Positions 1 to 64,000 of a stretch of 64,000 nt of DNA are shown one piece after another (within the stretch, counting starts at the first letter, position 1; every line of letters starts with the position of its first letter). The notes under the pieces are model-generated. The model worked only from the letters and a program-made list of their open reading frames with translations. It was not told the DNA's origin and did not search any database. Location: NCBI GenBank assembly GCA_903923905.1, contig CAIXZH010000101.1, positions 62,001-126,000 on the forward strand. Direction: 5' to 3'. Origin of the DNA: an uncultured Bacteroidia bacterium (GTDB lineage: Bacteria; Bacteroidota; Bacteroidia; Bacteroidales; Prolixibacteraceae). A program made the translations under genes and the position numbers.

Positions 1-1
1 T

Positions 2-850
2 GCCAACTATCGGGATGTGATCGACCATCCGGAAGTGGAGGCGGTGGTTATCTGCTCTCCAACAGACACTCATGCCCAATACATTATAGAAATAGCCCGG
101 GCAGGAAAACACATTTTTTGCGAGAAACCTGTGGATCTCTCTCTGAAAGAAATTCAGGGAGCTATTGAGGAGGTCAGGAAGGCGGGAGTGAAACTGATGG
201 TTGGGTTTAACCGTCGTTTCGATCCCGATTTTTTAAAAATTAAACAATTAGTAGAATCCGGAAAGGTTGGGGACCCCCATATTCTGAAAATAACCTCCCG
301 TGATCCTGCACCACCACCTGCCGAATATAGTGCAGTCTCCGGAGGGATGTTTATGGACATGACCATCCATGATTTCGATATGGCCAGGTATATTACCGGG
401 AGCGAAGTTACTGAGGTCTATACCAATGCCACTGTGTTAGTGGATCCGGAAATCGGTAAAGCCGGTGATGTCGATACAGCCATTATTACGCTCACCTTTG
501 CCAATGGGGCGATCGGGGTCATTGACAATAGCCGCAAGGCAGTGTACGGCTATGACCAGCGTATCGAGATTTTCGGATCAAAAGGGATGGCTTGCGCCGA
601 TAATAATTATCCTGAAAATCACCGCTATTTTGCAGCTGACGGAGTTCACAGTTCGTTACCACTTAACTTCTTTATGGAAAGGTACCTCGAATCTTATGCC
701 AATGAGATGAAAATCTTCTGCGAGGCTGTCATTAATGATTTACCGCTTCCGGTTTCAGGAGATGACGGACTACAATCGGTCGCCATTGCTCTGGCTGCAA
801 AAAAATCATATTTAGAACATCGTCCGGTGCTGCTTTCCGAAATCTTTTAG
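2..850 (+). CDS. iolG: Gfo/Idh/MocA oxidoreductase, probably myo-inositol 2-dehydrogenase (5' partial)
   Basis: NAD(P)-dependent sugar or inositol dehydrogenase. The frame is open from base 2, so the gene begins upstream of the window and most of the Rossmann nucleotide-binding domain is missing. Counting from the GTG at 17, the family EKP motif with its catalytic lysine is at residues 36-38. The substrate-side segment GGMFMDMTIHDFD is at 109-121 and carries the conserved His118. The 'VICSPTDTHA' stretch and overall similarity favour inositol 2-dehydrogenase, but family members act on many sugars and the substrate cannot be fixed from sequence. It lies about 200 bp before a SusC/SusD pair on the same strand, which would suit catabolism of an imported polyol or sugar. 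No clear terminator separates them. Confidence 0.8.
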   Translation, partial: ANYRDVIDHPEVEAVVICSPTDTHAQYIIEIARAGKHIFCEKPVDLSLKEIQGAIEEVRKAGVKLMVGFNRRFDPDFLKIKQLVESGKVGDPHILKITSRDPAPPPAEYSAVSGGMFMDMTIHDFDMARYITGSEVTEVYTNATVLVDPEIGKAGDVDTAIITLTFANGAIGVIDNSRKAVYGYDQRIEIFGSKGMACADNNYPENHRYFAADGVHSSLPLNFFMERYLESYANEMKIFCEAVINDLPLPVSGDDGLQSVAIALAAKKSYLEHRPVLLSEIF

Positions 851-1051
851 CTGTTTTAGTTTTCAGTCTGTTATTTCGTTGTCGATTCTTCTGTATATGT
901 GATAATTATATGGGGAAAGGCAACTGCTTTAGGTTCCTTGATAAGACAATTCAGGCTCTTAAATACTATTCTGTTTTGTGTTAAGATATGTTTTTAAGAC
1001 TACTATATATATTCATTTTTACTATTTACACAATCACTAAAATCACTAATT

Positions 1052-4000
1052 ATGAAATGGAAGTCAATTTTTAAAACGCGTACAGCTCTGCTACTTATCG
1101 TAGGCGCTGTTGTATTTTCTTCCGGAGCTTATGCCAGTTCATTCTCAGGGCAAAATATTTCCGGAAATCCAGGCATTGCCGCACCGGTAAAAATCACCGG
1201 GAAGGTAACTGATGCAGCCGGTGTTCCAATACCTGGAGTAACGGTTATTGTAAAAGGGACATCTACCGGAACAGTGACCGATTCTGAAGGTAAATATCAT
1301 CTTGATGTTCCTGATGCCAGGTCAAAACTGGTCTTTTCATTTGTAGGGTATGCATCCATTGAACAATCAGCCAGTCAGAAAGAGATAAATGTTGTTCTTT
1401 CCGAAGACATTAAAAAGCTGGATGACGTGATCGTCATAGGTTATGGAACAACCAAGAAAGAGGATCTTTCGGCTTCTGTTGCTGTTATCCAGAATATGGA
1501 CCAAATAAAAGAGAGTCCAACATTTAGTCTGGAATCAATGATTCAGGGACGTATTCCGGGTGTTACCATTGCCAACCAGGGTGGACAACCGGGCGACACG
1601 CCACAGGTAACCATTCGCGGAACAGGTTCTGCCACTGAAAGCGTATTGTATGTTGTTGACGGTGTTCCCAATGCTCCATATAATCCAGCCGATGTTGAAT
1701 CAATAACGGTCTTGAAGGATGCCGCTTCAGCAGCTATTTACGGTGCAAGCGCAGGATCAGCCGGGGTTATCCTGATCACAACCCGCCAGGCAAAAGCGGG
1801 TAAAACAACAATTGATTACAACGGATTTTATGGAGTCAAGAGTGCCTGGAGATTGCCAGAATCGCTGACTGCTGCCCAGCAGGGGCAACTTTCAAACCTG
1901 GCTTTTGCAAATGCAGGAGAACAGGGACTTGCTGCCTGGGATCCAACGTTGAATCCTTCAGGCCAAATCACCCGTACTGACTGGATCCACGCGATATTCC
2001 GCACGGCAAATGTTCAAAGGCATTCTGTTACCTTAACAGGTGGTACCGATAAACTCACCTCTTTATTTCAGATTCGGGATGAAGACGAGGAAGGGACACT
2101 TCTGAATACTTACAATAAGAATGTCTCTATCCGGTACAATTCAACTTACACGGTAAGCAAGTATGTGAAGTTTAAGGAATCTATTTTCTGGAACAATAAT
2201 GATTACAGGAATACCAGTACTAACGATGGTTACCAGGGAACAGTTATTTCGGCAATCTATATGCCTCGAAACGCCACCATTTACAATCCAGACGGAACAT
2301 TCGGGGGAGTTGCTTCTCCGACATCACCTTATGTTGGAGCTTATGGAGACGTTGTAAATCCAGTTGCTTCGTTGTTAAGAAATCAATCCTTTTCAAGACG
2401 CAGTGATATTATGGCCACCTCCGAAATGGATGTTACCAATATTTTAAAAGGTCTTGAATTCACTTCAAGATTCTCCTACCGGTATCAGACAGAGTTTGAC
2501 AAAAATTTTTCGCCGGCACGTCCTGAACCGGGGAAACCTTACAATCAAAATAGTTTGTCCTACGGTTCAACTATTGGTCATACCTGGTTGTGGGAAAATA
2601 CCCTTAACTACACCCGAACGTTTAACCGGCATAATATCAGTGCAATGCTATCAACGACAGCACGTGATGATGCAAACAGAGGATTCTCAGCTGCTGCTCT
2701 CGCCCTCTCTTCAGAGGCTCCATGGGCTCAATTCTTTAATATGGCAACTATATTCAATCAAACCCTTCCAACCGATTACCAGTGGGAAGATAAGAATGTA
2801 TCCTATATTGGCCGTTTCGCATACAGTTATGCCGACCGCTATTTTGTGACCGGAAGTTATCGGAATGACATTGCCGGCAGACTTGCTCCGGGTAATCGTT
2901 CAAAATTATTCCCCGGAGTAACCGGTGCCTGGAAAATTTCATCAGAACCGTGGTTTCAAGCTTCGCTGGTAAATCTCCTGAAATTGCGCGCAAGCTGGGG
3001 TAAAATAGGGAACCTGAGTTCTATCGGTTTGAATTACGGTTATCCTGTATTGTCATCAGGTACATCTGTTCAGGTAGGGATTGGTGGCCCGATTGGTCCG
3101 GCAGAATATGTGGCAAGTGCCTATAATCCAAACCTTACCTGGGAAACTACAAAGCAGACCGATATTGGGATGGATATGTCTTTGTTCCAAAAGAGACTGA
3201 GTATTACCGCTGACTATTTCTGGAAAACGACCTTTAACCTTATCAAACAGCAGGATACCAACTGGCCTAATTCGATGGGACTTGCACCCCCGTTAATCAA
3301 TCAGGGAACAATCACCAACAAGGGTTTTGAATTTTCTGCACGCTGGGCTCAAAAGGTAGGAGAAGTGGAAGTCGATCTTGGAGGCAATCTCTCAACCTTA
3401 AAAAACAGAGTCGCCTACATTAGTGCTAACCCAAATGCCTACTGGGCTTTCGGAGACAACTATAGAACCGGTACCCTGAAGCCATTTCAATCAATAGTCG
3501 GACAACCTTATTATGCCTACTGGTTAATCAAAACAGCGGGAATATTTAAAACAGATCAGGAAGCCGCCGCTTATGTGGATAAAAACGGAAACCGGATACA
3601 GCCCAGTGCCGTGGCAGGCGACTTAAAGTTTGTTGACAAAAATGGCGATGGAGTTATCGATGACAACGACCGTCAATATATGGGAAGTTTTAATCCCACC
3701 TTTACCTATGGTTTTTCTCTTGGCGCAAAATGGAAAAACTGGGATATCAATGCTTTTTTCCAGGGTGTAGGGGGTGTTAAAATATTTAATGCCTGGAAGC
3801 AAACTACTTTAAATGAAGCGGCACAGGGGTATAACCGTTGGAATAAGATCCTTGGTGCATGGTCAACTTCAAATGTTAATTCCAATATTCCCCGGGTTAC
3901 GGTGAATGACACGAACCATAACTTTACAACCAACTCCGATTTCTTCCTTGAAAGCGGAGACTACCTTCGTCTGAAAAATCTGATGATTGGATACACCTTT

Positions 4001-4168
4001 GACAAGAGTGTCCTGGGAAGTAAAATCAGACTATACCTAAGTGGTGAAAATCTTTTCACTTCTACCAAATATTCGGGTATGGACCCTGAAGTCGGTTACC
4101 ATGGACTTGATGCCGGAACATATCCTGTTTCCAGAACCCTTTCTATGGGTGCAAAAATTAGTTTTTAA
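1052..4168 (+). CDS. SusC/RagA-family TonB-linked outer membrane transporter
   Basis: Outer-membrane TonB-dependent channel for oligosaccharides or other large nutrients, working with the SusD-type lid encoded next. A signal peptide spans about residues 1-29. A carboxypeptidase-regulatory-like beta-sandwich follows (about 48-118, ITGKVTDAAGVPIPGVTV), then a TonB-box-like DDVIVIGYG (about 125-132), a plug domain (about 135-245, including VLYVVDGVP and AASAAIYG), and a long 22-strand-type barrel ending in Phe. The length of 1038 residues is normal for SusC. The SusD gene starts 17 bp after the stop, so the two are co-transcribed. No glycoside hydrolase, sulfatase, SusR, ECF sigma or anti-sigma gene is in the window beside it, so the substrate is unknown. 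Confidence 0.95.
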   Translation: MKWKSIFKTRTALLLIVGAVVFSSGAYASSFSGQNISGNPGIAAPVKITGKVTDAAGVPIPGVTVIVKGTSTGTVTDSEGKYHLDVPDARSKLVFSFVGYASIEQSASQKEINVVLSEDIKKLDDVIVIGYGTTKKEDLSASVAVIQNMDQIKESPTFSLESMIQGRIPGVTIANQGGQPGDTPQVTIRGTGSATESVLYVVDGVPNAPYNPADVESITVLKDAASAAIYGASAGSAGVILITTRQAKAGKTTIDYNGFYGVKSAWRLPESLTAAQQGQLSNLAFANAGEQGLAAWDPTLNPSGQITRTDWIHAIFRTANVQRHSVTLTGGTDKLTSLFQIRDEDEEGTLLNTYNKNVSIRYNSTYTVSKYVKFKESIFWNNNDYRNTSTNDGYQGTVISAIYMPRNATIYNPDGTFGGVASPTSPYVGAYGDVVNPVASLLRNQSFSRRSDIMATSEMDVTNILKGLEFTSRFSYRYQTEFDKNFSPARPEPGKPYNQNSLSYGSTIGHTWLWENTLNYTRTFNRHNISAMLSTTARDDANRGFSAAALALSSEAPWAQFFNMATIFNQTLPTDYQWEDKNVSYIGRFAYSYADRYFVTGSYRNDIAGRLAPGNRSKLFPGVTGAWKISSEPWFQASLVNLLKLRASWGKIGNLSSIGLNYGYPVLSSGTSVQVGIGGPIGPAEYVASAYNPNLTWETTKQTDIGMDMSLFQKRLSITADYFWKTTFNLIKQQDTNWPNSMGLAPPLINQGTITNKGFEFSARWAQKVGEVEVDLGGNLSTLKNRVAYISANPNAYWAFGDNYRTGTLKPFQSIVGQPYYAYWLIKTAGIFKTDQEAAAYVDKNGNRIQPSAVAGDLKFVDKNGDGVIDDNDRQYMGSFNPTFTYGFSLGAKWKNWDINAFFQGVGGVKIFNAWKQTTLNEAAQGYNRWNKILGAWSTSNVNSNIPRVTVNDTNHNFTTNSDFFLESGDYLRLKNLMIGYTFDKSVLGSKIRLYLSGENLFTSTKYSGMDPEVGYHGLDAGTYPVSRTLSMGAKISF

Positions 4169-4185
4169 TCTATAACATCTGAAAA

Positions 4186-5751
4186 ATGAAAAAGATATAT
4201 TTCGTTTTAGTTTCCTTCTTACTGTTAACGTCATGTTCAAAGAATTTTGTAAACGTTGACCCTTTAGGAAATCCAACCACTGCCTATTTCTGGCACACTG
4301 CCGATGATATAAACAGGGCATGCAATGCCATGTACATGGGAATGAGTTCCGAACAGACATTCGGGCAGAATATTTTCTTTATGATGACCGCTTCTGATGA
4401 CGTAGTTGTTGGTCGTAATGACGATGGAGAGGCTGTTGATGTAAAAAACTTTAATTGCACCGGACGCGGATATTATGTTCCTGCACCCTGGAACAGCCTC
4501 TATAATATGATGGCTCTTGCAAATCAGGTTATTGCAAATATTGACAATGCAACCGTATCCAAGGAGCTGATAAACCGTGCAAAGGGTGAAGCGTATTTCA
4601 TGCGTGGATTTGATCACTTCTGGATTGCTTACCTGTGGGGTAGTAAAGACCAGGGTGTTCCTTTTGACGGACCTGAAAATCCCCTTTATCAGAAAAGAAT
4701 CGCTCCACAGTTAGCCTCTGTCATTGATAATTATAAACAGGTTATCTCCGACTTACAAAAGGCAGCGAATCTGTTACCTTACTTTTCATCGTATGGTCAG
4801 GGCGACTGGGGACGTGCCCACAAAGCAGCAGCATGGGCCTACATGGCGAAGACCTACCTGTATTGGGCTCAGTACGATCCAAGCAAATATGCTCTGATTC
4901 CTGCTTTATGCGACTCAATTACCAATCAGGGAGGTTGTGCCTTGTTACCAAGCTATAAATCAGTATTCACAATTGCAAATAACTGGTCGTCGGAATATAT
5001 CTGGTCGGTCAACGGAGGCGTGAATGGTGGCAGCGAATTTCCCGGAGTTATCCTGGAGAACCAGGGATGGGGAGTTTATAACGGTTGGGGATATTGCCAG
5101 CCTACTGAAGAGCTTTATGAAGAATATGAACAGGGAGATCCGCGAAGAGAAGCGACCATCCTGAAATTTGGCGATACCTTCACATACTTCGGAGTCTCAC
5201 GACAATATTGGTCTACAAATAGTCCCACCGGAATGCAAAACAATAAATACATGGAGGCCTTCAGCTATGGAACCAATTCCAATGCAGCAAGCAATGCCTT
5301 TATCAATCAAAATGGGAATAACCCAGGAACCTGCCAAAACGTCCCGCTGATCAGGTATGCTGAAATCCTCCTCTTCAAGGCAGAGGCTTTGATTCAAATG
5401 AATCAGAATACTGCAGCTGCAGCTCCGCTCAATCAGGTGAGAAATCGTGCCGGATTGCCTTCAATTGCCTCTCCCACTATAGCAGACCTTAAACATGAAC
5501 GCCGTGTTGAGCTTGCGATTGAATGGAGCGACCGTTTAATGGACCTGAAACGCTGGGGTGATTATGACAATATTCGGCAGCCGTTACATGGCCGGATTCA
5601 CGCTGACAAGACAGATCCGAATTCACCATATACGATTCAGGTTGTATGGCCTGCCCGTACTTTTACAACACCCAAAGACCTGGTATGGCCAATCAATCCT
5701 GATGAAATCATCCTTGCTAATGGCGCCTACAAGCAAAATGCCGGGTGGTGA
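4186..5751 (+). CDS. SusD/RagB-family nutrient-binding outer membrane lipoprotein
   Basis: Surface lipoprotein that caps the SusC channel and binds the nutrient. The N terminus is a lipoprotein signal with the lipobox cysteine at residue 17 (LLLTSC). The TPR-like helical SusD fold is recognisable from segments such as RAKGEAYFMRGFDHFW and, near the C terminus, RYAEILLFKAEALIQMN and HERRVELAIEWSDRLMDLKRW. The length of 521 residues is typical. It is the second gene of a two-gene susCD unit and is followed about 50 bp later by a strong hairpin that probably ends the transcript. The ligand cannot be deduced from sequence. Confidence 0.95.
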   Translation: MKKIYFVLVSFLLLTSCSKNFVNVDPLGNPTTAYFWHTADDINRACNAMYMGMSSEQTFGQNIFFMMTASDDVVVGRNDDGEAVDVKNFNCTGRGYYVPAPWNSLYNMMALANQVIANIDNATVSKELINRAKGEAYFMRGFDHFWIAYLWGSKDQGVPFDGPENPLYQKRIAPQLASVIDNYKQVISDLQKAANLLPYFSSYGQGDWGRAHKAAAWAYMAKTYLYWAQYDPSKYALIPALCDSITNQGGCALLPSYKSVFTIANNWSSEYIWSVNGGVNGGSEFPGVILENQGWGVYNGWGYCQPTEELYEEYEQGDPRREATILKFGDTFTYFGVSRQYWSTNSPTGMQNNKYMEAFSYGTNSNAASNAFINQNGNNPGTCQNVPLIRYAEILLFKAEALIQMNQNTAAAAPLNQVRNRAGLPSIASPTIADLKHERRVELAIEWSDRLMDLKRWGDYDNIRQPLHGRIHADKTDPNSPYTIQVVWPARTFTTPKDLVWPINPDEIILANGAYKQNAGW

Positions 5752-5801
5752 CCGTCCAATAATGGACCTGACCATTCAACCTTTTTATAATTAAATGCCT
5801 T

Positions 5802-5838
5802 GCGCTCCTCTTTTGTAAATTACTCAAAAGAGGAGCGC
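5802..5838 (+). terminator. Hairpin terminator of the susCD unit
   Basis: A perfect 14-bp stem (GCGCTCCTCTTTTG pairing with CAAAAGAGGAGCGC) around a 9-nt loop lies about 50 bp after the susD stop. The downstream bases are only moderately T-rich (CCTGGTTTTG), so it may act as a terminator, a transcript-end stabiliser, or both. Confidence 0.7.
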
Positions 5839-6049
5839 CCTGGTTTTGCAATCAACAGAAATTAAGATGATTAAAAAATCATCTTTGCTGATGTTGTTCG
5901 ACTGCAAAATGCAGACTAAAGATTCGCTGGTAATTTCGGCCTGCTTTTCAGTTTCTGCTATCAATGAAGTTAATAGTTGAATGTTTCGGAGATTGGTCTC
6001 TGAATAGGGGTGCTGAGATAGTAATTTTATAAATCAATAGACTTTATTT

Positions 6050-6083
6050 TTTGCCTTAATCCAAGGAGATTTTTCTACATTTG
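6050..6083 (+). promoter_or_regulatory. Predicted promoter for dnaX
   Basis: The -7 element TACATTTG (6076-6083) matches the Bacteroidota consensus TAnnTTTG. It is preceded 22 bp upstream by TTTG (6050-6053) at the -33 position. The predicted start is near 6090, giving a leader of roughly 155 nt. Confidence 0.55.
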
Positions 6084-6246
6084 CAAAACAGAAATGGCAA
6101 AGAGCAAAGAATACAGCCTGCACCTATAAATAGGGTGGAAAATGCACTATAATTTGAATTGTGTATGTTCTTTGCACTTCATTTTTATAAATTATTGAAT
6201 ATCAATATTATTAATATTTGACTCGCAAATCCGCCTTGTAAGTTTT

Positions 6247-7371
6247 ATGGAAAACTATATCGTTTCTGCACGAAAATACCGCCCTGATACATTTGGTTCA
6301 GTAGTGGGTCAGCCTTCGATTACTTCGACCCTGAAAAATGCGATCCGAAGCAACCATCTTGCTCATGCTTATCTTTTTTGTGGTCCCCGGGGTGTGGGTA
6401 AAACCACTTCAGCCCGTATTTTTGCCAAAACTATTAATTGTCTGAATCTTGATGACCATACAGAACCATGTAATCGTTGCGAATCGTGTTTGTCTTTCTC
6501 CGAAAATCGCTCTTACAATATTCATGAGCTCGATGCTGCTTCCAATAATTCAGTGGATGATATCCGTTCTTTGGTTGATAAAGTGAGAATTCCGCCTCAA
6601 ATCGGTAAATACAGCGTCTATATTATCGATGAGGTTCATATGTTATCCCAGGCTGCTTTCAACGCGTTTTTAAAAACACTGGAAGAACCTCCGGGACATG
6701 CTATCTTTATCCTGGCAACTACCGAGAAACACAAAATCCTGCCAACTATTCTTTCGCGTTGTCAAATCTACGATTTCAACAGGATCACCATTCCTGACAT
6801 TGAAAAACACCTTTTGGAAGTTGCTCAAAAAGAGCACATTTTTGCAGAACCTGAAGCTCTGAATGTCATTGCTCAGAAAGCTGACGGTGCCATGCGCGAC
6901 GCACTTTCAATTTTTGATCAGGTCGTTAGTTTCTGTGGCGCAAACGTTACTTACAAAGACACTATTGCCAATCTGAATGTACTCGATTATGATTACTATT
7001 TTAAATTAACAGATTGTTTCCAGACGGGTGATATTCCGGGTACATTAATGATATTCAGTGAGATATTGGACAAAGGGTTCAATGCTCATCATTTCATCAT
7101 GGGCCTTGGTCAGCATTTTCGCGACCTTTTGATCTGTAAAGATGCTGTTACAGTTCAATTACTTGAAGTAGGTGGCGAGATTCGTGAAAGGTATAAAAAA
7201 CAGGCAGCACATTGTTCTGTTAATTTCCTGATCGGTGCACTTCAATTGACTGCTGATTGCGATATCCAGTATAAATCATCCTCCAATAAACGGTTCCTGG
7301 TCGAATTGACACTGGTCAGAATTGATCAGTTGGAAGAGTTGTTAAAAAAAAAACAATTGACGACGCCATAG
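6247..7371 (+). CDS. dnaX: DNA polymerase III subunit gamma/tau, N-terminal ATPase part (gamma-length product)
   Basis: Clamp-loader ATPase of the replicative polymerase. Visible motifs are Walker A GPRGVGKT (46-53), a zinc-binding set Cys65/75/78/81, Walker B YIIDEVH (125-131), FLKTLEEPP, and the arginine-finger SRC (170-172). Domain III follows. The frame stops at 7371 just after a run of ten A (7344-7353), giving 374 residues, about the length of a gamma-type product. Bacteroidota DnaX proteins are usually single chains near 600 residues. Here the missing C terminus continues in the -1 frame without a stop (next entry). Either the A10 run drives ribosomal frameshifting or transcriptional slippage to make gamma and tau from one gene, or an indel or assembly error broke the frame. 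Confidence 0.93.
   Translation: MENYIVSARKYRPDTFGSVVGQPSITSTLKNAIRSNHLAHAYLFCGPRGVGKTTSARIFAKTINCLNLDDHTEPCNRCESCLSFSENRSYNIHELDAASNNSVDDIRSLVDKVRIPPQIGKYSVYIIDEVHMLSQAAFNAFLKTLEEPPGHAIFILATTEKHKILPTILSRCQIYDFNRITIPDIEKHLLEVAQKEHIFAEPEALNVIAQKADGAMRDALSIFDQVVSFCGANVTYKDTIANLNVLDYDYYFKLTDCFQTGDIPGTLMIFSEILDKGFNAHHFIMGLGQHFRDLLICKDAVTVQLLEVGGEIRERYKKQAAHCSVNFLIGALQLTADCDIQYKSSSNKRFLVELTLVRIDQLEELLKKKQLTTP
7344..7353 (+). promoter_or_regulatory. A10 slippery run joining dnaX gamma and tau frames
   Basis: Ten consecutive A follow TTGTT. In the zero frame they read Leu-Lys-Lys-Lys-Gln and reach TAG at 7369-7371. One base back they read into a frame open to 8015. A purine-rich GGAAGAG (7332-7338) lies upstream at a distance that could act as an internal Shine-Dalgarno stimulator. 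No strong downstream stem-loop was seen. Comparable A-runs produce gamma and tau by ribosomal frameshift in Escherichia coli and by polymerase slippage in Thermus thermophilus. Confidence 0.6.
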
Positions 7372-8015
7372 CCACCTTATCGCTGTTACCCATCTTTGCT
7401 AAGATGGATACAGATAAGAAGGTCGGTTATTCAGATCCTGCTAGTTTAGATTTTCCCAATCCACCCCGATCAACATTGGTAAACAGTTCTGTAAATGAGA
7501 GACCTGTAGCCCGAAAGATAATAAATAGGGGAGCCTTTTCTACTCCATCTATCCTGGATGCCTTAAAAGATGACCCAAAATCTGAAAAAACTGATCGGGT
7601 TGCTCAGGAGGAGGGAGTCCAGTATTCAGGAAAGGTGGCGGTGAAAATTTTTACTGAGACCGAACTAATTGAAGCCTGGAGGAGTTTTGTAAATACCATT
7701 GATGCCCCCCAACTAAAATCGGCGCTCAGCGCCCGGGAACCCAGTTTAAACAATCATTGGAAAATCGGCTATGAACTTGATACAGAGCTGCAATTTAATC
7801 GTCTTACCCTTGACCTGAAACCAAAATTGCAGAGCTATCTACGCCACAGATTTGAAAACGAAGCAATTGAAATTCATTTTAAAGTATCTGAAGGAACCAG
7901 TATTCAATCGGGTATTCCATACACTGATGAGGAGAGATGGAATTTGCTCGTAACCAAATATCCTGCTCTGGCAACGTTAAAGTCAAAATTTGGTTTAGAT
8001 TTTGAGCATTATTAA
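7350..8015 (+). CDS. dnaX: DnaX C-terminal (tau-specific) region in the -1 frame
   Basis: C-terminal part of DNA polymerase III tau. After a -1 shift in the A10 run the frame reads K-T-I-D-D-A-I-A-T-L-S-L-L-P-I-F-A-K and runs uninterrupted to the stop at 8013-8015, so the complete tau would be about 589 residues. The first ATG in this frame is at 7404 (203 residues), but no ribosome-binding signal supports an independent gene. A poorly conserved linker is followed by a folded segment (about the last 120 residues: TETELIEAWRSFVNTI, LSAREPSL, LQSYLRHRFENEAIEIHFKV, YPALATLKSKFGLDFEHY) that resembles the C-terminal end of Bacteroidota DnaX proteins. A separate gene is much less likely than an out-of-frame extension. 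Confidence 0.8.
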   Translation, partial: KTIDDAIATLSLLPIFAKMDTDKKVGYSDPASLDFPNPPRSTLVNSSVNERPVARKIINRGAFSTPSILDALKDDPKSEKTDRVAQEEGVQYSGKVAVKIFTETELIEAWRSFVNTIDAPQLKSALSAREPSLNNHWKIGYELDTELQFNRLTLDLKPKLQSYLRHRFENEAIEIHFKVSEGTSIQSGIPYTDEERWNLLVTKYPALATLKSKFGLDFEHY

Positions 8016-8034
8016 GTTGTAGTGATTATTTTTG
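8001..8034 (+). promoter_or_regulatory. Predicted promoter for icd, bracketed by an inverted repeat
   Basis: TTTG (8001-8004) and TATTTTTG (8027-8034, TAnnTTTG) are 22 bp apart, the Bacteroidota layout. The -7 box lies inside an 8-bp inverted repeat, TTAAGTTG (8012-8019) and CAACTTAA (8041-8048), which could be an operator or just chance in A/T-rich DNA. Confidence 0.5.
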
Positions 8035-8093
8035 CACCATCAACTTAAATCGAAAAAATAATTTATAATTAATTTAAATATAAAATCTTTTCA

Positions 8094-9323
8094 ATGCAAA
8101 AAATTAAAGTACTGAATCCGGTAGTGGAACTCGATGGGGATGAGATGACCCGAATCATCTGGAAAATGATCAGGGAGCAATTGATCCTTCCTTTTCTGGA
8201 CATTGACATTAAATATTATGATCTTGGGATTGAACACCGTGATGCTACAGATGATCAGGTGACTATAGATGCTGCTTATGCCATTAAAAAATACAAGGTG
8301 GGCATCAAATGTGCAACCATTACCCCTGACGAAGCCCGGATGACTGAGTTTGGACTGAAGAAAATGTACAAATCACCTAATGGAACTATCCGAAATATTC
8401 TGGATGGAACAATCTTCAGGGAACCGATCGTGGTCCAAAATGTTCCGAGACTCATACCACAATGGACAGCTCCGATTGTCATTGGCCGTCATGCTTTTGG
8501 CGATCAGTATCGTGCTACCGACATTGTGGTTGATCGTCCTGGAAAATTAACGATGACCTTCATCCCTGATGATGGCACCGGTGCAGAGGAACACGATGTG
8601 TATCATTTTGCAGGTCCCGGAGTCGCACTCTCGATGTACAATACAGAAGCCTCAATCCGCGGTTTTGCCCATAGTTGCTTTAAAATGGCCCTGACTAAAA
8701 AATGGCCACTCTACCTCTCCACAAAAAACACAATTCTGAAAAAGTACGACGGCTTCTTCAAGGATATTTTTGAGGAGATCTTCCAATATGATTATAAAGA
8801 TCAGTTTAAAGCTGCAGGTATTACCTATGAACACCGTCTGATTGATGACATGGTGGCCTCAGCCTTGAAATGGAATGGCAACTTCATTTGGGCATGTAAA
8901 AACTATGATGGTGATGTTCAATCTGATACTGTAGCCCAGGGTTTTGGCTCTCTGGGTTTAATGACCTCTGTTTTAATGACTCCCGATGGGGATGTTATGG
9001 AAGCTGAGGCAGCTCACGGTACAGTAACCCGCCATTACAGGGAATACCAGAAGGGACGCCCAACTTCGACCAACCCTATTGCATCGATTTATGCATGGAC
9101 CCGTGGACTCGCTTTTCGCGGGAAATTGGATAACAACCAGCCGTTGATTGATTTTGCACTGTTGCTTGAAAATGTTTGTATCGATACCGTTGAGGCTGGG
9201 AAAATGACCAAAGATTTAGCCCTCTCTATCTACGGTGAGAATTTAAAACCTGAACATTATTTAACCACTGAACTATTTATGGCCGAATTGTCCAGGCTTA
9301 TCAATCAAAGAATGGGAAATTAA
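8094..9323 (+). CDS. icd: NADP-dependent isocitrate dehydrogenase (homodimeric type II)
   Basis: Oxidatively decarboxylates isocitrate to 2-oxoglutarate with NADP in the TCA cycle. The 409-residue length and the opening [13 protein letters not shown] place it in the eukaryote-like homodimeric NADP-IDH family, not the E. coli Icd family. Conserved segments include [13 protein letters not shown], the FGDQYRATD region, the catalytic [24 protein letters not shown] segment and [16 protein letters not shown]. It stands alone with its own promoter. Its product feeds the korAB-encoded 2-oxoacid:ferredoxin oxidoreductase elsewhere in this window. Confidence 0.96.
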
Positions 9324-9392
9324 AGGGAATTGTTAAATCAACGTTCAATTAAATTTGATATTTTTAAATGATTTAATTAAAACCATAAAATC

Positions 9393-9908
9393 ATGATAAA
9401 AAAGTCGTTGGAAAATGCGTTGAATGAGCAAATCAATGCTGAATTTCATTCTGCGTATATTTACTTGTCGATGTCTTCCTATTTTTTGTCTGTAGGTCTT
9501 GGCGGTTATGCCAACTGGATGCGCGTTCAGTATCAGGAAGAGCTGGCCCACGCAACCCGTTTTTTTGATTATGTAAATGAACGTGGCGGCAGGGTCAAAC
9601 TGTCTCCTATTCAGGAAGTTCAGGTCGATTTTACGGGAATCGTTGATGCATTCGAAAAGACTCTTGAGCATGAACAGGTCGTTACTGGCATGATTGATCA
9701 CCTGATGGATCTTGCCATTCAGGAGAGTGACCATGCTACAAAAAGCTTTTTACAATGGTTTGTCGATGAACAGGTTGAAGAGGAGGCGAATGTCGAACAG
9801 ATTTTGAATAATCTCAGGCTGATTAATGGTGAAGGCCAGGGATTGTTGATGATGGATCGCGAAATGCAGACACGCGTATTTGTTAATCCCTTTTCAGCCA
9901 AAGCCTGA
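9393..9908 (+). CDS. ftnA: Ferritin (non-heme iron storage)
   Basis: A 171-residue bacterial ferritin that forms a 24-mer shell, oxidises Fe(II) at a diiron site and stores the mineral. Ferroxidase ligands are visible as Glu in NEQINAEFHSAYIYLSMSSYF (helix A), the E-x-x-H pair in EELAHATRFFDYVNERGG (helix B), and Glu/Gln in FVDEQVEEEANVEQIL (helix C/D). There is no heme-ligand methionine context typical of bacterioferritin. It is followed by its own intrinsic terminator. The leader contains TAAATTTG (9350-9357), a possible -7 box, but the matching upstream TTG is only 17 bp away. Confidence 0.95.
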   Translation: MIKKSLENALNEQINAEFHSAYIYLSMSSYFLSVGLGGYANWMRVQYQEELAHATRFFDYVNERGGRVKLSPIQEVQVDFTGIVDAFEKTLEHEQVVTGMIDHLMDLAIQESDHATKSFLQWFVDEQVEEEANVEQILNNLRLINGEGQGLLMMDREMQTRVFVNPFSAKA

Positions 9909-10001
9909 GATTAATTGATAATGTATTAATTGTTAATGATTGTTCAGAGTTGTTACGCTGATTTTGATCAGTTGATAAACCGGATAACAATAAATTTAAA
10001 G

Positions 10002-10031
10002 GAGTAGGTTTGTAAGGCCTGCTCTTTTTTT
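10002..10031 (+). terminator. Intrinsic terminator of ferritin
   Basis: GAGTAGG (10002-10008) pairs with CCTGCTC (10018-10024, one G-U pair) and is followed directly by seven T. This is a textbook rho-independent terminator. Confidence 0.8.
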
Positions 10032-10048
10032 GATTAATACTGATTAAG

Positions 10049-10155
10049 CATTAACACTTATTATCCATTAACACTTATTATCCATTAACACTTATTATTC
10101 ATTAACCATTATTCATTAACCATTATTCATTAACCATTATTCATTAACCATTAAT
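10049..10155. repeat. Compound tandem repeat upstream of secA (3 x 17 bp then 4 x 14 bp)
   Basis: Three tandem 17-bp units (CATTAACACTTATTATC, the third ending in T) at 10049-10099 pass directly into four 14-bp units (CATTAACCATTATT, the last with changes) at 10100-10155. The two units share CATTAAC and TTATT, so the 14-mer looks like a 3-bp deletion derivative of the 17-mer. There are no spacers, so it is not a CRISPR array. It ends about 40 bp before the secA -7 box. Confidence 0.85.
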
Positions 10156-10168
10156 CATTGCTTAAAGA

Positions 10169-10200
10169 TTTCGGTACTTTCAACTTTTGAGTTACCTTTG
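10169..10200 (+). promoter_or_regulatory. Predicted promoter for secA
   Basis: TACCTTTG (10193-10200) fits TAnnTTTG exactly. The -33 position holds TTTC (10169-10172), a partial match 20 bp upstream. The predicted leader is about 35-40 nt. Confidence 0.45.
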
Positions 10201-10244
10201 TAGCAGAATGTTTATTTCAGATATTAATCATACAAGATAAGATA

Positions 10245-13200
10245 ATGTCATTTTTAAATACGGTACTTTCGAGTTTTTTCGGAAACAAATCTCAAAAGGA
10301 TATTAAGGAGTTAACACCTGTATTGTTGAAGGTTAAACAGGAATATTTAAGGTTTCCAGGTCTTAGCAATGATGAATTAAGAGCGGAGTCTGCACGGCTA
10401 AGAGGCAAGATTCATGATTATATCAAAGCAGAAGAGGATGAGATCGCCTCACTCAAAGAAAGCGCTGAAAGTGGGGAACTGCCTCTTGAAGAGGGTGAAA
10501 AGCTTTACGATCGGGTTGATAAACTTGAGGAAATCATTCTTAAAAAGATTGAGGAGGTTTTGGATGAAGTGCTTCCGGTTGCTTTTGCAATCGTTAAAGA
10601 CACCGCGCGAAGGTTTATGGAGAATGAGACTATTGTGGTCACAGCAAATGATTTTGACCGGGACCTTTCAATAACGAAGGATTTTGTCTCGATTGAAGGT
10701 GACAAGGCTATTTATAAGAATGAATGGGTTGCCGGAGGTTCTGTCCAGAAATGGAACATGTTACATTATGATGTTCAGCTTATTGGAGGTATCGTCCTCC
10801 ATACCGGAAAGATCTCGGAAATGGGAACAGGCGAAGGAAAGACCCTTGTGGCTACTTTGCCGGTATTTTTGAACGCTTTGGCTGGCAGGGGAGTCCACCT
10901 GGTAACAGTCAATGATTATTTGGCTAAACGTGACTCGGAATGGATGGGCCCAATTTATCAGTTCCATGGTATTTCGGTTGATTGTATTGACAAGCATCAG
11001 CCCAATTCAACCGAACGCCGGTTGGCCTATGAGGCAGATATTACCTTTGGTACAAATAACGAATTTGGGTTTGATTACCTGCGTGATAATATGGCTGTAA
11101 GTCCTTCTGACCTGGTTCAAAGGAAACACCATTACGCTATTGTGGATGAAGTTGACTCGGTATTGATCGATGATGCCCGTACCCCGCTTATTATTTCCGG
11201 ACCGATCCCAAAGGGTGAAAACCAACTGTTTGACGAACTTAAGGCTCCCGTTGAACGCCTGGTGAAAGCACAGCGCGATCTGGTGGGACAATATCTTGTT
11301 GAAGCCAAAAAGAAAATCGGATCGTCCAACTCCAAGGAGTCAGAAGAGGGGTCACTGGCCCTTTTCAGAGCGTACAAGGGACTTCCAAAACATAAACCAT
11401 TGATCAGGTTCCTGAGTGAAGAGGGAAATAAGGCCAAAATGCTCAAGATCGAAAACTACTACATGCAGGACAACAACAAAAACATGTATGTAGCAACCGA
11501 TCCACTCTTTTTTGTAATTGAAGAGAAATTAAATTCAATTGAATTAACGGACAACGGGATCGAAATTCTCTCGAAAGATAATGAAGACAGCGGATTCTTT
11601 GTCCTTCCCGATGTGGGAGCTGAAATTGCAGATATTCAAAACAATAAAAGTCTCTCAGAGGCTGATGGCCTGGAACAGAAAGACCTGCTTTTGCAAAATT
11701 TTGCGGTTAAGTCTGAGCGCGTACACACTGTAAATCAGCTATTAAAGGCTTATACCATGTTCGAGAAAGATGTGGAATATGTCCTGATTGATGGTAAAGT
11801 CAAGATAGTTGACGAACAGACCGGTCGTATCATGGAAGGGCGTCGCTACTCCGATGGATTGCATCAGGCAATTGAAGCCAAGGAACGGGTTAAAATTGAG
11901 GATGCCACCCAAACTTTTGCTACCATAACCTTACAGAATTACTTCCGAATGTATCATAAGCTGTCGGGTATGACCGGAACAGCGGAAACGGAAGCCGGTG
12001 AACTCTGGGATATCTATAAACTGGAGGTCGTTGTGATACCCACTAACCAACCGGTGATCCGGAAAGATTTTGAAGATCTTGTTTACAAGACAAAAAAAGA
12101 GAAATACAACGCTATTATTGACGAGATTGTCAAACTCAATAAGAAAGGGCAACCTATGCTTGTGGGTACAACCTCAGTCGAGATCTCGGAATTACTGAGC
12201 AGGATGCTGCAAATGCGTGGGATCAAACATCAGGTGCTGAATGCCAAACTCCACCAGCGTGAGGCAGATATCGTTGCCGAAGCTGGTAAACTGGGCATGG
12301 TGACCATTGCAACCAACATGGCTGGTCGTGGAACTGACATCAAATTAACCCCTGAAACACGCGATTTGGGAGGTCTGGCCATTATCGGAACAGAAAGGCA
12401 TGAATCACGCCGTGTTGACCGTCAGTTGCGCGGACGTTCAGGACGACAGGGTGACCCGGGTTCTTCTCAGTTCTTCGTCTCTCTGGAGGATGATCTGATG
12501 CGACTCTTCTCCTCAGACCGGATTGTTCGGATCATGGATAAACTTGGGCTGAAAGATGGCGAAGTGATTCAGCACTCCATGATAACCAATGCCATCGAAC
12601 GTGCACAGAAAAAGGTAGAGGAGAATAACTTCGGTATTCGTAAACGTTTGCTCGAATACGATGATGTGATGAATTCCCAACGCGAAGTGATCTATAAAAA
12701 ACGACGCCATGCTTTATTTGGAGAACGGATCGATGTTGATATTCTGAATATGATCTTCGACATGAGCGATACGATTACTGCAGAACATCAGCAAAATGGG
12801 AAAGAGGGATTCGAAGATTTCAGATTGGATCTCATCCGGTCATTATCACTCGATACCCCGGTTTCTGAAAGCGAATTTGTCGGACTTAAAGCCGATGAAA
12901 TCAGTGATAAAATTTACCATGCTGCAATTGGAAACTTTACCCGCCGGTCACAGGCAATTTCCAAACAGGCAATGCCGGTAATCAAAAATGTTTTCGAGAC
13001 CAAATCGCACATTTACAATAATATAGTTGTTCCTATCACCGATGGATTAAGGTTGTTCAATATCATTACCAATCTGGAAAAAGCCTATAAGACTCATGGG
13101 CAGGATCTGGTTAAATCTTACGAAAAACAGGTAATTCTGGCAACCATAGACGAGCATTGGAAAGAAAACCTTCGCGAATTGGATGAGTTGCGTACCTCGG

Positions 13201-13559
13201 TGCAGAATGCGTCCTACGAACAGAAAGATCCCCTATTAATTTACAAGCTCGAATCATTCAACCTCTTTAAGGCAATGATGGAACGGATTAACAAGGGAGT
13301 AGTTTCCACCCTGATGAAAGGACAAATCCCGATCAGTGATGCTGAAGAGGTCCGTGAAGCGCCTGCCGTACGTCATAATGCCGACCGGTCAAGGTATCGC
13401 GAAGAGAAGAGCGACGCATCGGGAGCTTCATCCGGGAAACAACCTGAAGAGAAACATGTTCAACAGGTTCGCGTTACCCCTAAGGTTGGACGAAATGAAC
13501 CCTGTCCTTGCGGAAGCGGGAAAAAATTTAAAAATTGTCACGGTCACGGACTTGAATAG
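10245..13559 (+). CDS. secA: Preprotein translocase ATPase SecA
   Basis: Motor ATPase that drives unfolded preproteins through SecYEG at the inner membrane. Motifs seen: Walker A MGTGEGKT (193-200), DEAD-type DEVD (301-304) inside [20 protein letters not shown], the preprotein cross-linking domain, the second ATPase-fold motifs [10 protein letters not shown] and [14 protein letters not shown], and the C-terminal zinc-binding tail with Cys1087, Cys1089, Cys1098 and His1099 ([14 protein letters not shown]). The 1104-residue length, longer than E. coli SecA (901), is usual for Bacteroidota and reflects insertions in the N-terminal half. It is followed by lgt and lspA on the same strand at short spacing. 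Confidence 0.98.
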
Positions 13560-13596
13560 ACTTGTTTATTAGTTAAGCACTGAAAATGATCTTCTT

Positions 13597-14451
13597 ATGA
13601 ACTTACTTTTATCCATTCACTGGAATGCCAATCCGGAATTATTTAGTTTGGGTCCAATATCCGTACGCTGGTATGGATTGATGTTTGCAATGGGCTTCCT
13701 CTTCGGATTTTCCATTCTGACCCGGATGTTTAAATATGAAGGTTCTGATCCGATTTGGGTTGAAAAGCTCTTTGTTTATGTCATTATTGCAACCATTGTC
13801 GGAGCAAGGCTCGGCCATGTTTTATTCTATGGCTGGGCTTATTATTCACAACCACAACATCTGATCGAAATATTTCTCCCGATTGCCAAAGTGGATGGCG
13901 CTTATAAATTCGTTGGATTTCAAGGACTTGCCAGTCATGGAGGGGCTTTTGGAATAATTTTGGCTGTTTGGTTATTCTCCAAAAGGGTCACAAAGCGTCC
14001 AGTATTATGGACACTGGACCGATTGATTGTTCCAATTGCATTGGTAGGTGCAATGATCCGTACCGGAAATCTGATGAATTCCGAAATCTACGGTGTTGCC
14101 ACCAACTTACCATGGGGATTTATTTTTGAACGAAATAACGAAACCATAGCCAAACACCCCACAATGATTTATGAAGCGGTCTGCTATTTGATAACTTTTG
14201 GAATATTAATGTATTGCTATTACAAGAAGAAAGATTTCAAGGATCGCACCGGATTTCTGACCGGGGTATTCTTTATCGGAATGTTTTTGACCAGGTTTTT
14301 AATCGAGTTTATCAAGGAGAATCAGGAGGCTTTTGAATCGGGTATGGCCCTGAATATGGGTCAGATTTTAAGTATTCCTTTTGTTTTAGCGGGTATTTGG
14401 CTGATCTATCATGCGCTTACTCATCCTCCCGTCTTTTACAATTCCAAATAA
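13597..14451 (+). CDS. lgt: Prolipoprotein diacylglyceryl transferase Lgt
   Basis: Inner-membrane enzyme that transfers diacylglycerol from phosphatidylglycerol to the lipobox cysteine of prolipoproteins, the first step of lipoprotein maturation. About seven membrane segments are visible. Family motifs are GARLGHVLFYGW, the essential-histidine segment GLASHGGAFGI, and the Lgt signature GAMIRTGNLMNSEIYG. The length of 284 residues is normal. It starts 37 bp after secA, and lspA, the next enzyme in the same pathway, begins 30 bp after it, so the order follows secretion, lipidation and signal cleavage. Confidence 0.97.
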   Translation: MNLLLSIHWNANPELFSLGPISVRWYGLMFAMGFLFGFSILTRMFKYEGSDPIWVEKLFVYVIIATIVGARLGHVLFYGWAYYSQPQHLIEIFLPIAKVDGAYKFVGFQGLASHGGAFGIILAVWLFSKRVTKRPVLWTLDRLIVPIALVGAMIRTGNLMNSEIYGVATNLPWGFIFERNNETIAKHPTMIYEAVCYLITFGILMYCYYKKKDFKDRTGFLTGVFFIGMFLTRFLIEFIKENQEAFESGMALNMGQILSIPFVLAGIWLIYHALTHPPVFYNSK

Positions 14452-14481
14452 AGTTGGCTCTACCATACTATTGGATAACAA

Positions 14482-15018
14482 ATGGATATCAAAAAAAGCA
14501 TAATTAAATTCCTGATTCTGATAGTAATCCTGGTTTCAGGATGTTCTTTGGATCTGAAAACAAAAGAGGTTGCAAAAATCGCCCTAAAGGAGCATTCGAT
14601 TTCAGTTATAACTAATTATTTCGATCTGAGATACGTTGAAAATAGCGCTATTGCCTTCGGGTTATTGGAGGGTATTTCCAAAAATATCCGGATACCTTTA
14701 ATCTTTTTACTGACTATTTCCGCAACTTTTCTGGGCTTTTATGTGATATGGAGAATGCGGATGTTAAAATTCAGATTTCTTCTTCCATTTTTTATTATCA
14801 TTGGAGGTGCTTATGGGAATATCGTTGATCGGCTTTTGAATGGATATGTAACTGATTTTTTCCTTCTTCATTATTCCACCCGATATTATTTCTATGTTTT
14901 TAATGTTGCCGATGTCCTTGTCAATATTGGGGTTATCCTCATAATTCTTCAATGGAAGGATTTTAAAAGGGTGTTTAACGAGATTTTTCCCTCAGGCGAA
15001 GTGGTCAAAACAGAATAA
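14482..15018 (+). CDS. lspA: Signal peptidase II (lipoprotein signal peptidase)
   Basis: Membrane aspartyl protease that removes the signal peptide from lipidated prolipoproteins. Four membrane segments are visible. The two catalytic-aspartate motifs are present: GNIVDRLLNGYVTDFF and FNVADVLVNIGV. N-terminal family residues D-x-x-T-K (LDLKTK) and N-x-A-x-A-F-G (NSAIAFG) are also seen. The first membrane helix ends in LVSGCSLD, a sequence that looks like a lipobox, so automated tools may miscall this protein as a lipoprotein. The other motifs make LspA the better call. It is downstream of lgt, probably in one transcript. Confidence 0.93.
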   Translation: MDIKKSIIKFLILIVILVSGCSLDLKTKEVAKIALKEHSISVITNYFDLRYVENSAIAFGLLEGISKNIRIPLIFLLTISATFLGFYVIWRMRMLKFRFLLPFFIIIGGAYGNIVDRLLNGYVTDFFLLHYSTRYYFYVFNVADVLVNIGVILIILQWKDFKRVFNEIFPSGEVVKTE

Positions 15019-15178
15019 TATCAAAACCAATTGCTCTGATATTTTGGGTGCGTTGCACCTTCTATACCTATTTTCTTAGAACCTACTGCCTCGTCCTGAT
15101 TTTTATTTACTTTTTCTGTAACCCAATTTCAGGACTAGACAACTAGACACAATGGCGCGCTGCATCTCTATCTCTCCA

Positions 15179-18097
15179 TCATTCCTTCATCGCTCCATAC
15201 ATTATCTCTATGGGGTGTACCGCCGTTCTACCTGTCCCGTCTTTAATCTGATGCCGGCAGCTGGTTCCTGATGTGGCGATAATCACTGACATTGCACTTT
15301 TGCGGACTTCCGGGAAAAGTACCAACTCGCCAATCTGCATGGAAAGCTCGTAATGCTCTTTCTCGTATCCGAAAGATCCTGCCATTCCGCAACATCCTGT
15401 TTTTAATTCCTGCACGATGTAATTCTCTGGTAAAGAAAGCATTTGCCTGGTCGAAAGTGATGAGGCGATTGCTTTTTGCTGACAATGGGTATGGAGTCTG
15501 ATCTCCCGCTTATCCCTGGTAAAGAGTTCGGATGTAATATTTCCTTTCTCCATTTCACGGACAAAAAATTCATCAAATAGCAGGGCATTTTTGCCAAGTT
15601 CGATCGCAGCTTCCTTCAGGGAGGCATCCACTAAATCAGGATATTCATCGCGAAAAGTCAGAAGTGTTGATGGTTCAATTCCGATTAGTGGGGTGTCTGA
15701 GGTGATAAGATCCTTTAAAAGTTTTAAATTTTCAGTCGCAATATTTTTTGCTTTTCGCACCAACCCTTTTGAGAGGAATGTACGGCTGCTTTCCCGATGT
15801 TTTGGAATAACGACTTCATATCCCAGAGTATTAAGGAGCAGGATCGCCTTAATGCCTATGTGAGATTCCTGGTAATTGGTGAATTCATCGGCAAACAGAT
15901 AAACTTTCCCTTTAATCCCGTGTTTTACCGGGCTATTGGAAGCCCAGCTGGTAAGACTCTGAACCGAATAGTGTGGTATTTTACGTTTAGGATGAAAGCC
16001 AACCATTTTACTGAACCATCCCTTACTGAGGAGAAAGTTAGTAAACGGATTCATAGCAATCGCCAGCTTTCCAAGCTTTGGTAACCATGCAACAAGCAAT
16101 GCTCTTAAAGGAGTTCCGTTTTCGTCGTAATACTGTTGCAAAAATTCTGATTTTATCTTTGCCATATCCACATTCGAAGGGCATTCTCCTTTGCACCCCT
16201 TGCACGAAATACAAAGATCAAGTACCTTATAAATTTCTTTCTGAATCAACGGCTTTTCTCTGTTTGAATGATGCATGTACTCCCTCAGGATGTTGGCCCG
16301 TGCACGTGTTGATTTATCTTCATCGCGTGTTGCCATATAAGTCGGGCACATCGTACCTCCGATGATTTCCGATTTTCTGCAGTCTCCCGATCCGTTGCAT
16401 TGCTCAACTGCTCTCAGAAACCCATAGGTTGAGGAAAAATCAATTGAAGTCGGAATTTCAGGATAACGGTTTGAAACTTCAAACCGAAGGTTCTGCGTAA
16501 TAGGGGGAACATCGGTTATTTTTCCGGGATTCAATACATTCCAAGGATCCCAGACCTGTTTAATCTCCTTAAACAGGTTATAGATCTCTTCCCCAAACAT
16601 AAATGGAATAAACGATCCACGTAAACGGCCATCACCATGTTCTCCTGACAGGGAACCTCTGTGTTTTTTTACAAGAACAGCAACATCCTGAGCCAGTGAA
16701 GCGTAAACTAATTGGTCTTCAGCTGTTTTAAGATTCAAAAGGGGACGTAGGTGCAATTCACCAACCGCAATATGCGCGTAATAAACGCAATTAAGGCCAT
16801 ACTTCTCTATTATCTTCTTAAAATCAGCAATGTAGGCAGGAAGTCTGGCTGGTGCCACAGCAGTATCTTCAATAACAGTTGTACTTCGTTTATCCCCTGG
16901 GATATTGGATAAAAGCCCTAACCCGGCAGTGCGCAATTCCCACACTTTTTTAATCTGATCGTCTCCGAAAATCAGGGGGAAATGATAACCATAACCTGCT
17001 TGGGTCAGCTCCATAACCATATAGGCATAGGATTCCTCAATGGACTCACGGGTATCTGCGGCAAATTCAATCATTAGAATTGCCTTGGGATCACCTTCAA
17101 TGAAAAAACGGTTTTCACGCTGCGAAAGACTCTCTTTAGTGCAATTCATAATGATATCATCCATCAGTTCGATTGCGAAAGGATGATGTTTTAATACAAG
17201 GATGTTGGCGTAAAGAGCCTCCTCAAGAGATGAAAAATGAGCCGGAACAACACATTTAACCTTAGGTGGCAGGGGGATAAGATTCAATTTCAGGGAAGTG
17301 GTGAATGCAAGCGTCCCTTCGGAGCCTGCAAGAAGTTTTGCGAAATTAAACGGAACTCCATTGCCGGTAAAAGGATCTGTGTCGAGCAAAAAATCGACCG
17401 CATACCCCATATTCCGGCGTGAAACGGCTGGTTCAGGATAAACCTCCCGGATTTCATTGCGGGTTATTTCACTTGAAAGGGCTGATTTAATCTGCTGGTA
17501 AATCTTTGTTTCCAACTTTAGGGGATCTGATTCGCATTTCTTGTTGAATTCTGCCCCCGAAAGAGGACCAAAAGTTACTTCAGACCCGTCAGAGAGAATG
17601 GTCTCAACCTCAAGAATATGTTCACGCACGCTTCCATAGATTAGTGATCGGAGGCCGCATGAATTATTTCCAAGCATTCCGCCTAACCTGCAGCGGTTGC
17701 TGGTTGAGGTTTCCGGACCAAATTGCAATCCATAAGGTTTGAGGTAGATATTTAGTTCTGCGAGGTTAACCCCCGGTTCAACGATAATCCATTTTTCTTC
17801 CTTGTTGAATTCGATAATCCGATCCATATATTTGGAAATGTCAATCACAATTCCGGCCCCTACAACCTGGCCGGCCAGCGAAGTTCCTGCCCCGCGCGGG
17901 ATCACGGAAGTTTGATGCTCACGGGCAAAAACCAGAACCTTTTTAACATCTTCCTTATTCCTGGGAAGTACAACCGCCAGTGGAAGTTCACGGTAGGAGG
18001 ATGCATCGGTGGAATAGATTATCCGGTGGGTCTTGTCACTATATAATTCACCGTCAATTGACTGTGAAAGCTTTTCGAATAAAAGGATGTTTTTCAT
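15179..18097 (-). CDS. FAD-linked oxidase with Fe-S and CCG domains (YdiJ/D-2-hydroxyacid dehydrogenase family)
   Basis: A 972-residue fusion that oxidises a D-2-hydroxyacid (D-lactate or D-2-hydroxyglutarate are the known substrates of relatives) and passes electrons through iron-sulfur clusters. Order: N-terminal PCMH-type FAD-binding domain (PRGAGTSLAGQVVG, LGNNSCGLRSLIYGSV), FAD-oxidase C domain (GEHGDGRLRG), a ferredoxin-like region (CNGSGDCRKSEIIGGTMCP and CISCKGCKGECP), then CCG-type domains (TGCCGMAGSFGYE) as in heterodisulfide reductase-like proteins. The ATG at 18095-18097 is chosen: the longer frame from 18139 would place its start codon inside the terminator hairpin of the upstream gene. 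It lies beside the lar genes, but on the opposite strand. Confidence 0.88.
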   Translation of the reverse strand: MKNILLFEKLSQSIDGELYSDKTHRIIYSTDASSYRELPLAVVLPRNKEDVKKVLVFAREHQTSVIPRGAGTSLAGQVVGAGIVIDISKYMDRIIEFNKEEKWIIVEPGVNLAELNIYLKPYGLQFGPETSTSNRCRLGGMLGNNSCGLRSLIYGSVREHILEVETILSDGSEVTFGPLSGAEFNKKCESDPLKLETKIYQQIKSALSSEITRNEIREVYPEPAVSRRNMGYAVDFLLDTDPFTGNGVPFNFAKLLAGSEGTLAFTTSLKLNLIPLPPKVKCVVPAHFSSLEEALYANILVLKHHPFAIELMDDIIMNCTKESLSQRENRFFIEGDPKAILMIEFAADTRESIEESYAYMVMELTQAGYGYHFPLIFGDDQIKKVWELRTAGLGLLSNIPGDKRSTTVIEDTAVAPARLPAYIADFKKIIEKYGLNCVYYAHIAVGELHLRPLLNLKTAEDQLVYASLAQDVAVLVKKHRGSLSGEHGDGRLRGSFIPFMFGEEIYNLFKEIKQVWDPWNVLNPGKITDVPPITQNLRFEVSNRYPEIPTSIDFSSTYGFLRAVEQCNGSGDCRKSEIIGGTMCPTYMATRDEDKSTRARANILREYMHHSNREKPLIQKEIYKVLDLCISCKGCKGECPSNVDMAKIKSEFLQQYYDENGTPLRALLVAWLPKLGKLAIAMNPFTNFLLSKGWFSKMVGFHPKRKIPHYSVQSLTSWASNSPVKHGIKGKVYLFADEFTNYQESHIGIKAILLLNTLGYEVVIPKHRESSRTFLSKGLVRKAKNIATENLKLLKDLITSDTPLIGIEPSTLLTFRDEYPDLVDASLKEAAIELGKNALLFDEFFVREMEKGNITSELFTRDKREIRLHTHCQQKAIASSLSTRQMLSLPENYIVQELKTGCCGMAGSFGYEKEHYELSMQIGELVLFPEVRKSAMSVIIATSGTSCRHQIKDGTGRTAVHPIEIMYGAMKE

Positions 18098-18127
18098 AAA
18101 AGACTCTAATTGCCCCCTAAAATACAA

Positions 18128-18160
18128 AAAATCCCTCACCGTTTTCGCGATGCGGGATTT
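18128..18160 (-). terminator. Intrinsic terminator of the OB-fold lipoprotein gene
   Basis: Read on the minus strand, AAATCCC (18160-18154) pairs with GGGATTT (18135-18129) with two further inner pairs, followed by a T-rich stretch. It sits between the lipoprotein stop (18195) and the dehydrogenase start (18097). Confidence 0.6.
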
Positions 18161-18194
18161 CTGTCCGATTCTTCTGAATTATACAACTCAGATC

Positions 18195-18905
18195 CTATGG
18201 AATCAGTTTGCCATTTTCAAGAATAATATCATACGAATATCCATATCCAAAATCTTTATTCACGGCAACAACACCTTCGATAGTTACAACATCTCCGATT
18301 TTGACCGTTGCATCCGTGGTAATGGTAAGATCAAAAGATCCGTTATAAGTGGTGCCGTCCTGAATGTGGACCCAATTTTTACCCATAATCTGTTGGTTGA
18401 ATTTAACAACCTCGCCCTTGATTTTGACCGGTTTCCCGGAATAGGAATCTTTTTTGGTATAAAGTTCAGCTATTGTAATTCCTCCTTTGGCCGGCGTCAC
18501 TTTTATCCCTTCTTTAGCTACCGGCGCTTGCTTGCCCTGCGGGGCGCTTGTACCTGCCGATTTTTGATTAGCTAAAATGGGTACCGAAGAAAACCTGGAG
18601 ACAAACCAAATGGATGGAAATGTTCTGTTTAATTCTTTGCTGGTGAAATTATTCATCTCAATGTTCGGCTCGTAATAAAAGATCTTACCCGCTTCAACTT
18701 CCTGTTTGGTAATGGCAATCCACGATTCTTTTCCATCTTCGGAAACACGAACGTAGGTGTAACTGGTCGATTGGATTACCTCCTGAGTGGTAATTTTATG
18801 TACATTGGGTGCCAGATTCTCATTGGGTTTATTGTTGGTGTTGGTTTGGCAAGAAGTGGCCAACATCAGCATAAGGGACAGAAAAAAGAAAGTATTTAAT
18901 CTCAT
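18195..18905 (-). CDS. Lipoprotein with C-terminal OB-fold domain
   Basis: A 236-residue exported lipoprotein of unknown function. Residues 1-19 form a lipoprotein signal ending at the cysteine in LMLATSC. The middle part, about 35-100, is not recognised. A Pro/Ala/Lys-rich linker follows, then an OB-fold-like domain (about 140-236: IAELYTKKDSYSGKPVKIKGEVVKF, WVHIQDGT, DLTITTDATVKIGDVVTIEGVVAVNKDFGYGY) like those in NrfJ/GW-type and nucleotide-binding-like OB proteins of Bacteroidota. A minus-strand TACTTTTG (18959-18952) about 45 bp upstream of the ATG fits the -7 consensus. It has its own terminator, so it is probably monocistronic. Confidence 0.75.
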   Translation of the reverse strand: MRLNTFFFLSLMLMLATSCQTNTNNKPNENLAPNVHKITTQEVIQSTSYTYVRVSEDGKESWIAITKQEVEAGKIFYYEPNIEMNNFTSKELNRTFPSIWFVSRFSSVPILANQKSAGTSAPQGKQAPVAKEGIKVTPAKGGITIAELYTKKDSYSGKPVKIKGEVVKFNQQIMGKNWVHIQDGTTYNGSFDLTITTDATVKIGDVVTIEGVVAVNKDFGYGYSYDIILENGKLIP

Positions 18906-19166
18906 TACTAATCGTCTTTAGTTGTTTTGAATAGGAATTTTTAATATTGCGCAAAAGTATTCATATTTTTAGAATTTGGTCAGAATTCAAAACAAAAACA
19001 GCGAATCAGACGTATTCTAATATATCTTTCCTCCTCACCTGTTCTTTGGTAATAATTTATAGCTTTACGCAGCAATACATACCGGAACAGTTGTGTCTAA
19101 TAAAGGTAACCGTTTTATTGGTTGAATTGTTTATTGAATAGAAATCAAAATGCATAAGAAGACCGA

Positions 19167-20012
19167 ATGAATGAACTGGATCATAACTTAGAAGATAAAC
19201 TACGCCTGCTCAAACTTTGGTTCACAAAAAGAAAAGGATCTATCGTTGCCTTTTCAGGGGGAGTTGACTCTTCGCTGGTTCTTTTTTTAGCCCGTAAATT
19301 CCAGGGGAAGGAGCATGCTATCGGTGTAATTTCAAATTCAGAAAGCCTGAAAAACAAGGATTTTAATCTGGCTCAAGCATTTTGTGAGCTATTTGATATT
19401 CAGCTTGATGTGATCAGGACACAAGAACTGAGTGATTTGCGTTACATTCAAAATCCGGTTAATCGGTGTTTTTATTGCAAGGATCATTTGTATCAGGATC
19501 TTCAAAAATTAAAATTGAAATTCCCGGAGTTTGATATTTTGAGCGGAACCAACTTCGATGACCTTGGAGATTACCGGCCCGGATTGGAAGCTGCCCAAAA
19601 GAACCAGGTAAACGCTCCGCTGGTAGATTGTAAAATTTCGAAGGAGGAGATAAGGACTCTTGCCAGATATTTCAACCTGCCCAACTGGAACAAACCTGCC
19701 AGTCCTTGTCTGAGTTCCCGGATTCCCTATAATCAGGCAATAACCGAAACAAAACTCAGGGAAATTGAGGCGGCTGAGGATATGCTTAACCGTCTGGGTT
19801 TCAAAGAGGTCCGTGTTCGTCATTATGGAACTTATGCCAAAATCGAGGTCGGGAAGGACGATATGGATAAGCTTTTAGCTATCAAAGATCTGGTGATTAA
19901 AGAGATGAAAGAAATTGGTTTTGAACAAACACAGATAGATCAGGAAGGTTTGGTGTCGGGAAAAATGAACCGGATATTGCAGCCAATTGATTTGAAAAAA
20001 ATTAGTCAATGA
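19167..20012 (+). CDS. larE: Nickel-pincer cofactor sulfur insertase LarE
   Basis: Cytoplasmic PP-loop enzyme that adenylates and sulfurates pyridinium biscarboxylic acid mononucleotide during synthesis of the nickel-pincer cofactor. The PP-loop SGGVDS is at residues 30-35. Three cysteines stand out: Cys101 and Cys104 (NRCFYCKDHLY) and Cys181 (SPCLSSRI). Cys181 corresponds to the sacrificial Cys176 of the Lactiplantibacillus plantarum enzyme. The extra CxxC pair matches the LarE subgroup, such as the Thermotoga maritima enzyme, that binds a [4Fe-4S] cluster and need not consume itself. The stop overlaps the larC start (ATGA at 20009-20012), showing translational coupling. Confidence 0.92.
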   Translation: MNELDHNLEDKLRLLKLWFTKRKGSIVAFSGGVDSSLVLFLARKFQGKEHAIGVISNSESLKNKDFNLAQAFCELFDIQLDVIRTQELSDLRYIQNPVNRCFYCKDHLYQDLQKLKLKFPEFDILSGTNFDDLGDYRPGLEAAQKNQVNAPLVDCKISKEEIRTLARYFNLPNWNKPASPCLSSRIPYNQAITETKLREIEAAEDMLNRLGFKEVRVRHYGTYAKIEVGKDDMDKLLAIKDLVIKEMKEIGFEQTQIDQEGLVSGKMNRILQPIDLKKISQ

Positions 20013-21196
20013 GAATTTTATATTACGATTGCTTTGCCGGAATCAGTGGCGATATGAACCTTGGAGCCATGATCGACCTTGGCGTTGACCCGGTTTTTTT
20101 GGCCGGAGAGCTACAAAAATTAAATATTAAAGGGTTTCATCTGGAAATTTCGAAGGATAGCAGGAGAGGAATTTCAGGCACTAAAGCGACGGTTGTCATT
20201 GAAGATCCGGATAATGAAAAACACCGGCACCTGCGACATATTGAGGAACTTATCAACCAAAGCACCCTTTCCGACCCTGTGAAAAAGAGATCTCTTCGGA
20301 TTTTTGACCTGATCGCTGAGGCGGAGGCGAAGGTTCACCGGATTGATAAGCAGAAAGTTCATTTTCATGAGGTTGGTGCTCTCGATTCGCTGGCCGATAT
20401 CGTGGGAGCTGCAATTTGTCTTGACTTTCTAAAGGTGGATAAAGTTATGGCCTCGCCGATACAACTTGGAGGCGGGACAGTGAAATGTGCCCATGGTATA
20501 ATGCCCGTTCCTGCTCCTGCTACAGTTGAAATTGTTCGCCATATTCCGGTTAAAACCGGTTTGGTACAGCATGAGGCAACTACTCCAACCGGAGCGGCAA
20601 TACTTGTTGCATTGGTAGATGAATTTACTGACCAGATTAATTTTCCGATTCATAAAATTGCTTATGGAATCGGACAGCGGGATATTTCGGAAGTGCCGAA
20701 TGTTTTGAGGGTTTATCTTTCTGAATCTGTTGCTGATCAGAATGATACTAAAATGGAGGAGGCCTGGGTGATTGAATGCAATATTGATGACATGAATCCT
20801 GAATGGTATGATTTTCTCTTTCAGAAGCTTTTTGAGGCTGGGGCCAGTGACGTGTTTTTAACTCCTGTCATCATGAAAAAGTCAAGACCAGCCAATACAC
20901 TTACAGTTCTTTGCAGCCAAGGGCTCATTTCTGAATTAAAATCGATTATCTTTTTTAACACCACCACTATTGGATTAAGGGAGCATGCGGTTACAAAAAC
21001 TATGCTTGACCGGTTTGAAAGGGTAATTGAAACAGAGCTGGGGAATGTACGTGTTAAATATTGTACTTTTCAGGAAAAGACAATCAGGGTTAAGGCTGAA
21101 ATTGAGGATGTTAAGCAATTGGCTTCTCTTTATAAGCTCAGTATGGAAGAGGTTGAAAAAATTATTCAAAAAAATCTTTGTTATGGGTTTTCGTGA
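20009..21196 (+). CDS. larC: Nickel insertion protein LarC (pyridinium-3,5-bisthiocarboxylate nickel chelatase)
   Basis: Inserts nickel into the bisthiolated pincer precursor in a CTP-dependent step, the last step of cofactor synthesis. The 395-residue chain starts with the family signature YDCFAGISGDMNLGAMIDLG and contains KVHFHEVGALDSLADIVGA, the Pro-rich HGIMPVPAPATVEI and TTPTGAAIL. The C-terminal part (IECNIDDMNPEWYDFL, TPVIMKKSRPANTLTVLC) is in the same frame. In Lactiplantibacillus plantarum, larC is read as LarC1/LarC2 through a programmed frameshift; here it is intact. It overlaps larE by 4 bp and larB by 14 bp. Confidence 0.95.
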   Translation: MRILYYDCFAGISGDMNLGAMIDLGVDPVFLAGELQKLNIKGFHLEISKDSRRGISGTKATVVIEDPDNEKHRHLRHIEELINQSTLSDPVKKRSLRIFDLIAEAEAKVHRIDKQKVHFHEVGALDSLADIVGAAICLDFLKVDKVMASPIQLGGGTVKCAHGIMPVPAPATVEIVRHIPVKTGLVQHEATTPTGAAILVALVDEFTDQINFPIHKIAYGIGQRDISEVPNVLRVYLSESVADQNDTKMEEAWVIECNIDDMNPEWYDFLFQKLFEAGASDVFLTPVIMKKSRPANTLTVLCSQGLISELKSIIFFNTTTIGLREHAVTKTMLDRFERVIETELGNVRVKYCTFQEKTIRVKAEIEDVKQLASLYKLSMEEVEKIIQKNLCYGFS

Positions 21197-21920
21197 TATC
21201 CTTGAAAAATATAAGAATGGGGCAATTGGTCTGGAGGAAGCCCTGTCTCACCTTGCCAAACCGGGTATTGAGGACATGGGCTTTGCCAATATCGATACAG
21301 ACCGGAGAAAACGGACCGGGATTCCTGAGATCATTTATGCTTCCGGAAAGACAACCGAGCAAGTCCGTCTGATCGTTGAACGGATGTATGAAAAGGGATT
21401 GGATATCCTTGCTACCCGCGTGACAGCCGAAATGTTCGAGGCTGTAAAAACCGTGGTTCCGGATGCTGTCTACAATTCGCTGGCCAGAACAATCAGTTAT
21501 AAGCACAAGGAAGAAATTTCAGAAGATAACTATATTGCCATAATTTCAGCGGGGACTTCTGACCTCCCGGTAGCCGAAGAGGCGGCCGAAACGGCCAGAT
21601 TTCTTAACAACCGGGTGATCACGGTTTATGACGTAGGAGTCGCAGGTATTCACCGTCTGTTTCATAAATGGGATATCATCCGAAATGCCAGGGTGATTAT
21701 TGTTGTGGCCGGTATGGAAGGCGCACTGGCAAGCGTAGTAGGCGGATTGGTCGACAAACCGGTCATCGGAGTGCCTACCAGTATTGGTTACGGTGCGAGC
21801 TTTCAGGGTTTGGCTGCCTTGTTGTCTATGTTAAATAGTTGTGCCAGTGGTGTTTCGGTTGTAAATATTGATAATGGATTTGGGGCAGCCTGCCAGGCGT
21901 CCCTGATCAATAAATTGTAG
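21183..21920 (+). CDS. larB: Pyridinium biscarboxylic acid synthase LarB
   Basis: Carboxylates and hydrolyses nicotinic acid adenine dinucleotide to make the first nickel-pincer intermediate. The protein is related to the AIR carboxylase PurE: VAVISAGTSDLPVAEEAAETARFL-type segments (about residue 118 onward), VAGMEGALASVVGGLVDKPVIGVPTSIGYG, then the Gly-rich C-terminal NIDNGFGAACQA. The ATG at 21183 gives 245 residues, the usual LarB length. A longer frame reaches back to 21027 but lies wholly inside larC and is not expected to be used. It is the last gene of larE-larC-larB and is followed by a hairpin at 21977-22000. Confidence 0.94.
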   Translation: MGFRDILEKYKNGAIGLEEALSHLAKPGIEDMGFANIDTDRRKRTGIPEIIYASGKTTEQVRLIVERMYEKGLDILATRVTAEMFEAVKTVVPDAVYNSLARTISYKHKEEISEDNYIAIISAGTSDLPVAEEAAETARFLNNRVITVYDVGVAGIHRLFHKWDIIRNARVIIVVAGMEGALASVVGGLVDKPVIGVPTSIGYGASFQGLAALLSMLNSCASGVSVVNIDNGFGAACQASLINKL

Positions 21921-21976
21921 TATTTCCCATAACCAAATAATGACATCTGCTAAACGGATTTCTGTATCTGTTTAGA

Positions 21977-22000
21977 ATTGCAGGATTTTTTTCCTGCAAT
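21977..22000 (+). terminator. Hairpin after the lar operon
   Basis: ATTGCAGGA and TCCTGCAAT form a perfect 9-bp stem around a T6 loop, 56 bp after the larB stop. The downstream tract is not T-rich, so it may be a weak terminator or a transcript-end structure. Confidence 0.5.
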
Positions 22001-22083
22001 ACCTCATCTTAATGAACATTATCCTGACTAAATCCTTTTCTTTTTAGACTTTATCTGTTTTTTACAAATGAATATGAAATTAC

Positions 22084-23286
22084 ATGCGAAATAATTACTT
22101 TCTGACATTTTTACTGATGCTATTTAGTTTTATTTCATGCAAAAAAGAGGCATCAGTTAGTCAAATCAATATATCCATTGGAGGACTTTTTTCGCTCACC
22201 GGTAACTGGTCATCTCTTGGATTGGCATCACAGGAGGCAATGAATCTTGCAATTGCGGATATCAATTCTTATATGATTCAGACGGGTTCTTCCTACCGCT
22301 TTTCAACAGTCATTTACGACACTAAATTGGATACCTTACTGGCACAGGCAGCTATTCAAAATGCACTTACTAAAAATATCCATGCTTTAGTCGGACCACA
22401 ATCGAGTGCCGAACTTTCAGCTATTCGTAATTTTGCCAATACCAATAAAATATTGGTAGTAAGCCAGGGAAGTACGGCAAGCAGTTTAGCGATCGTTGGG
22501 GATGCCATTTTTCGATTCTGTCCGGGCGATTCCGTTGAAGGTAATGCCATGGCACAAACAATCTATAACTCCGGTATCAGGCATCTGATCACACTCTCAA
22601 GAAGTGATATTGGAAACCTTGGCCTGCAAAGTTCAGTTGATCGAACCTTCTCAGGGTTGGGTGGCACAGTGGAGGCTATGGCTCCTTATTCTGAGAATAT
22701 AAGTGACTTTTCAGCCATTCTTTCAACACTTAAGGGCAGGATACAGCAATGGACGCTTAGTAACGGAGCTACTCCAATGGGGATCTATTTAGCTTCATTT
22801 GATGAATGTGCTGTGCTTTTTGTTCAGGCATCAACTGATCCGATCTTTTCTTCGGTGAAATGGTTCGGAGGTGATGGAGTCGTCTTTAGCAATGCCTTAA
22901 TCTCGAACAGCGTGGCTTCATCATTTGCATTAACGACCCAATTTTTTGTCCCGAATTTTGGGTTGCCTCAGCAGGTAAATCCAAATCTTGCGAGAATTGC
23001 AGCGTCAATCAAAAGTAAAACAGGTACAGATCCCGATGCCTATGCATTGTCGGTTTACGATGCAATGTGGGTTATCGCATTAACTGAGTCCTCTTTTCCT
23101 AAATACCCGGTAGATTTTGCAACCTTAAAATCAGTATTTCAATCCCAGGCTGATCGTTACTATGGGATCACCGGTCCGGTAATACTCAATGCAGCTGGCG
23201 ACAGAAGCATTGGCTCCTTTGATTATTGGGGCATTGTAAATCTGGGGGGTACCTATCAATGGAAATTAGTCAGTAGATCCAGGTAA
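22084..23286 (+). CDS. Orphan ABC-type substrate-binding lipoprotein (LivJ-like, type 1 fold)
   Basis: Lipoprotein with signal and lipobox Cys19 (FSFISC), followed by a two-lobed type 1 periplasmic-binding fold of the branched-chain amino acid/amide receptor kind. IGGLFSLTGNWSSLGLASQEAMNLAIADIN (in part) is the usual first strand and helix; VGPQSSAELSAIRNFAN and DAYALSVYDAMWVIALT are later family segments. Length is 400 residues. No LivH/M/G/F-type permease or ATPase is nearby, so it may serve a distant transporter or act as a sensor or ligand-sequestering protein. The ligand is unknown. It is unrelated in strand logic to any obvious partner, lying between the lar operon and the chorismate mutase gene. 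Confidence 0.8.
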   Translation: MRNNYFLTFLLMLFSFISCKKEASVSQINISIGGLFSLTGNWSSLGLASQEAMNLAIADINSYMIQTGSSYRFSTVIYDTKLDTLLAQAAIQNALTKNIHALVGPQSSAELSAIRNFANTNKILVVSQGSTASSLAIVGDAIFRFCPGDSVEGNAMAQTIYNSGIRHLITLSRSDIGNLGLQSSVDRTFSGLGGTVEAMAPYSENISDFSAILSTLKGRIQQWTLSNGATPMGIYLASFDECAVLFVQASTDPIFSSVKWFGGDGVVFSNALISNSVASSFALTTQFFVPNFGLPQQVNPNLARIAASIKSKTGTDPDAYALSVYDAMWVIALTESSFPKYPVDFATLKSVFQSQADRYYGITGPVILNAAGDRSIGSFDYWGIVNLGGTYQWKLVSRSR

Positions 23287-23413
23287 TTAGAATAATTTAT
23301 GTGCATATGAAACCCTCATGAACTTACATTCACAAAAGGCAATCGATAAATCAATGAGGGTTCCATGAGAATCAAGAATCTAAAAATAAGCAAGATAATT
23401 TAAATTTATTGTC

Positions 23414-23749
23414 GTGAAAGTAGTTAATCTAACCTTACTCTTGATTGCTTTGAATTTTGCAGCAAGTGCGCAGCAGGATAGCCTTAAAATGTTCCGGAAA
23501 CAAATCGATAGCCTGGACTTTCAGCTTATCCGGCTATTGGGAGCCCGAATGGAAGTGGTAAATTCCATAGGGATTTACAAGAGCATTCATCATATTCCAC
23601 CCTTGCAGCCCAAAAGATTTGAAGAGATCCTGCAGAGGAATATTGCCCTTGGGCGGGAAGTAAAACTTTCAGAATCGTTTATCAGGGACCTGATGGAGGC
23701 AATTCATAATGAGAGTCTGTCTAAAGAAAATGCGGTGCTCAAAAAATAG
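23414..23749 (+). CDS. Exported AroQ-type chorismate mutase
   Basis: Converts chorismate to prephenate, but carries a signal peptide (about residues 1-19, VNLTLLLIALNFAASAQ), so it is predicted to be periplasmic. The AroQ active-site pattern is seen: Arg28 in the first helix, Arg45, Lys56 and Arg68, with the same spacing as R11, R28, K39 and R51 of the E. coli P-protein domain. The length is 111 residues. The start is a GTG at 23414; the next ATG (23489) would remove the signal and the N-terminal helix start. No other aromatic-pathway gene is near. Exported chorismate mutases (AroQ-gamma/star types) are known in other bacteria, with unclear roles. Confidence 0.8.
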   Translation: MKVVNLTLLLIALNFAASAQQDSLKMFRKQIDSLDFQLIRLLGARMEVVNSIGIYKSIHHIPPLQPKRFEEILQRNIALGREVKLSESFIRDLMEAIHNESLSKENAVLKK

Positions 23750-23869
23750 GTGATCTACCTATTCAGATAACTCGCTTTATTCAATCGTTTTATAAACTTT
23801 AATCAGCAGTAAATGAGCAATTCGTATTCGTTGCAGATTCTTACATTGGTAAGTCCAAACCTGGGATAA

Positions 23870-25072
23870 ATGACCAATAGATCTGATTCAATAATTCCGG
23901 TTGTTGAAAACGACCGGCCGAACAAGGAGAAATTATTTGGTCTTGATTTTCTGAGAGCCCTGGCTATCATCATGGTGCTTTTCTTTCATACCTTAGTCCT
24001 TTTCCCTCATCCAGAGTGGTTGTCTTATGTTGCAAAGTTTGGATGGATAGGAGTGGACCTTTTCTTTGCTTTAAGCGGATTCCTGATTGCTTCCCAATTG
24101 TTTGCCAAAATTGTTGAGGACAAAAAAATCTCATTCCGTGACTTCTTCATCAAACGCTTTTTCCGGATTGTACCGGCATATCTAACGGTACTTTTTCTTT
24201 ATCTGAGTTTCCCTGCCTTGCGTGAGCATGGAACACCGGCTCCATACTGGAAATTCCTGACCTTTACCCAGAACCTGGGGCTTGATCTTAGATCTCAAAG
24301 TGCTTTTTCGCATGCCTGGTCCCTTTGTGTGGAAGAACAATTTTATTTGTTTTTTCCGATCATATTGATTGTTCTTGTTTATTTCAATGCCGTAAGAAAA
24401 GGATTTATAGTCCTGATATCCTTATTCTTACTTGGGTTTGTTGCCAGACTTTATGCCTGGAATGTGTTGGTTTTCCCGTTTAACGGCACCACTCTTTTTG
24501 GAGTTTACTGGCAGGAGTGGATATATTATCCCACTTACGCCCGTTTAGATGGGTTACTGGTAGGTATATCCATTGCGGGTATATTTCAATTTAAACCTAT
24601 GATTAGGGTGCTTTTGAGGAGGCATGGTAACTTGATGCTGGTTATTGGGGTCCTTGTTTTAATTGCAGCTTATATTGTCTGTTCGGATGAGAGGTCCTTT
24701 AGCCTCTGCATGTATGGGTTCCCACTGGTTGATATTGGATGTGGCTTTTTAGTTTTAGGTGCTGTAAGTCCATCCAGTTTTATTTATAAATACAATTCCC
24801 TTTTTTTTTCCTCCATCGCCATGCTTTCATATTCAATCTACCTTATTCATAAAATAACGATCCATGTAACACAGGAACAGCTGTTTAAACTTGATATTCC
24901 AAAGGAAAGCAATCTGATGATGCTGATTAGTCTGCTCATGACAATTATAGCTGCCTATATGTTGCACTACATGATAGAAAAACCGTTTATGAAATTCAGG
25001 ATTCAACTATTGAAACCCGGATTACTAAAACCAGTTCCTTTGGTTTCGTCCAAAGAGAAAGATATTGACTGA
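23870..25072 (+). CDS. Membrane acyltransferase (acyltransferase_3/OafA family)
   Basis: Integral inner-membrane protein, 400 residues with about ten membrane segments, of the family that O-acylates surface sugars. Family hallmarks are LDFLRALAIIMVLFFH (residues about 26-41, with the R-x10-H motif) and HAWSLCVEEQFYLFFP (about 141-156). The acceptor is probably an exported polysaccharide or lipid sugar but cannot be named. The MFS gene begins 33 bp after its stop, so the two may form an operon. No glycosyltransferase or capsule gene is nearby. Confidence 0.88.
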   Translation: MTNRSDSIIPVVENDRPNKEKLFGLDFLRALAIIMVLFFHTLVLFPHPEWLSYVAKFGWIGVDLFFALSGFLIASQLFAKIVEDKKISFRDFFIKRFFRIVPAYLTVLFLYLSFPALREHGTPAPYWKFLTFTQNLGLDLRSQSAFSHAWSLCVEEQFYLFFPIILIVLVYFNAVRKGFIVLISLFLLGFVARLYAWNVLVFPFNGTTLFGVYWQEWIYYPTYARLDGLLVGISIAGIFQFKPMIRVLLRRHGNLMLVIGVLVLIAAYIVCSDERSFSLCMYGFPLVDIGCGFLVLGAVSPSSFIYKYNSLFFSSIAMLSYSIYLIHKITIHVTQEQLFKLDIPKESNLMMLISLLMTIIAAYMLHYMIEKPFMKFRIQLLKPGLLKPVPLVSSKEKDID

Positions 25073-25105
25073 AATAAATTTTAATAATTAGAAATTCAAC
25101 TATAT

Positions 25106-26335
25106 ATGAACAATAAGAATCAATCAGTTTTTAATCTGGCAGTAATTGTTGCCTCACTAGGTTACTTTGTGGATATGTATGATTTGTTATTGTTTACCAT
25201 TGTTAAACGGCCAAGTTTGTTAGCGGTTGGTTCAACCGATGGTACAATTTTGCCCGATAGCATCCTGGTGATGAATTGGCAAATGATCGGATTATTGCTG
25301 GGTGGAATTGTCTGGGGTGTAATTGGTGATAAAAAAGGAAGACTAAATATTCTGTTCGGATCGATCATTCTCTATTCGATTGCCAATTTTGCCACAGCTT
25401 ACATCCATACTGTAGACCAATATATAATATTTCGATTTTTAGCAGGGATTGGGTTGGCCGGAGAATTGGGTGCAGGTGTTACTCTGGTCAGTGAATTAAT
25501 GCCGAAAGAAAAACGGGGTATCGGGACCTCTATTGTTGCTGGCTTTGGCATCACCGGGGTAATTGCTGCCTATTTTACTTTTCATTGGACCTCGGATTGG
25601 CGTCTCTGTTACGAAATTGGGGGTATCCTCGGTATTCTGCTGTTATTTCTTCGGATCAGTCTGGTAGAATCGGGGATGTTTAAGCAGGTTAAATTACAAA
25701 ACGTATCCAGGGGGAATTTTCTCATGTTTTTCTCTGATGGGGTCAGATTTAAAAAATATTTTACGGCTATTTTGCTTGGACTTCCTACCTGGTGTATTGT
25801 TGGTATACTGATTACCCAAAGTGACCGGTTTGCAAAGGCGATGTTTGGCAGCACTAATTTTGATTCGGGCAGGGCGGTAATGATTGCCTATGCCGGTATT
25901 GCCTTGGGCGATATTGTGGCCGGATTTGTATGTCAGTACTTTAAGAGCCGAAAAAAAGGGTTGTTGTTATACTACTTCATGTGTACGGCTAGTATCTTGT
26001 TATTCTTTAGTGACTTCAATAACAGCAATACTTCTATGGCGGTGATTTGCGCGCTGCTTGGATTTAGTTCCGGGTTCTGGATCATATTCATTACTATGGG
26101 GGCGGAACAGTTTGGAACTAACTTAAGGGCTACTGCCACCACCACAATCCCCAATATGGTAAGAGGTGCTTTGCCGTTGATCAATATGATGTTTTTGAAC
26201 CTTTTTCAGCGGGATATGGGTCTGACCCTTATTAAAAGCGGGTTCTTTACGGCTTCAATAGTGATTTTCATAACATTAATCGCACTTTATTTTACTGAAG
26301 AAACCTATCACAAAGATTTGAATTATATCGAATAG
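25106..26335 (+). CDS. MFS transporter
   Basis: A 409-residue, 12-helix major facilitator. The loop motif between helices 2 and 3 is seen as GVIGDKKGRLNILFGS, and helix 4-5 RFLAGIGLAGELGAGVTLVSELMPKEKRG (in part) resembles the sugar/metabolite:H+ symporter branch. The substrate is not identifiable. It is 33 bp downstream of the acyltransferase gene. The following CstA gene probably has its own promoter. Confidence 0.88.
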   Translation: MNNKNQSVFNLAVIVASLGYFVDMYDLLLFTIVKRPSLLAVGSTDGTILPDSILVMNWQMIGLLLGGIVWGVIGDKKGRLNILFGSIILYSIANFATAYIHTVDQYIIFRFLAGIGLAGELGAGVTLVSELMPKEKRGIGTSIVAGFGITGVIAAYFTFHWTSDWRLCYEIGGILGILLLFLRISLVESGMFKQVKLQNVSRGNFLMFFSDGVRFKKYFTAILLGLPTWCIVGILITQSDRFAKAMFGSTNFDSGRAVMIAYAGIALGDIVAGFVCQYFKSRKKGLLLYYFMCTASILLFFSDFNNSNTSMAVICALLGFSSGFWIIFITMGAEQFGTNLRATATTTIPNMVRGALPLINMMFLNLFQRDMGLTLIKSGFFTASIVIFITLIALYFTEETYHKDLNYIE

Positions 26336-26378
26336 ACCAAACATAATTTTTGATATTTAACTTGGTTTTTTCCGGTGC

Positions 26379-26414
26379 TTTGGAATAGATTGGCGCAATA
26401 AACATCTACATTTG
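26379..26414 (+). promoter_or_regulatory. Possible promoter for cstA
   Basis: TACATTTG (26407-26414) matches the -7 consensus. TTTG (26379-26382) is 24 bp upstream, slightly long spacing. The predicted leader is about 20 nt. Confidence 0.4.
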
Positions 26415-26437
26415 TCTGTCGTTTCATATTTGATCCT

Positions 26438-28255
26438 ATGAATGCAATGCCATTTGTCCTGGGCGCATTTGCTTTTTTTGCACTGGCCTATCGGTTCTAT
26501 TATAGTTTTATTACTGCCAAAGTCTTAATGTTGAACGACAATGAAGTAGCTCCTTCAATCCGCTTGTTCGATAGAAATAATTACTATCCAATGCCCAAGT
26601 GGATCGTTTTTGGACATCACTTTGCAGCCATTGCAGGTGCTGGCCCGCTGGTCGGACCGGTATTAGCTGCTCAATTTGGGTTTATGCCTGGATTTATCTG
26701 GATGCTTGTTGGTGCAGTAATGGCAGGTGGGGTACATGATATGGTTATCCTCACAGCATCGGTAAGATATGATGGAAAATCATTAGCTGAAATTGCCAAG
26801 GCTGAAATTAGCTCCTTTAGCGGAACAATTACATCCGTAGCTGTCCTGATTATCCTGATTATTGCACTTGCAGGACTTGGTGTTGTTGTCATTAACGCCC
26901 TTGCAGAAAGCTCCTGGGGAACTTTTACAATTGCCGCAACCATCCCAATCGCTATTTTCATGGGATTGTGGATGTTTAAGTTCCGTAAGGGAAGAACAGT
27001 AGAAGCTACTATTATCGGGGTAATCCTGCTTTCACTTGCTGTAATATATGGAAAATTTATTCCCGGATCTCCCTTCGAGTCGTGGTTTACCTTTGACCGA
27101 AAAACACTCACGATTTTGTTGGCTGCTTACGGATTTCTGGCCTCCGTCCTTCCGGTCTGGCTCCTGCTATCTCCCAGGGATTATCTGAGCTCAATCATGA
27201 AACTTACTGTGATCTTTATGCTTGCCGTAGGAATTATTATTGTGGCTCCGGAGATCAAAATGCCTTCAATTACCCCCTATATACACGGAGGCGGGCCCAT
27301 CATTCCTGGCTCACTATTCCCTTACCTGTTTATAACGATCGCCTGTGGTGCCATCTCGGGATTTCATGCCCTGGTAAGTTCAGGAACTACCCCCAAAATG
27401 ATCATGAAAGAATCACATATTCAACAAATTGCTGTGGGGTCGATGCTTGCTGAAGGTATGGTTAGTATACTTGCTTTAATAGCTGCAACGAGTCTGTTCC
27501 CACTTGACTATTTTCAAATCAATGTTTCGCCTGAAAAATTTATTCAAATATTGCCACAGTTAAAGGCATTAGGGTTCACCCAGACGAATTTACTTTCCTT
27601 GTCGTCAGAGGTTAAGGAAGTTATTGCCGGAAGACCGGGAGGAGCTGTTTCGCTGGCGGTAGGGATGGCCCAGGTATTTTCAGCAATTCCGGGACTCTCT
27701 GGTCTGATGTCGTATTGGTACCATTTTGCCATTATGTTTGAGGCTTTGTTTATATTGACTACAATAGATGCCGGCACCCGAATCGCAAGATTTATATTGC
27801 AGGAAGCTTTTGGAAAAGTGTATCCACCTTTTGGAAGAACTAACTGGCTTATCGGAAATCTGATCACAAGTTTTATGGTAGTTTTTGCCTGGGGTTACTT
27901 TATTTATACCGGCAGCGTTTCGACAATCTGGCCGATGTTTGGGGTAGCTAATCAATTGTTGGCAACTCTGGCACTGGCTATCGGAACCTCATTCCTGATT
28001 AATCACGGGAAACGTAAATATATCTGGATTACCCTAATCCCAATGTCTTTTGTAGGCATTACCACCATAGCCGGAGGTGTAATGAACTTGGTTAATATCT
28101 ATATTCCTCAAATAAGTGTTCTGAAAACCAGGGTCCAGGGAACAATCAATACTTTCCTCACTGCCATCATCCTGATTTGTGTGTTACTCATTATTATGGA
28201 AGCTGCGAAACAATGGATTAAAGGCGACAAACCTCTGAAACCTTCGCAAAATTAA
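26438..28255 (+). CDS. cstA: Carbon starvation protein CstA family transporter
   Basis: Inner-membrane transporter of 605 residues with many membrane segments. The CstA family imports peptides or pyruvate under nutrient limitation. Conserved segments include HHFAAIAGAGPLVGPVLAAQFG, VGAVMAGGVHDMV, AYGFLASVLPVWLLLSPRDYLSS, ACGAISGFHALVSSGTTPKM and TTIDAGTRIARFILQE. It is shorter than E. coli CstA (701 residues), as is common for the Bacteroidota branch. Its stop is only 4 bp from the stop of the convergent DUF5009 gene. Confidence 0.93.
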   Translation: MNAMPFVLGAFAFFALAYRFYYSFITAKVLMLNDNEVAPSIRLFDRNNYYPMPKWIVFGHHFAAIAGAGPLVGPVLAAQFGFMPGFIWMLVGAVMAGGVHDMVILTASVRYDGKSLAEIAKAEISSFSGTITSVAVLIILIIALAGLGVVVINALAESSWGTFTIAATIPIAIFMGLWMFKFRKGRTVEATIIGVILLSLAVIYGKFIPGSPFESWFTFDRKTLTILLAAYGFLASVLPVWLLLSPRDYLSSIMKLTVIFMLAVGIIIVAPEIKMPSITPYIHGGGPIIPGSLFPYLFITIACGAISGFHALVSSGTTPKMIMKESHIQQIAVGSMLAEGMVSILALIAATSLFPLDYFQINVSPEKFIQILPQLKALGFTQTNLLSLSSEVKEVIAGRPGGAVSLAVGMAQVFSAIPGLSGLMSYWYHFAIMFEALFILTTIDAGTRIARFILQEAFGKVYPPFGRTNWLIGNLITSFMVVFAWGYFIYTGSVSTIWPMFGVANQLLATLALAIGTSFLINHGKRKYIWITLIPMSFVGITTIAGGVMNLVNIYIPQISVLKTRVQGTINTFLTAIILICVLLIIMEAAKQWIKGDKPLKPSQN

Positions 28256-28259
28256 GGGG

Positions 28260-29426
28260 TTATATCTTTAATTTTATCTTTAATTTCCCCAGAATAAATG
28301 TAATTCCAATGATAATCATGGCGTAACCAAACGATTTCACCAAACCGATGACACCCGATTTGATGAAATCCGGGAGGGTGAAAGCGAAAGCAGCGAGACT
28401 ATAATAAACATAGGGTACCAAATAACAAGTCAAGGTACTCGTGCCTGCAGGTTTGATCCAGCGGAACCAATCGACTTTCCCTTTGAGTTCTACTAAGTAA
28501 TAGACCAATGCAAATAATCCGAAAGCAATTCCGTTGCACAGAAAGACCCAGGTAGGAGTAGCATGAATCTTCGAAATGATGAAATAATTCCGAAGCCAAA
28601 ACCCTGCCAGAAGTAATAACGCTCCTGCACCAAGATAGATAAATGGTAACTTTCTTCGTTTTTCAAGAGTTATAGCCCAATCAATTAGGAGGGTAGCAGC
28701 AATCCCTGCAAAGGCAAATCCTTGAAATGCGCCACCTCCGGGAATGGGGGTATGCAACCATTTTGCCAGATCTGCAATATTCAGCACCGTAAACAGGAAC
28801 CAGAAAAAGAGCAGCAAAACAGGTAATTTACGGGCAAAAAGGTAGATTGAGGCAGTGATCAGATAAGTCCAACCGATTAATCCCAGAATTCCCCACCACG
28901 ATGGAGTCATATGTCCTGTTCCATCCTTTCCCCCTTTAAACAGGAAAAATAGAACAAATAGAACTATTACTCCTAACACCTGTAAGGCATAAAACAGATA
29001 TTTTTTCCAGCCAGCTTCTTTGGGATATACATTCCAGATCAGGAAAAATCCGATAACCATTACTATTTCAAACAACTCGCGGCTTATTCCTGATGCAGGT
29101 CCGTTCAGATGATCAATGTTAACTGTGAAAAGTCCCATCACCAGTAACGCACAGGAGCGCAAGGCTATATGAGTTAGGATTTTCATCGGGCTTTCCCCTT
29201 TTGCCAGCCTGTTTCGCATTGCATAGGGTATCGACATCCCTACAATAAACAGGAAACATGGAAAAATCAAATCTGAAAACCCCAGGAAATCCTGATCAGC
29301 CCGTGCATGTTCAAGCCACAATGGAATCCCGGATAACGACCAGAAATCGTTCACAAAAATCATGAGCAACATAGTGATTGCCCGGAAAACATCGATGGAA
29401 AAAATACGGTTTTGGTCGTTGGTCAT
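28260..29426 (-). CDS. NagX/DUF5009-type membrane acyltransferase-like protein
   Basis: Multi-pass inner-membrane protein (about ten helices, 388 residues) of the COG4299/DUF5009 group related to heparan-alpha-glucosaminide N-acetyltransferase. The N-terminal motif FSIDVFRAITMLLMIFVND and FSDLIFPCFLFIVGMSIPYA are characteristic. Family members often lie in N-acetylglucosamine utilisation loci (NagX), and the next gene upstream is a GH20 hexosaminidase, so a role in amino-sugar handling is likely though unproven. The ATG at 29426 is preferred over 29501, because the longer N terminus would run through the intergenic palindrome and does not resemble the family. Confidence 0.85.
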   Translation of the reverse strand: MTNDQNRIFSIDVFRAITMLLMIFVNDFWSLSGIPLWLEHARADQDFLGFSDLIFPCFLFIVGMSIPYAMRNRLAKGESPMKILTHIALRSCALLVMGLFTVNIDHLNGPASGISRELFEIVMVIGFFLIWNVYPKEAGWKKYLFYALQVLGVIVLFVLFFLFKGGKDGTGHMTPSWWGILGLIGWTYLITASIYLFARKLPVLLLFFWFLFTVLNIADLAKWLHTPIPGGGAFQGFAFAGIAATLLIDWAITLEKRRKLPFIYLGAGALLLLAGFWLRNYFIISKIHATPTWVFLCNGIAFGLFALVYYLVELKGKVDWFRWIKPAGTSTLTCYLVPYVYYSLAAFAFTLPDFIKSGVIGLVKSFGYAMIIIGITFILGKLKIKLKI

Positions 29427-29460
29427 AATTTGTGGTTGGTGTTTTTTTGTTTTTATTTTC

Positions 29461-29494
29461 TGCGTAGAGACACACAGCGGTGCGTCTCTACGCA
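29461..29494. repeat. 34-bp near-perfect palindrome with GTAGAGAC/GTCTCTAC arms
   Basis: Arms TGCGTAGAGAC (29461-29471) and GTCTCTACGCA (29484-29494) pair perfectly, and the inner bases pair in part (CAC with GTG). Palindromes with GTAGAGAC...GTCTCTAC arms are familiar interspersed intergenic repeats in cyanobacteria and Bacteroidota. Here it lies between two minus-strand genes and could also act as a terminator for the GH20 gene. Confidence 0.8.
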
Positions 29495-29504
29495 GAAACA
29501 ATTT

Positions 29505-30599
29505 CTAATTGTGTTTTTTAATCACTTCAAACATGGCTCTGAAGCAATTTGACTGGGTGTTTTGTCCGGCCTTTGAATTTGTTTTCCGACCATAAAACTC
29601 ATCCATAAATTGGCCTGCACCTGACCACACCGTCTGCATCATTCCCTGAAAACGATCTTTCATCACAGGAGTTACCGATGCCCTGAAACGAAACATATCT
29701 TCTGTTTGCTTTACTGCATTTTCGGGGATCCGCCAGGGACAGGTTATGACACAGAGACCCTTGGTCGCGAAATAAACAGGAGTCTGATCCGGACGCTCAT
29801 AGTGCCAGTCACAAATCATTATGTCTTTGTATATTAAATCAATAGCTTTGTAGGTGTTGTTCATGCTCGCTTCCCACATCCCCATGCCAGTCGTTTTTCC
29901 GTCAATTAGCCGGTCGCCCCAGATCCAAAGCTGACGGTTTTTCAGTGCCAAATGATTGCGGATCAGGTTGGCCTCACCAGCAAACAATTCAGCCTTGTCC
30001 CTCCCTGAACAGCGAGGACACTGCTCTTCCCCAATGTAAAACACCTCATCCATCCCGGCATGAAAGGCATCCGATTCAAAAGCGTCACAAATCTCGTCAA
30101 CCAATGCAAAAACAATAGGGTGCAGATCTGGATGTAGGGGACAATAACTTTTACAATATAAACCATCGGAATTTGGCCATTTGTACTTTGCCGGCATTTC
30201 TACCTTTGGCGTTTCGTCAAACTGTGGATAAACGCGCAACAGATTTGTGACTTTTGATGCCCACGACTGGTGTCCCAACAGGTTGATTTGCGGAATAATC
30301 CGAATTTGATTTTTCCGGCAAACTTCTACCATTTTTTTAACTTCAGCTTTAGATAAAGCAGAAGAATCTCTCAATTCAGGATGACTCTCAAACTGGTAAT
30401 TAAAATCAATTCTAAGAATCAGAGTATTGACTTTTCTGGGTGCCAGCTCTTCCGATATAAATTTCATAAAGGACTCAACATCTGCTGATTGTGGGGCGCC
30501 GATGCAAAAACCCCTGACAGGCAGCGAATCTTGTGCGAATCCGATGCTTATGTTTAGAATGAAGAAGAGAAGGATTCCCGGAATAAATAGTTTGACCAT
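29505..30599 (-). CDS. Secreted GH20-family glycoside hydrolase (beta-N-acetylhexosaminidase-like)
   Basis: Predicted to be exported (signal peptide about 1-22, ending FAQ) and to release terminal N-acetylhexosamines by substrate-assisted catalysis. The GH20 Asp-Glu catalytic pair is visible as Asp184-Glu185 in FHAGMDEVFY. A beta-barrel-type strand IIPQINLLGHQSWA precedes it at about 101-114. Length is 364 residues, so only the catalytic barrel is present, without the usual GH20b N-terminal domain. A CxxC (EEQCPRCSG, Cys194/197) follows the catalytic motif. Its neighbour NagX and the downstream kinase/nucleotidyltransferase pair fit amino-sugar salvage. Confidence 0.85.
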   Translation of the reverse strand: MVKLFIPGILLFFILNISIGFAQDSLPVRGFCIGAPQSADVESFMKFISEELAPRKVNTLILRIDFNYQFESHPELRDSSALSKAEVKKMVEVCRKNQIRIIPQINLLGHQSWASKVTNLLRVYPQFDETPKVEMPAKYKWPNSDGLYCKSYCPLHPDLHPIVFALVDEICDAFESDAFHAGMDEVFYIGEEQCPRCSGRDKAELFAGEANLIRNHLALKNRQLWIWGDRLIDGKTTGMGMWEASMNNTYKAIDLIYKDIMICDWHYERPDQTPVYFATKGLCVITCPWRIPENAVKQTEDMFRFRASVTPVMKDRFQGMMQTVWSGAGQFMDEFYGRKTNSKAGQNTQSNCFRAMFEVIKKHN

Positions 30600-30645
30600 G
30601 ATTAAAGTCGTTTTAAGGTTGATATTTATATGTAAAACTGTGAAA

Positions 30646-30671
30646 AAATATCCTGGAATCCAAGGATATTT
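30646..30671. promoter_or_regulatory. Inverted repeat upstream of the GH20 gene
   Basis: AAATATCCT (30646-30654) and AGGATATTT (30663-30671) form a perfect 9-bp inverted repeat separated by 8 bp, with two more possible pairs inside. It lies about 50 bp upstream of the minus-strand GH20 start and could be an operator or a leader hairpin. Confidence 0.4.
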
Positions 30672-30887
30672 GATGGATTAATTCATGGCTAACCAAAAAA
30701 ATAGTCGGTCAATTGCTCACCGGTCAACCAGTCAAATTATCGATTGAAGCAATATTGGATATTGAATCACTCATTTTGAAACTTTGTATTATTGAAAATT
30801 GTTATATTTGAAAGTTCAGATGTTTTAAAATCAGATATGGATTAGGCTATTATTCCATTCGATCATTAAAAAGTAAATTGTTAGCTG

Positions 30888-32093
30888 ATGATATTTCCTG
30901 ATATCCCCAAAGATGAAATAAAACGCCTCCATGCCTTAAAGGAATATTCGATACTGGATACCATGGCGGAAGAGGAATATGACGATATTACCTATCTGGC
31001 TTCCCAGATATGCCAAACACCTATTTCTCTGATAAGCCTGATCGATGAAAAAAGACAATGGTTTAAATCGCATCATGGACTTGAGGCGACTGAGACACCC
31101 AAGGAATTTGCATTTTGTGCACATGCTATAAATGACAAAAACAACATATTCATAATTCCTGATTCGAGAAAAGATGAACGATTTTATGACAATCCTTTAG
31201 TTACTGACGATCCTCATGTTATTTTTTATGCTGGCATTCCCTTGACAAATAAGGCTGGTTTTGCATTAGGAACACTTTGTGTGATTGATAATGAACCAAA
31301 TTCTCTCGATGAATTTCAGATAAAAGCGCTGAAAGCATTATCCAATCAGATTATTGCTTTGTTTGAATTAAGGAAGATGACTGTTGAACTGGAGACCAAG
31401 GCCAAAGAAATTGAGGCGCGGAATGATGTTTTAAAGAAGTTTGCCGGAAATGCAGCTCATGATATCAAATCTCCACTTGCCACAATTGTAATGGTAACTG
31501 ACTTATTCAGCCATCAATATACTGATAGGCTGGATGAACAGGGATTGGAGTTGATAGAGATGATCAATTCATCTGCGTTGAATCTTACGAATTTTATTGA
31601 TGGAATCTTAAGATACAGCCAGAACTCGAGTCTGTTGGCTGAAGATAAAAATTCAGTTAATATTCAGGAGTCGCTCAATGACCTGATTCAGTTGATCGAT
31701 CCCATGGGGGAAGTTAAGTTTACCTTCAATTCTCAATGTGAATCAACAATATTCACCAACAAAGTTGCCCTGGATCAAATATTTCTAAACCTTTTAGTCA
31801 ACGCTGTTAAATATAACGATAAGGAGGAGGTCCAAATTTCAATTCTTGTTGAAGAGCTTAAGGAATTTATGAAATTTAACATTATCGATAACGGACCCGG
31901 AGTTAAAGCAGAGGACCAGCAACGGATTTTCCAGATTTTTGAAACTACCACAAATATTGATAAATCGGGTGTCAAAGGAACCGGAATCGGGCTGGCTACG
32001 GTTAAATCACTGGTCGAAGGATTGGGTGGAACTATCCGATTGTATTCGGAAATCGGCAAAGGATCGAACTTCGAATTTACATTACGGAAATGA
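30888..32093 (+). CDS. Soluble GAF-domain sensor histidine kinase
   Basis: Cytoplasmic sensor kinase of 401 residues without membrane segments. A GAF domain (about 25-165, with FCAHAINDK and AGIPLTNKAGFALGTLCVID, the typical GAF core) is followed by a short coiled stretch, a HisKA helix with phospho-acceptor His191 (NAAHDIKSPLATIV) and an HATPase domain (N box NLLVNAVKYND, G1 DNGPGVK, G2 GTGIGLATVK). The signal is unknown. No response regulator gene is adjacent. A TATATTTG box at 30803-30810 could serve as -7 element, with TTTG upstream at non-ideal spacings. Confidence 0.92.
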   Translation: MIFPDIPKDEIKRLHALKEYSILDTMAEEEYDDITYLASQICQTPISLISLIDEKRQWFKSHHGLEATETPKEFAFCAHAINDKNNIFIIPDSRKDERFYDNPLVTDDPHVIFYAGIPLTNKAGFALGTLCVIDNEPNSLDEFQIKALKALSNQIIALFELRKMTVELETKAKEIEARNDVLKKFAGNAAHDIKSPLATIVMVTDLFSHQYTDRLDEQGLELIEMINSSALNLTNFIDGILRYSQNSSLLAEDKNSVNIQESLNDLIQLIDPMGEVKFTFNSQCESTIFTNKVALDQIFLNLLVNAVKYNDKEEVQISILVEELKEFMKFNIIDNGPGVKAEDQQRIFQIFETTTNIDKSGVKGTGIGLATVKSLVEGLGGTIRLYSEIGKGSNFEFTLRK

Positions 32094-32270
32094 ACTGACA
32101 TTTCTATCAGGTTCTGTTTGGCAGATAAGAAACTGTTTAAATTTTCTATTCCATATTTAATCCCTGATGAGATTGAAAGTCAAATTTTAAACAGACTCTA
32201 ATTGTCAAAAAATAAATAACGTTTTCTATTTAGGGTTTCAATGTCTTAAAAAAAACTTGAAGGTCTGCCT

Positions 32271-33008
32271 CTACTTCAACTTCCTGATGACCACTTTAAT
32301 TGGTGTATCTTTCAATAAATCAACTAATAATTGTGGATTTGTTTCACCGTAATGGTAAGGATACAGAACAGAAGGCATAAAACTTTTTGCCCCGTCGGCA
32401 ACCATCCGGGGAGTCATGGTATAAGGGAGGTTCATGGGAAGAAAGGCAATATCGATATTTTTAAGTTTGCTCATTTCTGGGATATTCTCCGTATCACCCG
32501 CTACATAGATCCTTTTCCCGCCGAAACTGATCACATAGCCGTTCCCGTTTCCTTTCGCGTGAAAAGGGAGGCCATCAGATCGTTTATTGATGAGGTTATA
32601 GGCTGGCACAGCTTTAATTTCCCAATCTCCGAAGGATTTTTGTTCCCCATTCAAAAGTACTATCCCATTGTCAATTAATCCCTTGCAGCTATTGCTCAAA
32701 ATAATTATAGTCTGGGGATTTGAAATCAATGAGATTGCTTTCTTGTCCAGATGATCAAAATGTTCGTGAGTAATAAGGATCAGGTTTGCCCTGGAGAGTT
32801 TTGAGAAATCAGCTTCGCGCAAAACAGGATCGATATGGACCACCTGGTTACCTGCCTCGATCATCAATGTCCCATGACCAATAAACGTAATCTTCAATGG
32901 ACCCTTTGATGTTTCGAAAGTATCCGATTCGAAAATCTTTACCGGATTCGTCTGTGCACTACCCGATATCCAGGCAAAAAACATCATCAAAATGGAAATG
33001 GACTTCAT
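32271..33008 (-). CDS. Exported metallo-beta-lactamase-fold hydrolase (UlaG-like)
   Basis: A 245-residue MBL-fold protein with an N-terminal signal peptide (about 1-19, ending GSAQ). The metal motif HxHxDH is seen as THEHFDHLD (near residues 80-88), with further ligands in YVAGDTENIPEM and YPYHYGETNPQ. It resembles the L-ascorbate lactonase-like UlaG/YtnP-type branch (COG2220), not antibiotic-hydrolysing enzymes. The substrate is unknown. It lies between the kinase and nahK-like genes, convergent with the histidine kinase. Confidence 0.85.
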   Translation of the reverse strand: MKSISILMMFFAWISGSAQTNPVKIFESDTFETSKGPLKITFIGHGTLMIEAGNQVVHIDPVLREADFSKLSRANLILITHEHFDHLDKKAISLISNPQTIIILSNSCKGLIDNGIVLLNGEQKSFGDWEIKAVPAYNLINKRSDGLPFHAKGNGNGYVISFGGKRIYVAGDTENIPEMSKLKNIDIAFLPMNLPYTMTPRMVADGAKSFMPSVLYPYHYGETNPQLLVDLLKDTPIKVVIRKLK

Positions 33009-33131
33009 AATCTTTCAAATATGAGTTGATTTTATAGGAATATAACCATAAATTTAATCAAAATCGGATATTTACCTGCTTTGTACTTTGATTTTGCACC
33101 TTGCATTTTAGGCTTAATTTCCAGTCCGCCG

Positions 33132-34238
33132 TCAAATCTCAGATGAATTCTCCCTGACAATCGCCTCCATCACCCCTTTATTCTCTTCCAAAACCTCCAG
33201 GTAACGGATCTGAGCCTTTGTCCTTACCAGATTATGCCCGGGATAATCGGTTTTATAATAAATATCGTCATTCAGGTAATCGGTCAGAAACCGCATCGCC
33301 TGTTCCCACGCCATATAACGGCACGAGAAAGCCAGGTGGTCAATCTCCGCAGGTGTCAGGAATGTTTTTGCTTCTGAAAGGTATCCTCTGGCAAAAGCAT
33401 CATAAATTTCCTGATTGAAAGCTACTTTGGTAAGATCAGGTTCATCTTCCGGTGCCTTGTTTCCCAGAGTTCGTATGGCATCTCCAAAATCGTAAAGTGC
33501 AGAACCGGGCATTACGGTGTCAAGATCAATGATGCATAAAGTATTACTATCCTGATCAAATAGAATGTTGTTGATCTTTGTGTCGTTATGGGTGATCCTT
33601 AACGGAATGCTTTTATCGTCGAGTCCCCGCTGTATGGCGGTCATTTCGTTGGATCTGTTCAGAATTTTATCGATTAGCTGCTTGTTGTCTGATACTCTTC
33701 CTGCTGCATCTTTCGAAATTGCTGATTTAAAATCATTTAAACGGGATATCCCGTTATGGAAATTGGGAATTGTTTCAATTAATTTGTCTCCGGGGAGATC
33801 AGCAAGTTGTTTTTGAAAATGACCAAACGCGCGGGCAGCGGAATAAGCCTGTTCCGGTTTTTGAATATTCTCAACCACGCGGCAGTCGGCAATAAAAAGG
33901 AACAATGTCCAGTAATTTCCTTCATCATCATTGACAAACATTTGTCCATCCTTTGAAGGAAAATAAGTCATCACTTTCCGGTCGACCTCTTTTTCTCCAG
34001 CGGAGGTGAGCAGACTCCGGATGTGGTTCGTTGCCAGTACAATATTCCCCATCATTCCGGGGACATTCTTGAAAATCTTATGATTCTTACGCTGAAGCAT
34101 ATAATCCGGAGCTTCCGTTGGAGAGGTTTTAACCAGATAGGTATCATTGATATGACCCGTACCAAACGGAGCAATACTTTTAATAGTTAAATCAATATCA
34201 AACTTATTGACTAATTCGGACAATATTGAAGTTCTCAT
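33132..34238 (-). CDS. nahK: APH-fold sugar kinase, N-acetylhexosamine 1-kinase-like
   Basis: Aminoglycoside-phosphotransferase-fold kinase of 368 residues. The catalytic loop HNDTKINNILFD (217-228) and the metal-binding DLDTVMPGSALYDFGDAIR (238-256) match the N-acetylhexosamine 1-kinase NahK of the bifidobacterial lacto-N-biose pathway, which phosphorylates GlcNAc and GalNAc at the anomeric position. The start at 34238 (MRTSILSEL) is preferred to 34268. A sugar nucleotidyltransferase gene lies 143 bp upstream on the same strand. Together they would make a UDP-sugar from free amino sugar. The exact substrate is inferred. Confidence 0.75.
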   Translation of the reverse strand: MRTSILSELVNKFDIDLTIKSIAPFGTGHINDTYLVKTSPTEAPDYMLQRKNHKIFKNVPGMMGNIVLATNHIRSLLTSAGEKEVDRKVMTYFPSKDGQMFVNDDEGNYWTLFLFIADCRVVENIQKPEQAYSAARAFGHFQKQLADLPGDKLIETIPNFHNGISRLNDFKSAISKDAAGRVSDNKQLIDKILNRSNEMTAIQRGLDDKSIPLRITHNDTKINNILFDQDSNTLCIIDLDTVMPGSALYDFGDAIRTLGNKAPEDEPDLTKVAFNQEIYDAFARGYLSEAKTFLTPAEIDHLAFSCRYMAWEQAMRFLTDYLNDDIYYKTDYPGHNLVRTKAQIRYLEVLEENKGVMEAIVRENSSEI

Positions 34239-34381
34239 TATTAAATAGGTGTAAGTTTTGTTAATCAATAGGTTATCTCAATACAGGAAGCTTTTATTTT
34301 GAAAGACACGAAGTTTTTCTTTCGGATTATTTGTTTGACCGGCGATTGATGGTGCGCCTAACCCGGAATTCCCGGATCTAA

Positions 34382-35281
34382 TTATTCCCAAAGTTTCTCA
34401 GGATACTCACCCGATTCAATCAGTTCTTTAATCCGTTGTTGTACAAAGGGTTTGTCCTCCCGATAGGTGACCCCGAACCAGGGGGAGTTACACTGAAGAA
34501 CCTTTGTTCTGATGGTCCCTTTTATAATGTTATTGTTGATTAGTAGCGGGATAAAATATTCTGATTTCAGCTCTTTACCCTGGTTTTCGAGAAATTCTTT
34601 AAAACCTTCATTGAGGTATTTAAAGACATTCGGTTTGAGGCCCCAGAAATTCATCGAAACAGGCGTCTCTTCTTCCAGTTTGAACCGCTCATCCTCTTCA
34701 TAATAGTAAATACCATCTTCATCTTGTTTGATTTTAGTCCGCTCGACAACAGTGGTAAGGTTTCCATCTTTGTCTGTATTGCAAACTCCGCGTGAAACGG
34801 TTCCAAATTCAGATAAAGTATTGGCAACATTATATCCAACCATCGAATACTCATTATCGTCGGATGAGGAGGTTAGGAAATCTGCCATTACCTTGTAAGC
34901 CTTGTTCCCATAAAAATCATCAGCATTAATTACGGCCATGGGTTCGTGAACCACCGGCTCAGCCATCATTGTTGCATGGGAGGTGCCCCAGGGTTTTTCT
35001 CTTTCAGGATTAACGTTTGATCCTTCCGGAATTTTATCAAGCGATTGGTACACATAACCGGTCTCAATCCTCCCTTTCAGATTGGGCTCAAACCGGGCTT
35101 TAAATTCCGCAGCAAAATCGGCGCGGATTACAAATATTACTTTTCCAAATCCGGCACGTATTGCGTCGTACAATGAATAATCGATTATGGCCTCGCCGTT
35201 TGGACCAACTTCATCGAGTTGCTTAAGTCCGCCATAGCGACTGCCCATTCCAGCTGCAAGAATTACTAAGGTTGGTTTCAT
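34382..35281 (-). CDS. Sugar-1-phosphate nucleotidyltransferase
   Basis: Transfers a nucleotidyl group from an NTP to a sugar 1-phosphate. The family signature LAAGMGSRYGGLKQL (8-22) and the metal-site segment INADDFYG (about 117-124) are visible. The length of 299 residues fits the NTP_transferase family. Lys (GGLKQ) and the WGTSHATMMAEPVV segment also fit uridylyltransferases. It is first in a likely operon with the nahK-like kinase and has a good minus-strand promoter. UDP-HexNAc or UDP-hexose formation is inferred from the neighbour. Confidence 0.85.
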   Translation of the reverse strand: MKPTLVILAAGMGSRYGGLKQLDEVGPNGEAIIDYSLYDAIRAGFGKVIFVIRADFAAEFKARFEPNLKGRIETGYVYQSLDKIPEGSNVNPEREKPWGTSHATMMAEPVVHEPMAVINADDFYGNKAYKVMADFLTSSSDDNEYSMVGYNVANTLSEFGTVSRGVCNTDKDGNLTTVVERTKIKQDEDGIYYYEEDERFKLEEETPVSMNFWGLKPNVFKYLNEGFKEFLENQGKELKSEYFIPLLINNNIIKGTIRTKVLQCNSPWFGVTYREDKPFVQQRIKELIESGEYPEKLWE

Positions 35282-35334
35282 AAAATACGTTATATTTTCA
35301 GGAACTTGTTTACCGCCTAAAATTTAAAGGCACA

Positions 35335-35365
35335 CAAAAATATTTAAAATTATAGGTTATTCAAA
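35335..35365 (-). promoter_or_regulatory. Predicted promoter for nucleotidyltransferase-kinase operon
   Basis: On the minus strand TTTG (35365-35362) is followed after 19 bp by TATTTTTG (35342-35335), a near-ideal Bacteroidota promoter. The leader would be about 45 nt. Confidence 0.65.
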
Positions 35366-35379
35366 GCAATTTAAAATCA

Positions 35380-35407
35380 AAGGCCTTTCCTTTTCAGGAG
35401 AGGCCTT
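35380..35407 (-). terminator. 12-bp hairpin after the carbonic anhydrase gene
   Basis: AAGGCCTTTCCT pairs with AGGAGAGGCCTT (one G-U) around a TTTC loop. Read on the minus strand it lies about 110 bp past the gamma-carbonic anhydrase stop and is followed by TTGATTTT, so it likely ends that transcript. It is also just upstream of the next promoter. Confidence 0.6.
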
Positions 35408-35421
35408 CGATTTGCATATTT

Positions 35422-35447
35422 ATGCATTCCGATTTTTCGAAATGCAT
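35422..35447. repeat. Second hairpin in the same intergenic region
   Basis: ATGCATTCCGA and TCGAAATGCAT pair with one C/A mismatch around a TTTT loop. It is 14 bp from the hairpin at 35380-35407, making a tandem pair of stem-loops. Confidence 0.55.
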
Positions 35448-35515
35448 ATAAATTGATTCCATTCTATTTCTATTTATTTCTATCTCTTTTCATTTTTCCC
35501 CTATGTGGATTCTAC

Positions 35516-36037
35516 TTATTCGGATTCCTTGTACCATCCTGAGTACATGTGATAATTGTTGGCGATTCGGTTGATTTCACCATCCAGTAATTCCGGACTC
35601 ATATCTTTGATTTTTTTGGCGGGTGAGCCTGCATAAACTGCTCCTGACTCAACTATAGTTCCTTTGGTAACTACAGCCCCTGCTGCAATAATTGAATCAC
35701 TGTGGATTATTACATCATCCAGAATTACAGAATTAATTCCGATTAATACATTGTCGTGTATTGTACAGCCGTGAACAACTGCTCCATGGGCTATAGTGAC
35801 ACTATTCCCGATTGTGGTGGGTGATTTCAGATAGGTCGCATGAATTACTGCATTGTCCTGAATATTAACGTTATTCCCAATTTTTATATAGTTAACATCG
35901 CCACGAAGCACCGCTCCGAACCAGATACTGCAATTATCTCCGACGCTGGTATCCCCAATGATCACGGCAGTTTCAGCGAGCCAGCAATTCTGACCAAAAA
36001 CAGGTGTTTTTCCGCGAAGTGATTTTATAATAGCCAT
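35516..36037 (-). CDS. Gamma-carbonic anhydrase family protein
   Basis: Left-handed beta-helix hexapeptide-repeat protein of 173 residues, trimeric in relatives. Zinc ligands of the gamma-class appear at His66 (AVIHATYL), His84 and His89 (AHGAVVHG). The repeat core runs IIGDTSVGDNCSIWFGAVLRGD through VTIAHGAVVHGCTIHDNVLIG. Many YrdA/PaaY-type relatives lack strong carbonic anhydrase activity, so bicarbonate supply is likely but not certain. It is divergent from korAB, whose reductive reaction would use CO2. Confidence 0.9.
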   Translation of the reverse strand: MAIIKSLRGKTPVFGQNCWLAETAVIIGDTSVGDNCSIWFGAVLRGDVNYIKIGNNVNIQDNAVIHATYLKSPTTIGNSVTIAHGAVVHGCTIHDNVLIGINSVILDDVIIHSDSIIAAGAVVTKGTIVESGAVYAGSPAKKIKDMSPELLDGEINRIANNYHMYSGWYKESE

Positions 36038-36052
36038 TCGATTAAAATTGTT

Positions 36053-36091
36053 TAAATTTGTACTCCAAAATTAGTATCTCCAAAATTAGTA
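36053..36091. promoter_or_regulatory. Divergent promoter region with a duplicated -7 box
   Basis: On the minus strand the box TAATTTTG occurs twice (36073-36066 and 36088-36081) as part of a tandem 15-bp direct repeat at 36062-36091, upstream of the carbonic anhydrase start. On the plus strand TAAATTTG (36053-36060) could serve korA. No convincing -33 boxes were seen for either direction. Confidence 0.45.
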
Positions 36092-36145
36092 ATATACACT
36101 CAATATTGTAGGATAAACATAGGTATAAATTATTATTTAATTTTT

Positions 36146-37987
36146 ATGATTGGTACAAAAATCATTGAGCTGGAAGAGGTAGCAATCCGGTTTTCGGGTG
36201 ACTCCGGAGATGGAATGCAATTAACCGGAGCACTTTTTTCAGATACTTCGGCATTATTTGGCAACGACATCTCCACATTCCCTGATTATCCATCTGAGAT
36301 CAGGGCGCCACAGGGGACCATTGGGGGAATTTCAGGATTTCAGGTTCAGTTTGGAAAGGGTAGAATCACCACGCCGGGAGATTTTGCGCATGTTCTTGTT
36401 GCGATGAATCCGGCTGCGGTAAAGGCAAACGCTAACTTTATGCGTCCCGGGGGGACGATTTTTTACGATGTGGACAGTTTTACCCAGAAGAATTTTGACA
36501 AGGCAAAGCTAAAAACAAGTGATCCGTTTGAAGAATGTAATCTGCAAGACTATTTTAAGGTTGCAGTTCCGATTACCAGCATGACCAGAGAGGCTTTAAA
36601 AGATTTGGATATTGACAATAAGAGCATTCTCCGCAGTAAGAATATGTTTGCTTTAGGGCTGATTTGCTGGGTTTTCAGCAGGCCCCTCGATTATATTGAG
36701 AAATTTATCAAGCGAAAATTCGCAAAAAGTCCGGTTGTTGTTGAGACAAACCTCAGGGTTTTGCATGCAGGTTGGAATTACGGACTTACACTTGAACATC
36801 TGACTCCACGTTATATTGTTCATCCGGCTGAAATTGAAAAAGGAACTTATCGCAATATCAACGGAAATCTTGCTACCGCTTGGGGTTTGCTGGCCGCTTC
36901 CAAAAAGGCCGGTCTTGACCTGTTTATCGGCTCTTATCCCATCACTCCGGCGACTGAGATTCTTCAGGCACTAGCTGACCGAAAGGATCTTGGCGTCAAA
37001 AGTTTCCAGGCCGAAGATGAAATTGCGGGTATTTGTACTGCAATCGGCGCTTCCTTTGCCGGGAAATTGGCTGTTACAACCACTTCAGGTCCGGGCTTTG
37101 CACTTAAATCTGAAGCATTGGGTCTGAGCGTAATGGCCGAATTGCCTCTTGTCGTAGTTAATGTGCAACGTGGCGGGCCATCAACCGGTCTTCCTACAAA
37201 AACAGAGCAGTCTGACCTGCTTCAGACTTTATACGGCCGTAACGGTGAAAGTCCTCTTGTCGTGATTGCGGCCTCAACCCCTTCAGACTGTTTTCATTAT
37301 GCGTTCACTGCTGCTAAAATCGCCCTGGAGCGGATGGTTCCTGTGGTTCTTTTAACGGACGGATTTTTAGGTAACGGTTCAGAACCCTGGAAAATTCCGA
37401 CATTCAGTGAATTACCATCAATTACACCACGTATTGCAACAGATCCTGCCACATTTAAACCCTATTCCCGGGATGAGAAAACTCTGGCCCGCGAATGGGC
37501 CTTCCCGGGAATGGATGGATACCAGCACCGGATTGGCGGACTGGAAAAGGATGCTGCCGGAAATGTAAGCCACGATCCCATGAATCACCAGCGGATGACC
37601 GATATCCGTGAAGCCAAAGTGAACCGGGTTGTTGAGATGATTCCTGACATTGAAGTGGATGGAGATCAGCAAGGCGATCTTTTAGTCGTTGGTTGGGGCG
37701 GTACATTTGGATATGTGGATGGTGCGGTTCGTGAACTGAAAGACAAAGGGGCTAAAATCGGGTTAGCTCATTTTAACTATATTAGGCCGCTTCCCGCAAA
37801 TACCAAAGAGGTCTTTTCCCGGTTTAAAAAAATCGTGGTATGCGAGTTAAACTTAGGTCAGTTTGCTGGTTATCTGCGTGATAAAGTTCCTGGTTTCAAA
37901 TACCATCAGTATAACAAGGTTCAGGGTTTACCATTTACGATGCAGGAATTAGTTGAAAATTTTGAAAAGCTTCTGGAGGAAAAGTAA
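36146..37987 (+). CDS. korA: 2-oxoacid:ferredoxin oxidoreductase, fused gamma-alpha subunit
   Basis: Subunit of a TPP-dependent, ferredoxin-linked oxidoreductase, most likely for 2-oxoglutarate. The N-terminal gamma domain (about 1-190: SGDSGDGMQLTGALFSD, FPDYPSEIRAPQGT) is fused to the alpha domain (about 210-613: GSYPITPATEILQALA, QAEDEIAGICTAIGASFAG, TTTSGPGFALKSEALGLSVMAELP). This gamma-alpha fusion plus a separate beta gene is the usual KorAB layout in Bacteroidota. Its stop and the korB ATG overlap by one base (TAATG). It works with Icd upstream in the TCA pathway, and can run in the reductive direction. Confidence 0.93.
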   Translation: MIGTKIIELEEVAIRFSGDSGDGMQLTGALFSDTSALFGNDISTFPDYPSEIRAPQGTIGGISGFQVQFGKGRITTPGDFAHVLVAMNPAAVKANANFMRPGGTIFYDVDSFTQKNFDKAKLKTSDPFEECNLQDYFKVAVPITSMTREALKDLDIDNKSILRSKNMFALGLICWVFSRPLDYIEKFIKRKFAKSPVVVETNLRVLHAGWNYGLTLEHLTPRYIVHPAEIEKGTYRNINGNLATAWGLLAASKKAGLDLFIGSYPITPATEILQALADRKDLGVKSFQAEDEIAGICTAIGASFAGKLAVTTTSGPGFALKSEALGLSVMAELPLVVVNVQRGGPSTGLPTKTEQSDLLQTLYGRNGESPLVVIAASTPSDCFHYAFTAAKIALERMVPVVLLTDGFLGNGSEPWKIPTFSELPSITPRIATDPATFKPYSRDEKTLAREWAFPGMDGYQHRIGGLEKDAAGNVSHDPMNHQRMTDIREAKVNRVVEMIPDIEVDGDQQGDLLVVGWGGTFGYVDGAVRELKDKGAKIGLAHFNYIRPLPANTKEVFSRFKKIVVCELNLGQFAGYLRDKVPGFKYHQYNKVQGLPFTMQELVENFEKLLEEK

Positions 37988-39003
37988 TGGCAGAAATATT
38001 AGAATATACATTAAAGGATTTTAAAAGCGAAAACGAAGTTCGTTGGTGTCCCGGCTGTGGTGATCATGCGGTATTGAACTCAATTCAGAAAGCAATGGCT
38101 ACCCTGGGAGTTAAACAGGAGGATTTTGCCGTGATTTCGGGTATTGGATGCTCTTCCAGGTTCCCATATTATATGAGTACCTACGGCTTTCACACTATTC
38201 ATGGCCGTGCTGCAGCAGTAGCTTCAGGTGTAAAATGTGCAAATCCTAAACTTTGTGTTTGGGAAATTACTGGTGACGGGGATGCCCTGGCAATCGGAGG
38301 AAACCATTTCATCCATTGCATTCGCCGGAATATTGATCTCAATATCATCCTGTTCAATAATAAAATTTACGGCCTTACCAAAGGTCAGTATTCGCCTACA
38401 TCTGACAGAGGTGCGATTACCAAAACTTCTCCTCAGGGGACCATTGAAAGCCCGTTTATTCCAGGGCAATTGATTTTGGGAGCAGGGGGTACTTTCTTTG
38501 CCAGGGCTGTTGATAACAACATCAAGCATTCACAGGAGGTTTTTGAAGAGGCAGCAAAGCATCACGGGACTTCCGTTGTTGAGGTTTTACAGAATTGTGT
38601 TATCTTTAACGACGGAATTCATGCCGAAATTTCAGATCCTAAAAACCGTGAAGAGCGACAGATCTTTCTTAAGCATGGGGAACCGATGATCTTTGGAAAC
38701 AATAAGGATAAAGGTCTCATCTTCGACAAAGCGGTTCTGAAAGTTGCTACAATTGGCGAAAACGGCGTTACCCGCGATGATATCCTTATCCATGATGTTA
38801 CCGAACCTAACGGTTATGTACACCAGCAACTAATTGGAATGAAATTGCCTGATTTTCCTGTAGCAATGGGTGTTATCCGTGCCGTGGTGGCTCCTGTCTA
38901 TGACCAGTTAATGGAGGAGCAAATTGCAGCGGTACAAAGTAAGGCGAAAATTAAGTCTATCGATGACTTGCTTAGCAGCGGAAATACCTGGGTGGTGGAA
39001 TAA
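37987..39003 (+). CDS. korB: 2-oxoacid:ferredoxin oxidoreductase beta subunit
   Basis: TPP- and [4Fe-4S]-binding beta subunit, 338 residues. The cysteine motif WCPGCGDHAVL (20-30) and the TPP-binding GDGDALAIGGNHFIHCIRRN followed by LFNNKIYGLTKGQYSPTS are clear. The TKGQ.SPTS segment is typical of 2-oxoglutarate and pyruvate enzymes of this two-subunit form. It is translationally coupled to korA and followed within 20 bp by an intrinsic-type hairpin. Confidence 0.95.
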   Translation: MAEILEYTLKDFKSENEVRWCPGCGDHAVLNSIQKAMATLGVKQEDFAVISGIGCSSRFPYYMSTYGFHTIHGRAAAVASGVKCANPKLCVWEITGDGDALAIGGNHFIHCIRRNIDLNIILFNNKIYGLTKGQYSPTSDRGAITKTSPQGTIESPFIPGQLILGAGGTFFARAVDNNIKHSQEVFEEAAKHHGTSVVEVLQNCVIFNDGIHAEISDPKNREERQIFLKHGEPMIFGNNKDKGLIFDKAVLKVATIGENGVTRDDILIHDVTEPNGYVHQQLIGMKLPDFPVAMGVIRAVVAPVYDQLMEEQIAAVQSKAKIKSIDDLLSSGNTWVVE

Positions 39004-39021
39004 TATATCACAATTTACAAT

Positions 39022-39045
39022 GAAGAGAGGCTTAGGCCTCTTTTC
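39022..39045 (+). terminator. Terminator of korAB
   Basis: GAAGAGAGGC pairs with GCCTCTTTTC (one G-U) around TTAG, with T residues in the 3' arm. It lies 19 bp after the korB stop. Confidence 0.7.
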
Positions 39046-39102
39046 TGCTTTATTCCATTTTTTAATTAACTTTAAAGGGTAAAGGTCTGATATATTTATT
39101 CC

Positions 39103-42090
39103 ATGGAAAAATTTGAAAATATTTCAATTTCAGCTATTTACAAGCGAAGAAAGAGTGACAGGGACATCTTCCAGGAGCTGATGCCGAACAAGGTTAAAGA
39201 GGTGTTGCTTTTTGCCACACTCTATGATTCCTATGCCATCGAACGGGAAGGTCAGTTCTCAGACAAGATCTTTGGGGAATATCTTCAGCTAAATCTCTAT
39301 GCTGCACCCCGTTTCACCAGTGTAAATGCGGAAGAGGACGTCAGTAGAGTGCTCAATACCAGGCATTTCGACCTGGCAATTATTATGGCTGGTGTCGACA
39401 AGGAGATGCCAATAAAAGTTGTGGAAGAGATTTATGCTTCCAAACCACGTATTCCTATCCTGTTGTTAGTGAACAACAACAGTGATGTCCGGTACTTTAA
39501 GTTGGCTGCCAACCGGATACCTGCGATTGACCGTGTGTTTGTCTGGAATGGGAATTCGAATGTATTTCTGGCGATGATTAAATATATCGAGGACAAGCGA
39601 AATGTTGCCCGGGATACCAGGTTAGGTGGGGTCAGGATTATTTTATTGGTGGAGGACTCGATCAAATATTATTCCCGCTACCTGCCATTACTCTTTACAA
39701 GTGTGATGACTCAGACGCAGGCATTGGTTTCGGATGAATCCACGGATGAGCTCCATAAGATATTCAAATACAGGGCACGTCCCAAAGTATTATTGGTTAG
39801 TACTTACGAGGATGCGCTGGAGGTTATTTATGAATATAAGGAGAATCTTCTGTGTGTTATTTCTGATGTTAAATTTTCGCGCAACGGAATAAGCGATGAG
39901 GATGCAGGTATTGATCTGCTGAAATTCGTAAAACAAAGTTTAAGGTATCCTATCCCGTTATTACTTCAGTCACATGATATTTCGAATGCTGTAAGAGCCA
40001 ATGAAATTCAGGCAGGATTTATCAACAAGAATTCAGATACCCTTTCTCATGATATTAATGAGTTTATTAATAGTAACTTAGGATTTGGTGATTTTGTCTT
40101 TCGCAATAACAGCGGAGATCCTATAGCCATTGCCCGGAATCTTCATGAATTTGAGCAGCTGGTCTCAGAAGTTCCTGTTGAGTCTTTGGTTTATCATGGA
40201 AAGACCAACGATTTTTCAACCTGGCTATTGGCAAGGGGTGAAATCAATATCGCTGAAAGGCTTATTCCTTACAAAACCAGTGATTTCGATGATCCTGCCA
40301 AAATCAGGGATATTTGTATGAGCGTTTTTGCCGATGTGCAGGAGAAAAGAAACCGTGGAAGAATTATCAATTTTGATCCTTTACTGGTTAGCGGGAATCG
40401 ATATATTGTCAGATTGGGGCTTGGCTCACTCGGAGGAAAGGGGAGGGGTCTTGCATTCATGTGCAACCTGATGGAGAACATCGACATGAAAACGCTGATC
40501 CCCGGGATAAATATCCGAATGCCGGCAACGGCAGTGATTGGAGCCATTGAATTTGATAATTTCATGGAAGCCAATGATCTTTACAATATTGCTTACCATC
40601 AGTCCGACTTCAGGCAAGTCAATAATGCATTTCAGAAGGCTAATCTGAGTGACGCTCTTAAAGAAAAACTGCTGCAATATGTACGACAGGTAAACTGTCC
40701 TCTGGCCGTAAGATCCTCGGGACTATTTGAAGATTCGTTGCTTCAGCCTTTTTCGGGAGTTTATGCCACCTACCTGATCCCAAACAACCATCCGGATGAA
40801 AATGTGAGGTTTGAGCAATTGCGTACCGCTGTTAAGCTGGTTTATGCCTCAGTATTTAGTGACGATGCGCGAAGCTATTTCAATGCGATCAACTATAAAA
40901 TTGAAGAAGAAAAAATGGCTGTTGTCATTCAACCTGTTGTTGGACAACAGCATAATCAAAAATTTTATATTGATATAAGTGGTGTTGCTCAATCTTATAA
41001 TTACTATCCGTATGCCTATATGGAGCCCGAAGATGGGTTTGCTGTTATCGCAGTTGGCCTGGGTCAGGCTGTTGTTGGAGGCGAAAAAGCGTTCAGATTT
41101 TGTCCCAGGTACCCGGCGTTAAACAATAGTTCAGTGAACGATCAGGTAAGAGATTCCCAGCGGGAATTTTATGCCATTGATTTGAATTATAGTCAATTTG
41201 ATCTCACAATGGAAGGTGAGATGGCGGCGATCAAAAAATATAAAATGGTTGAAGCTGAAAAAGATGGTGTCCTGGAACATTGCGCTTCAACCTACAGTAT
41301 TGAAAATGATCATCTTGTGCCTGGTATTGGTATCCGGGGACCAAGGGTTATTAATTTCTCAAATATCCTTGAATATCAGCATGTTCCTCTTTCAGATACA
41401 CTGCTTGTCTTAATGAAGCTATTTAAACAGGCAATGGGTGCCCCGGTTGAAATGGAATTTGCACTCGATTTAACCTGCGGGGAAAATGGATGGCCTACAT
41501 TTTACCTGCTCCAGCTTAAACCTCTCATACGGAGACAGGCCGAGATTGCCATTGACCTTGATACAGCTGATCATTCAAATTTACTGCTTAAGTCTACTAA
41601 AGGGATGGGAAATGGGAAACTTTTAGGAATCTCAGACGTTGTTTATGTGGATGTTAAAACTTTTGACAAGACAAAAACCAGAGAAATTGCAGCTGAAATA
41701 GCAGATATCAACAAAAACCTGAATAAACAGAATCAAAATTATATTCTTATTGGACCGGGGCGATGGGGAACCAGGGATCAATATACCGGTATTCCGGTGA
41801 ATTGGGCTCAAATTAATAATGCACGAGTGATTGTTGAACTCGGTTTACCCGATTATCCGCTCGAGGCTTCATTGGGTTCTCATTTCTTTCACAATGTAAC
41901 TTCAATGAATGTGGGCTATTTCTCGGTTCCCGAAAATAATAGTACCGATTTTATAAAGTTTGATTTGCTTGAACAACAGGAATTAATCTGGCAGGGTAAA
42001 TATGTAAAGCATGTCAGGTTCAAAAGCCAATTGGAGGTTTTAATGGATGGCAGAAAAAGAACGGCCATTATTCGGATTGTCAAGGGTTAG
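39103..42090 (+). CDS. Receiver-like/PEP-pyruvate-binding hybrid protein
   Basis: Large 995-residue cytoplasmic protein of unknown function. The N-terminal 345 residues contain at least two Rossmann-like modules resembling response-regulator receivers: about 28-170 (FDLAIIMAGVD, RIPILLLVNN) and 226-345 (KVLLVSTYEDALEVIYEYKENLLCVISDVKF in part, PIPLLLQSHD, GFINKNSD). The second half holds a PPDK_N/PEP-synthase-type ATP-grasp domain (about 430-820) with AVRSSGLFEDSLLQPFSGVYA near 535, and ends with GPGRWGTRDQYTGIPV-type sequence. The phosphohistidine swivel domain and PEP-binding barrel of true PEP synthase or PPDK are not seen, so a complete PEP synthase reaction is unlikely. It lies 100 bp after korB, beyond a terminator. 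Confidence 0.8.
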   Translation: MEKFENISISAIYKRRKSDRDIFQELMPNKVKEVLLFATLYDSYAIEREGQFSDKIFGEYLQLNLYAAPRFTSVNAEEDVSRVLNTRHFDLAIIMAGVDKEMPIKVVEEIYASKPRIPILLLVNNNSDVRYFKLAANRIPAIDRVFVWNGNSNVFLAMIKYIEDKRNVARDTRLGGVRIILLVEDSIKYYSRYLPLLFTSVMTQTQALVSDESTDELHKIFKYRARPKVLLVSTYEDALEVIYEYKENLLCVISDVKFSRNGISDEDAGIDLLKFVKQSLRYPIPLLLQSHDISNAVRANEIQAGFINKNSDTLSHDINEFINSNLGFGDFVFRNNSGDPIAIARNLHEFEQLVSEVPVESLVYHGKTNDFSTWLLARGEINIAERLIPYKTSDFDDPAKIRDICMSVFADVQEKRNRGRIINFDPLLVSGNRYIVRLGLGSLGGKGRGLAFMCNLMENIDMKTLIPGINIRMPATAVIGAIEFDNFMEANDLYNIAYHQSDFRQVNNAFQKANLSDALKEKLLQYVRQVNCPLAVRSSGLFEDSLLQPFSGVYATYLIPNNHPDENVRFEQLRTAVKLVYASVFSDDARSYFNAINYKIEEEKMAVVIQPVVGQQHNQKFYIDISGVAQSYNYYPYAYMEPEDGFAVIAVGLGQAVVGGEKAFRFCPRYPALNNSSVNDQVRDSQREFYAIDLNYSQFDLTMEGEMAAIKKYKMVEAEKDGVLEHCASTYSIENDHLVPGIGIRGPRVINFSNILEYQHVPLSDTLLVLMKLFKQAMGAPVEMEFALDLTCGENGWPTFYLLQLKPLIRRQAEIAIDLDTADHSNLLLKSTKGMGNGKLLGISDVVYVDVKTFDKTKTREIAAEIADINKNLNKQNQNYILIGPGRWGTRDQYTGIPVNWAQINNARVIVELGLPDYPLEASLGSHFFHNVTSMNVGYFSVPENNSTDFIKFDLLEQQELIWQGKYVKHVRFKSQLEVLMDGRKRTAIIRIVKG

Positions 42091-42409
42091 CTATCAAATG
42101 ACGCGAAGTAAATTTCATGGCAATTGATCGTAAGACAAAAACAAGGCTGAAGCATTAGTCTTATATTTCCAGAATACATTTAAGTAATTGGAACAATTTT
42201 GTCGTAATTATTTCCTCTTTTAACCTCTCCTGACCCCTGACCGCCCCAGTCCCTTCCAACGGAGGGGATTAAAAGACAGGTGTTGTTCAGAATACGGGAG
42301 ATTTAGAGTGGTCAAAATGTAGAAAATCAGAATTTTAAATAATATATTATATCTTTCCGATTACTTAAGCGCAGTTTGCAGAAAAGTTTTTTAACTTAAT
42401 TTTCATTTA
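42091..42409. other. 319-bp intergenic region with a C-rich repeat-like hairpin
   Basis: No gene is seen. The region is A/T-rich except for a C/G-rich block at about 42222-42280, which includes the 8-bp stem TCCCTTCC/GGAGGGGA (42250-42257 and 42261-42268, one G-U, loop AAC). Such blocks occur as interspersed intergenic elements in other Bacteroidota genomes. Confidence 0.5.
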
Positions 42410-43402
42410 ATGAAGGCATTAAAAATTATTGTCGGGATTGTCATTGTGGTTTTTTTAATTTATTTCCTGGGTCCGGTTATGCCTGATCCTGTTTTAAATT
42501 CAAAACTTCCGGTGGTCAACGAGCCCATTCAGGAATTTGTAGCTCACCTGGAATCCATTGAAAAAATACGTCCTGGTAACGAAGCTAAAATTCTTTGGGC
42601 TAACGATTCAGTTAAAGCTAAAACCGAATATGTTCTGCTTTATCTGCATGGTTTTTCGGCAAGCCGGCAGGAAGGCTTTCCGGTCAATGAAGACTTCTCC
42701 AAGAGATACAATTGCAATGCCTACCTGGCAAGACTGGCATCGCATGGTTTGGTTACTGAAAATCCACTGATCGATATGTCTCCCGATCGCCTTTATGAAT
42801 CCGCAAAAATGGCATTGGTCATTGCCAGCCAATTGGGAAAGAAGGTGATTATTATGGGAACTTCAACAGGCGGAACCCTTGGCCTCAAGCTTGCAGCTGA
42901 TTTTCCGGAAATGGTTGCAGGGTTGATTCTCTATTCGCCGAATGTCAGGATTAAGCAGAAAGCCTCTATTCTATTATCTAAACCCTGGGGCTTGCAGATT
43001 GCCCGGTTGAATTTCGGCGGGGATTTTAGGGTAACGTCAGATGACCCATCAGGGGAGATTTGCAAATACTGGTATTGCAAATACCGGGCAGAAGGAACAG
43101 TGTTTCTTCAACAGCTGATAGATGTAACCATGGATGATAAAGTTTTTTCAAAAATCAGCTGCCCCTTGTTCCTGGGATATTATTATAAGGATGAAGAGCA
43201 TCAGGATCAGGCAGTTGATGTGAAAGCCGCTTTGGAAATGTTCAGCAAGGTGAGTACTCCAAAATTGTTAAGAAGAGAACAGCCCTTTCCGGAAGCCGGA
43301 TCACATGTTATTGCCTGTAATCTAACCTCAAAAAGTTTCAGGGAGGTGGAAATAGCAACCTATGAATTTGCAGAATCAATATTAAAAATGGCACCAAAAT
43401 AA
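42410..43402 (+). CDS. Alpha/beta hydrolase (lipase/esterase-like)
   Basis: 330-residue alpha/beta-fold hydrolase with an N-terminal hydrophobic anchor or signal (about 4-24). The oxyanion segment LYLHGFSASRQEGFPV and the nucleophile elbow GTSTGG (near residue 150) are visible; a late His in EAGSHVIAC is the probable catalytic base. It resembles the serine aminopeptidase S33/monoacylglycerol-lipase-like group. The substrate is unknown. It stands alone between the PEP-binding hybrid and the Hpt gene. Confidence 0.85.
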   Translation: MKALKIIVGIVIVVFLIYFLGPVMPDPVLNSKLPVVNEPIQEFVAHLESIEKIRPGNEAKILWANDSVKAKTEYVLLYLHGFSASRQEGFPVNEDFSKRYNCNAYLARLASHGLVTENPLIDMSPDRLYESAKMALVIASQLGKKVIIMGTSTGGTLGLKLAADFPEMVAGLILYSPNVRIKQKASILLSKPWGLQIARLNFGGDFRVTSDDPSGEICKYWYCKYRAEGTVFLQQLIDVTMDDKVFSKISCPLFLGYYYKDEEHQDQAVDVKAALEMFSKVSTPKLLRREQPFPEAGSHVIACNLTSKSFREVEIATYEFAESILKMAPK

Positions 43403-43520
43403 AAGATTCTTTAGAAAAGGTTTTCCCACGTTAAAGTCAAATTGTTAGCGAACTTTCAAGTATTGGGTTTTACTCAACGCTTTTATCTGAAGTGTTGATC
43501 AGATTTGGCAACTGAAGGAG

Positions 43521-43868
43521 TTATCCTAGTTTGATCAACTCCAGTTCAAGTTCTGCTATAGCCATATTGCACTCATTTTCAAATCTTTGAAAATGTTGTG
43601 GGTAGGTCTCTTCTCGTGTACCGTTAATTGTTGCAAGTTGGAGTGCCTTTAAATCGTGACCAAGATCTTCCATACCCAAAATCATGACTGAGGATTTTGC
43701 TTTATGGGCTTCCCTTCCTAATTCGATATAATTTTTTTCTTCCAGATGTTTTTTCATATTCCCGATAAATTCAGGAACCTGCTCAATAAAAAGTAGAATT
43801 ATCTCACGTATTGAATCTTTATCACCTCCTGTGATATTGCGCAGGTAGTCTAAATTGGTATAAGCCAT
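43521..43868 (-). CDS. Hpt (histidine phosphotransfer) domain protein
   Basis: A 115-residue single-domain Hpt protein, an all-helical carrier for phosphoryl groups between a hybrid kinase and a response regulator. The phospho-acceptor is His55 in GREAHKAKSSVMILG. The rest of the helical bundle runs NLDYLRNITGGDKDSIREII and ENECNMAIAELELELI. The ATG at 43868 (MAYTNLDYL) is preferred to 43895. No hybrid kinase or regulator is adjacent, so partners are elsewhere, although receiver-like modules are found in the protein at 39103-42090. Confidence 0.88.
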   Translation of the reverse strand: MAYTNLDYLRNITGGDKDSIREIILLFIEQVPEFIGNMKKHLEEKNYIELGREAHKAKSSVMILGMEDLGHDLKALQLATINGTREETYPQHFQRFENECNMAIAELELELIKLG

Positions 43869-44010
43869 AATAATCTTTGATTTTTTAATGATCAAAATTT
43901 AATTCAATAAAGTTACTAATTTTTTAATTAAATCCTGTGATATTTTTCTGCCATTAGTCATTATGAAAATTATAAATTTACACCATAATATAATTAAATA
44001 TCATAATCCG

Positions 44011-45099
44011 ATGATTAGAACTCCGTTTTACGAGATTCATAAGCAATGTAATGCCAAAATCGTTGAATTTGGCGGATTTGAAATGCCAGTGGAATATACA
44101 GGTATTAAAGATGAACATATGACTGTCCGCAATGGTGTAGGGGTTTTTGATGTCTCACACATGGGTGAAATATGGGTTAAAGGTCCAAATGCCTTATCTT
44201 TTATTCAAAAGGTAACTTCAAATGATGCCTCCATTCTGCAAACAGGACAGGCACAATATTCCTGTTTCCCGAATGGTAAAGGGGGTATTGTTGATGATTT
44301 ACTGGTTTACTACTTTGAACCAAATAAATACATGTTAGTGGTTAATGCTTCCAATATTCAAAAAGACTGGGATTGGCTTGTGTCTCAAAATGATTTGGGT
44401 GCAGAGTTGGAGAATGCTTCCTCCAAAATCAGCCAATTAGCTGTTCAGGGTCCCAAAGCTTTAAAAGTTTTGCAGAAACTAACCGATACAGATCTTGGAT
44501 CGATTAAATACTATACGTTTAAAGTTGGCCGTTTTGCTGGTATAGATGATGTAATTATTTCAGCTACAGGATATACCGGAGCTGGTGGTTTTGAACTCTA
44601 TTTTTATAATGAATCAGCCCGGCAGATCTGGGAGGCCCTCTTTGAAGCAGGGAAAGAAGAAGAAATTAAGCCGATAGGCCTTGGCGCACGTGATACACTT
44701 AGACTCGAAATGGGATATTGTCTTTATGGTAATGACATTGATGACACCACCTCTCCAATCGAGGCTGGTTTGGGATGGATTACCAAATTTTCGGATGATA
44801 AGGAGTTTATTGACAAGGATTTTTTTCTTCGTCAAAAGAGGGAAGGGGTTACACGCAGGTTAAAAGGATTTGAAATGATCGACAGGGGAATTCCGCGTCA
44901 TGGGTATGAGATTGTTGATTCCAAAGGAGTTGTTATTGGTGTAGTAACTTCGGGTACCCAGTCACCTGTGCTGGACAAGGGAATTGGAATGGGGTATATT
45001 CACAAGGATTTCAGCTATTTGGACACCGAAATATTTATTCTCGTACGAAATAAACGCTTGAAGGCTAAGATTGTAAATATGCCGTTTATCCAGGTCTGA
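44011..45099 (+). CDS. gcvT: Glycine cleavage system aminomethyltransferase (T-protein)
   Basis: Tetrahydrofolate-dependent T-protein of the glycine cleavage system: takes the aminomethyl group from lipoylated H-protein, releasing ammonia and 5,10-methylene-THF. Starting at 44011 ([13 protein letters not shown]), the length is 362 residues, normal for GcvT. Hallmarks are [35 protein letters not shown] and [22 protein letters not shown]. The ATG at 43963 would add 16 residues not found in the family. The gcvH and gcvP genes are not in the window. No glycine riboswitch was recognised upstream. Confidence 0.95.
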
Positions 45100-45479
45100 A
45101 TTGGTGAGAATTTCGATTACCAGCCCGGAAAGTTTTGTGAAAATTGCAGATGGCTGTAATTTGCTCTTAAGTGGATTAAATTCCATTGCCAGACAATTTT
45201 TTTATTTTTTATTTAAATCATTAAAGATTAGCGTCTCCCCAGATGGATTTGCCAGTTGCTACCTGCCAGTTGCAGGTAACTTCAAGTGAGAATTGTGAAA
45301 AACAAACGAAACTTCCTGAATTTAAAAATTACCTTATTTCATTGAAATCTTGCCCTATTTCTGACAAATGTGTTAATTTTGCAAATAGGAACAGGATGCT
45401 TTGATATGCTGTTCCATTTTAGTAATTTTCAGAGCTATGTCATCTAATTTTAATATTTATCACCTTTAATTTCCACCAA
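45100..45479. other. 380-bp intergenic region between gcvT and serC
   Basis: No gene is seen. It has a 9-bp direct repeat GCCAGTTGC (45251-45259, 45265-45273) embedded in a small inverted repeat (TACCTG/CAGGTA, 45260-45278) that may act as gcvT transcript end, then the serC promoter (45350-45381) and a leader with a 7-bp inverted repeat (45388-45415). Confidence 0.6.
45350..45381 (+). promoter_or_regulatory. Predicted promoter for serC
   Basis: TTG (45350-45352) and TAATTTTG (45374-45381) are 21 bp apart, a good Bacteroidota promoter. An inverted repeat GGAACAG/CTGTTCC (45388-45394 and 45409-45415) begins at the predicted transcription start and could be an operator or a leader hairpin. Confidence 0.6.
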
Positions 45480-46550
45480 ATGAAAAAGCACAATTTTTAC
45501 GCAGGTCCATCGATTTTACCTGAATACACGATTCAGAAAACTGCCGAAGCAATCCTGAATTTTGCGGGTACATCCCTTTCTGTACTGGAAATTTCGCATC
45601 GTAGTAAAGAGTTTATTGCGGTAATGAATCAGGCCATTTCATTGGTAAAGGAGTTACTTGAAGTGCCTGAGGGTTATGAAGTCCTGTTTCTTCAGGGAGG
45701 AGCAAGTACTCAGTTTTATATGGTCCCCTTTAACCTGCTCAAAACAAAGGCAGGCTATTATAATACGGGTGTCTGGGCCTCAAAAGCGTTGAAAGAAGCT
45801 AAGTTTTTCGGTGAAGTTGTTGAGGTAGCCACTTCAAAAGATAAAAATTACAATTATATTCCTAAAAATGTTGTGATTCCTTCTGACATTGACTATTTGC
45901 ATATTACCACAAATAATACCATTTTTGGAACGCAGATTTACAAAGATATCGATGCCCCTGTTCCATTAGTTGCCGATATGTCATCTGACATCTTTAGCCG
46001 CCCGATCGATGTTTCCAAATACGACCTTATTTATGCCGGGGCACAAAAAAACCTTGCTCCTGCCGGTGTAACATTGGTTATTGTGAAGAAAGACGCACTG
46101 GGAAAGGCAGGACGTCCTATCCCTACCATGATCAATTACCTGACACATATTGAAGGGGAATCAATGTTTAATACCCCACCTTGCCTTCCTGTCTTTTCGG
46201 CCCTTCAGACCTTGACCTGGTTAAAGGATAACGGTGGGATTAAGGCGATGGAAATTAAGAATCTTGCCAAGGCAAAATTATTGTACGACGAGATTGACCG
46301 CAATAAAATGTTTGTTTGCCCTGTTCCTGATCCGGAAGATCGTTCACGAATGAATGTGACCTTTGTAATGGCTCCGGGTTATGAGGAACTCGAAAAACAT
46401 TTCCTGGCTAAAGCAAAGGAATTGAATATTTTAGGAATAGAAGGTCATCGGAGTGTAGGTGGATTCAGGGCTTCAATTTACAATGCTATGCCTATAGAAA
46501 GTGTGGCTGTGCTGGTAGCTGCGATGAAGGAATTTGAATCACAAAACTAA
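45480..46550 (+). CDS. serC: Phosphoserine aminotransferase
   Basis: PLP enzyme converting 3-phosphohydroxypyruvate and glutamate to phosphoserine in serine synthesis; it also acts in pyridoxine synthesis in some bacteria. The 356-residue length and segments [31 protein letters not shown], the PLP-lysine motif [11 protein letters not shown] (near residue 191) and [17 protein letters not shown] identify it. A DUF1015 gene begins 3 bp after the stop. In many Bacteroidota serA lies between serC and DUF1015; it is absent here. Confidence 0.97.
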
Positions 46551-46553
46551 ATT

Positions 46554-47801
46554 ATGGCAGTATTAAAACCTTTTAAAGGACTGAGACCACCGGTCGATCT
46601 GGCCTCAAAAGTGGCATCACGTCCTTATGACGTACTGAATTCGGAAGAAGCCCGCATTGAGGCAACCGGAAACCCATATACTTTATTGCATATCATCAAG
46701 CCGGAGATCGATTTTCCATCCGGGACCGACGAACATGATGCGGCTGTTTATCAAAAAGCAGCTCAAAATCTCGATTTGTGGCGAAAACAAAATTGGCTGG
46801 TTAAGGATGACCGTGATCTGCTTTATATTTATGCACAGACTATGGACGGAAGAACTCAATATGGAATTGTAGGTTGTGCTTCGGTTGACGATTACCTTAA
46901 TGGTGTGATCCGGAAGCATGAACTCACCCGCAGCGACAAAGAAGAAGATCGGATGAAACACGTCCGGGTTACCAATGCCAATATGGAACCGGTGTTTTTT
47001 GCATATCCTGCAGTCAAAGAGTTAGATACAATAGTGAAAAATATTGTATCATCACAGTCACCGGTTTATGATTTTGTAGCTGAGGATGGTTTTGGCCACC
47101 ATTTCTGGGTCGTCGATGATCTTCAGACTATTGAGGAGATTGTTCGGTTATTTGCTCAGATCCCCGCTACCTATGTTGCTGACGGGCATCATAGAACAGC
47201 TGCCGCAGCACTTGTCGGGAAAGAAAAGAGGGCAAATAATCCAAATCATACAGGGGATGAAGAATATAACTATTTCCTTGCTGTCCATTTCCCGGATAAT
47301 CAGTTAAACATTATTGATTACAACAGGACAGTAAAAGATCTTAATGGTCTTTCGCCCAATGAGTTGGTGCAAAAAATTGGCCAGGATTTCGACGTTCTGA
47401 AAACGGGCAGCGAAATTTACAAACCGGATCAGTTGCATACCTTCAGTATGTATCTCGAAGGAGAGTGGTCTCAGTTGGTGACTAAGCCAGGTCGTTACAA
47501 TGACAATGATCCGATCGGTGTCTTGGATGTTACGATACTTTCAAGTCTTATTTTGGATAAAATACTGGGAATTAAAGATTTAAGAACAGATAAGCGAATC
47601 GATTTTGTAGGTGGCATTCGAGGATTGGGGGAATTAAAAGCCAGGGTTGATTCCGGAGAAATGAAGGTGGCCTTCGCGCTCTATCCTGTTTCAATGAAAC
47701 AACTGATCAACATAGCCGATTCAGGGAACATTATGCCTCCAAAAACAACCTGGTTTGAGCCTAAACTCAGATCTGGTCTGGTTATTCATGAATTGGAATA
47801 A
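46554..47801 (+). CDS. DUF1015 family protein, linked to serine biosynthesis by context
   Basis: A 415-residue protein of the DUF1015 family (PF06245), whose biochemical role I cannot name with certainty. Family features include the opening KPFKGLRPP, ASRPYDVLNSEEARIEATGNPYTLLHI, the IRKHELTRSDKEEDRMKHV segment and YVADGHHRTAAA. The conserved HE-x-T and DGHHR motifs look like phosphoryl or metal-binding sites. It is very close to serC (3 bp), so it is co-expressed, and the family is repeatedly found beside serC/serA in Bacteroidota and other phyla, which argues for a role in serine metabolism. Confidence 0.9.
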   Translation: MAVLKPFKGLRPPVDLASKVASRPYDVLNSEEARIEATGNPYTLLHIIKPEIDFPSGTDEHDAAVYQKAAQNLDLWRKQNWLVKDDRDLLYIYAQTMDGRTQYGIVGCASVDDYLNGVIRKHELTRSDKEEDRMKHVRVTNANMEPVFFAYPAVKELDTIVKNIVSSQSPVYDFVAEDGFGHHFWVVDDLQTIEEIVRLFAQIPATYVADGHHRTAAAALVGKEKRANNPNHTGDEEYNYFLAVHFPDNQLNIIDYNRTVKDLNGLSPNELVQKIGQDFDVLKTGSEIYKPDQLHTFSMYLEGEWSQLVTKPGRYNDNDPIGVLDVTILSSLILDKILGIKDLRTDKRIDFVGGIRGLGELKARVDSGEMKVAFALYPVSMKQLINIADSGNIMPPKTTWFEPKLRSGLVIHELE

Positions 47802-47830
47802 CTAAATATCAACTATTCCATAATCTTTTG

Positions 47831-47885
47831 AATAGTGATAGCTTCTCTCCAAGTGAAACTATCACTATTTTATTTTTGCCGGGAG
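47831..47885 (+). terminator. Terminator of serC-DUF1015
   Basis: AATAGTGATAG (47831-47841) pairs perfectly with CTATCACTATT (47869-47879), with extra pairs inside the loop, followed by TTTATTTTTG. It ends the serC operon and lies before the convergent beta-barrel gene. Confidence 0.75.
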
Positions 47886-47939
47886 TTAAGCTGTTACCAT
47901 CACATTTCACAATCTATTTCTGAATTGTCTGTAAATCAG

Positions 47940-48644
47940 CTACAACTTCGGGTGTTGAAGAATACCAGTTTCAACTGATTTCTTCCCCCTTTTTTTATTA
48001 ATCTGAAAGAGGTAGGTAAGCTTAACCTGGATTCCGTTGCTTTGGGATATTGAATAGGTATATTTATTCGGATCAAACAGATTAGGCAGACTATAAAACC
48101 CACGCCCTTCCAGAGCAATGGCACCCCCTCTTTTTAAGTGATATTCCATCCCCAGACCAACGGTGAAAAGCAAATCAATTTTACTGCTGGTTGGTTGTCC
48201 GAATAATTCATTGTATTTAGCATTGTCAGGCTGACTTACGGACGGATCTTTAAATTTCTCTTTTTCTGAAATCTCATAGGCAAATTCGGGGCCTAAATTG
48301 AGAATAAATCTCATGGCTTTTTTCCCGATATTGATATGAGTCATTATGGGTACACCTACATAGTTGATGCGACGGGAATAACCCACAGAATCCATTTTCC
48401 ACCCTTTCTGGGTATAATTCAACTCTACCTGAAATCCAATATGTGGCTCGGAGATCAGTCTGAACATCAATCCGGCCGAATTTCCCTGCAGGTATGATTC
48501 TGAAATGTTGGGGTAAAACCTCACTTTTGAAAAAGTCATCCCCCCTGATGCCCCTATATATAACTCAGTTTTAAAATCAGTCGGTTGTCCAAAAGCAGCA
48601 ACTGAGCATACAGTGATCAGCAATAAAGTAAGGTATTTCTTCAT
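47940..48644 (-). CDS. Outer membrane beta-barrel protein (PorT-like family)
   Basis: A 234-residue protein with a signal peptide (about 1-19, VCSVAAFGQ) and alternating hydrophobic strands typical of the small outer-membrane barrel/PorT group of Bacteroidota: YIGASGGMTFSKV, SAGLMFRLISEPHIGFQVELNYTQKGW, RFILNLGPEFAYEIS, GVQ-type late strands ending in KLTYLFQIN. PorT itself takes part in T9SS assembly, but this family is broad and many members have no known role. It is monocistronic and convergent with DUF1015. Confidence 0.75.
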   Translation of the reverse strand: MKKYLTLLLITVCSVAAFGQPTDFKTELYIGASGGMTFSKVRFYPNISESYLQGNSAGLMFRLISEPHIGFQVELNYTQKGWKMDSVGYSRRINYVGVPIMTHINIGKKAMRFILNLGPEFAYEISEKEKFKDPSVSQPDNAKYNELFGQPTSSKIDLLFTVGLGMEYHLKRGGAIALEGRGFYSLPNLFDPNKYTYSISQSNGIQVKLTYLFQINKKRGKKSVETGILQHPKL

Positions 48645-48780
48645 GCAATTGATTAAAGTTCAATCCAAATTTGTCAGGGTGTAAAGATAAAAAAAATAGC
48701 ATGGATGACTAAACAGAATAATGCATCTGCTTAACAAATTTCAAATGCAAGTTTATAGGTGTAATTAGCCCCTTTTGTTA

Positions 48781-48803
48781 TACATTTGGGTGAAAATTCA
48801 CCC
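48781..48803 (+). promoter_or_regulatory. -7 box overlapping a GGGTGAA/TTCACCC inverted repeat before yggS
   Basis: TACATTTG (48781-48788) fits the -7 consensus. Its last G begins a 7-bp inverted repeat, GGGTGAA-AA-TTCACCC (48788-48803), which ends 2 bp before the ATG at 48806. Transcription would start inside the repeat, giving an almost leaderless message. No clear -33 box was seen. Confidence 0.5.
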
Positions 48804-48805
48804 TA

Positions 48806-49483
48806 ATGACAATTGCAGATAATCTAAATAAAATTCGTGTCACCTTGCCAACAGGTGTTCAGCTTGTTGCGGTTTCAAAAACGAAAAGTAACGAGGAGAT
48901 TATGGAAGCTTACCGGGCCGGTCAACGGATCTTTGGAGAGAATAAAGTTCAGGAACTCGTGAGGAAATGGGAATCTTTGCCTAAAGATATTGAATGGCAT
49001 TTTATTGGCCATTTGCAATCGAATAAAGTAAAGGCAATTGCTCCGTTTATTTCGATGATCCATGCGGTGGATAGTTTGAAGATTCTTAAAACCATAAATG
49101 AGGAGGCCCAACACGCCGGAAGAATAATCCCTTGCCTGCTTCAGTTTCATATTGCCAGCGAAGAGAGCAAATTTGGCTTTTTGCCGGATGAGGCAGAGGA
49201 ACTCTTCTCCATGACCCATCTATCTGAATTATTGAATGTTGCGATATCAGGCGTTATGGGGATGGCCACTAATACAGAGGATGTGTCAGAGATCAATCGT
49301 GAATTTTCAACCCTTTGCGGTTTATTTCACCAGTTAAAAACCGGTTTTTTTCAGGGAAATGATCACTTTCGCGAAATATCTATGGGGATGTCGCATGATT
49401 ACCTGCTAGCGATCGAAAATGGCAGTACCATGGTCCGGATCGGCAGTACAATTTTTGGAGAACGGTGTATTGCCGGCAAATAA
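48806..49483 (+). CDS. YggS/PLPBP family pyridoxal-5'-phosphate homeostasis protein
   Basis: Single-domain alanine-racemase-fold protein (225 residues) that binds PLP and helps control vitamin B6 and amino-acid pools; it has no known catalysis. The PLP lysine is Lys25 in QLVAVSKTKSNEEI. Other family segments are GENKVQEL, WHFIGHLQSNKVK, HAVDSL and the C-terminal EISMGMSHDYLLAIENGSTMVRIGSTIFGER (in part). Its stop is 3 bp before the next ATG, so it may be transcribed with the large adhesin gene, an association without obvious functional sense. Confidence 0.94.
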   Translation: MTIADNLNKIRVTLPTGVQLVAVSKTKSNEEIMEAYRAGQRIFGENKVQELVRKWESLPKDIEWHFIGHLQSNKVKAIAPFISMIHAVDSLKILKTINEEAQHAGRIIPCLLQFHIASEESKFGFLPDEAEELFSMTHLSELLNVAISGVMGMATNTEDVSEINREFSTLCGLFHQLKTGFFQGNDHFREISMGMSHDYLLAIENGSTMVRIGSTIFGERCIAGK

Positions 49484-49486
49484 ATA

Positions 49487-52400
49487 ATGAATTCTACTTC
49501 TAAGGCAAAACATTTGAAAACCAGGTTTCTTATTGCATTGATTTTTACCTTTGGCGTTATTGTGACCAAAGGGGCAGACAGCCTAACCATTAACCTGAAC
49601 AACAATTCTCCAGTTCAATACTGTAATACTCCGGTTCCCATTGCCGATTCAATAACTATAAACGCTACATTCCAGGTTACCGGGATGAAAATTTCAATTA
49701 GCCAGGGTTTTATTCCGGGTGAGGATGAATTAACCTATTTGGGTTCGGTTAATTCTATTTATGGAACCTGGTATCCGGCACAAGGATATCTTTTGCTCCA
49801 GGGGAATTCAAGTTCAACCCTGCAGAATTACCAGGACGCCATTCGGTTAGTCAAATATAAAAATGACAAATCTATTCCCACCTTAGGCGATAGAAAGATT
49901 TCCATATCGCTGATCAACGCAGATTACCTGCCTGCAACAGGTCATTTTTACCGTTTTATTTCACGCCCCGGAATTTCATGGTCAGAAGCCAAAGCTGAAG
50001 CATCTTCTGATTCGATGATGTATTATGGATTAAGAGGTTATCTGGCAACAGTTACCAGCCAGGCTGAAAATGATTTTATCCGGTTAAAAACCAAGGGGGT
50101 AGGTTGGATTGGCGCTTCCGATCATGCAATTGAAGGTGACTGGCGATGGGTTACAGGTCCTGAAGGTGCGGAAGATAGTGGCCAGGGGCGATTATTTTGG
50201 CGGGGAAGAAGAAACCAATATACTGCAGGAGTGCCTGGAACAGGGCCTGTATCCGGACAATATATCAATTGGAATACTGGAGAGCCAAATGATTGTTGTG
50301 AAGATAATGTGCCACATGAGGAGGATTATGCACATATTACTTTTTTCCAAGGAAATTCGGCTGATTCTTATAAATGGAACGATCTTCCCGATTCCGGAGG
50401 TACAGGAGATTTTTTGCCAGCAGGTTACCTGATTGAGTATGGAGGTATGCCTGGGGATCCGAATGTGCAACTTTCTGCAACTCTCGATTTATTGGTGAAC
50501 ACTATGATTTTTAAAACCGGCACTGTTTCTCCCATTTGTGCAGGTGATACAATAACACTCAATCAGCCGGACCGGGGTGCTGTTCCCGGAACATATATCT
50601 GGTCTCCTTCTGGATCGCTCTTAAATGCATCTATGGCTAATCCTGTTGCATCTCCAACTATCCCTACAACCTATTATGTCACCGGAACTCGTGGAATCTG
50701 CATTGATTCAGCACATTACGCTGTATCGGTAAACCCGTTGCCGATTGTAAACCTTGGTAATGATACGACAATTTGTAATCCTGCAAGTATTGTTCTGAAT
50801 GCCGGAGCTTCCTATTCAAGTTATAAGTGGTCACCTGATTCTGAATCAACTCAGTCTATTGTTGTAAAAAAGAATGGAATTTACGGTGTTATTGTTTCTG
50901 ATGCCCACGGATGCAAAGCTACAGATCAGATAAATGTTTCCTTTACGGACAATCCCAAAATCGATTTTTCGAAACTTGATACGTTGATATGCGGAAAGAA
51001 ATCTGACCTTCTTGCTATTTCAAGTGACAAAGGGAGCTTTACCATCCAAAGGCTAAGCGATGGGTTTAATTTCAGTAATCTGAATATTTCGGTTCCCGAT
51101 TTTGGGACATATCAGTTTTTGATCAAATCAACTGACAATTTTTCATGTTATTCGGATTCAACCATTAATTTGGGATTTCATGATATTCCTACGGTTTCAT
51201 TATCAATTGATTCAACAACTTGTTATCACTATAATCTTGATGCTTCATATATTGGTAACGCCAATTCCAATATTTCAAAATTTACCTGGGTCTTTGGAGG
51301 TGATACTATTGTCAGTGGCATAGGACTCGTAAATGAGAAAATACCACTTGGGGTTAATCAAACTAAGCGTGATCTCGTTCTGAATGTAGTACAATATGGT
51401 TGTTCAAATCAATATACCATCCCGGATATCCGGGTTATCCCCACTTTGAGTTTGTCTGTTAAGGATTCTATTCTTTGCATGCCTTTAGGTTTTGATTTTT
51501 CAGCTTCAAATACGGAAACAGGTGTAGTATATTTATGGGATTTCGGGGACGGAACAAGTGGAACAGGTACAAATCTGACGCACCAATATTCCCAATCGGG
51601 ATGGTATGATATCAAACTGACCGTTACTACGGATAAATTGTGTTCCAACACGGCTTCAGTTAAAAATATGGTGTTTGCTGCACCAATACCCGATATCGCA
51701 TTCTCCCTTTCACCTGACAGTTGTCTGGATCCTGGAGTTAATCAAATTTACTATACTGGAATTATCGGCACTGATGCCGATAAATATTACTGGGACCTTA
51801 AAGCTTTTGATCCATCAGAGATCGTCAAAGATCCTCTTCAGACTAAAGGACCACTTCTTTTTGATTTAAAAACCCAACCTCGGGCCAATCTTGATTTAAA
51901 AGTGATTTCTGCATATGGATGTCAAAGTGTACAGCAACGTATTTTGATAAAACGAAAACCGGATTTTTCAATGATCGCAGACTTGACTGCCGGGTGCATT
52001 CCCTTTAAGCCAGAATTGTCAGGAAAGGTCAATGACAATGTTGATCAGGTCGCTTTTTCCTGGGACTTTGGTGATGGAACTTCTGGAACCGGATCACCGG
52101 TTTTGCACACCTATGAAATTTCTAATAAAAAATACACTATCAATCTGAAAGGTAAGTCATCAATATCCGGCTGTTCCAATCTGCAAATTTTCAAGGATAC
52201 TCTTGAAACTTATCCTCAGCCTGTAGCAAAATTCAGCATGAGCGATTCGATCGTTTATAACGACAAACCCAAAGTTGATTTTATCAATACCAGCTCCGGA
52301 GCGGTCTCGTGGACCTGGAATTTCGGTGATGGAATAACCTCCGTTTTGGAAAGCCCTACCCATGATTATACAGTCACCGGAGGTCGAATGGTTAAGTTGA

Positions 52401-52744
52401 CAGTAAGTAACGATTTTAATTGTATAGATTCTGTTTCACATCACATCCTGATTGCTTTTGACCGTATTTTCCCTCCAAATGGTTTTTCACCTAATGCCCT
52501 AACTGCTGTGGATCGGATATTTTTACTCGATGCAGAGGGAATTATATCTGAGGGGTATCATTTTGTTGTCCTAAGCCGATGGGATGATGTTGTATTCGAG
52601 GTGAAGGATGAAAAAAAAGGATGGGACGGGCATATGAAGGATGGATCCTTTGCTCCTGCAGGTTCTTATCTTTGGATTCTTAATTTTACAGATTTTCTGG
52701 GACGAAAACACCGACAGACTGGTACGGTAACGCTGATCTATTGA
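49487..52744 (+). CDS. T9SS-exported adhesin with C-type lectin domain, PKD repeats and type B sorting domain
   Basis: Large cell-surface protein of 1085 residues. Order: hydrophobic signal (about 12-30), an N-terminal segment (30-150), a C-type lectin domain (about 153-318) with EPN (266-268) and WND (297-299) motifs, the pattern of mannose-type calcium-dependent sugar binding, an Ig-like region, PKD domains (YLWDFGDGTSG about 682, FSWDFGDGTSG about 860, WTWNFGDGIT about 944), and a C-terminal gliding-motility/T9SS type B (CHU_C) domain (PNGFSPNALTAVDRIF to GWDGHMKDGSFAPAGSYLWIL, TGTVTLIY). It is convergent with and adjacent to a PorP/SprF gene, the usual partner of such sorting domains. The ligand is not known. 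Confidence 0.9.
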   Translation: MNSTSKAKHLKTRFLIALIFTFGVIVTKGADSLTINLNNNSPVQYCNTPVPIADSITINATFQVTGMKISISQGFIPGEDELTYLGSVNSIYGTWYPAQGYLLLQGNSSSTLQNYQDAIRLVKYKNDKSIPTLGDRKISISLINADYLPATGHFYRFISRPGISWSEAKAEASSDSMMYYGLRGYLATVTSQAENDFIRLKTKGVGWIGASDHAIEGDWRWVTGPEGAEDSGQGRLFWRGRRNQYTAGVPGTGPVSGQYINWNTGEPNDCCEDNVPHEEDYAHITFFQGNSADSYKWNDLPDSGGTGDFLPAGYLIEYGGMPGDPNVQLSATLDLLVNTMIFKTGTVSPICAGDTITLNQPDRGAVPGTYIWSPSGSLLNASMANPVASPTIPTTYYVTGTRGICIDSAHYAVSVNPLPIVNLGNDTTICNPASIVLNAGASYSSYKWSPDSESTQSIVVKKNGIYGVIVSDAHGCKATDQINVSFTDNPKIDFSKLDTLICGKKSDLLAISSDKGSFTIQRLSDGFNFSNLNISVPDFGTYQFLIKSTDNFSCYSDSTINLGFHDIPTVSLSIDSTTCYHYNLDASYIGNANSNISKFTWVFGGDTIVSGIGLVNEKIPLGVNQTKRDLVLNVVQYGCSNQYTIPDIRVIPTLSLSVKDSILCMPLGFDFSASNTETGVVYLWDFGDGTSGTGTNLTHQYSQSGWYDIKLTVTTDKLCSNTASVKNMVFAAPIPDIAFSLSPDSCLDPGVNQIYYTGIIGTDADKYYWDLKAFDPSEIVKDPLQTKGPLLFDLKTQPRANLDLKVISAYGCQSVQQRILIKRKPDFSMIADLTAGCIPFKPELSGKVNDNVDQVAFSWDFGDGTSGTGSPVLHTYEISNKKYTINLKGKSSISGCSNLQIFKDTLETYPQPVAKFSMSDSIVYNDKPKVDFINTSSGAVSWTWNFGDGITSVLESPTHDYTVTGGRMVKLTVSNDFNCIDSVSHHILIAFDRIFPPNGFSPNALTAVDRIFLLDAEGIISEGYHFVVLSRWDDVVFEVKDEKKGWDGHMKDGSFAPAGSYLWILNFTDFLGRKHRQTGTVTLIY

Positions 52745-52748
52745 TTCC

Positions 52749-53786
52749 CTACATTTGGGGTATCTCCATGGTCCTGAAGAAACGGCTTCTGTGGGCTTCT
52801 CCAAAATAAAAAATCATGGAAATCTCATGCGAACCATGGCTGTAAACAGAAGTATTGGATAAGGAATAGTCAAAACTGTATCCTAACTGAAATTTCTCTG
52901 TCTGATAACCGACCATGGCGACAATAGAATTTGGTCTGATTGATAGATTATTGCGATACCATAATCCGAAAGTCAGCCAATCCTCTTTCATATAAAGGCC
53001 TGCATTTATCTGCCTGAATGATCCCTGCTGCTGGTAAACAAGATTTGGGGATAACGTGAATTCACGGGATAATAAGCCGCGATGAAAATCGTGTCCCTTA
53101 GCTCCTGCATGAAGGGTCATTTTCAAAGGAAGCCTACCCAACTGATCGCCGGTAATTACCGATTGGTCCGGTTGTGTGAGGTGGTGAAGGGCTAATCCAA
53201 AGTAAACGTCATCCATCTGCCCGACCACACCAAATGAGAAATCCGGCATAAGCTTTTGTCCATTCTCAGCCATCAGAGGATAATTTCCCGTGACCGTTCC
53301 GGTTCCCTGGTCGATCATGCCGGGAAATATCAGTCCTGAAATATTGAATTGCTTGTAAATGAACCCGGTCTGCAGAGCCAGGGAGAAAAACAGCCGGTCA
53401 TTGACATTAAAATGCTCTGCATAGACGAATGAAGCGTATAAACTGCTGATAACTCCATTTAATTGAACATCATACATCATTTGAAAACCAATACCTCCCC
53501 GGGTACTGGTAACGAACTTATCGTATGCTAAATTATATGTCACATAGGTATTCCCCTGTTTCGGATATTGGTTCCGGTAATTTAAAGCGACCCTTGGCAA
53601 GGCATTGGTACCTGTAAAAGCCGGATTCAGATAGAGGGGATTGGCATAAAATTGTGAAAATTCAGGATCCTGCCCTTTCAATTGAAGGGCAGTACTCATT
53701 AAGATAATCAAAGTAAATAATAAAATACTTTTAAAAGCGGAATTTGGACTATTGGTCATCCCATTTGGTGGGAAAGAATTGTTCAT
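52749..53786 (-). CDS. PorP/SprF-family T9SS outer membrane protein
   Basis: A 345-residue outer membrane barrel of the PorP/SprF family. Family features: QDPEFSQFYANPLYLNPAFTGT directly after the signal (about 1-38), ALNYRNQYP, and FGLALHHLTQPDQS, with a Phe-rich C terminus. SprF-type proteins dock and retain T9SS cargo bearing type B C-terminal domains. It converges with the adhesin gene at 4 bp distance (stops 52744 and 52749), so this copy is likely dedicated to that cargo even though it is on the other strand. Confidence 0.93.
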   Translation of the reverse strand: MNNSFPPNGMTNSPNSAFKSILLFTLIILMSTALQLKGQDPEFSQFYANPLYLNPAFTGTNALPRVALNYRNQYPKQGNTYVTYNLAYDKFVTSTRGGIGFQMMYDVQLNGVISSLYASFVYAEHFNVNDRLFFSLALQTGFIYKQFNISGLIFPGMIDQGTGTVTGNYPLMAENGQKLMPDFSFGVVGQMDDVYFGLALHHLTQPDQSVITGDQLGRLPLKMTLHAGAKGHDFHRGLLSREFTLSPNLVYQQQGSFRQINAGLYMKEDWLTFGLWYRNNLSIRPNSIVAMVGYQTEKFQLGYSFDYSLSNTSVYSHGSHEISMIFYFGEAHRSRFFRTMEIPQM

Positions 53787-53817
53787 GGTTGCTTGGCCTG
53801 CATTTTTACTCGTATGT

Positions 53818-54354
53818 TTAATCCAAAAACTCCTGCTCTTCAGGAATCTCCCTTATAATTGTCAATAGCCCCTTCAATAAATAGGCCTTTTCTTCATTGG
53901 TATTCAAAAGTGATTTTTCTATCTTGATGATTTCCTGATTAATCACTTCATCAGGGATATTGCCATACATATTTTCAATTACAGTAAAGGCTTCAAATGC
54001 AGTTAAAAAGGATTCATGGATGACCAGCTCAATGAAAACGGAAAGATATTCAGTGTAATTGAGGCCATTCTGCCAGCAACATGCAACCAGTTCTTTCTGT
54101 TCGTCCCTGTATTTTTCATTGGTAATCGCACTGATAAGCAATGTTACGCTCTTTTCATTCTTGAGCTCTGAAAAAAGATTTAAAATGCTTTTTTTGATTT
54201 CGGGGAAAGAAGTATCATGGAGTAAATCCAGAAGTCCTTCCATAATCAACAGATTGCCAGATTCCCTGATTTTTTCAATCGTTTCCAATACAAACTCCTG
54301 ATCAGTTGATTGTAGGTGGGAAAGGATTTCCTTCGATTTTATATCAATGCTCAT
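53818..54354 (-). CDS. Hypothetical HEAT/ARM-like helical-repeat protein
   Basis: 178-residue acidic protein without signal peptide or membrane segments; no family recognised with confidence. The sequence is almost wholly helical, with repeated units of the form ILSHLQ...VLETIEKI, LLIMEGLLDLLHDT, IKKSILNLFSELKNE, VTLLISAITNE, consistent with HEAT-like repeats used for protein binding. It ends 32 bp upstream of the PorP/SprF start on the same strand, so the two may share a transcript. Gene function cannot be inferred further. Confidence 0.65.
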   Translation of the reverse strand: MSIDIKSKEILSHLQSTDQEFVLETIEKIRESGNLLIMEGLLDLLHDTSFPEIKKSILNLFSELKNEKSVTLLISAITNEKYRDEQKELVACCWQNGLNYTEYLSVFIELVIHESFLTAFEAFTVIENMYGNIPDEVINQEIIKIEKSLLNTNEEKAYLLKGLLTIIREIPEEQEFLD

Positions 54355-54635
54355 ACGTACAATATGGTTTTTAGCGCCCTGCTACTCTCATTTGGATTCA
54401 ACTTTATCAGAAATAAATTAATTTGTCAGTTTCCAGGGTACTTATTTTTTGGATAGGGACAAAGGTAAATTTTTTCTTCATAATTACAGGAGGAATCAGC
54501 TTTTGCTGTTGATTAAAAATACATATTATTCAACCATTAATTATTCAAAACAGGTAATCGATTCCGGATTGTAGCAGATATATCCTTGTGTTAAAAAAAA
54601 CTATATTTGACCTCTTATTTTTATAATTCAGACGA

Positions 54636-56027
54636 ATGGAGACAAACAGAAAACTTTTGCGATCACTGGGTTTGGGATATGTTATTGTGGTTGTAGTGGG
54701 TAATATTATCGGATCCGGTGTTTACAAAAAGATTGCCCCAATGGCTGCAGAACTCCATTCATCAGGCTGGGTTTTGATTGCCTGGATCGTGGGTGGACTG
54801 ATAACCTTATTTGGAGCCCTTGGTAATGCTGAGGTGGCCGGACTACTGGCAGATACCGGAGGTGATTTTGCCTATTATAAAAAGGTTTATAACCGTTTCT
54901 TTGCCTTTATTTATGGATGGTCGTTGTTTTCGGTTATTCAGACAGCTGCGATCTCTTCACTGGCCTATGTTTTTGCTCAATCACTCAACAGTTTGCTTAA
55001 TTTGCCGGAATTACTCCCTTCGATGGGTCAGTTTTCAATAGGCGGGATTTTCTATCCTTTCGAAGGTTTTACCGTGAAACTGACGGCCATTCTGTTAATT
55101 ATCTTCCTAACCCTTATAAATATAAAAGGGATATTGACCGGAGCAGGGGTGAGTAAATTGGTGCTATTCCTGGTTTTTTCCGGATTATTTTTAATTGTGG
55201 CTTTCGGATTGGGAAGTCACCAGTCACATCCTTTTCAAAGTTTCGATTTTGGTCCTGTCTCCCAGGCTCCTGTAACTATCTCAACATTTTTTACAGCTAT
55301 GCTCGCCTCATTTTGGGCTTATCAGGGATGGGCTTCTGTGGGATTTATCGGTGGTGAAGTCAAGGAGGCGAAACGAAATATTCCTAAAGGTATTGTAATC
55401 GGTGTTTTTATGGTCATTGCCGTTTATTTACTGGTCAATGTTACCTATCTTTCCCTGCTATCAATTCCTCAGCTGGAGCAAATTTACAAGTCGGGAAACC
55501 AAATTGCTGCTGTGGAGGCAGTGAGATCTTTTTGGGGAGATAACGGTGCGTTATTTATCTCATTTCTGATCCTTATTACAACTCTGGGTTGTACTAATGC
55601 AACAATTCTAGCCAGTGCCAGACCCTATTATGCCATGGCAAAGGAGAACTTGTTCTTTAAAAGCGCAGGATCTTTAAATAAGGCCAATACGCCTGCCAAC
55701 TCTTTGATCTGGCAGGGGGTATGGGCCTCTGTTCTGGTGTTATCCGGAACCTTTGATCAGCTGACAGATATGATTATATTCGCTGTATTTATATTTTATG
55801 GTGCTACTTCACTGGCCGTTTTTATTTTACGGCGAAGAATGCCTGATGCACCAAGGCCATATAAGGTTTGGGGCTATCCGATAGTTCCTGCAATTTTTAT
55901 TGTTTTTTGTATGGTATTGGTTTTTAATACCATTTTCACCAGGCCCAGGGAAGCAGTATTGGGACTTATCCTTATTTTTTCAGGATTGCCCGTTTATTGG
56001 TATCTGCACCGGAAAAAGCAGAAATAA
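54636..56027 (+). CDS. APC-superfamily amino acid permease
   Basis: Inner-membrane transporter of 463 residues with about 12 helices. Helix 1 carries the APC substrate-binding motif GNIIGSGVYKKIAP (about 20-33), and helix 6 the GWASVGFIGGEVKEAKRNIPKGI segment, as in the LAT/yeast-type amino acid transporter group. The exact amino acid is unknown. It is monocistronic between convergent and divergent neighbours. TATATTTG (54602-54609) upstream fits a -7 box, with no good -33 partner. Confidence 0.9.
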   Translation: METNRKLLRSLGLGYVIVVVVGNIIGSGVYKKIAPMAAELHSSGWVLIAWIVGGLITLFGALGNAEVAGLLADTGGDFAYYKKVYNRFFAFIYGWSLFSVIQTAAISSLAYVFAQSLNSLLNLPELLPSMGQFSIGGIFYPFEGFTVKLTAILLIIFLTLINIKGILTGAGVSKLVLFLVFSGLFLIVAFGLGSHQSHPFQSFDFGPVSQAPVTISTFFTAMLASFWAYQGWASVGFIGGEVKEAKRNIPKGIVIGVFMVIAVYLLVNVTYLSLLSIPQLEQIYKSGNQIAAVEAVRSFWGDNGALFISFLILITTLGCTNATILASARPYYAMAKENLFFKSAGSLNKANTPANSLIWQGVWASVLVLSGTFDQLTDMIIFAVFIFYGATSLAVFILRRRMPDAPRPYKVWGYPIVPAIFIVFCMVLVFNTIFTRPREAVLGLILIFSGLPVYWYLHRKKQK

Positions 56028-56086
56028 TATCTGGCAAGGAACGATACATTGCCAAAGATACTCGTCTTAAACAATTCAGGTAAGCC

Positions 56087-57331
56087 TTAATTTGGGTTCT
56101 TTTGCAAAAGTGTTACTTTTTTGACGATTTTAACAATCACTTCACATGCTTTGGCCATAGAGGTGGCGGGAACGTATTCATATTTCCCGTGAAAATTATG
56201 ACCCCCTGCAAAAATATTCGGACAGGGAAGACCCATATAGGAGAGCCGGGAGCCATCAGTACCTCCCCGGATAGGCACAATCTTTGGCCGGACCCCCGAT
56301 TCAATCATCGCTTCTTCAGCTAAATCGACAATATATTTTACAGGCTCAATTTTTTCGCGCATATTGAAATACTGATCTTTAAGTGTCAGTTCAGCTGTAC
56401 CATCTCCAAACTCACGATTGACCATGCTTACCACTTTTTGTAAAAGCTGTTTGCGTTCCTCAATACCAATAAGGGTAAAATCACGCAGGATAAATTCGAT
56501 TTCAGCGTGCTCGACCGTTCCCTGCATTCCAGTAACGTGATAGAATCCCTGATATCCATCGGTATGTTCCGGAACTTCAAATGCAGGAAGCATGGCCATT
56601 AACTGATTGGCGATCCTTATGGCATTTTTCATTTTTCCTTTGGCATATCCGGGATGAACACTGGAACCTTGAATGAGAATCCTGGCACCCGCTGCGTTGA
56701 AATTCTCAAATTCCAATTCGCCCAATTCACCCCCGTCAATGGTGTAGGCAAATTCAGCACCAAATTTAGCTAAATCAAAGTGGTCTGCCCCTTCGCCAAT
56801 CTCCTCATCCGGAGTGAACGCAATCTTAACTTTCCCATGTTGTATCTCCGGATGTTGGACCAAATATTCCATAGCTGTAACAATTTCTGATATGCCGGCT
56901 TTGTCATCAGCTCCCAGGAGAGTATTTCCACTGGTCACAATTAATTGCTGACCAATGTAATGGCTCAGTTCCGGGAATATAGAAGGAGAGAGTATAATAT
57001 TTTTCTCCTGATTAAGCACGATATCCTTGCCGTCATAGTTTGTGATGATTTGGGGTGAAACACCCTCCGCGGTGAAATCAGGACTTGTATCCATGTGTGC
57101 TACAAAACCCACAACAGGAGCTGTTCCGGTGCAGTTGGCAGGAAGCGTTGCGTAGACATAACCCCACAAATCCACTTCAACATCATCCAGTCCGATAACT
57201 CTTAATTCGTCGGCAAGCACCCTGGCAAAAACCCGTTGTCCTTCGGAACTTGGCGTTTTACCACTCACCGAATCGGAGCAGGTATTATATTTGACATACC
57301 GGATAAAACGTTCAGTAACCTTCTTTTCCAT
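56087..57331 (-). CDS. pepT: Peptidase T (tripeptide aminopeptidase)
   Basis: Zinc M20B metallopeptidase that removes N-terminal residues from tripeptides. The 414-residue length is normal. Metal and catalytic segments are visible: FVAHMDTSPDF (His and Asp), LLGADDKAGISEIV (bridging Asp), FTPDEEIGEGADHFD (catalytic Glu pair), the TIDGGELGELEFENFNAA segment, and the C-terminal GGTDGSRLSYMGLPCPNIF followed by GGHNFHGKYEYV (last His ligand). It stands in its own transcription unit, convergent with the permease gene, and may work with it in peptide and amino-acid use. Confidence 0.96.
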   Translation of the reverse strand: MEKKVTERFIRYVKYNTCSDSVSGKTPSSEGQRVFARVLADELRVIGLDDVEVDLWGYVYATLPANCTGTAPVVGFVAHMDTSPDFTAEGVSPQIITNYDGKDIVLNQEKNIILSPSIFPELSHYIGQQLIVTSGNTLLGADDKAGISEIVTAMEYLVQHPEIQHGKVKIAFTPDEEIGEGADHFDLAKFGAEFAYTIDGGELGELEFENFNAAGARILIQGSSVHPGYAKGKMKNAIRIANQLMAMLPAFEVPEHTDGYQGFYHVTGMQGTVEHAEIEFILRDFTLIGIEERKQLLQKVVSMVNREFGDGTAELTLKDQYFNMREKIEPVKYIVDLAEEAMIESGVRPKIVPIRGGTDGSRLSYMGLPCPNIFAGGHNFHGKYEYVPATSMAKACEVIVKIVKKVTLLQKNPN

Positions 57332-57395
57332 GGATATTTATTGTGAATTAAATATTTATGTATTTTGAAACTGTTTAAAAATTATATTTTACCTC

Positions 57396-57540
57396 TTTTG
57401 CCCGTAGGACATAAATCTCTATAGAATAACAAACCAATGAATAATTTTGGTCCGTTAGAACATTAACAGATAATAGGTTAATTCCCTTCGGGAAATTTGT
57501 TTTCAGAATTATACTTTCTATTAATATTTATCTCCCGCGG
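57396..57540. repeat. Degenerate REP-like interspersed repeat in the pepT-proS gap
   Basis: Two related segments, TTTTGCCCGTAGGACATA (57396-57413) and TTTTGGTCCGTTAGAACATT (57444-57463), lie about 48 bp apart, followed by a small hairpin ATTCCC-TTC-GGGAAAT (57481-57495) and CTCCCGCGG (57532-57540). The pattern resembles decayed copies of CCGTAGGGACATA-type palindromic repeats seen in intergenic DNA of other Bacteroidota. No gene is in this 254-bp gap. Confidence 0.4.
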
Positions 57541-57585
57541 AAAAGTTCAAATAGACTATTAATTAAATTACTTATAATTAAGTAT

Positions 57586-59061
57586 TTAGTAAGCAAGGGC
57601 AAATATTACCCGTTGTTTTGAAGGTTTCCCGGTGACCATACATTTTCCCTCCTCTTCCGCACTATCAAATGGAATACAGCGCAACGTAGCTTTTGTCTCC
57701 TCTTTAATTCTAAGTTCTGTCTCTGTGGTGCCATCCCAGTGAGCAAGAAAGAATCCCCCTTTTGTAACCAGTAATTCCTTGAATTGATCGTAGGAATCTA
57801 CTTTGGTCATATTTTCAGCTCTGAATTGAAAGGCTTTATTGTAAATATTTTTCTGGATGGAGTCAAGCAGATCTGCTACGAGTTGATCGACGTTTTCGAG
57901 TTGTTCAACCGATTTTTCCAACGTATCGCGGCGGGCCACTTCAACCGAACCATTTTCAAGATCGCGTGGACCAATTGCCAGTCGAACAGGAACCCCTTTA
58001 AGTTCATATTCTGCAAATTTCCATCCCGGGCGCTGTGAATCCCGGTTATCGTACTTAACACTGATGCCACGGGCTCGCAATTTGACCATGATCTCCTCAA
58101 CTTTGACTGAAATTTGAGCCAATTGTTCCATATTTTTGTAAATAGGGACGATAACCACCTGGAAGGGGGCAAGTTTTGGAGGAAGTACCAGCCCATTATT
58201 ATCGGAGTGGGCCATGATCAGCGCACCAATCAATCGTGTTGAAACACCCCATGAGGAGGCCCAAACATAGTCAAGTTTTCCATCCCGGTTGGCAAACTGA
58301 ACATCGAAAGCTTTTGCGAAATTCTGTCCTAAAAAGTGTGATGTCCCCGATTGTAAGGCCTTCCCGTCCTGCATTAATGCCTCGATTGTATAAGTCTCAA
58401 GTGCTCCTGCAAACCGTTCGTTCGCCGATTTGGCCCCTTTGATGACCGGAATAGCCATGAAATCTTCAGCGAAACTGGCATAGACGTTAATCATTTGGGT
58501 GGTTTCGGCAAGAGCTTCTTCACTCGTTTCGTGAGCGGTATGCCCCTCCTGCCATAAAAATTCTGTTGTACGGAGAAACATCCGGGTACGCATTTCCCAC
58601 CGTACCACATTTGCCCACTGATTACAGAGGATTGGCAAATCGCGATAGGACTGTATCCAGTTTTTATAGGTACTCCATATAATTGTCTCTGAAGTTGGGC
58701 GAATAATCAACTCTTCTTCAAGCTTTGCTTCAGGATCGACTACAACACCTTTCCCGTCGGGATCGTTTTTTAGACGGTAATGGGTAACTACTGCACACTC
58801 TTTTGCGAAGCCATCGACATGGGCAGCCTCTTTTGAAAAGAAAGATTTCGGGATAAAGAGAGGGAAGTATGCATTCACATGCCCGGTGTCCTTGAACATT
58901 TTATCGAGTTGGGCCTGCATTTTTTCCCATATTGCATAGCCATAAGGTTTGATCACCATACAGCCCCGAACAGCAGAATTTTCAGCCAGATCAGCTTTTG
59001 TTACTAAATCATTGTACCATTGGGAATAATTTTCTTCCTTTGTTGTGAGAACTTTAGCCAT
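57586..59061 (-). CDS. proS: Prolyl-tRNA synthetase (archaeal/eukaryotic type)
   Basis: Class II aminoacyl-tRNA synthetase charging tRNA-Pro. With 491 residues and no editing insertion it is the short ProS type 3 form, normal for Bacteroidota. Class II motifs are seen: [11 protein letters not shown], the motif 2 region [44 protein letters not shown] and motif 3-region [26 protein letters not shown]-terminal anticodon-binding domain ([13 protein letters not shown]) and a zinc-type tail with cysteines (LRCIPF, GKCMVTG) follow. It is divergent from the lipoprotein gene at 59161. Confidence 0.97.
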
Positions 59062-59160
59062 TACTTACTTTTTGGTATAATATTTGCTTTTAAATTGAAA
59101 ATTTCAAGTCACAAATTAACGAAAAGTTCAGGAATTTATTAATATAAAGGAGAACAAATC

Positions 59161-60375
59161 ATGAAAACAGATGTCAGACTGCTCGCAGTCATCGCACTCC
59201 TTGTAAGTGCATGTACCACTGGATCGATGGTTACATCAAGAAGTTATAGTGACGATGCCTATTATTCGCCGGGAGACCATCCTCCTGTAGTCGCCAACAC
59301 TATACCTTCAAACCAGAAACCCGAAAGGCGCCCAACTACACTATCCGGTTTACAACAGGATGATGCTGCAAAAATCGTGGATAACTATCTTTCGGATAAA
59401 AAAGAGGGTAATTCCAATAATTATGCGTTGAATAACACCCCAGTTCTTTCCGATACAACTTATGAAGCTGATGAGGAAGCCAAGAACCTGATCAATAATT
59501 ATGATGAACCTGAAGATGTTGATTATACTACCCGCATCCGGACTTTTTATGATCCTTATGCCTATGATCCTTATTGGGATTCCTTCTATTATCCGGGCTT
59601 TGGATTTGGCTGGGGCCTGGGCTTTGGCGGCTTCTATGGTGGTTATGGTTTTGGCTATGGTGGATTTTATGGTGGTTTTTATAATCCATTTTTTGGCTGG
59701 GGAATGTACAATCCATTCTGGGGCGGATATTATGGTGGATACTATGGTATGGGCCATGGTTATGGTGGCGGTTTTGGCCGTGGTTTTTATAACGGAAGAC
59801 AGAACTATGCAGGAAGAATGGGTTCTAATTCTATAGGCCTTAATAGTGCTAGAATTGGATTAAACTCATCTGCTTCTGGAATAAAATCAGCAGGGCGCAC
59901 AGTTTCTGGTGCATCCGCTAATGGAGTCACCAAAAGCGCTTCTGTCAATTCTACTCGTCAGGCGGGGACACGTTATACAGCAGGTCAGAATGTAACTAAA
60001 AGTGCCGGTTTAAATGCAACCAATTTGCGCAGAACCACTGTTAGAAACTCAGTGACCAGCCGCGCCCAAGGGTATACTCCGACCTATTCAAGGCCAAGAA
60101 CAAATATTCAGTCAACCTATAACAGCGGTACAGCACGTCAGTATTCAAGGCCACAGAGCTCCGCATCAACCAGATCATCTTTGAGTAGTTCCTATCAGAG
60201 AGGATCAAGTCGTTCAGGGGCAGTGTCCGGGTCTGCTTTGAAAAGTGGTTCTGTAAGAAGCAGTAGTTCTTCATCCCATTCTTATTCTGCCCCTGCAAGA
60301 AGCAGTTCCGGCAGTAGTGGCGGAGGAAGGTCTTTCTCCGGTGGCGGCGGAGGTGGCGGTGGCCGAAGACGTTAA
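59161..60375 (+). CDS. Gly/Tyr/Ser-rich lipoprotein, function unknown
   Basis: 404-residue exported lipoprotein with lipobox Cys18 (LLVSAC). After a polar segment (about 20-130) comes a low-complexity stretch rich in Gly, Tyr and Phe (about 138-215, with repeats of the type GGFYGGYGFGYGG), then a Ser/Thr/Arg-rich tail ending in a Gly block and RRR. No enzymatic domain is recognised. Composition suggests a disordered, surface or envelope-matrix protein. Translation is unusual for this genome: AAAGGAG lies 9-10 bp upstream of the ATG, a clear Shine-Dalgarno sequence. A 17-bp hairpin follows the gene. A separate, artificial frame runs through the low-complexity region on both strands. Confidence 0.85.
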   Translation: MKTDVRLLAVIALLVSACTTGSMVTSRSYSDDAYYSPGDHPPVVANTIPSNQKPERRPTTLSGLQQDDAAKIVDNYLSDKKEGNSNNYALNNTPVLSDTTYEADEEAKNLINNYDEPEDVDYTTRIRTFYDPYAYDPYWDSFYYPGFGFGWGLGFGGFYGGYGFGYGGFYGGFYNPFFGWGMYNPFWGGYYGGYYGMGHGYGGGFGRGFYNGRQNYAGRMGSNSIGLNSARIGLNSSASGIKSAGRTVSGASANGVTKSASVNSTRQAGTRYTAGQNVTKSAGLNATNLRRTTVRNSVTSRAQGYTPTYSRPRTNIQSTYNSGTARQYSRPQSSASTRSSLSSSYQRGSSRSGAVSGSALKSGSVRSSSSSSHSYSAPARSSSGSSGGGRSFSGGGGGGGGRRR

Positions 60376-60453
60376 TCGTTAACCGAAAGTAATGCAATTC
60401 AGGATCCGCTCTTGAACTATCCAATAAAGCATAACAAATGAGTAACATAAGTG

Positions 60454-60520
60454 GGAGTTTTATTTGAATAATCGAAGAAGTAAATTATTGACTTTGTTGT
60501 ATTCGGATAAAACTCCTTTT
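60454..60520 (+). terminator. Long hairpin between the Gly-rich lipoprotein and the FadL-type gene
   Basis: GGAGTTTTATTTGAATA (60454-60470) pairs with TATTCGGATAAAACTCC (60500-60516) as a 17-bp stem with two G-U pairs around a 29-nt loop, followed by TTTT. It fits a terminator for the upstream gene. It is also only 26 bp from the next ATG, so a leader-control role is possible. Confidence 0.6.
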
Positions 60521-60542
60521 ATAAAATCAAAAATCATTGATT

Positions 60543-62126
60543 ATGAAAAAATTAGTACTTACCCTATTTGCAACAATAGGATTAATTACCCTCTCTTTTA
60601 GTCAGTATGTTGACCAGGCCTTAATCTTTTCACAACAGAATTTTGGTTCAACAGCCCGTTCCCAATCAATGGGAGGTGCCTTCGGTGCTATTGGGGGAGA
60701 TTTCTCTTCCCTGAGCATAAATCCTGCCGGAATTGGCGTCTATCTTAAACCTGAGATTTCTGCAACTTTCGATATTATTGGTGTGAATAGTGTCAAATCA
60801 ACCTACCAGGGACAATCAACTGATGATCGGAACAATAATTTCAGCATGAGAAATCTGGGATATGTATTCACCACTCCTGTTCAGGGCGGAAGTTCCGGTT
60901 TAGTGTCCTTTAATTTTGGAATCGGATTCAATAAGCTCAATAACTATAATCAAACGAGCTCAGTCAGTAGTGTGAACTCAGCGACCTCCAGAATGGATGC
61001 TTTTGCCCAAAATACCAACGGAATCACAACTACCGAACTTTATAGCGAAAACAATCCCTTTCAAAGTCAAAACGTACCATGGGAGAGTGAAATGGCCTGG
61101 CAAAATTATCTGATCAATGTATCTAATCCGGACCAAAATGGGGTAGGAAATGCCTATCAATCGATTTTGTTCCAAAATGAGCTTGTTAATCAAAGCCTTA
61201 CTGTAAATAAGCAAGGATATCTTAATGAATATGTTTTTTCATTCGGTGCCAATTTTAATCATAAGTTATACCTGGGTGCAACACTGGGGATACAGGACCT
61301 TTATTATAGTCAATCATCCACCTATTCCGAGAATGGCGGATTTGGTCGGTTTGATTATTACAACTTTGCCAGTACCAGGGGGACCGGTTATAACCTCAAG
61401 TTGGGAGTCATTTACAAACCTACCTCTGCATTAAGACTTGGACTGGCAATTCATACCCCCACCTTATTTGATCTGAAGGAGAATTATAATTCTTCCATGA
61501 CTTCTGACCTGCAAAATGTGAGTACAGAGGCCAATGGAGCACATTCCTCAGATTCTCCTTTTGGAAATTTTGGATATAAAATGGATACTCCTACCCGGGC
61601 AATAGCCAGTATAGCCTACCAATTCGGTAAAAAAGGGATGTTAACGCTTGATTATGAATATGTGGATTATTCTAAAATGCAATATCACGAAGGAAACGAT
61701 GGCTATAATTTTTCGGTCGAAAATTCAATTATCAGTTCTGTCTACCGTTCAGTAAATAATATCCGATTTGGAGGAGAATACAAACCGATCAATGCTGTGA
61801 GCCTAAGGGCTGGTTATGAATTATTCGGAAATCCTTACAGTTCATCAGTGGTTACACCTGATCCAAATAATGCGGGTCAATATTTAACTATAGCTCAACC
61901 CAACACCAATTTTAGTTATAGAACCGTCAATTTGGGAGTCGGGTACCGGATTAATAACGTTTTGTTTGATCTTACCTATAGCCAGGGAAGCAGAACTGAC
62001 TATGGCTATACCTATCAGGGAAGTGACAGCAATACGGCTACCTATTTTACCGGTTCCAAAAGCGATCCGGTAAAGTATCAAAATACCAACAGCCGACTAA
62101 TTTTCACCCTGGCATTCAAACTTTAA
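60543..62126 (+). CDS. OmpP1/FadL/TodX-type outer membrane transport protein
   Basis: Outer-membrane beta barrel of 527 residues for import of hydrophobic compounds. A signal peptide (about 1-20, LITLSFSQ) is followed by the FadL-type start: QALIFSQQNFGSTARSQSMGGAFGAIGGDFSSLSINPAGIGVY (read in pieces; an N-terminal hatch-like segment), then barrel strands such as LRLGLAIHTPTLFDLKENY and LRAGYELFGNPYSSS, ending in Phe-Lys-Leu. The ATG at 60543 is used; TTG at 60537 is less likely. The substrate is unknown; long-chain fatty acids and aromatics are known for relatives. Confidence 0.9.
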   Translation: MKKLVLTLFATIGLITLSFSQYVDQALIFSQQNFGSTARSQSMGGAFGAIGGDFSSLSINPAGIGVYLKPEISATFDIIGVNSVKSTYQGQSTDDRNNNFSMRNLGYVFTTPVQGGSSGLVSFNFGIGFNKLNNYNQTSSVSSVNSATSRMDAFAQNTNGITTTELYSENNPFQSQNVPWESEMAWQNYLINVSNPDQNGVGNAYQSILFQNELVNQSLTVNKQGYLNEYVFSFGANFNHKLYLGATLGIQDLYYSQSSTYSENGGFGRFDYYNFASTRGTGYNLKLGVIYKPTSALRLGLAIHTPTLFDLKENYNSSMTSDLQNVSTEANGAHSSDSPFGNFGYKMDTPTRAIASIAYQFGKKGMLTLDYEYVDYSKMQYHEGNDGYNFSVENSIISSVYRSVNNIRFGGEYKPINAVSLRAGYELFGNPYSSSVVTPDPNNAGQYLTIAQPNTNFSYRTVNLGVGYRINNVLFDLTYSQGSRTDYGYTYQGSDSNTATYFTGSKSDPVKYQNTNSRLIFTLAFKL

Positions 62127-62145
62127 AAAATTAATTTTTTTCCAT

Positions 62146-62200
62146 AGTCCGGGTCCGACTTTAAGTCGGGCTCGGACTAACTTCAGGTCGGACCCGGACT
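62146..62200. repeat. Three-arm palindromic repeat between convergent genes
   Basis: Arm A AGTCCGGGTCCGAC (62146-62159) is the exact reverse complement of arm C GTCGGACCCGGACT (62187-62200), and also pairs imperfectly with the middle arm B GTCGGGCTCGGACT (62165-62178). The element can therefore fold in two ways. It lies between the convergent FadL-type and cysN genes, so may serve as a two-way terminator, and its G/C-rich sequence contrasts with the surroundings, as expected for a mobile or interspersed repeat. Confidence 0.8.
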
Positions 62201-62213
62201 TTATAAATGGACT

Positions 62214-63485
62214 TTACAGGATCATTCCTGCACCAACCACATTATTAGTCCCTTCATCGATCAAGATCAGGCTTCCGGTATCCCGATTCTTTTTGTACGG
62301 ATCGAAAAACAAGGGTTTTGTGGTTTTGATGGTGATTCGGGCAATTTGGTTTAACCCGACACTCAGATCATCGTGAATCTCTTCGGTCGTATTGATATTT
62401 ACTTTGTACTTAACCTCAGTTACGATGCAGCGCAATTCATTTGAATTATGCTTCAACTGGTATTTCCCTCTGACGACCAGAGGTTTTTCATTGAGCCAGC
62501 AAACCATTAAATCAATCTCTTGTGATTGCTGCGGTTGATTGTCTGCATCAACGATCATCGATCCACGGCTGACATCAATCTCATCTGTTAGTCTGATCGT
62601 CACTGATTGTGGGGGGAAGGCGTAGTCGAGACTCTTACCGGCAAAATCGATCGCCTCAATGGTCGTTTTTAGCCCGCCTGGTAAGATGGCGACTTTCTGA
62701 CCTACCCTGAACACCCCGCTGGCTACCCTTCCTGCATAACCGCGGTAATCATGATATTCATCGGTAATGGGACGAATAACATACTGAACCGGGAATCGGG
62801 GATCTTTTAGGTTCCAATCCTGACCTACCGGCAGTGCTTCAAGCAATCCTAAAAATGTATCACCTTTATACCAGGACATATTATTGGAAGGATCTACCAC
62901 ATTATCTCCAAGTTTGGCACTAATGGGTAAAAAGTGAATATCCTGATTGTCTAGTCTGCTGGCAACATCGACAAAATCTTCCTTAATCCGTTCAAAAACC
63001 TCTTCACTAAAATCAACCAGATCCATTTTATTCACGCATACCAAAATGTGTGGAATATTTAATAAAGCTGCAATATAAGCATGTCGCCGGGTCTGTTCGA
63101 TTACGCCATTTCGGGCATCAACGAGGATCACAGCAGCATTGGCGGTAGAAGCGCCGGTCACCATATTTCGGGTATATTGGATATGGCCTGGGGTGTCAGC
63201 AATGATAAATTTGCGTTTGGGAGTTGCAAAATAGCGGTAGGCAACATCGATAGTAATTCCCTGTTCCCGCTCAGCCCGCAGTCCGTCTGTAAGCAATGCC
63301 AGGTTTACTTCTTTGCCTCCCCGACTGATACTTGCTTGTTCGAGCGCCTCCATCTGATCCTCAAAAATAGCTTTGCTATCGTATAACAGCCTGCCAATTA
63401 GCGTACTTTTGCCGTCATCAACACTTCCTGCCGTTGTAAACCGCAATAATTCCATATCGAGATATCCGTGTTCTTTTCCAGACAT
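62214..63485 (-). CDS. cysN: Sulfate adenylyltransferase subunit 1 (GTPase)
   Basis: GTP-hydrolysing subunit of ATP sulfurylase, which makes adenosine 5'-phosphosulfate from ATP and sulfate. The EF-Tu-like GTPase motifs are clear: P loop AGSVDDGKSTLIGRL (about 19-33), switch DTPGHIQYTRNMVTGAS, and NKMD. The 423-residue length from the ATG at 63485 lacks a C-terminal CysC kinase domain. The ATG at 63572 would overlap cysD. It follows cysD by 16 bp, as usual for cysDN. Confidence 0.96.
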   Translation of the reverse strand: MSGKEHGYLDMELLRFTTAGSVDDGKSTLIGRLLYDSKAIFEDQMEALEQASISRGGKEVNLALLTDGLRAEREQGITIDVAYRYFATPKRKFIIADTPGHIQYTRNMVTGASTANAAVILVDARNGVIEQTRRHAYIAALLNIPHILVCVNKMDLVDFSEEVFERIKEDFVDVASRLDNQDIHFLPISAKLGDNVVDPSNNMSWYKGDTFLGLLEALPVGQDWNLKDPRFPVQYVIRPITDEYHDYRGYAGRVASGVFRVGQKVAILPGGLKTTIEAIDFAGKSLDYAFPPQSVTIRLTDEIDVSRGSMIVDADNQPQQSQEIDLMVCWLNEKPLVVRGKYQLKHNSNELRCIVTEVKYKVNINTTEEIHDDLSVGLNQIARITIKTTKPLFFDPYKKNRDTGSLILIDEGTNNVVGAGMIL

Positions 63486-63501
63486 AATTTGAATTGTAAA
63501 A

Positions 63502-64000
63502 TTAAAAATAACCTTCCCTCTTGCGATCTTCCATGGCGGCCTCGGAACGCTTGTCATCAGCCCGGCTGCCACGTTCTGTTACACGGCTTGCGGCCACTTC
63601 CTGAATGATATCTTCAAGGGAATTTGCCTTGGAAAGGGTGACTCCGGTACAGGTAATATCACCGATTGTCCGGCAGCGTACTTTCTTCTTCTCCACTTTT
63701 TCATTGGGTTTTAATTGCATAAACGGAGCACTTGCCATCCATGACCCGTCGCGACAAAAAACATCACGCTCGTGGGTGAAGTATAAACTGGGCATTTCGA
63801 TGTTTTCCTTCAGAATATATTGCCACACATCCATCTCAGTCCAATTGCTGATAGGAAAGACCCGAAAATGTTCTCCCATATGTTTGGCTCCGCAAAACAG
63901 ATTCCAAAGTTCCGGACGTTGATTTTTGGGATCCCACTGTCCAAACTCGTCACGATGTGAGAAAAAGCGCTCCTTAGCCCTGGCTTTCTCCTCATCGCGC
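63502..64000 (-). CDS. cysD: Sulfate adenylyltransferase subunit 2 (5' end outside window)
   Basis: Catalytic PP-loop subunit of ATP sulfurylase. The reading frame is open from the window end (64000) through RDEEKARAKERFFSHRDE, FGQWDPKNQRPELWNLF, then HFRVFPISNWTEMDVWQYI, PSLYFTHERDVFCRDGSW and the C-terminal VRCRTIGDITCTG and RGSRADDKRSEAAMEDRKREGYF motifs. About 166 residues are visible; the N-terminal PP-loop lies beyond the window. It is the first gene of the cysDN pair. Whether cysC or cysH genes lie further upstream cannot be seen. Confidence 0.94.
   Translation of the reverse strand, partial: RDEEKARAKERFFSHRDEFGQWDPKNQRPELWNLFCGAKHMGEHFRVFPISNWTEMDVWQYILKENIEMPSLYFTHERDVFCRDGSWMASAPFMQLKPNEKVEKKKVRCRTIGDITCTGVTLSKANSLEDIIQEVAASRVTERGSRADDKRSEAAMEDRKREGYF

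What the first reader, a model, noticed from the sequence alone, without database searches (positions are those of the whole stretch)
6247..8015. dnaX is split by a coding shift at an A10 run, possibly programmed gamma/tau production
Seen: the dnaX frame stops at 7371, 16 nt after ten A (7344-7353). The -1 frame is open from the A-run to 8015 and encodes what looks like the normal C terminus of Bacteroidota DnaX. Known: E. coli makes gamma by -1 ribosomal frameshift at A-rich slippery codons, and Thermus thermophilus by RNA-polymerase slippage on A9. Bacteroidota DnaX is usually one continuous frame. Inference: this lineage either makes a short zero-frame gamma (374 aa) and a shifted tau (about 589 aa), the reverse of E. 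coli polarity, or the homopolymer length is a sequencing error.
Basis: partly seen in the sequence, partly recalled or inferred. Interest (0 to 1): 0.75.

Follow-up and report, generated by a model that had tools for sequence, protein, structure and literature searches.

The report
Replication gene read two ways
A bacterial replication gene (dnaX) is interrupted at a run of ten A's in a way its relatives have kept, most likely so that slippage on the run yields a short and a long protein; a second housekeeping gene shows the same arrangement.

Summary
In detail: dnaX (6247-7371) stops 16 nt after an A10 run (7344-7353), and the -1 frame carries the DnaX C terminus to 8015. It is not a sequencing error: 16 dnaX genes found in 18 same-genus genomes and 52 further same-family genes keep the run; 65 of these 68 are split, and the 3 continuous ones carry A11. 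Of 323 junctions sampled across the phylum, 222 have a run of A9 or longer (mode A10), split or continuous. In 199 of 216 usable cases BOTH non-tau frames stop within 25 nt (random points about 22%). In the genus, third codon bases are fixed where they build these two stops. This fits Thermus-like RNA-polymerase slippage better than -1 ribosomal frameshifting: all run phases occur, at least eight splits need the other direction, no common hairpin appears, and the genome has two tRNA-Lys genes. Two-ORF dnaX was described by Antonov et al. 2013 (PMC3711429), so dnaX here is a new member of a known kind. Apparently unreported: coaBC in the same family carries the same design (run in 39 of 44 junctions, both stops in 38 of 39). 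No transcript or protein data were available.

The parts
6247..7371 (+). dnaX zero-frame ORF: predicted gamma (374 aa)
7344..7353 (+). A10 run, proposed slippage site; A10 in 15 and T+A9 in 1 of 16 genus genes
7358..7360 (+). TGA in the third frame (reached with one A fewer or two A more); 16 of 16 in the genus
7369..7371 (+). TAG, zero-frame stop ending gamma; 16 of 16 in the genus
7353..8015 (+). -1 frame tail: tau C-terminal part, 220 residues before the stop, under purifying selection in the genus

Best explanation
Programmed transcriptional slippage. RNA polymerase slips on the A10 run and makes dnaX mRNAs with different numbers of A. Unslipped A10 messages (and those changed by multiples of three) give gamma, which ends at TAG 7371. 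Messages with one extra A (or two fewer) join the -1 frame and give a 589-residue tau with the C-terminal tail (in E. coli tau the corresponding region binds polymerase and helicase: recalled, not tested). Messages with one A fewer or two more stop at TGA 7358-7360 and again give a gamma-like protein. One gene thus supplies both clamp-loader forms, and which product sits in the DNA's zero frame depends on a single A. Shown by sequence: run, frames, both stops, their conservation, the A10/A11 difference between kin. Inferred: that slippage occurs, its ratio, and what each product does.
For: Run kept in 16 of 16 genus and 68 of 68 genus+family genes, 65 split. Longest run per junction peaks at A10 (153 of 323), against one A9-or-longer run in the 288 kb directly upstream of the anchor, mostly coding, in 263 genes. 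Both non-tau frames stop within 25 nt in 95 of 105 continuous and 104 of 111 split genes with a run; random tail points of the same genes 0.21-0.23 (180 observed, 42.8 expected of 194); points 50-74 nt past the anchor in no-run continuous genes of the order census 0.104. In the genus the second codon after the run is ATT/CTT/GTT (T third, making TGA) and the sixth ATA/TTA/GTA (A third, making TAG) in 16 of 16 although the residues vary; in like contexts elsewhere in these genes T third is 0.383 and A third 0.169. Tail dN/dS median 0.175 over 74 of 120 usable pairs. Three family genes (L050, L199, L204) are continuous with A11 before the TAGCTGA that follows A10 in split kin. tRNA-Lys UUU and CUU are both present. 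coaBC in the same family shows the same design.
Against: No transcript or protein data. A10 also contains the shifty heptamer A_AAA_AAA, so ribosomal slippage could add to or replace it. SD-like tetramers lie close upstream in 25% of 222 genes versus 11% at random coding points. The window's downstream 87 nt fold unusually well (z -3.04), as in 1 of the other 15 genus genes; mean z is -1.07 in the genus (2 of 16 below -2) and -0.75 in the family (8 of 52), versus -0.21 for other tail pieces (6 of 64). Seventeen of 216 genes lack one close off-frame stop. The tau tails also hold 6 runs of A9-A10 in 140 kb. Many dnaX lack the run (57 of 110 in the order census are continuous without it). Related sequences are not independent.
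Confidence: 0.78

Rival explanations
1. Programmed -1 ribosomal frameshifting on A_AAA_AAA: the mRNA is uniform and a share of ribosomes slips back one base into the tau frame.
For: A10 contains the heptamer in frame; most splits place tau at -1; SD-like excess upstream; stable local fold in the window and somewhat lower folding scores in the genus and family than in other tail pieces.
Against: The stop in the third frame is unnecessary for it yet conserved. At least eight splits with a run (L063, L078, L134, L207, L217, L220, L221, L223) put tau at +1. All three run phases occur. Predicted folds differ from species to species; 60-nt downstream folds are near shuffles (mean z -0.35 and -0.33). 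Two tRNA-Lys genes (argument in PMC5009743 section 21).
Confidence: 0.17
2. Sequencing or assembly error in the homopolymer; the gene is really one frame.
For: Homopolymers are error-prone; this is a 119-contig assembly.
Against: 65 of 68 genus+family assemblies are split at the same place, five of them listed with one contig; both off-frame stops are conserved.
Confidence: 0.01
3. Pseudogene, or two separate genes with the C-terminal part started internally.
For: An ATG lies in the tail frame at 7404.
Against: It is the only match over the DnaX family cut-off in the genome; tail dN/dS 0.175; the distance from the run to the first tail-frame ATG ranges from 5 to 336 codons over 65 split genes, so no ATG start is conserved (GTG and TTG were not tested for dnaX).
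Confidence: 0.04

Closest known systems
Two-ORF dnaX of Antonov et al. 2013 (PMC3711429; abstract and passages seen)
   Same: -1 frame change at DNA level, poly-A at the junction (nine of 17 genes with A10), recoding needed for tau, transcriptional realignment proposed.
   Different: 17 genes in 12 genera there; here a family-wide state, with the second off-frame stop, A10/A11 switching and continuous run-bearing genes added. Its supplement was not read.
Thermus thermophilus dnaX, slippage on A9 (PMC1088944 passages and PMC5009743 section 21; the original paper was not held)
   Same: Long A run at the gamma/tau boundary with nearby stops in both other frames.
   Different: Thermus tau is in the zero frame; here gamma is. 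Slippage was shown for Thermus, only inferred here.
E. coli dnaX -1 ribosomal frameshift (passages of PMC5009743 and PMC3711429)
   Same: Two products from one gene around an A-rich site.
   Different: E. coli uses A_AAA_AAG, an SD-like element and a stem-loop, makes gamma by the shift, and has one tRNA-Lys.

Membership tests
Two-ORF dnaX (Antonov 2013) | gamma part and tau tail in two ORFs with a -1 shift | tested here: met
Two-ORF dnaX (Antonov 2013) | poly-A run at the junction | tested here: met
   A10
Two-ORF dnaX (Antonov 2013) | tau actually produced by recoding | not testable with these tools
   needs RNA or protein
Thermus-type slippage dnaX | A run of 9 or more at the gamma/tau boundary | tested here: met
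Thermus-type slippage dnaX | close stops in both non-tau frames | tested here: met
   TGA 7358-7360 and TAG 7369-7371
Thermus-type slippage dnaX | tau in the zero frame of the DNA | tested here: not met
   window gene is split; 3 of 68 genus and family genes are continuous
Thermus-type slippage dnaX | mRNA heterogeneous in A number | not testable with these tools
   no transcripts
E. coli-type -1 ribosomal frameshift dnaX | slippery A_AAA_AAG | tested here: not met
   A10 followed by C
E. coli-type -1 ribosomal frameshift dnaX | upstream SD-like stimulator | tested here: inconclusive
   25% versus 11% at random coding points
E. coli-type -1 ribosomal frameshift dnaX | conserved downstream stem-loop | tested here: not met
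   2 of 16 genus z below -2 and predicted folds differ, though mean z (-1.07) is below that of other tail pieces (-0.21)
E. coli-type -1 ribosomal frameshift dnaX | gamma made by the shift | tested here: not met
   gamma is the zero frame

The most novel reading that the evidence does not exclude
Much of the Bacteroidota phylum uses poly-A transcriptional slippage as a general, phase-indifferent device at domain boundaries of housekeeping genes: an A9-A12 run plus a stop in each of the two unwanted frames. It operates in at least dnaX (gamma/tau) and coaBC (decarboxylase alone versus decarboxylase-synthetase). Because slippage spreads messages over all three frames, the DNA phase drifts nearly neutrally, so the same gene looks broken in one species and intact in its sister.
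Probability: 0.6. Interest if true: 0.75.

Novelty: new member of a known kind. Interest (0 to 1): 0.6.

Why it matters
Annotation that calls such dnaX or coaBC genes frameshifted or pseudogenes would be wrong for a whole family. The A10/A11 switch is a natural experiment: if slippage sets the gamma:tau ratio, it should be similar in A10 and A11 species. It also offers a second housekeeping gene, coaBC, in which to test what a programmed short product does.

Tried and rejected
A common downstream hairpin: strong in the window, but predicted folds differ across the genus and no Rfam family matches 5800-8200. Folding scores in genus and family are nonetheless somewhat below other tail pieces, so a minor ribosomal contribution is not excluded. 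Sixty-nt downstream folds are near mononucleotide shuffles (mean z -0.35 and -0.33); a first version of that control, was faulty and is not used. A third A11 site between a GH3-like and a beta-lactamase-like domain of an 891-aa ORF (L359) looked similar, but of 30 family loci my linker patterns placed four (L464, L478, L482, L484), and among these only the own gene had a run of nine or more: not established. Tail against solved structures: one match, E 0.071, not credible. coaBC in the order: 25 junctions placed from 28 loci, 9 with a run of A9 or longer, at varying places, 8 of the 9 with both stops within 25 nt: weaker than in the family.

Limits: the phylum and named samples were chosen partly for splits or similarity and give no frequencies. 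The order census (119 genomes, one per family code except two for the window's family) had 111 with a hit, 110 analysed. Two loci (L064, L190) could not be anchored and one duplicate (L084 = L012) was dropped. The FastTree counts of state changes (30 split/continuous, 46 run/no run, 322 rows; shuffled means 72.5 and 80.5) rest on one short protein and are rough. On checking I lowered slippage from 0.80 to 0.78 and raised the ribosomal rival from 0.15 to 0.17, because the fold comparison had been told too one-sidedly.

Full report
Observation. The A10 run, the stop 16 nt later and the open -1 frame are as described. The N part is DnaX and matches solved gamma/tau subunits; the -1 tail matches the end of the same DnaX profile. 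Upstream lie SusC/SusD-like ORFs, downstream ORFs that look like isocitrate dehydrogenase, ferritin and SecA (names are my reading of the translations).

Not an error. In 18 same-genus genomes a dnaX was found in 16 (the two misses are 64 and 68% complete). All 16 have A10 (15) or T+A9 (1), the zero-frame TAG, and a -1 tail ending like GLDFEHY. The family draw held 60 genomes, 57 with a hit, five of them from the genus set; the other 52 junctions were read too. Genus plus family give 68 distinct genes: 68 with a run of A9-A11, 65 split, 3 continuous. The three continuous genes have A11 before TAGCTGA, the word that follows A10 in many split kin. Five genomes listed with one contig are split. 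The family is probably Prolixibacteraceae: an inference from the named Sunxiuqinia record L085, which has the same junction type.

Wider survey. Over 323 distinct junctions from the genus, family, order, named and phylum samples, 222 have a run of A9 or longer: 113 split, 105 continuous, 4 unclear; 101 have none: 96 continuous, 2 split, 3 unclear. The longest A run per junction is bimodal, with peaks at A4 (36) and A10 (153). In the order census (110 of 111 hits analysed) 52 have the run (18 split, 2 unclear, 32 continuous), 57 are continuous without it and 1 is split without it (L216). Runs occur even where the upstream dnaX sequence is 60-64% GC.

The decisive pattern. A -1 ribosomal shift needs one stop besides the tau frame. 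Transcriptional slippage, which adds or removes A's, needs a stop in both other frames, as described for Thermus (PMC5009743 section 21; PMC1088944 passages). Both are there: 95 of 105 continuous and 104 of 111 split genes stop in both non-tau frames within 25 nt (the 4 unclear and 2 splits with an early tau-frame stop left out). Controls give 0.21-0.23 at random tail points (180 observed versus 42.8 expected of 194) and 0.104 at a similar place in no-run genes. In the order census alone it is 30 of 32 and 14 of 17. Seventeen of 216 lack one of the two close stops.

Codon evidence. In the genus the codon before the conserved Asp is ATT, CTT or GTT (12, 3, 1) and the codon before the second Ala is ATA, TTA or GTA (8, 7, 1): the residue changes, the third base does not, and that base completes TGA in one unwanted frame and TAG in the other. 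Later codons vary at third positions. In similar contexts elsewhere in these genes the fractions are 0.383 and 0.169. The 16 species are related, so this is not 16 independent trials.

Mechanism. All three phases of the run, at least eight splits that need +1 rather than -1, the A10/A11 switch, two lysine tRNAs and the lack of a common hairpin favour RNA-polymerase slippage. Against it stand the SD-like excess (25 versus 11%), the window's stable fold, the somewhat lower folding scores in genus and family (mean z -1.07 and -0.75 versus -0.21), and the ribosomal slippery heptamer within A10. A mixture is possible. I put slippage at 0.78.

Same device in coaBC. One of the 17 distinct A10-or-longer sites of the genome joins the CoaC and CoaB ORFs. 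TIGR00521 hits are in two pieces in 16 of 17 genus genomes with a hit; in one of these, G007, the pieces lie on different contigs, one of which starts inside the run (L446), so its frame state is unknown. I read 44 junctions: all 17 of the genus and 27 of 30 family loci (39 family genomes had hits; loci were given for 30; three could not be placed). Of these 39 have a run of nine or more A and 38 of 39 have both off-frame stops within 25 nt, versus 0.24 at random points. One genus member (L434) has A11 and is continuous where sisters have A10 and are split. Of 25 run-bearing genes classed split, 18 have no ATG, GTG or TTG between the preceding in-frame stop and the CoaB TAGPT motif; leaving out L446 it is 17 of 24, so 7 do have a candidate start. 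Three small-genome members lost the run but remain split (L443, L449, L450). I found no report of this: the main text of PMC3711429 holds none of the words coaBC, pantothen- or coenzyme A, and searches for coaBC with slippage and phosphopantothenoylcysteine with frameshifting gave nothing relevant in the listings or passages seen.

Novelty. Antonov et al. 2013 already reported dnaX genes in which recoding is needed for tau, nine of 17 with A10, and proposed transcriptional realignment (abstract and passages). Atkins et al. 2016 restate the reversed type (section 21 read). Searches pairing dnaX with Bacteroidetes, Prolixibacteraceae or realignment, and slippage with Bacteroidetes, listed no survey of the phylum, within an open-licence library only. 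So dnaX here is a new member of a known kind; the phase switching across the phylum and coaBC go beyond what I saw in print.

Noticed in passing
L345 1501-1510 (own genome, C77:26175-26184); L404-L463: coaBC split or continuous at a run of nine to eleven A between CoaC and CoaB, with stops in both unwanted frames in 38 of 39 run-bearing genus and family junctions.
   Followed up: yes
L359 1501-1511 (own genome, C116): A11 at the boundary of a GH3-like and a beta-lactamase-like domain in one 891-aa ORF; conservation not established.
   Followed up: partly
L443, L449, L450: Same-genus members with genomes of about 2.8-2.9 Mb lack the coaBC run but stay split; a TTG in the CoaB frame near the CoaC stop may serve as a start.
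   Followed up: partly
L216: A dnaX that is split without any A run (1.8 Mb genome); other mechanism, error or decay not resolved.
   Followed up: no
window 24801-24809, minus strand: The only other run of nine A in the window; not examined.
   Followed up: no
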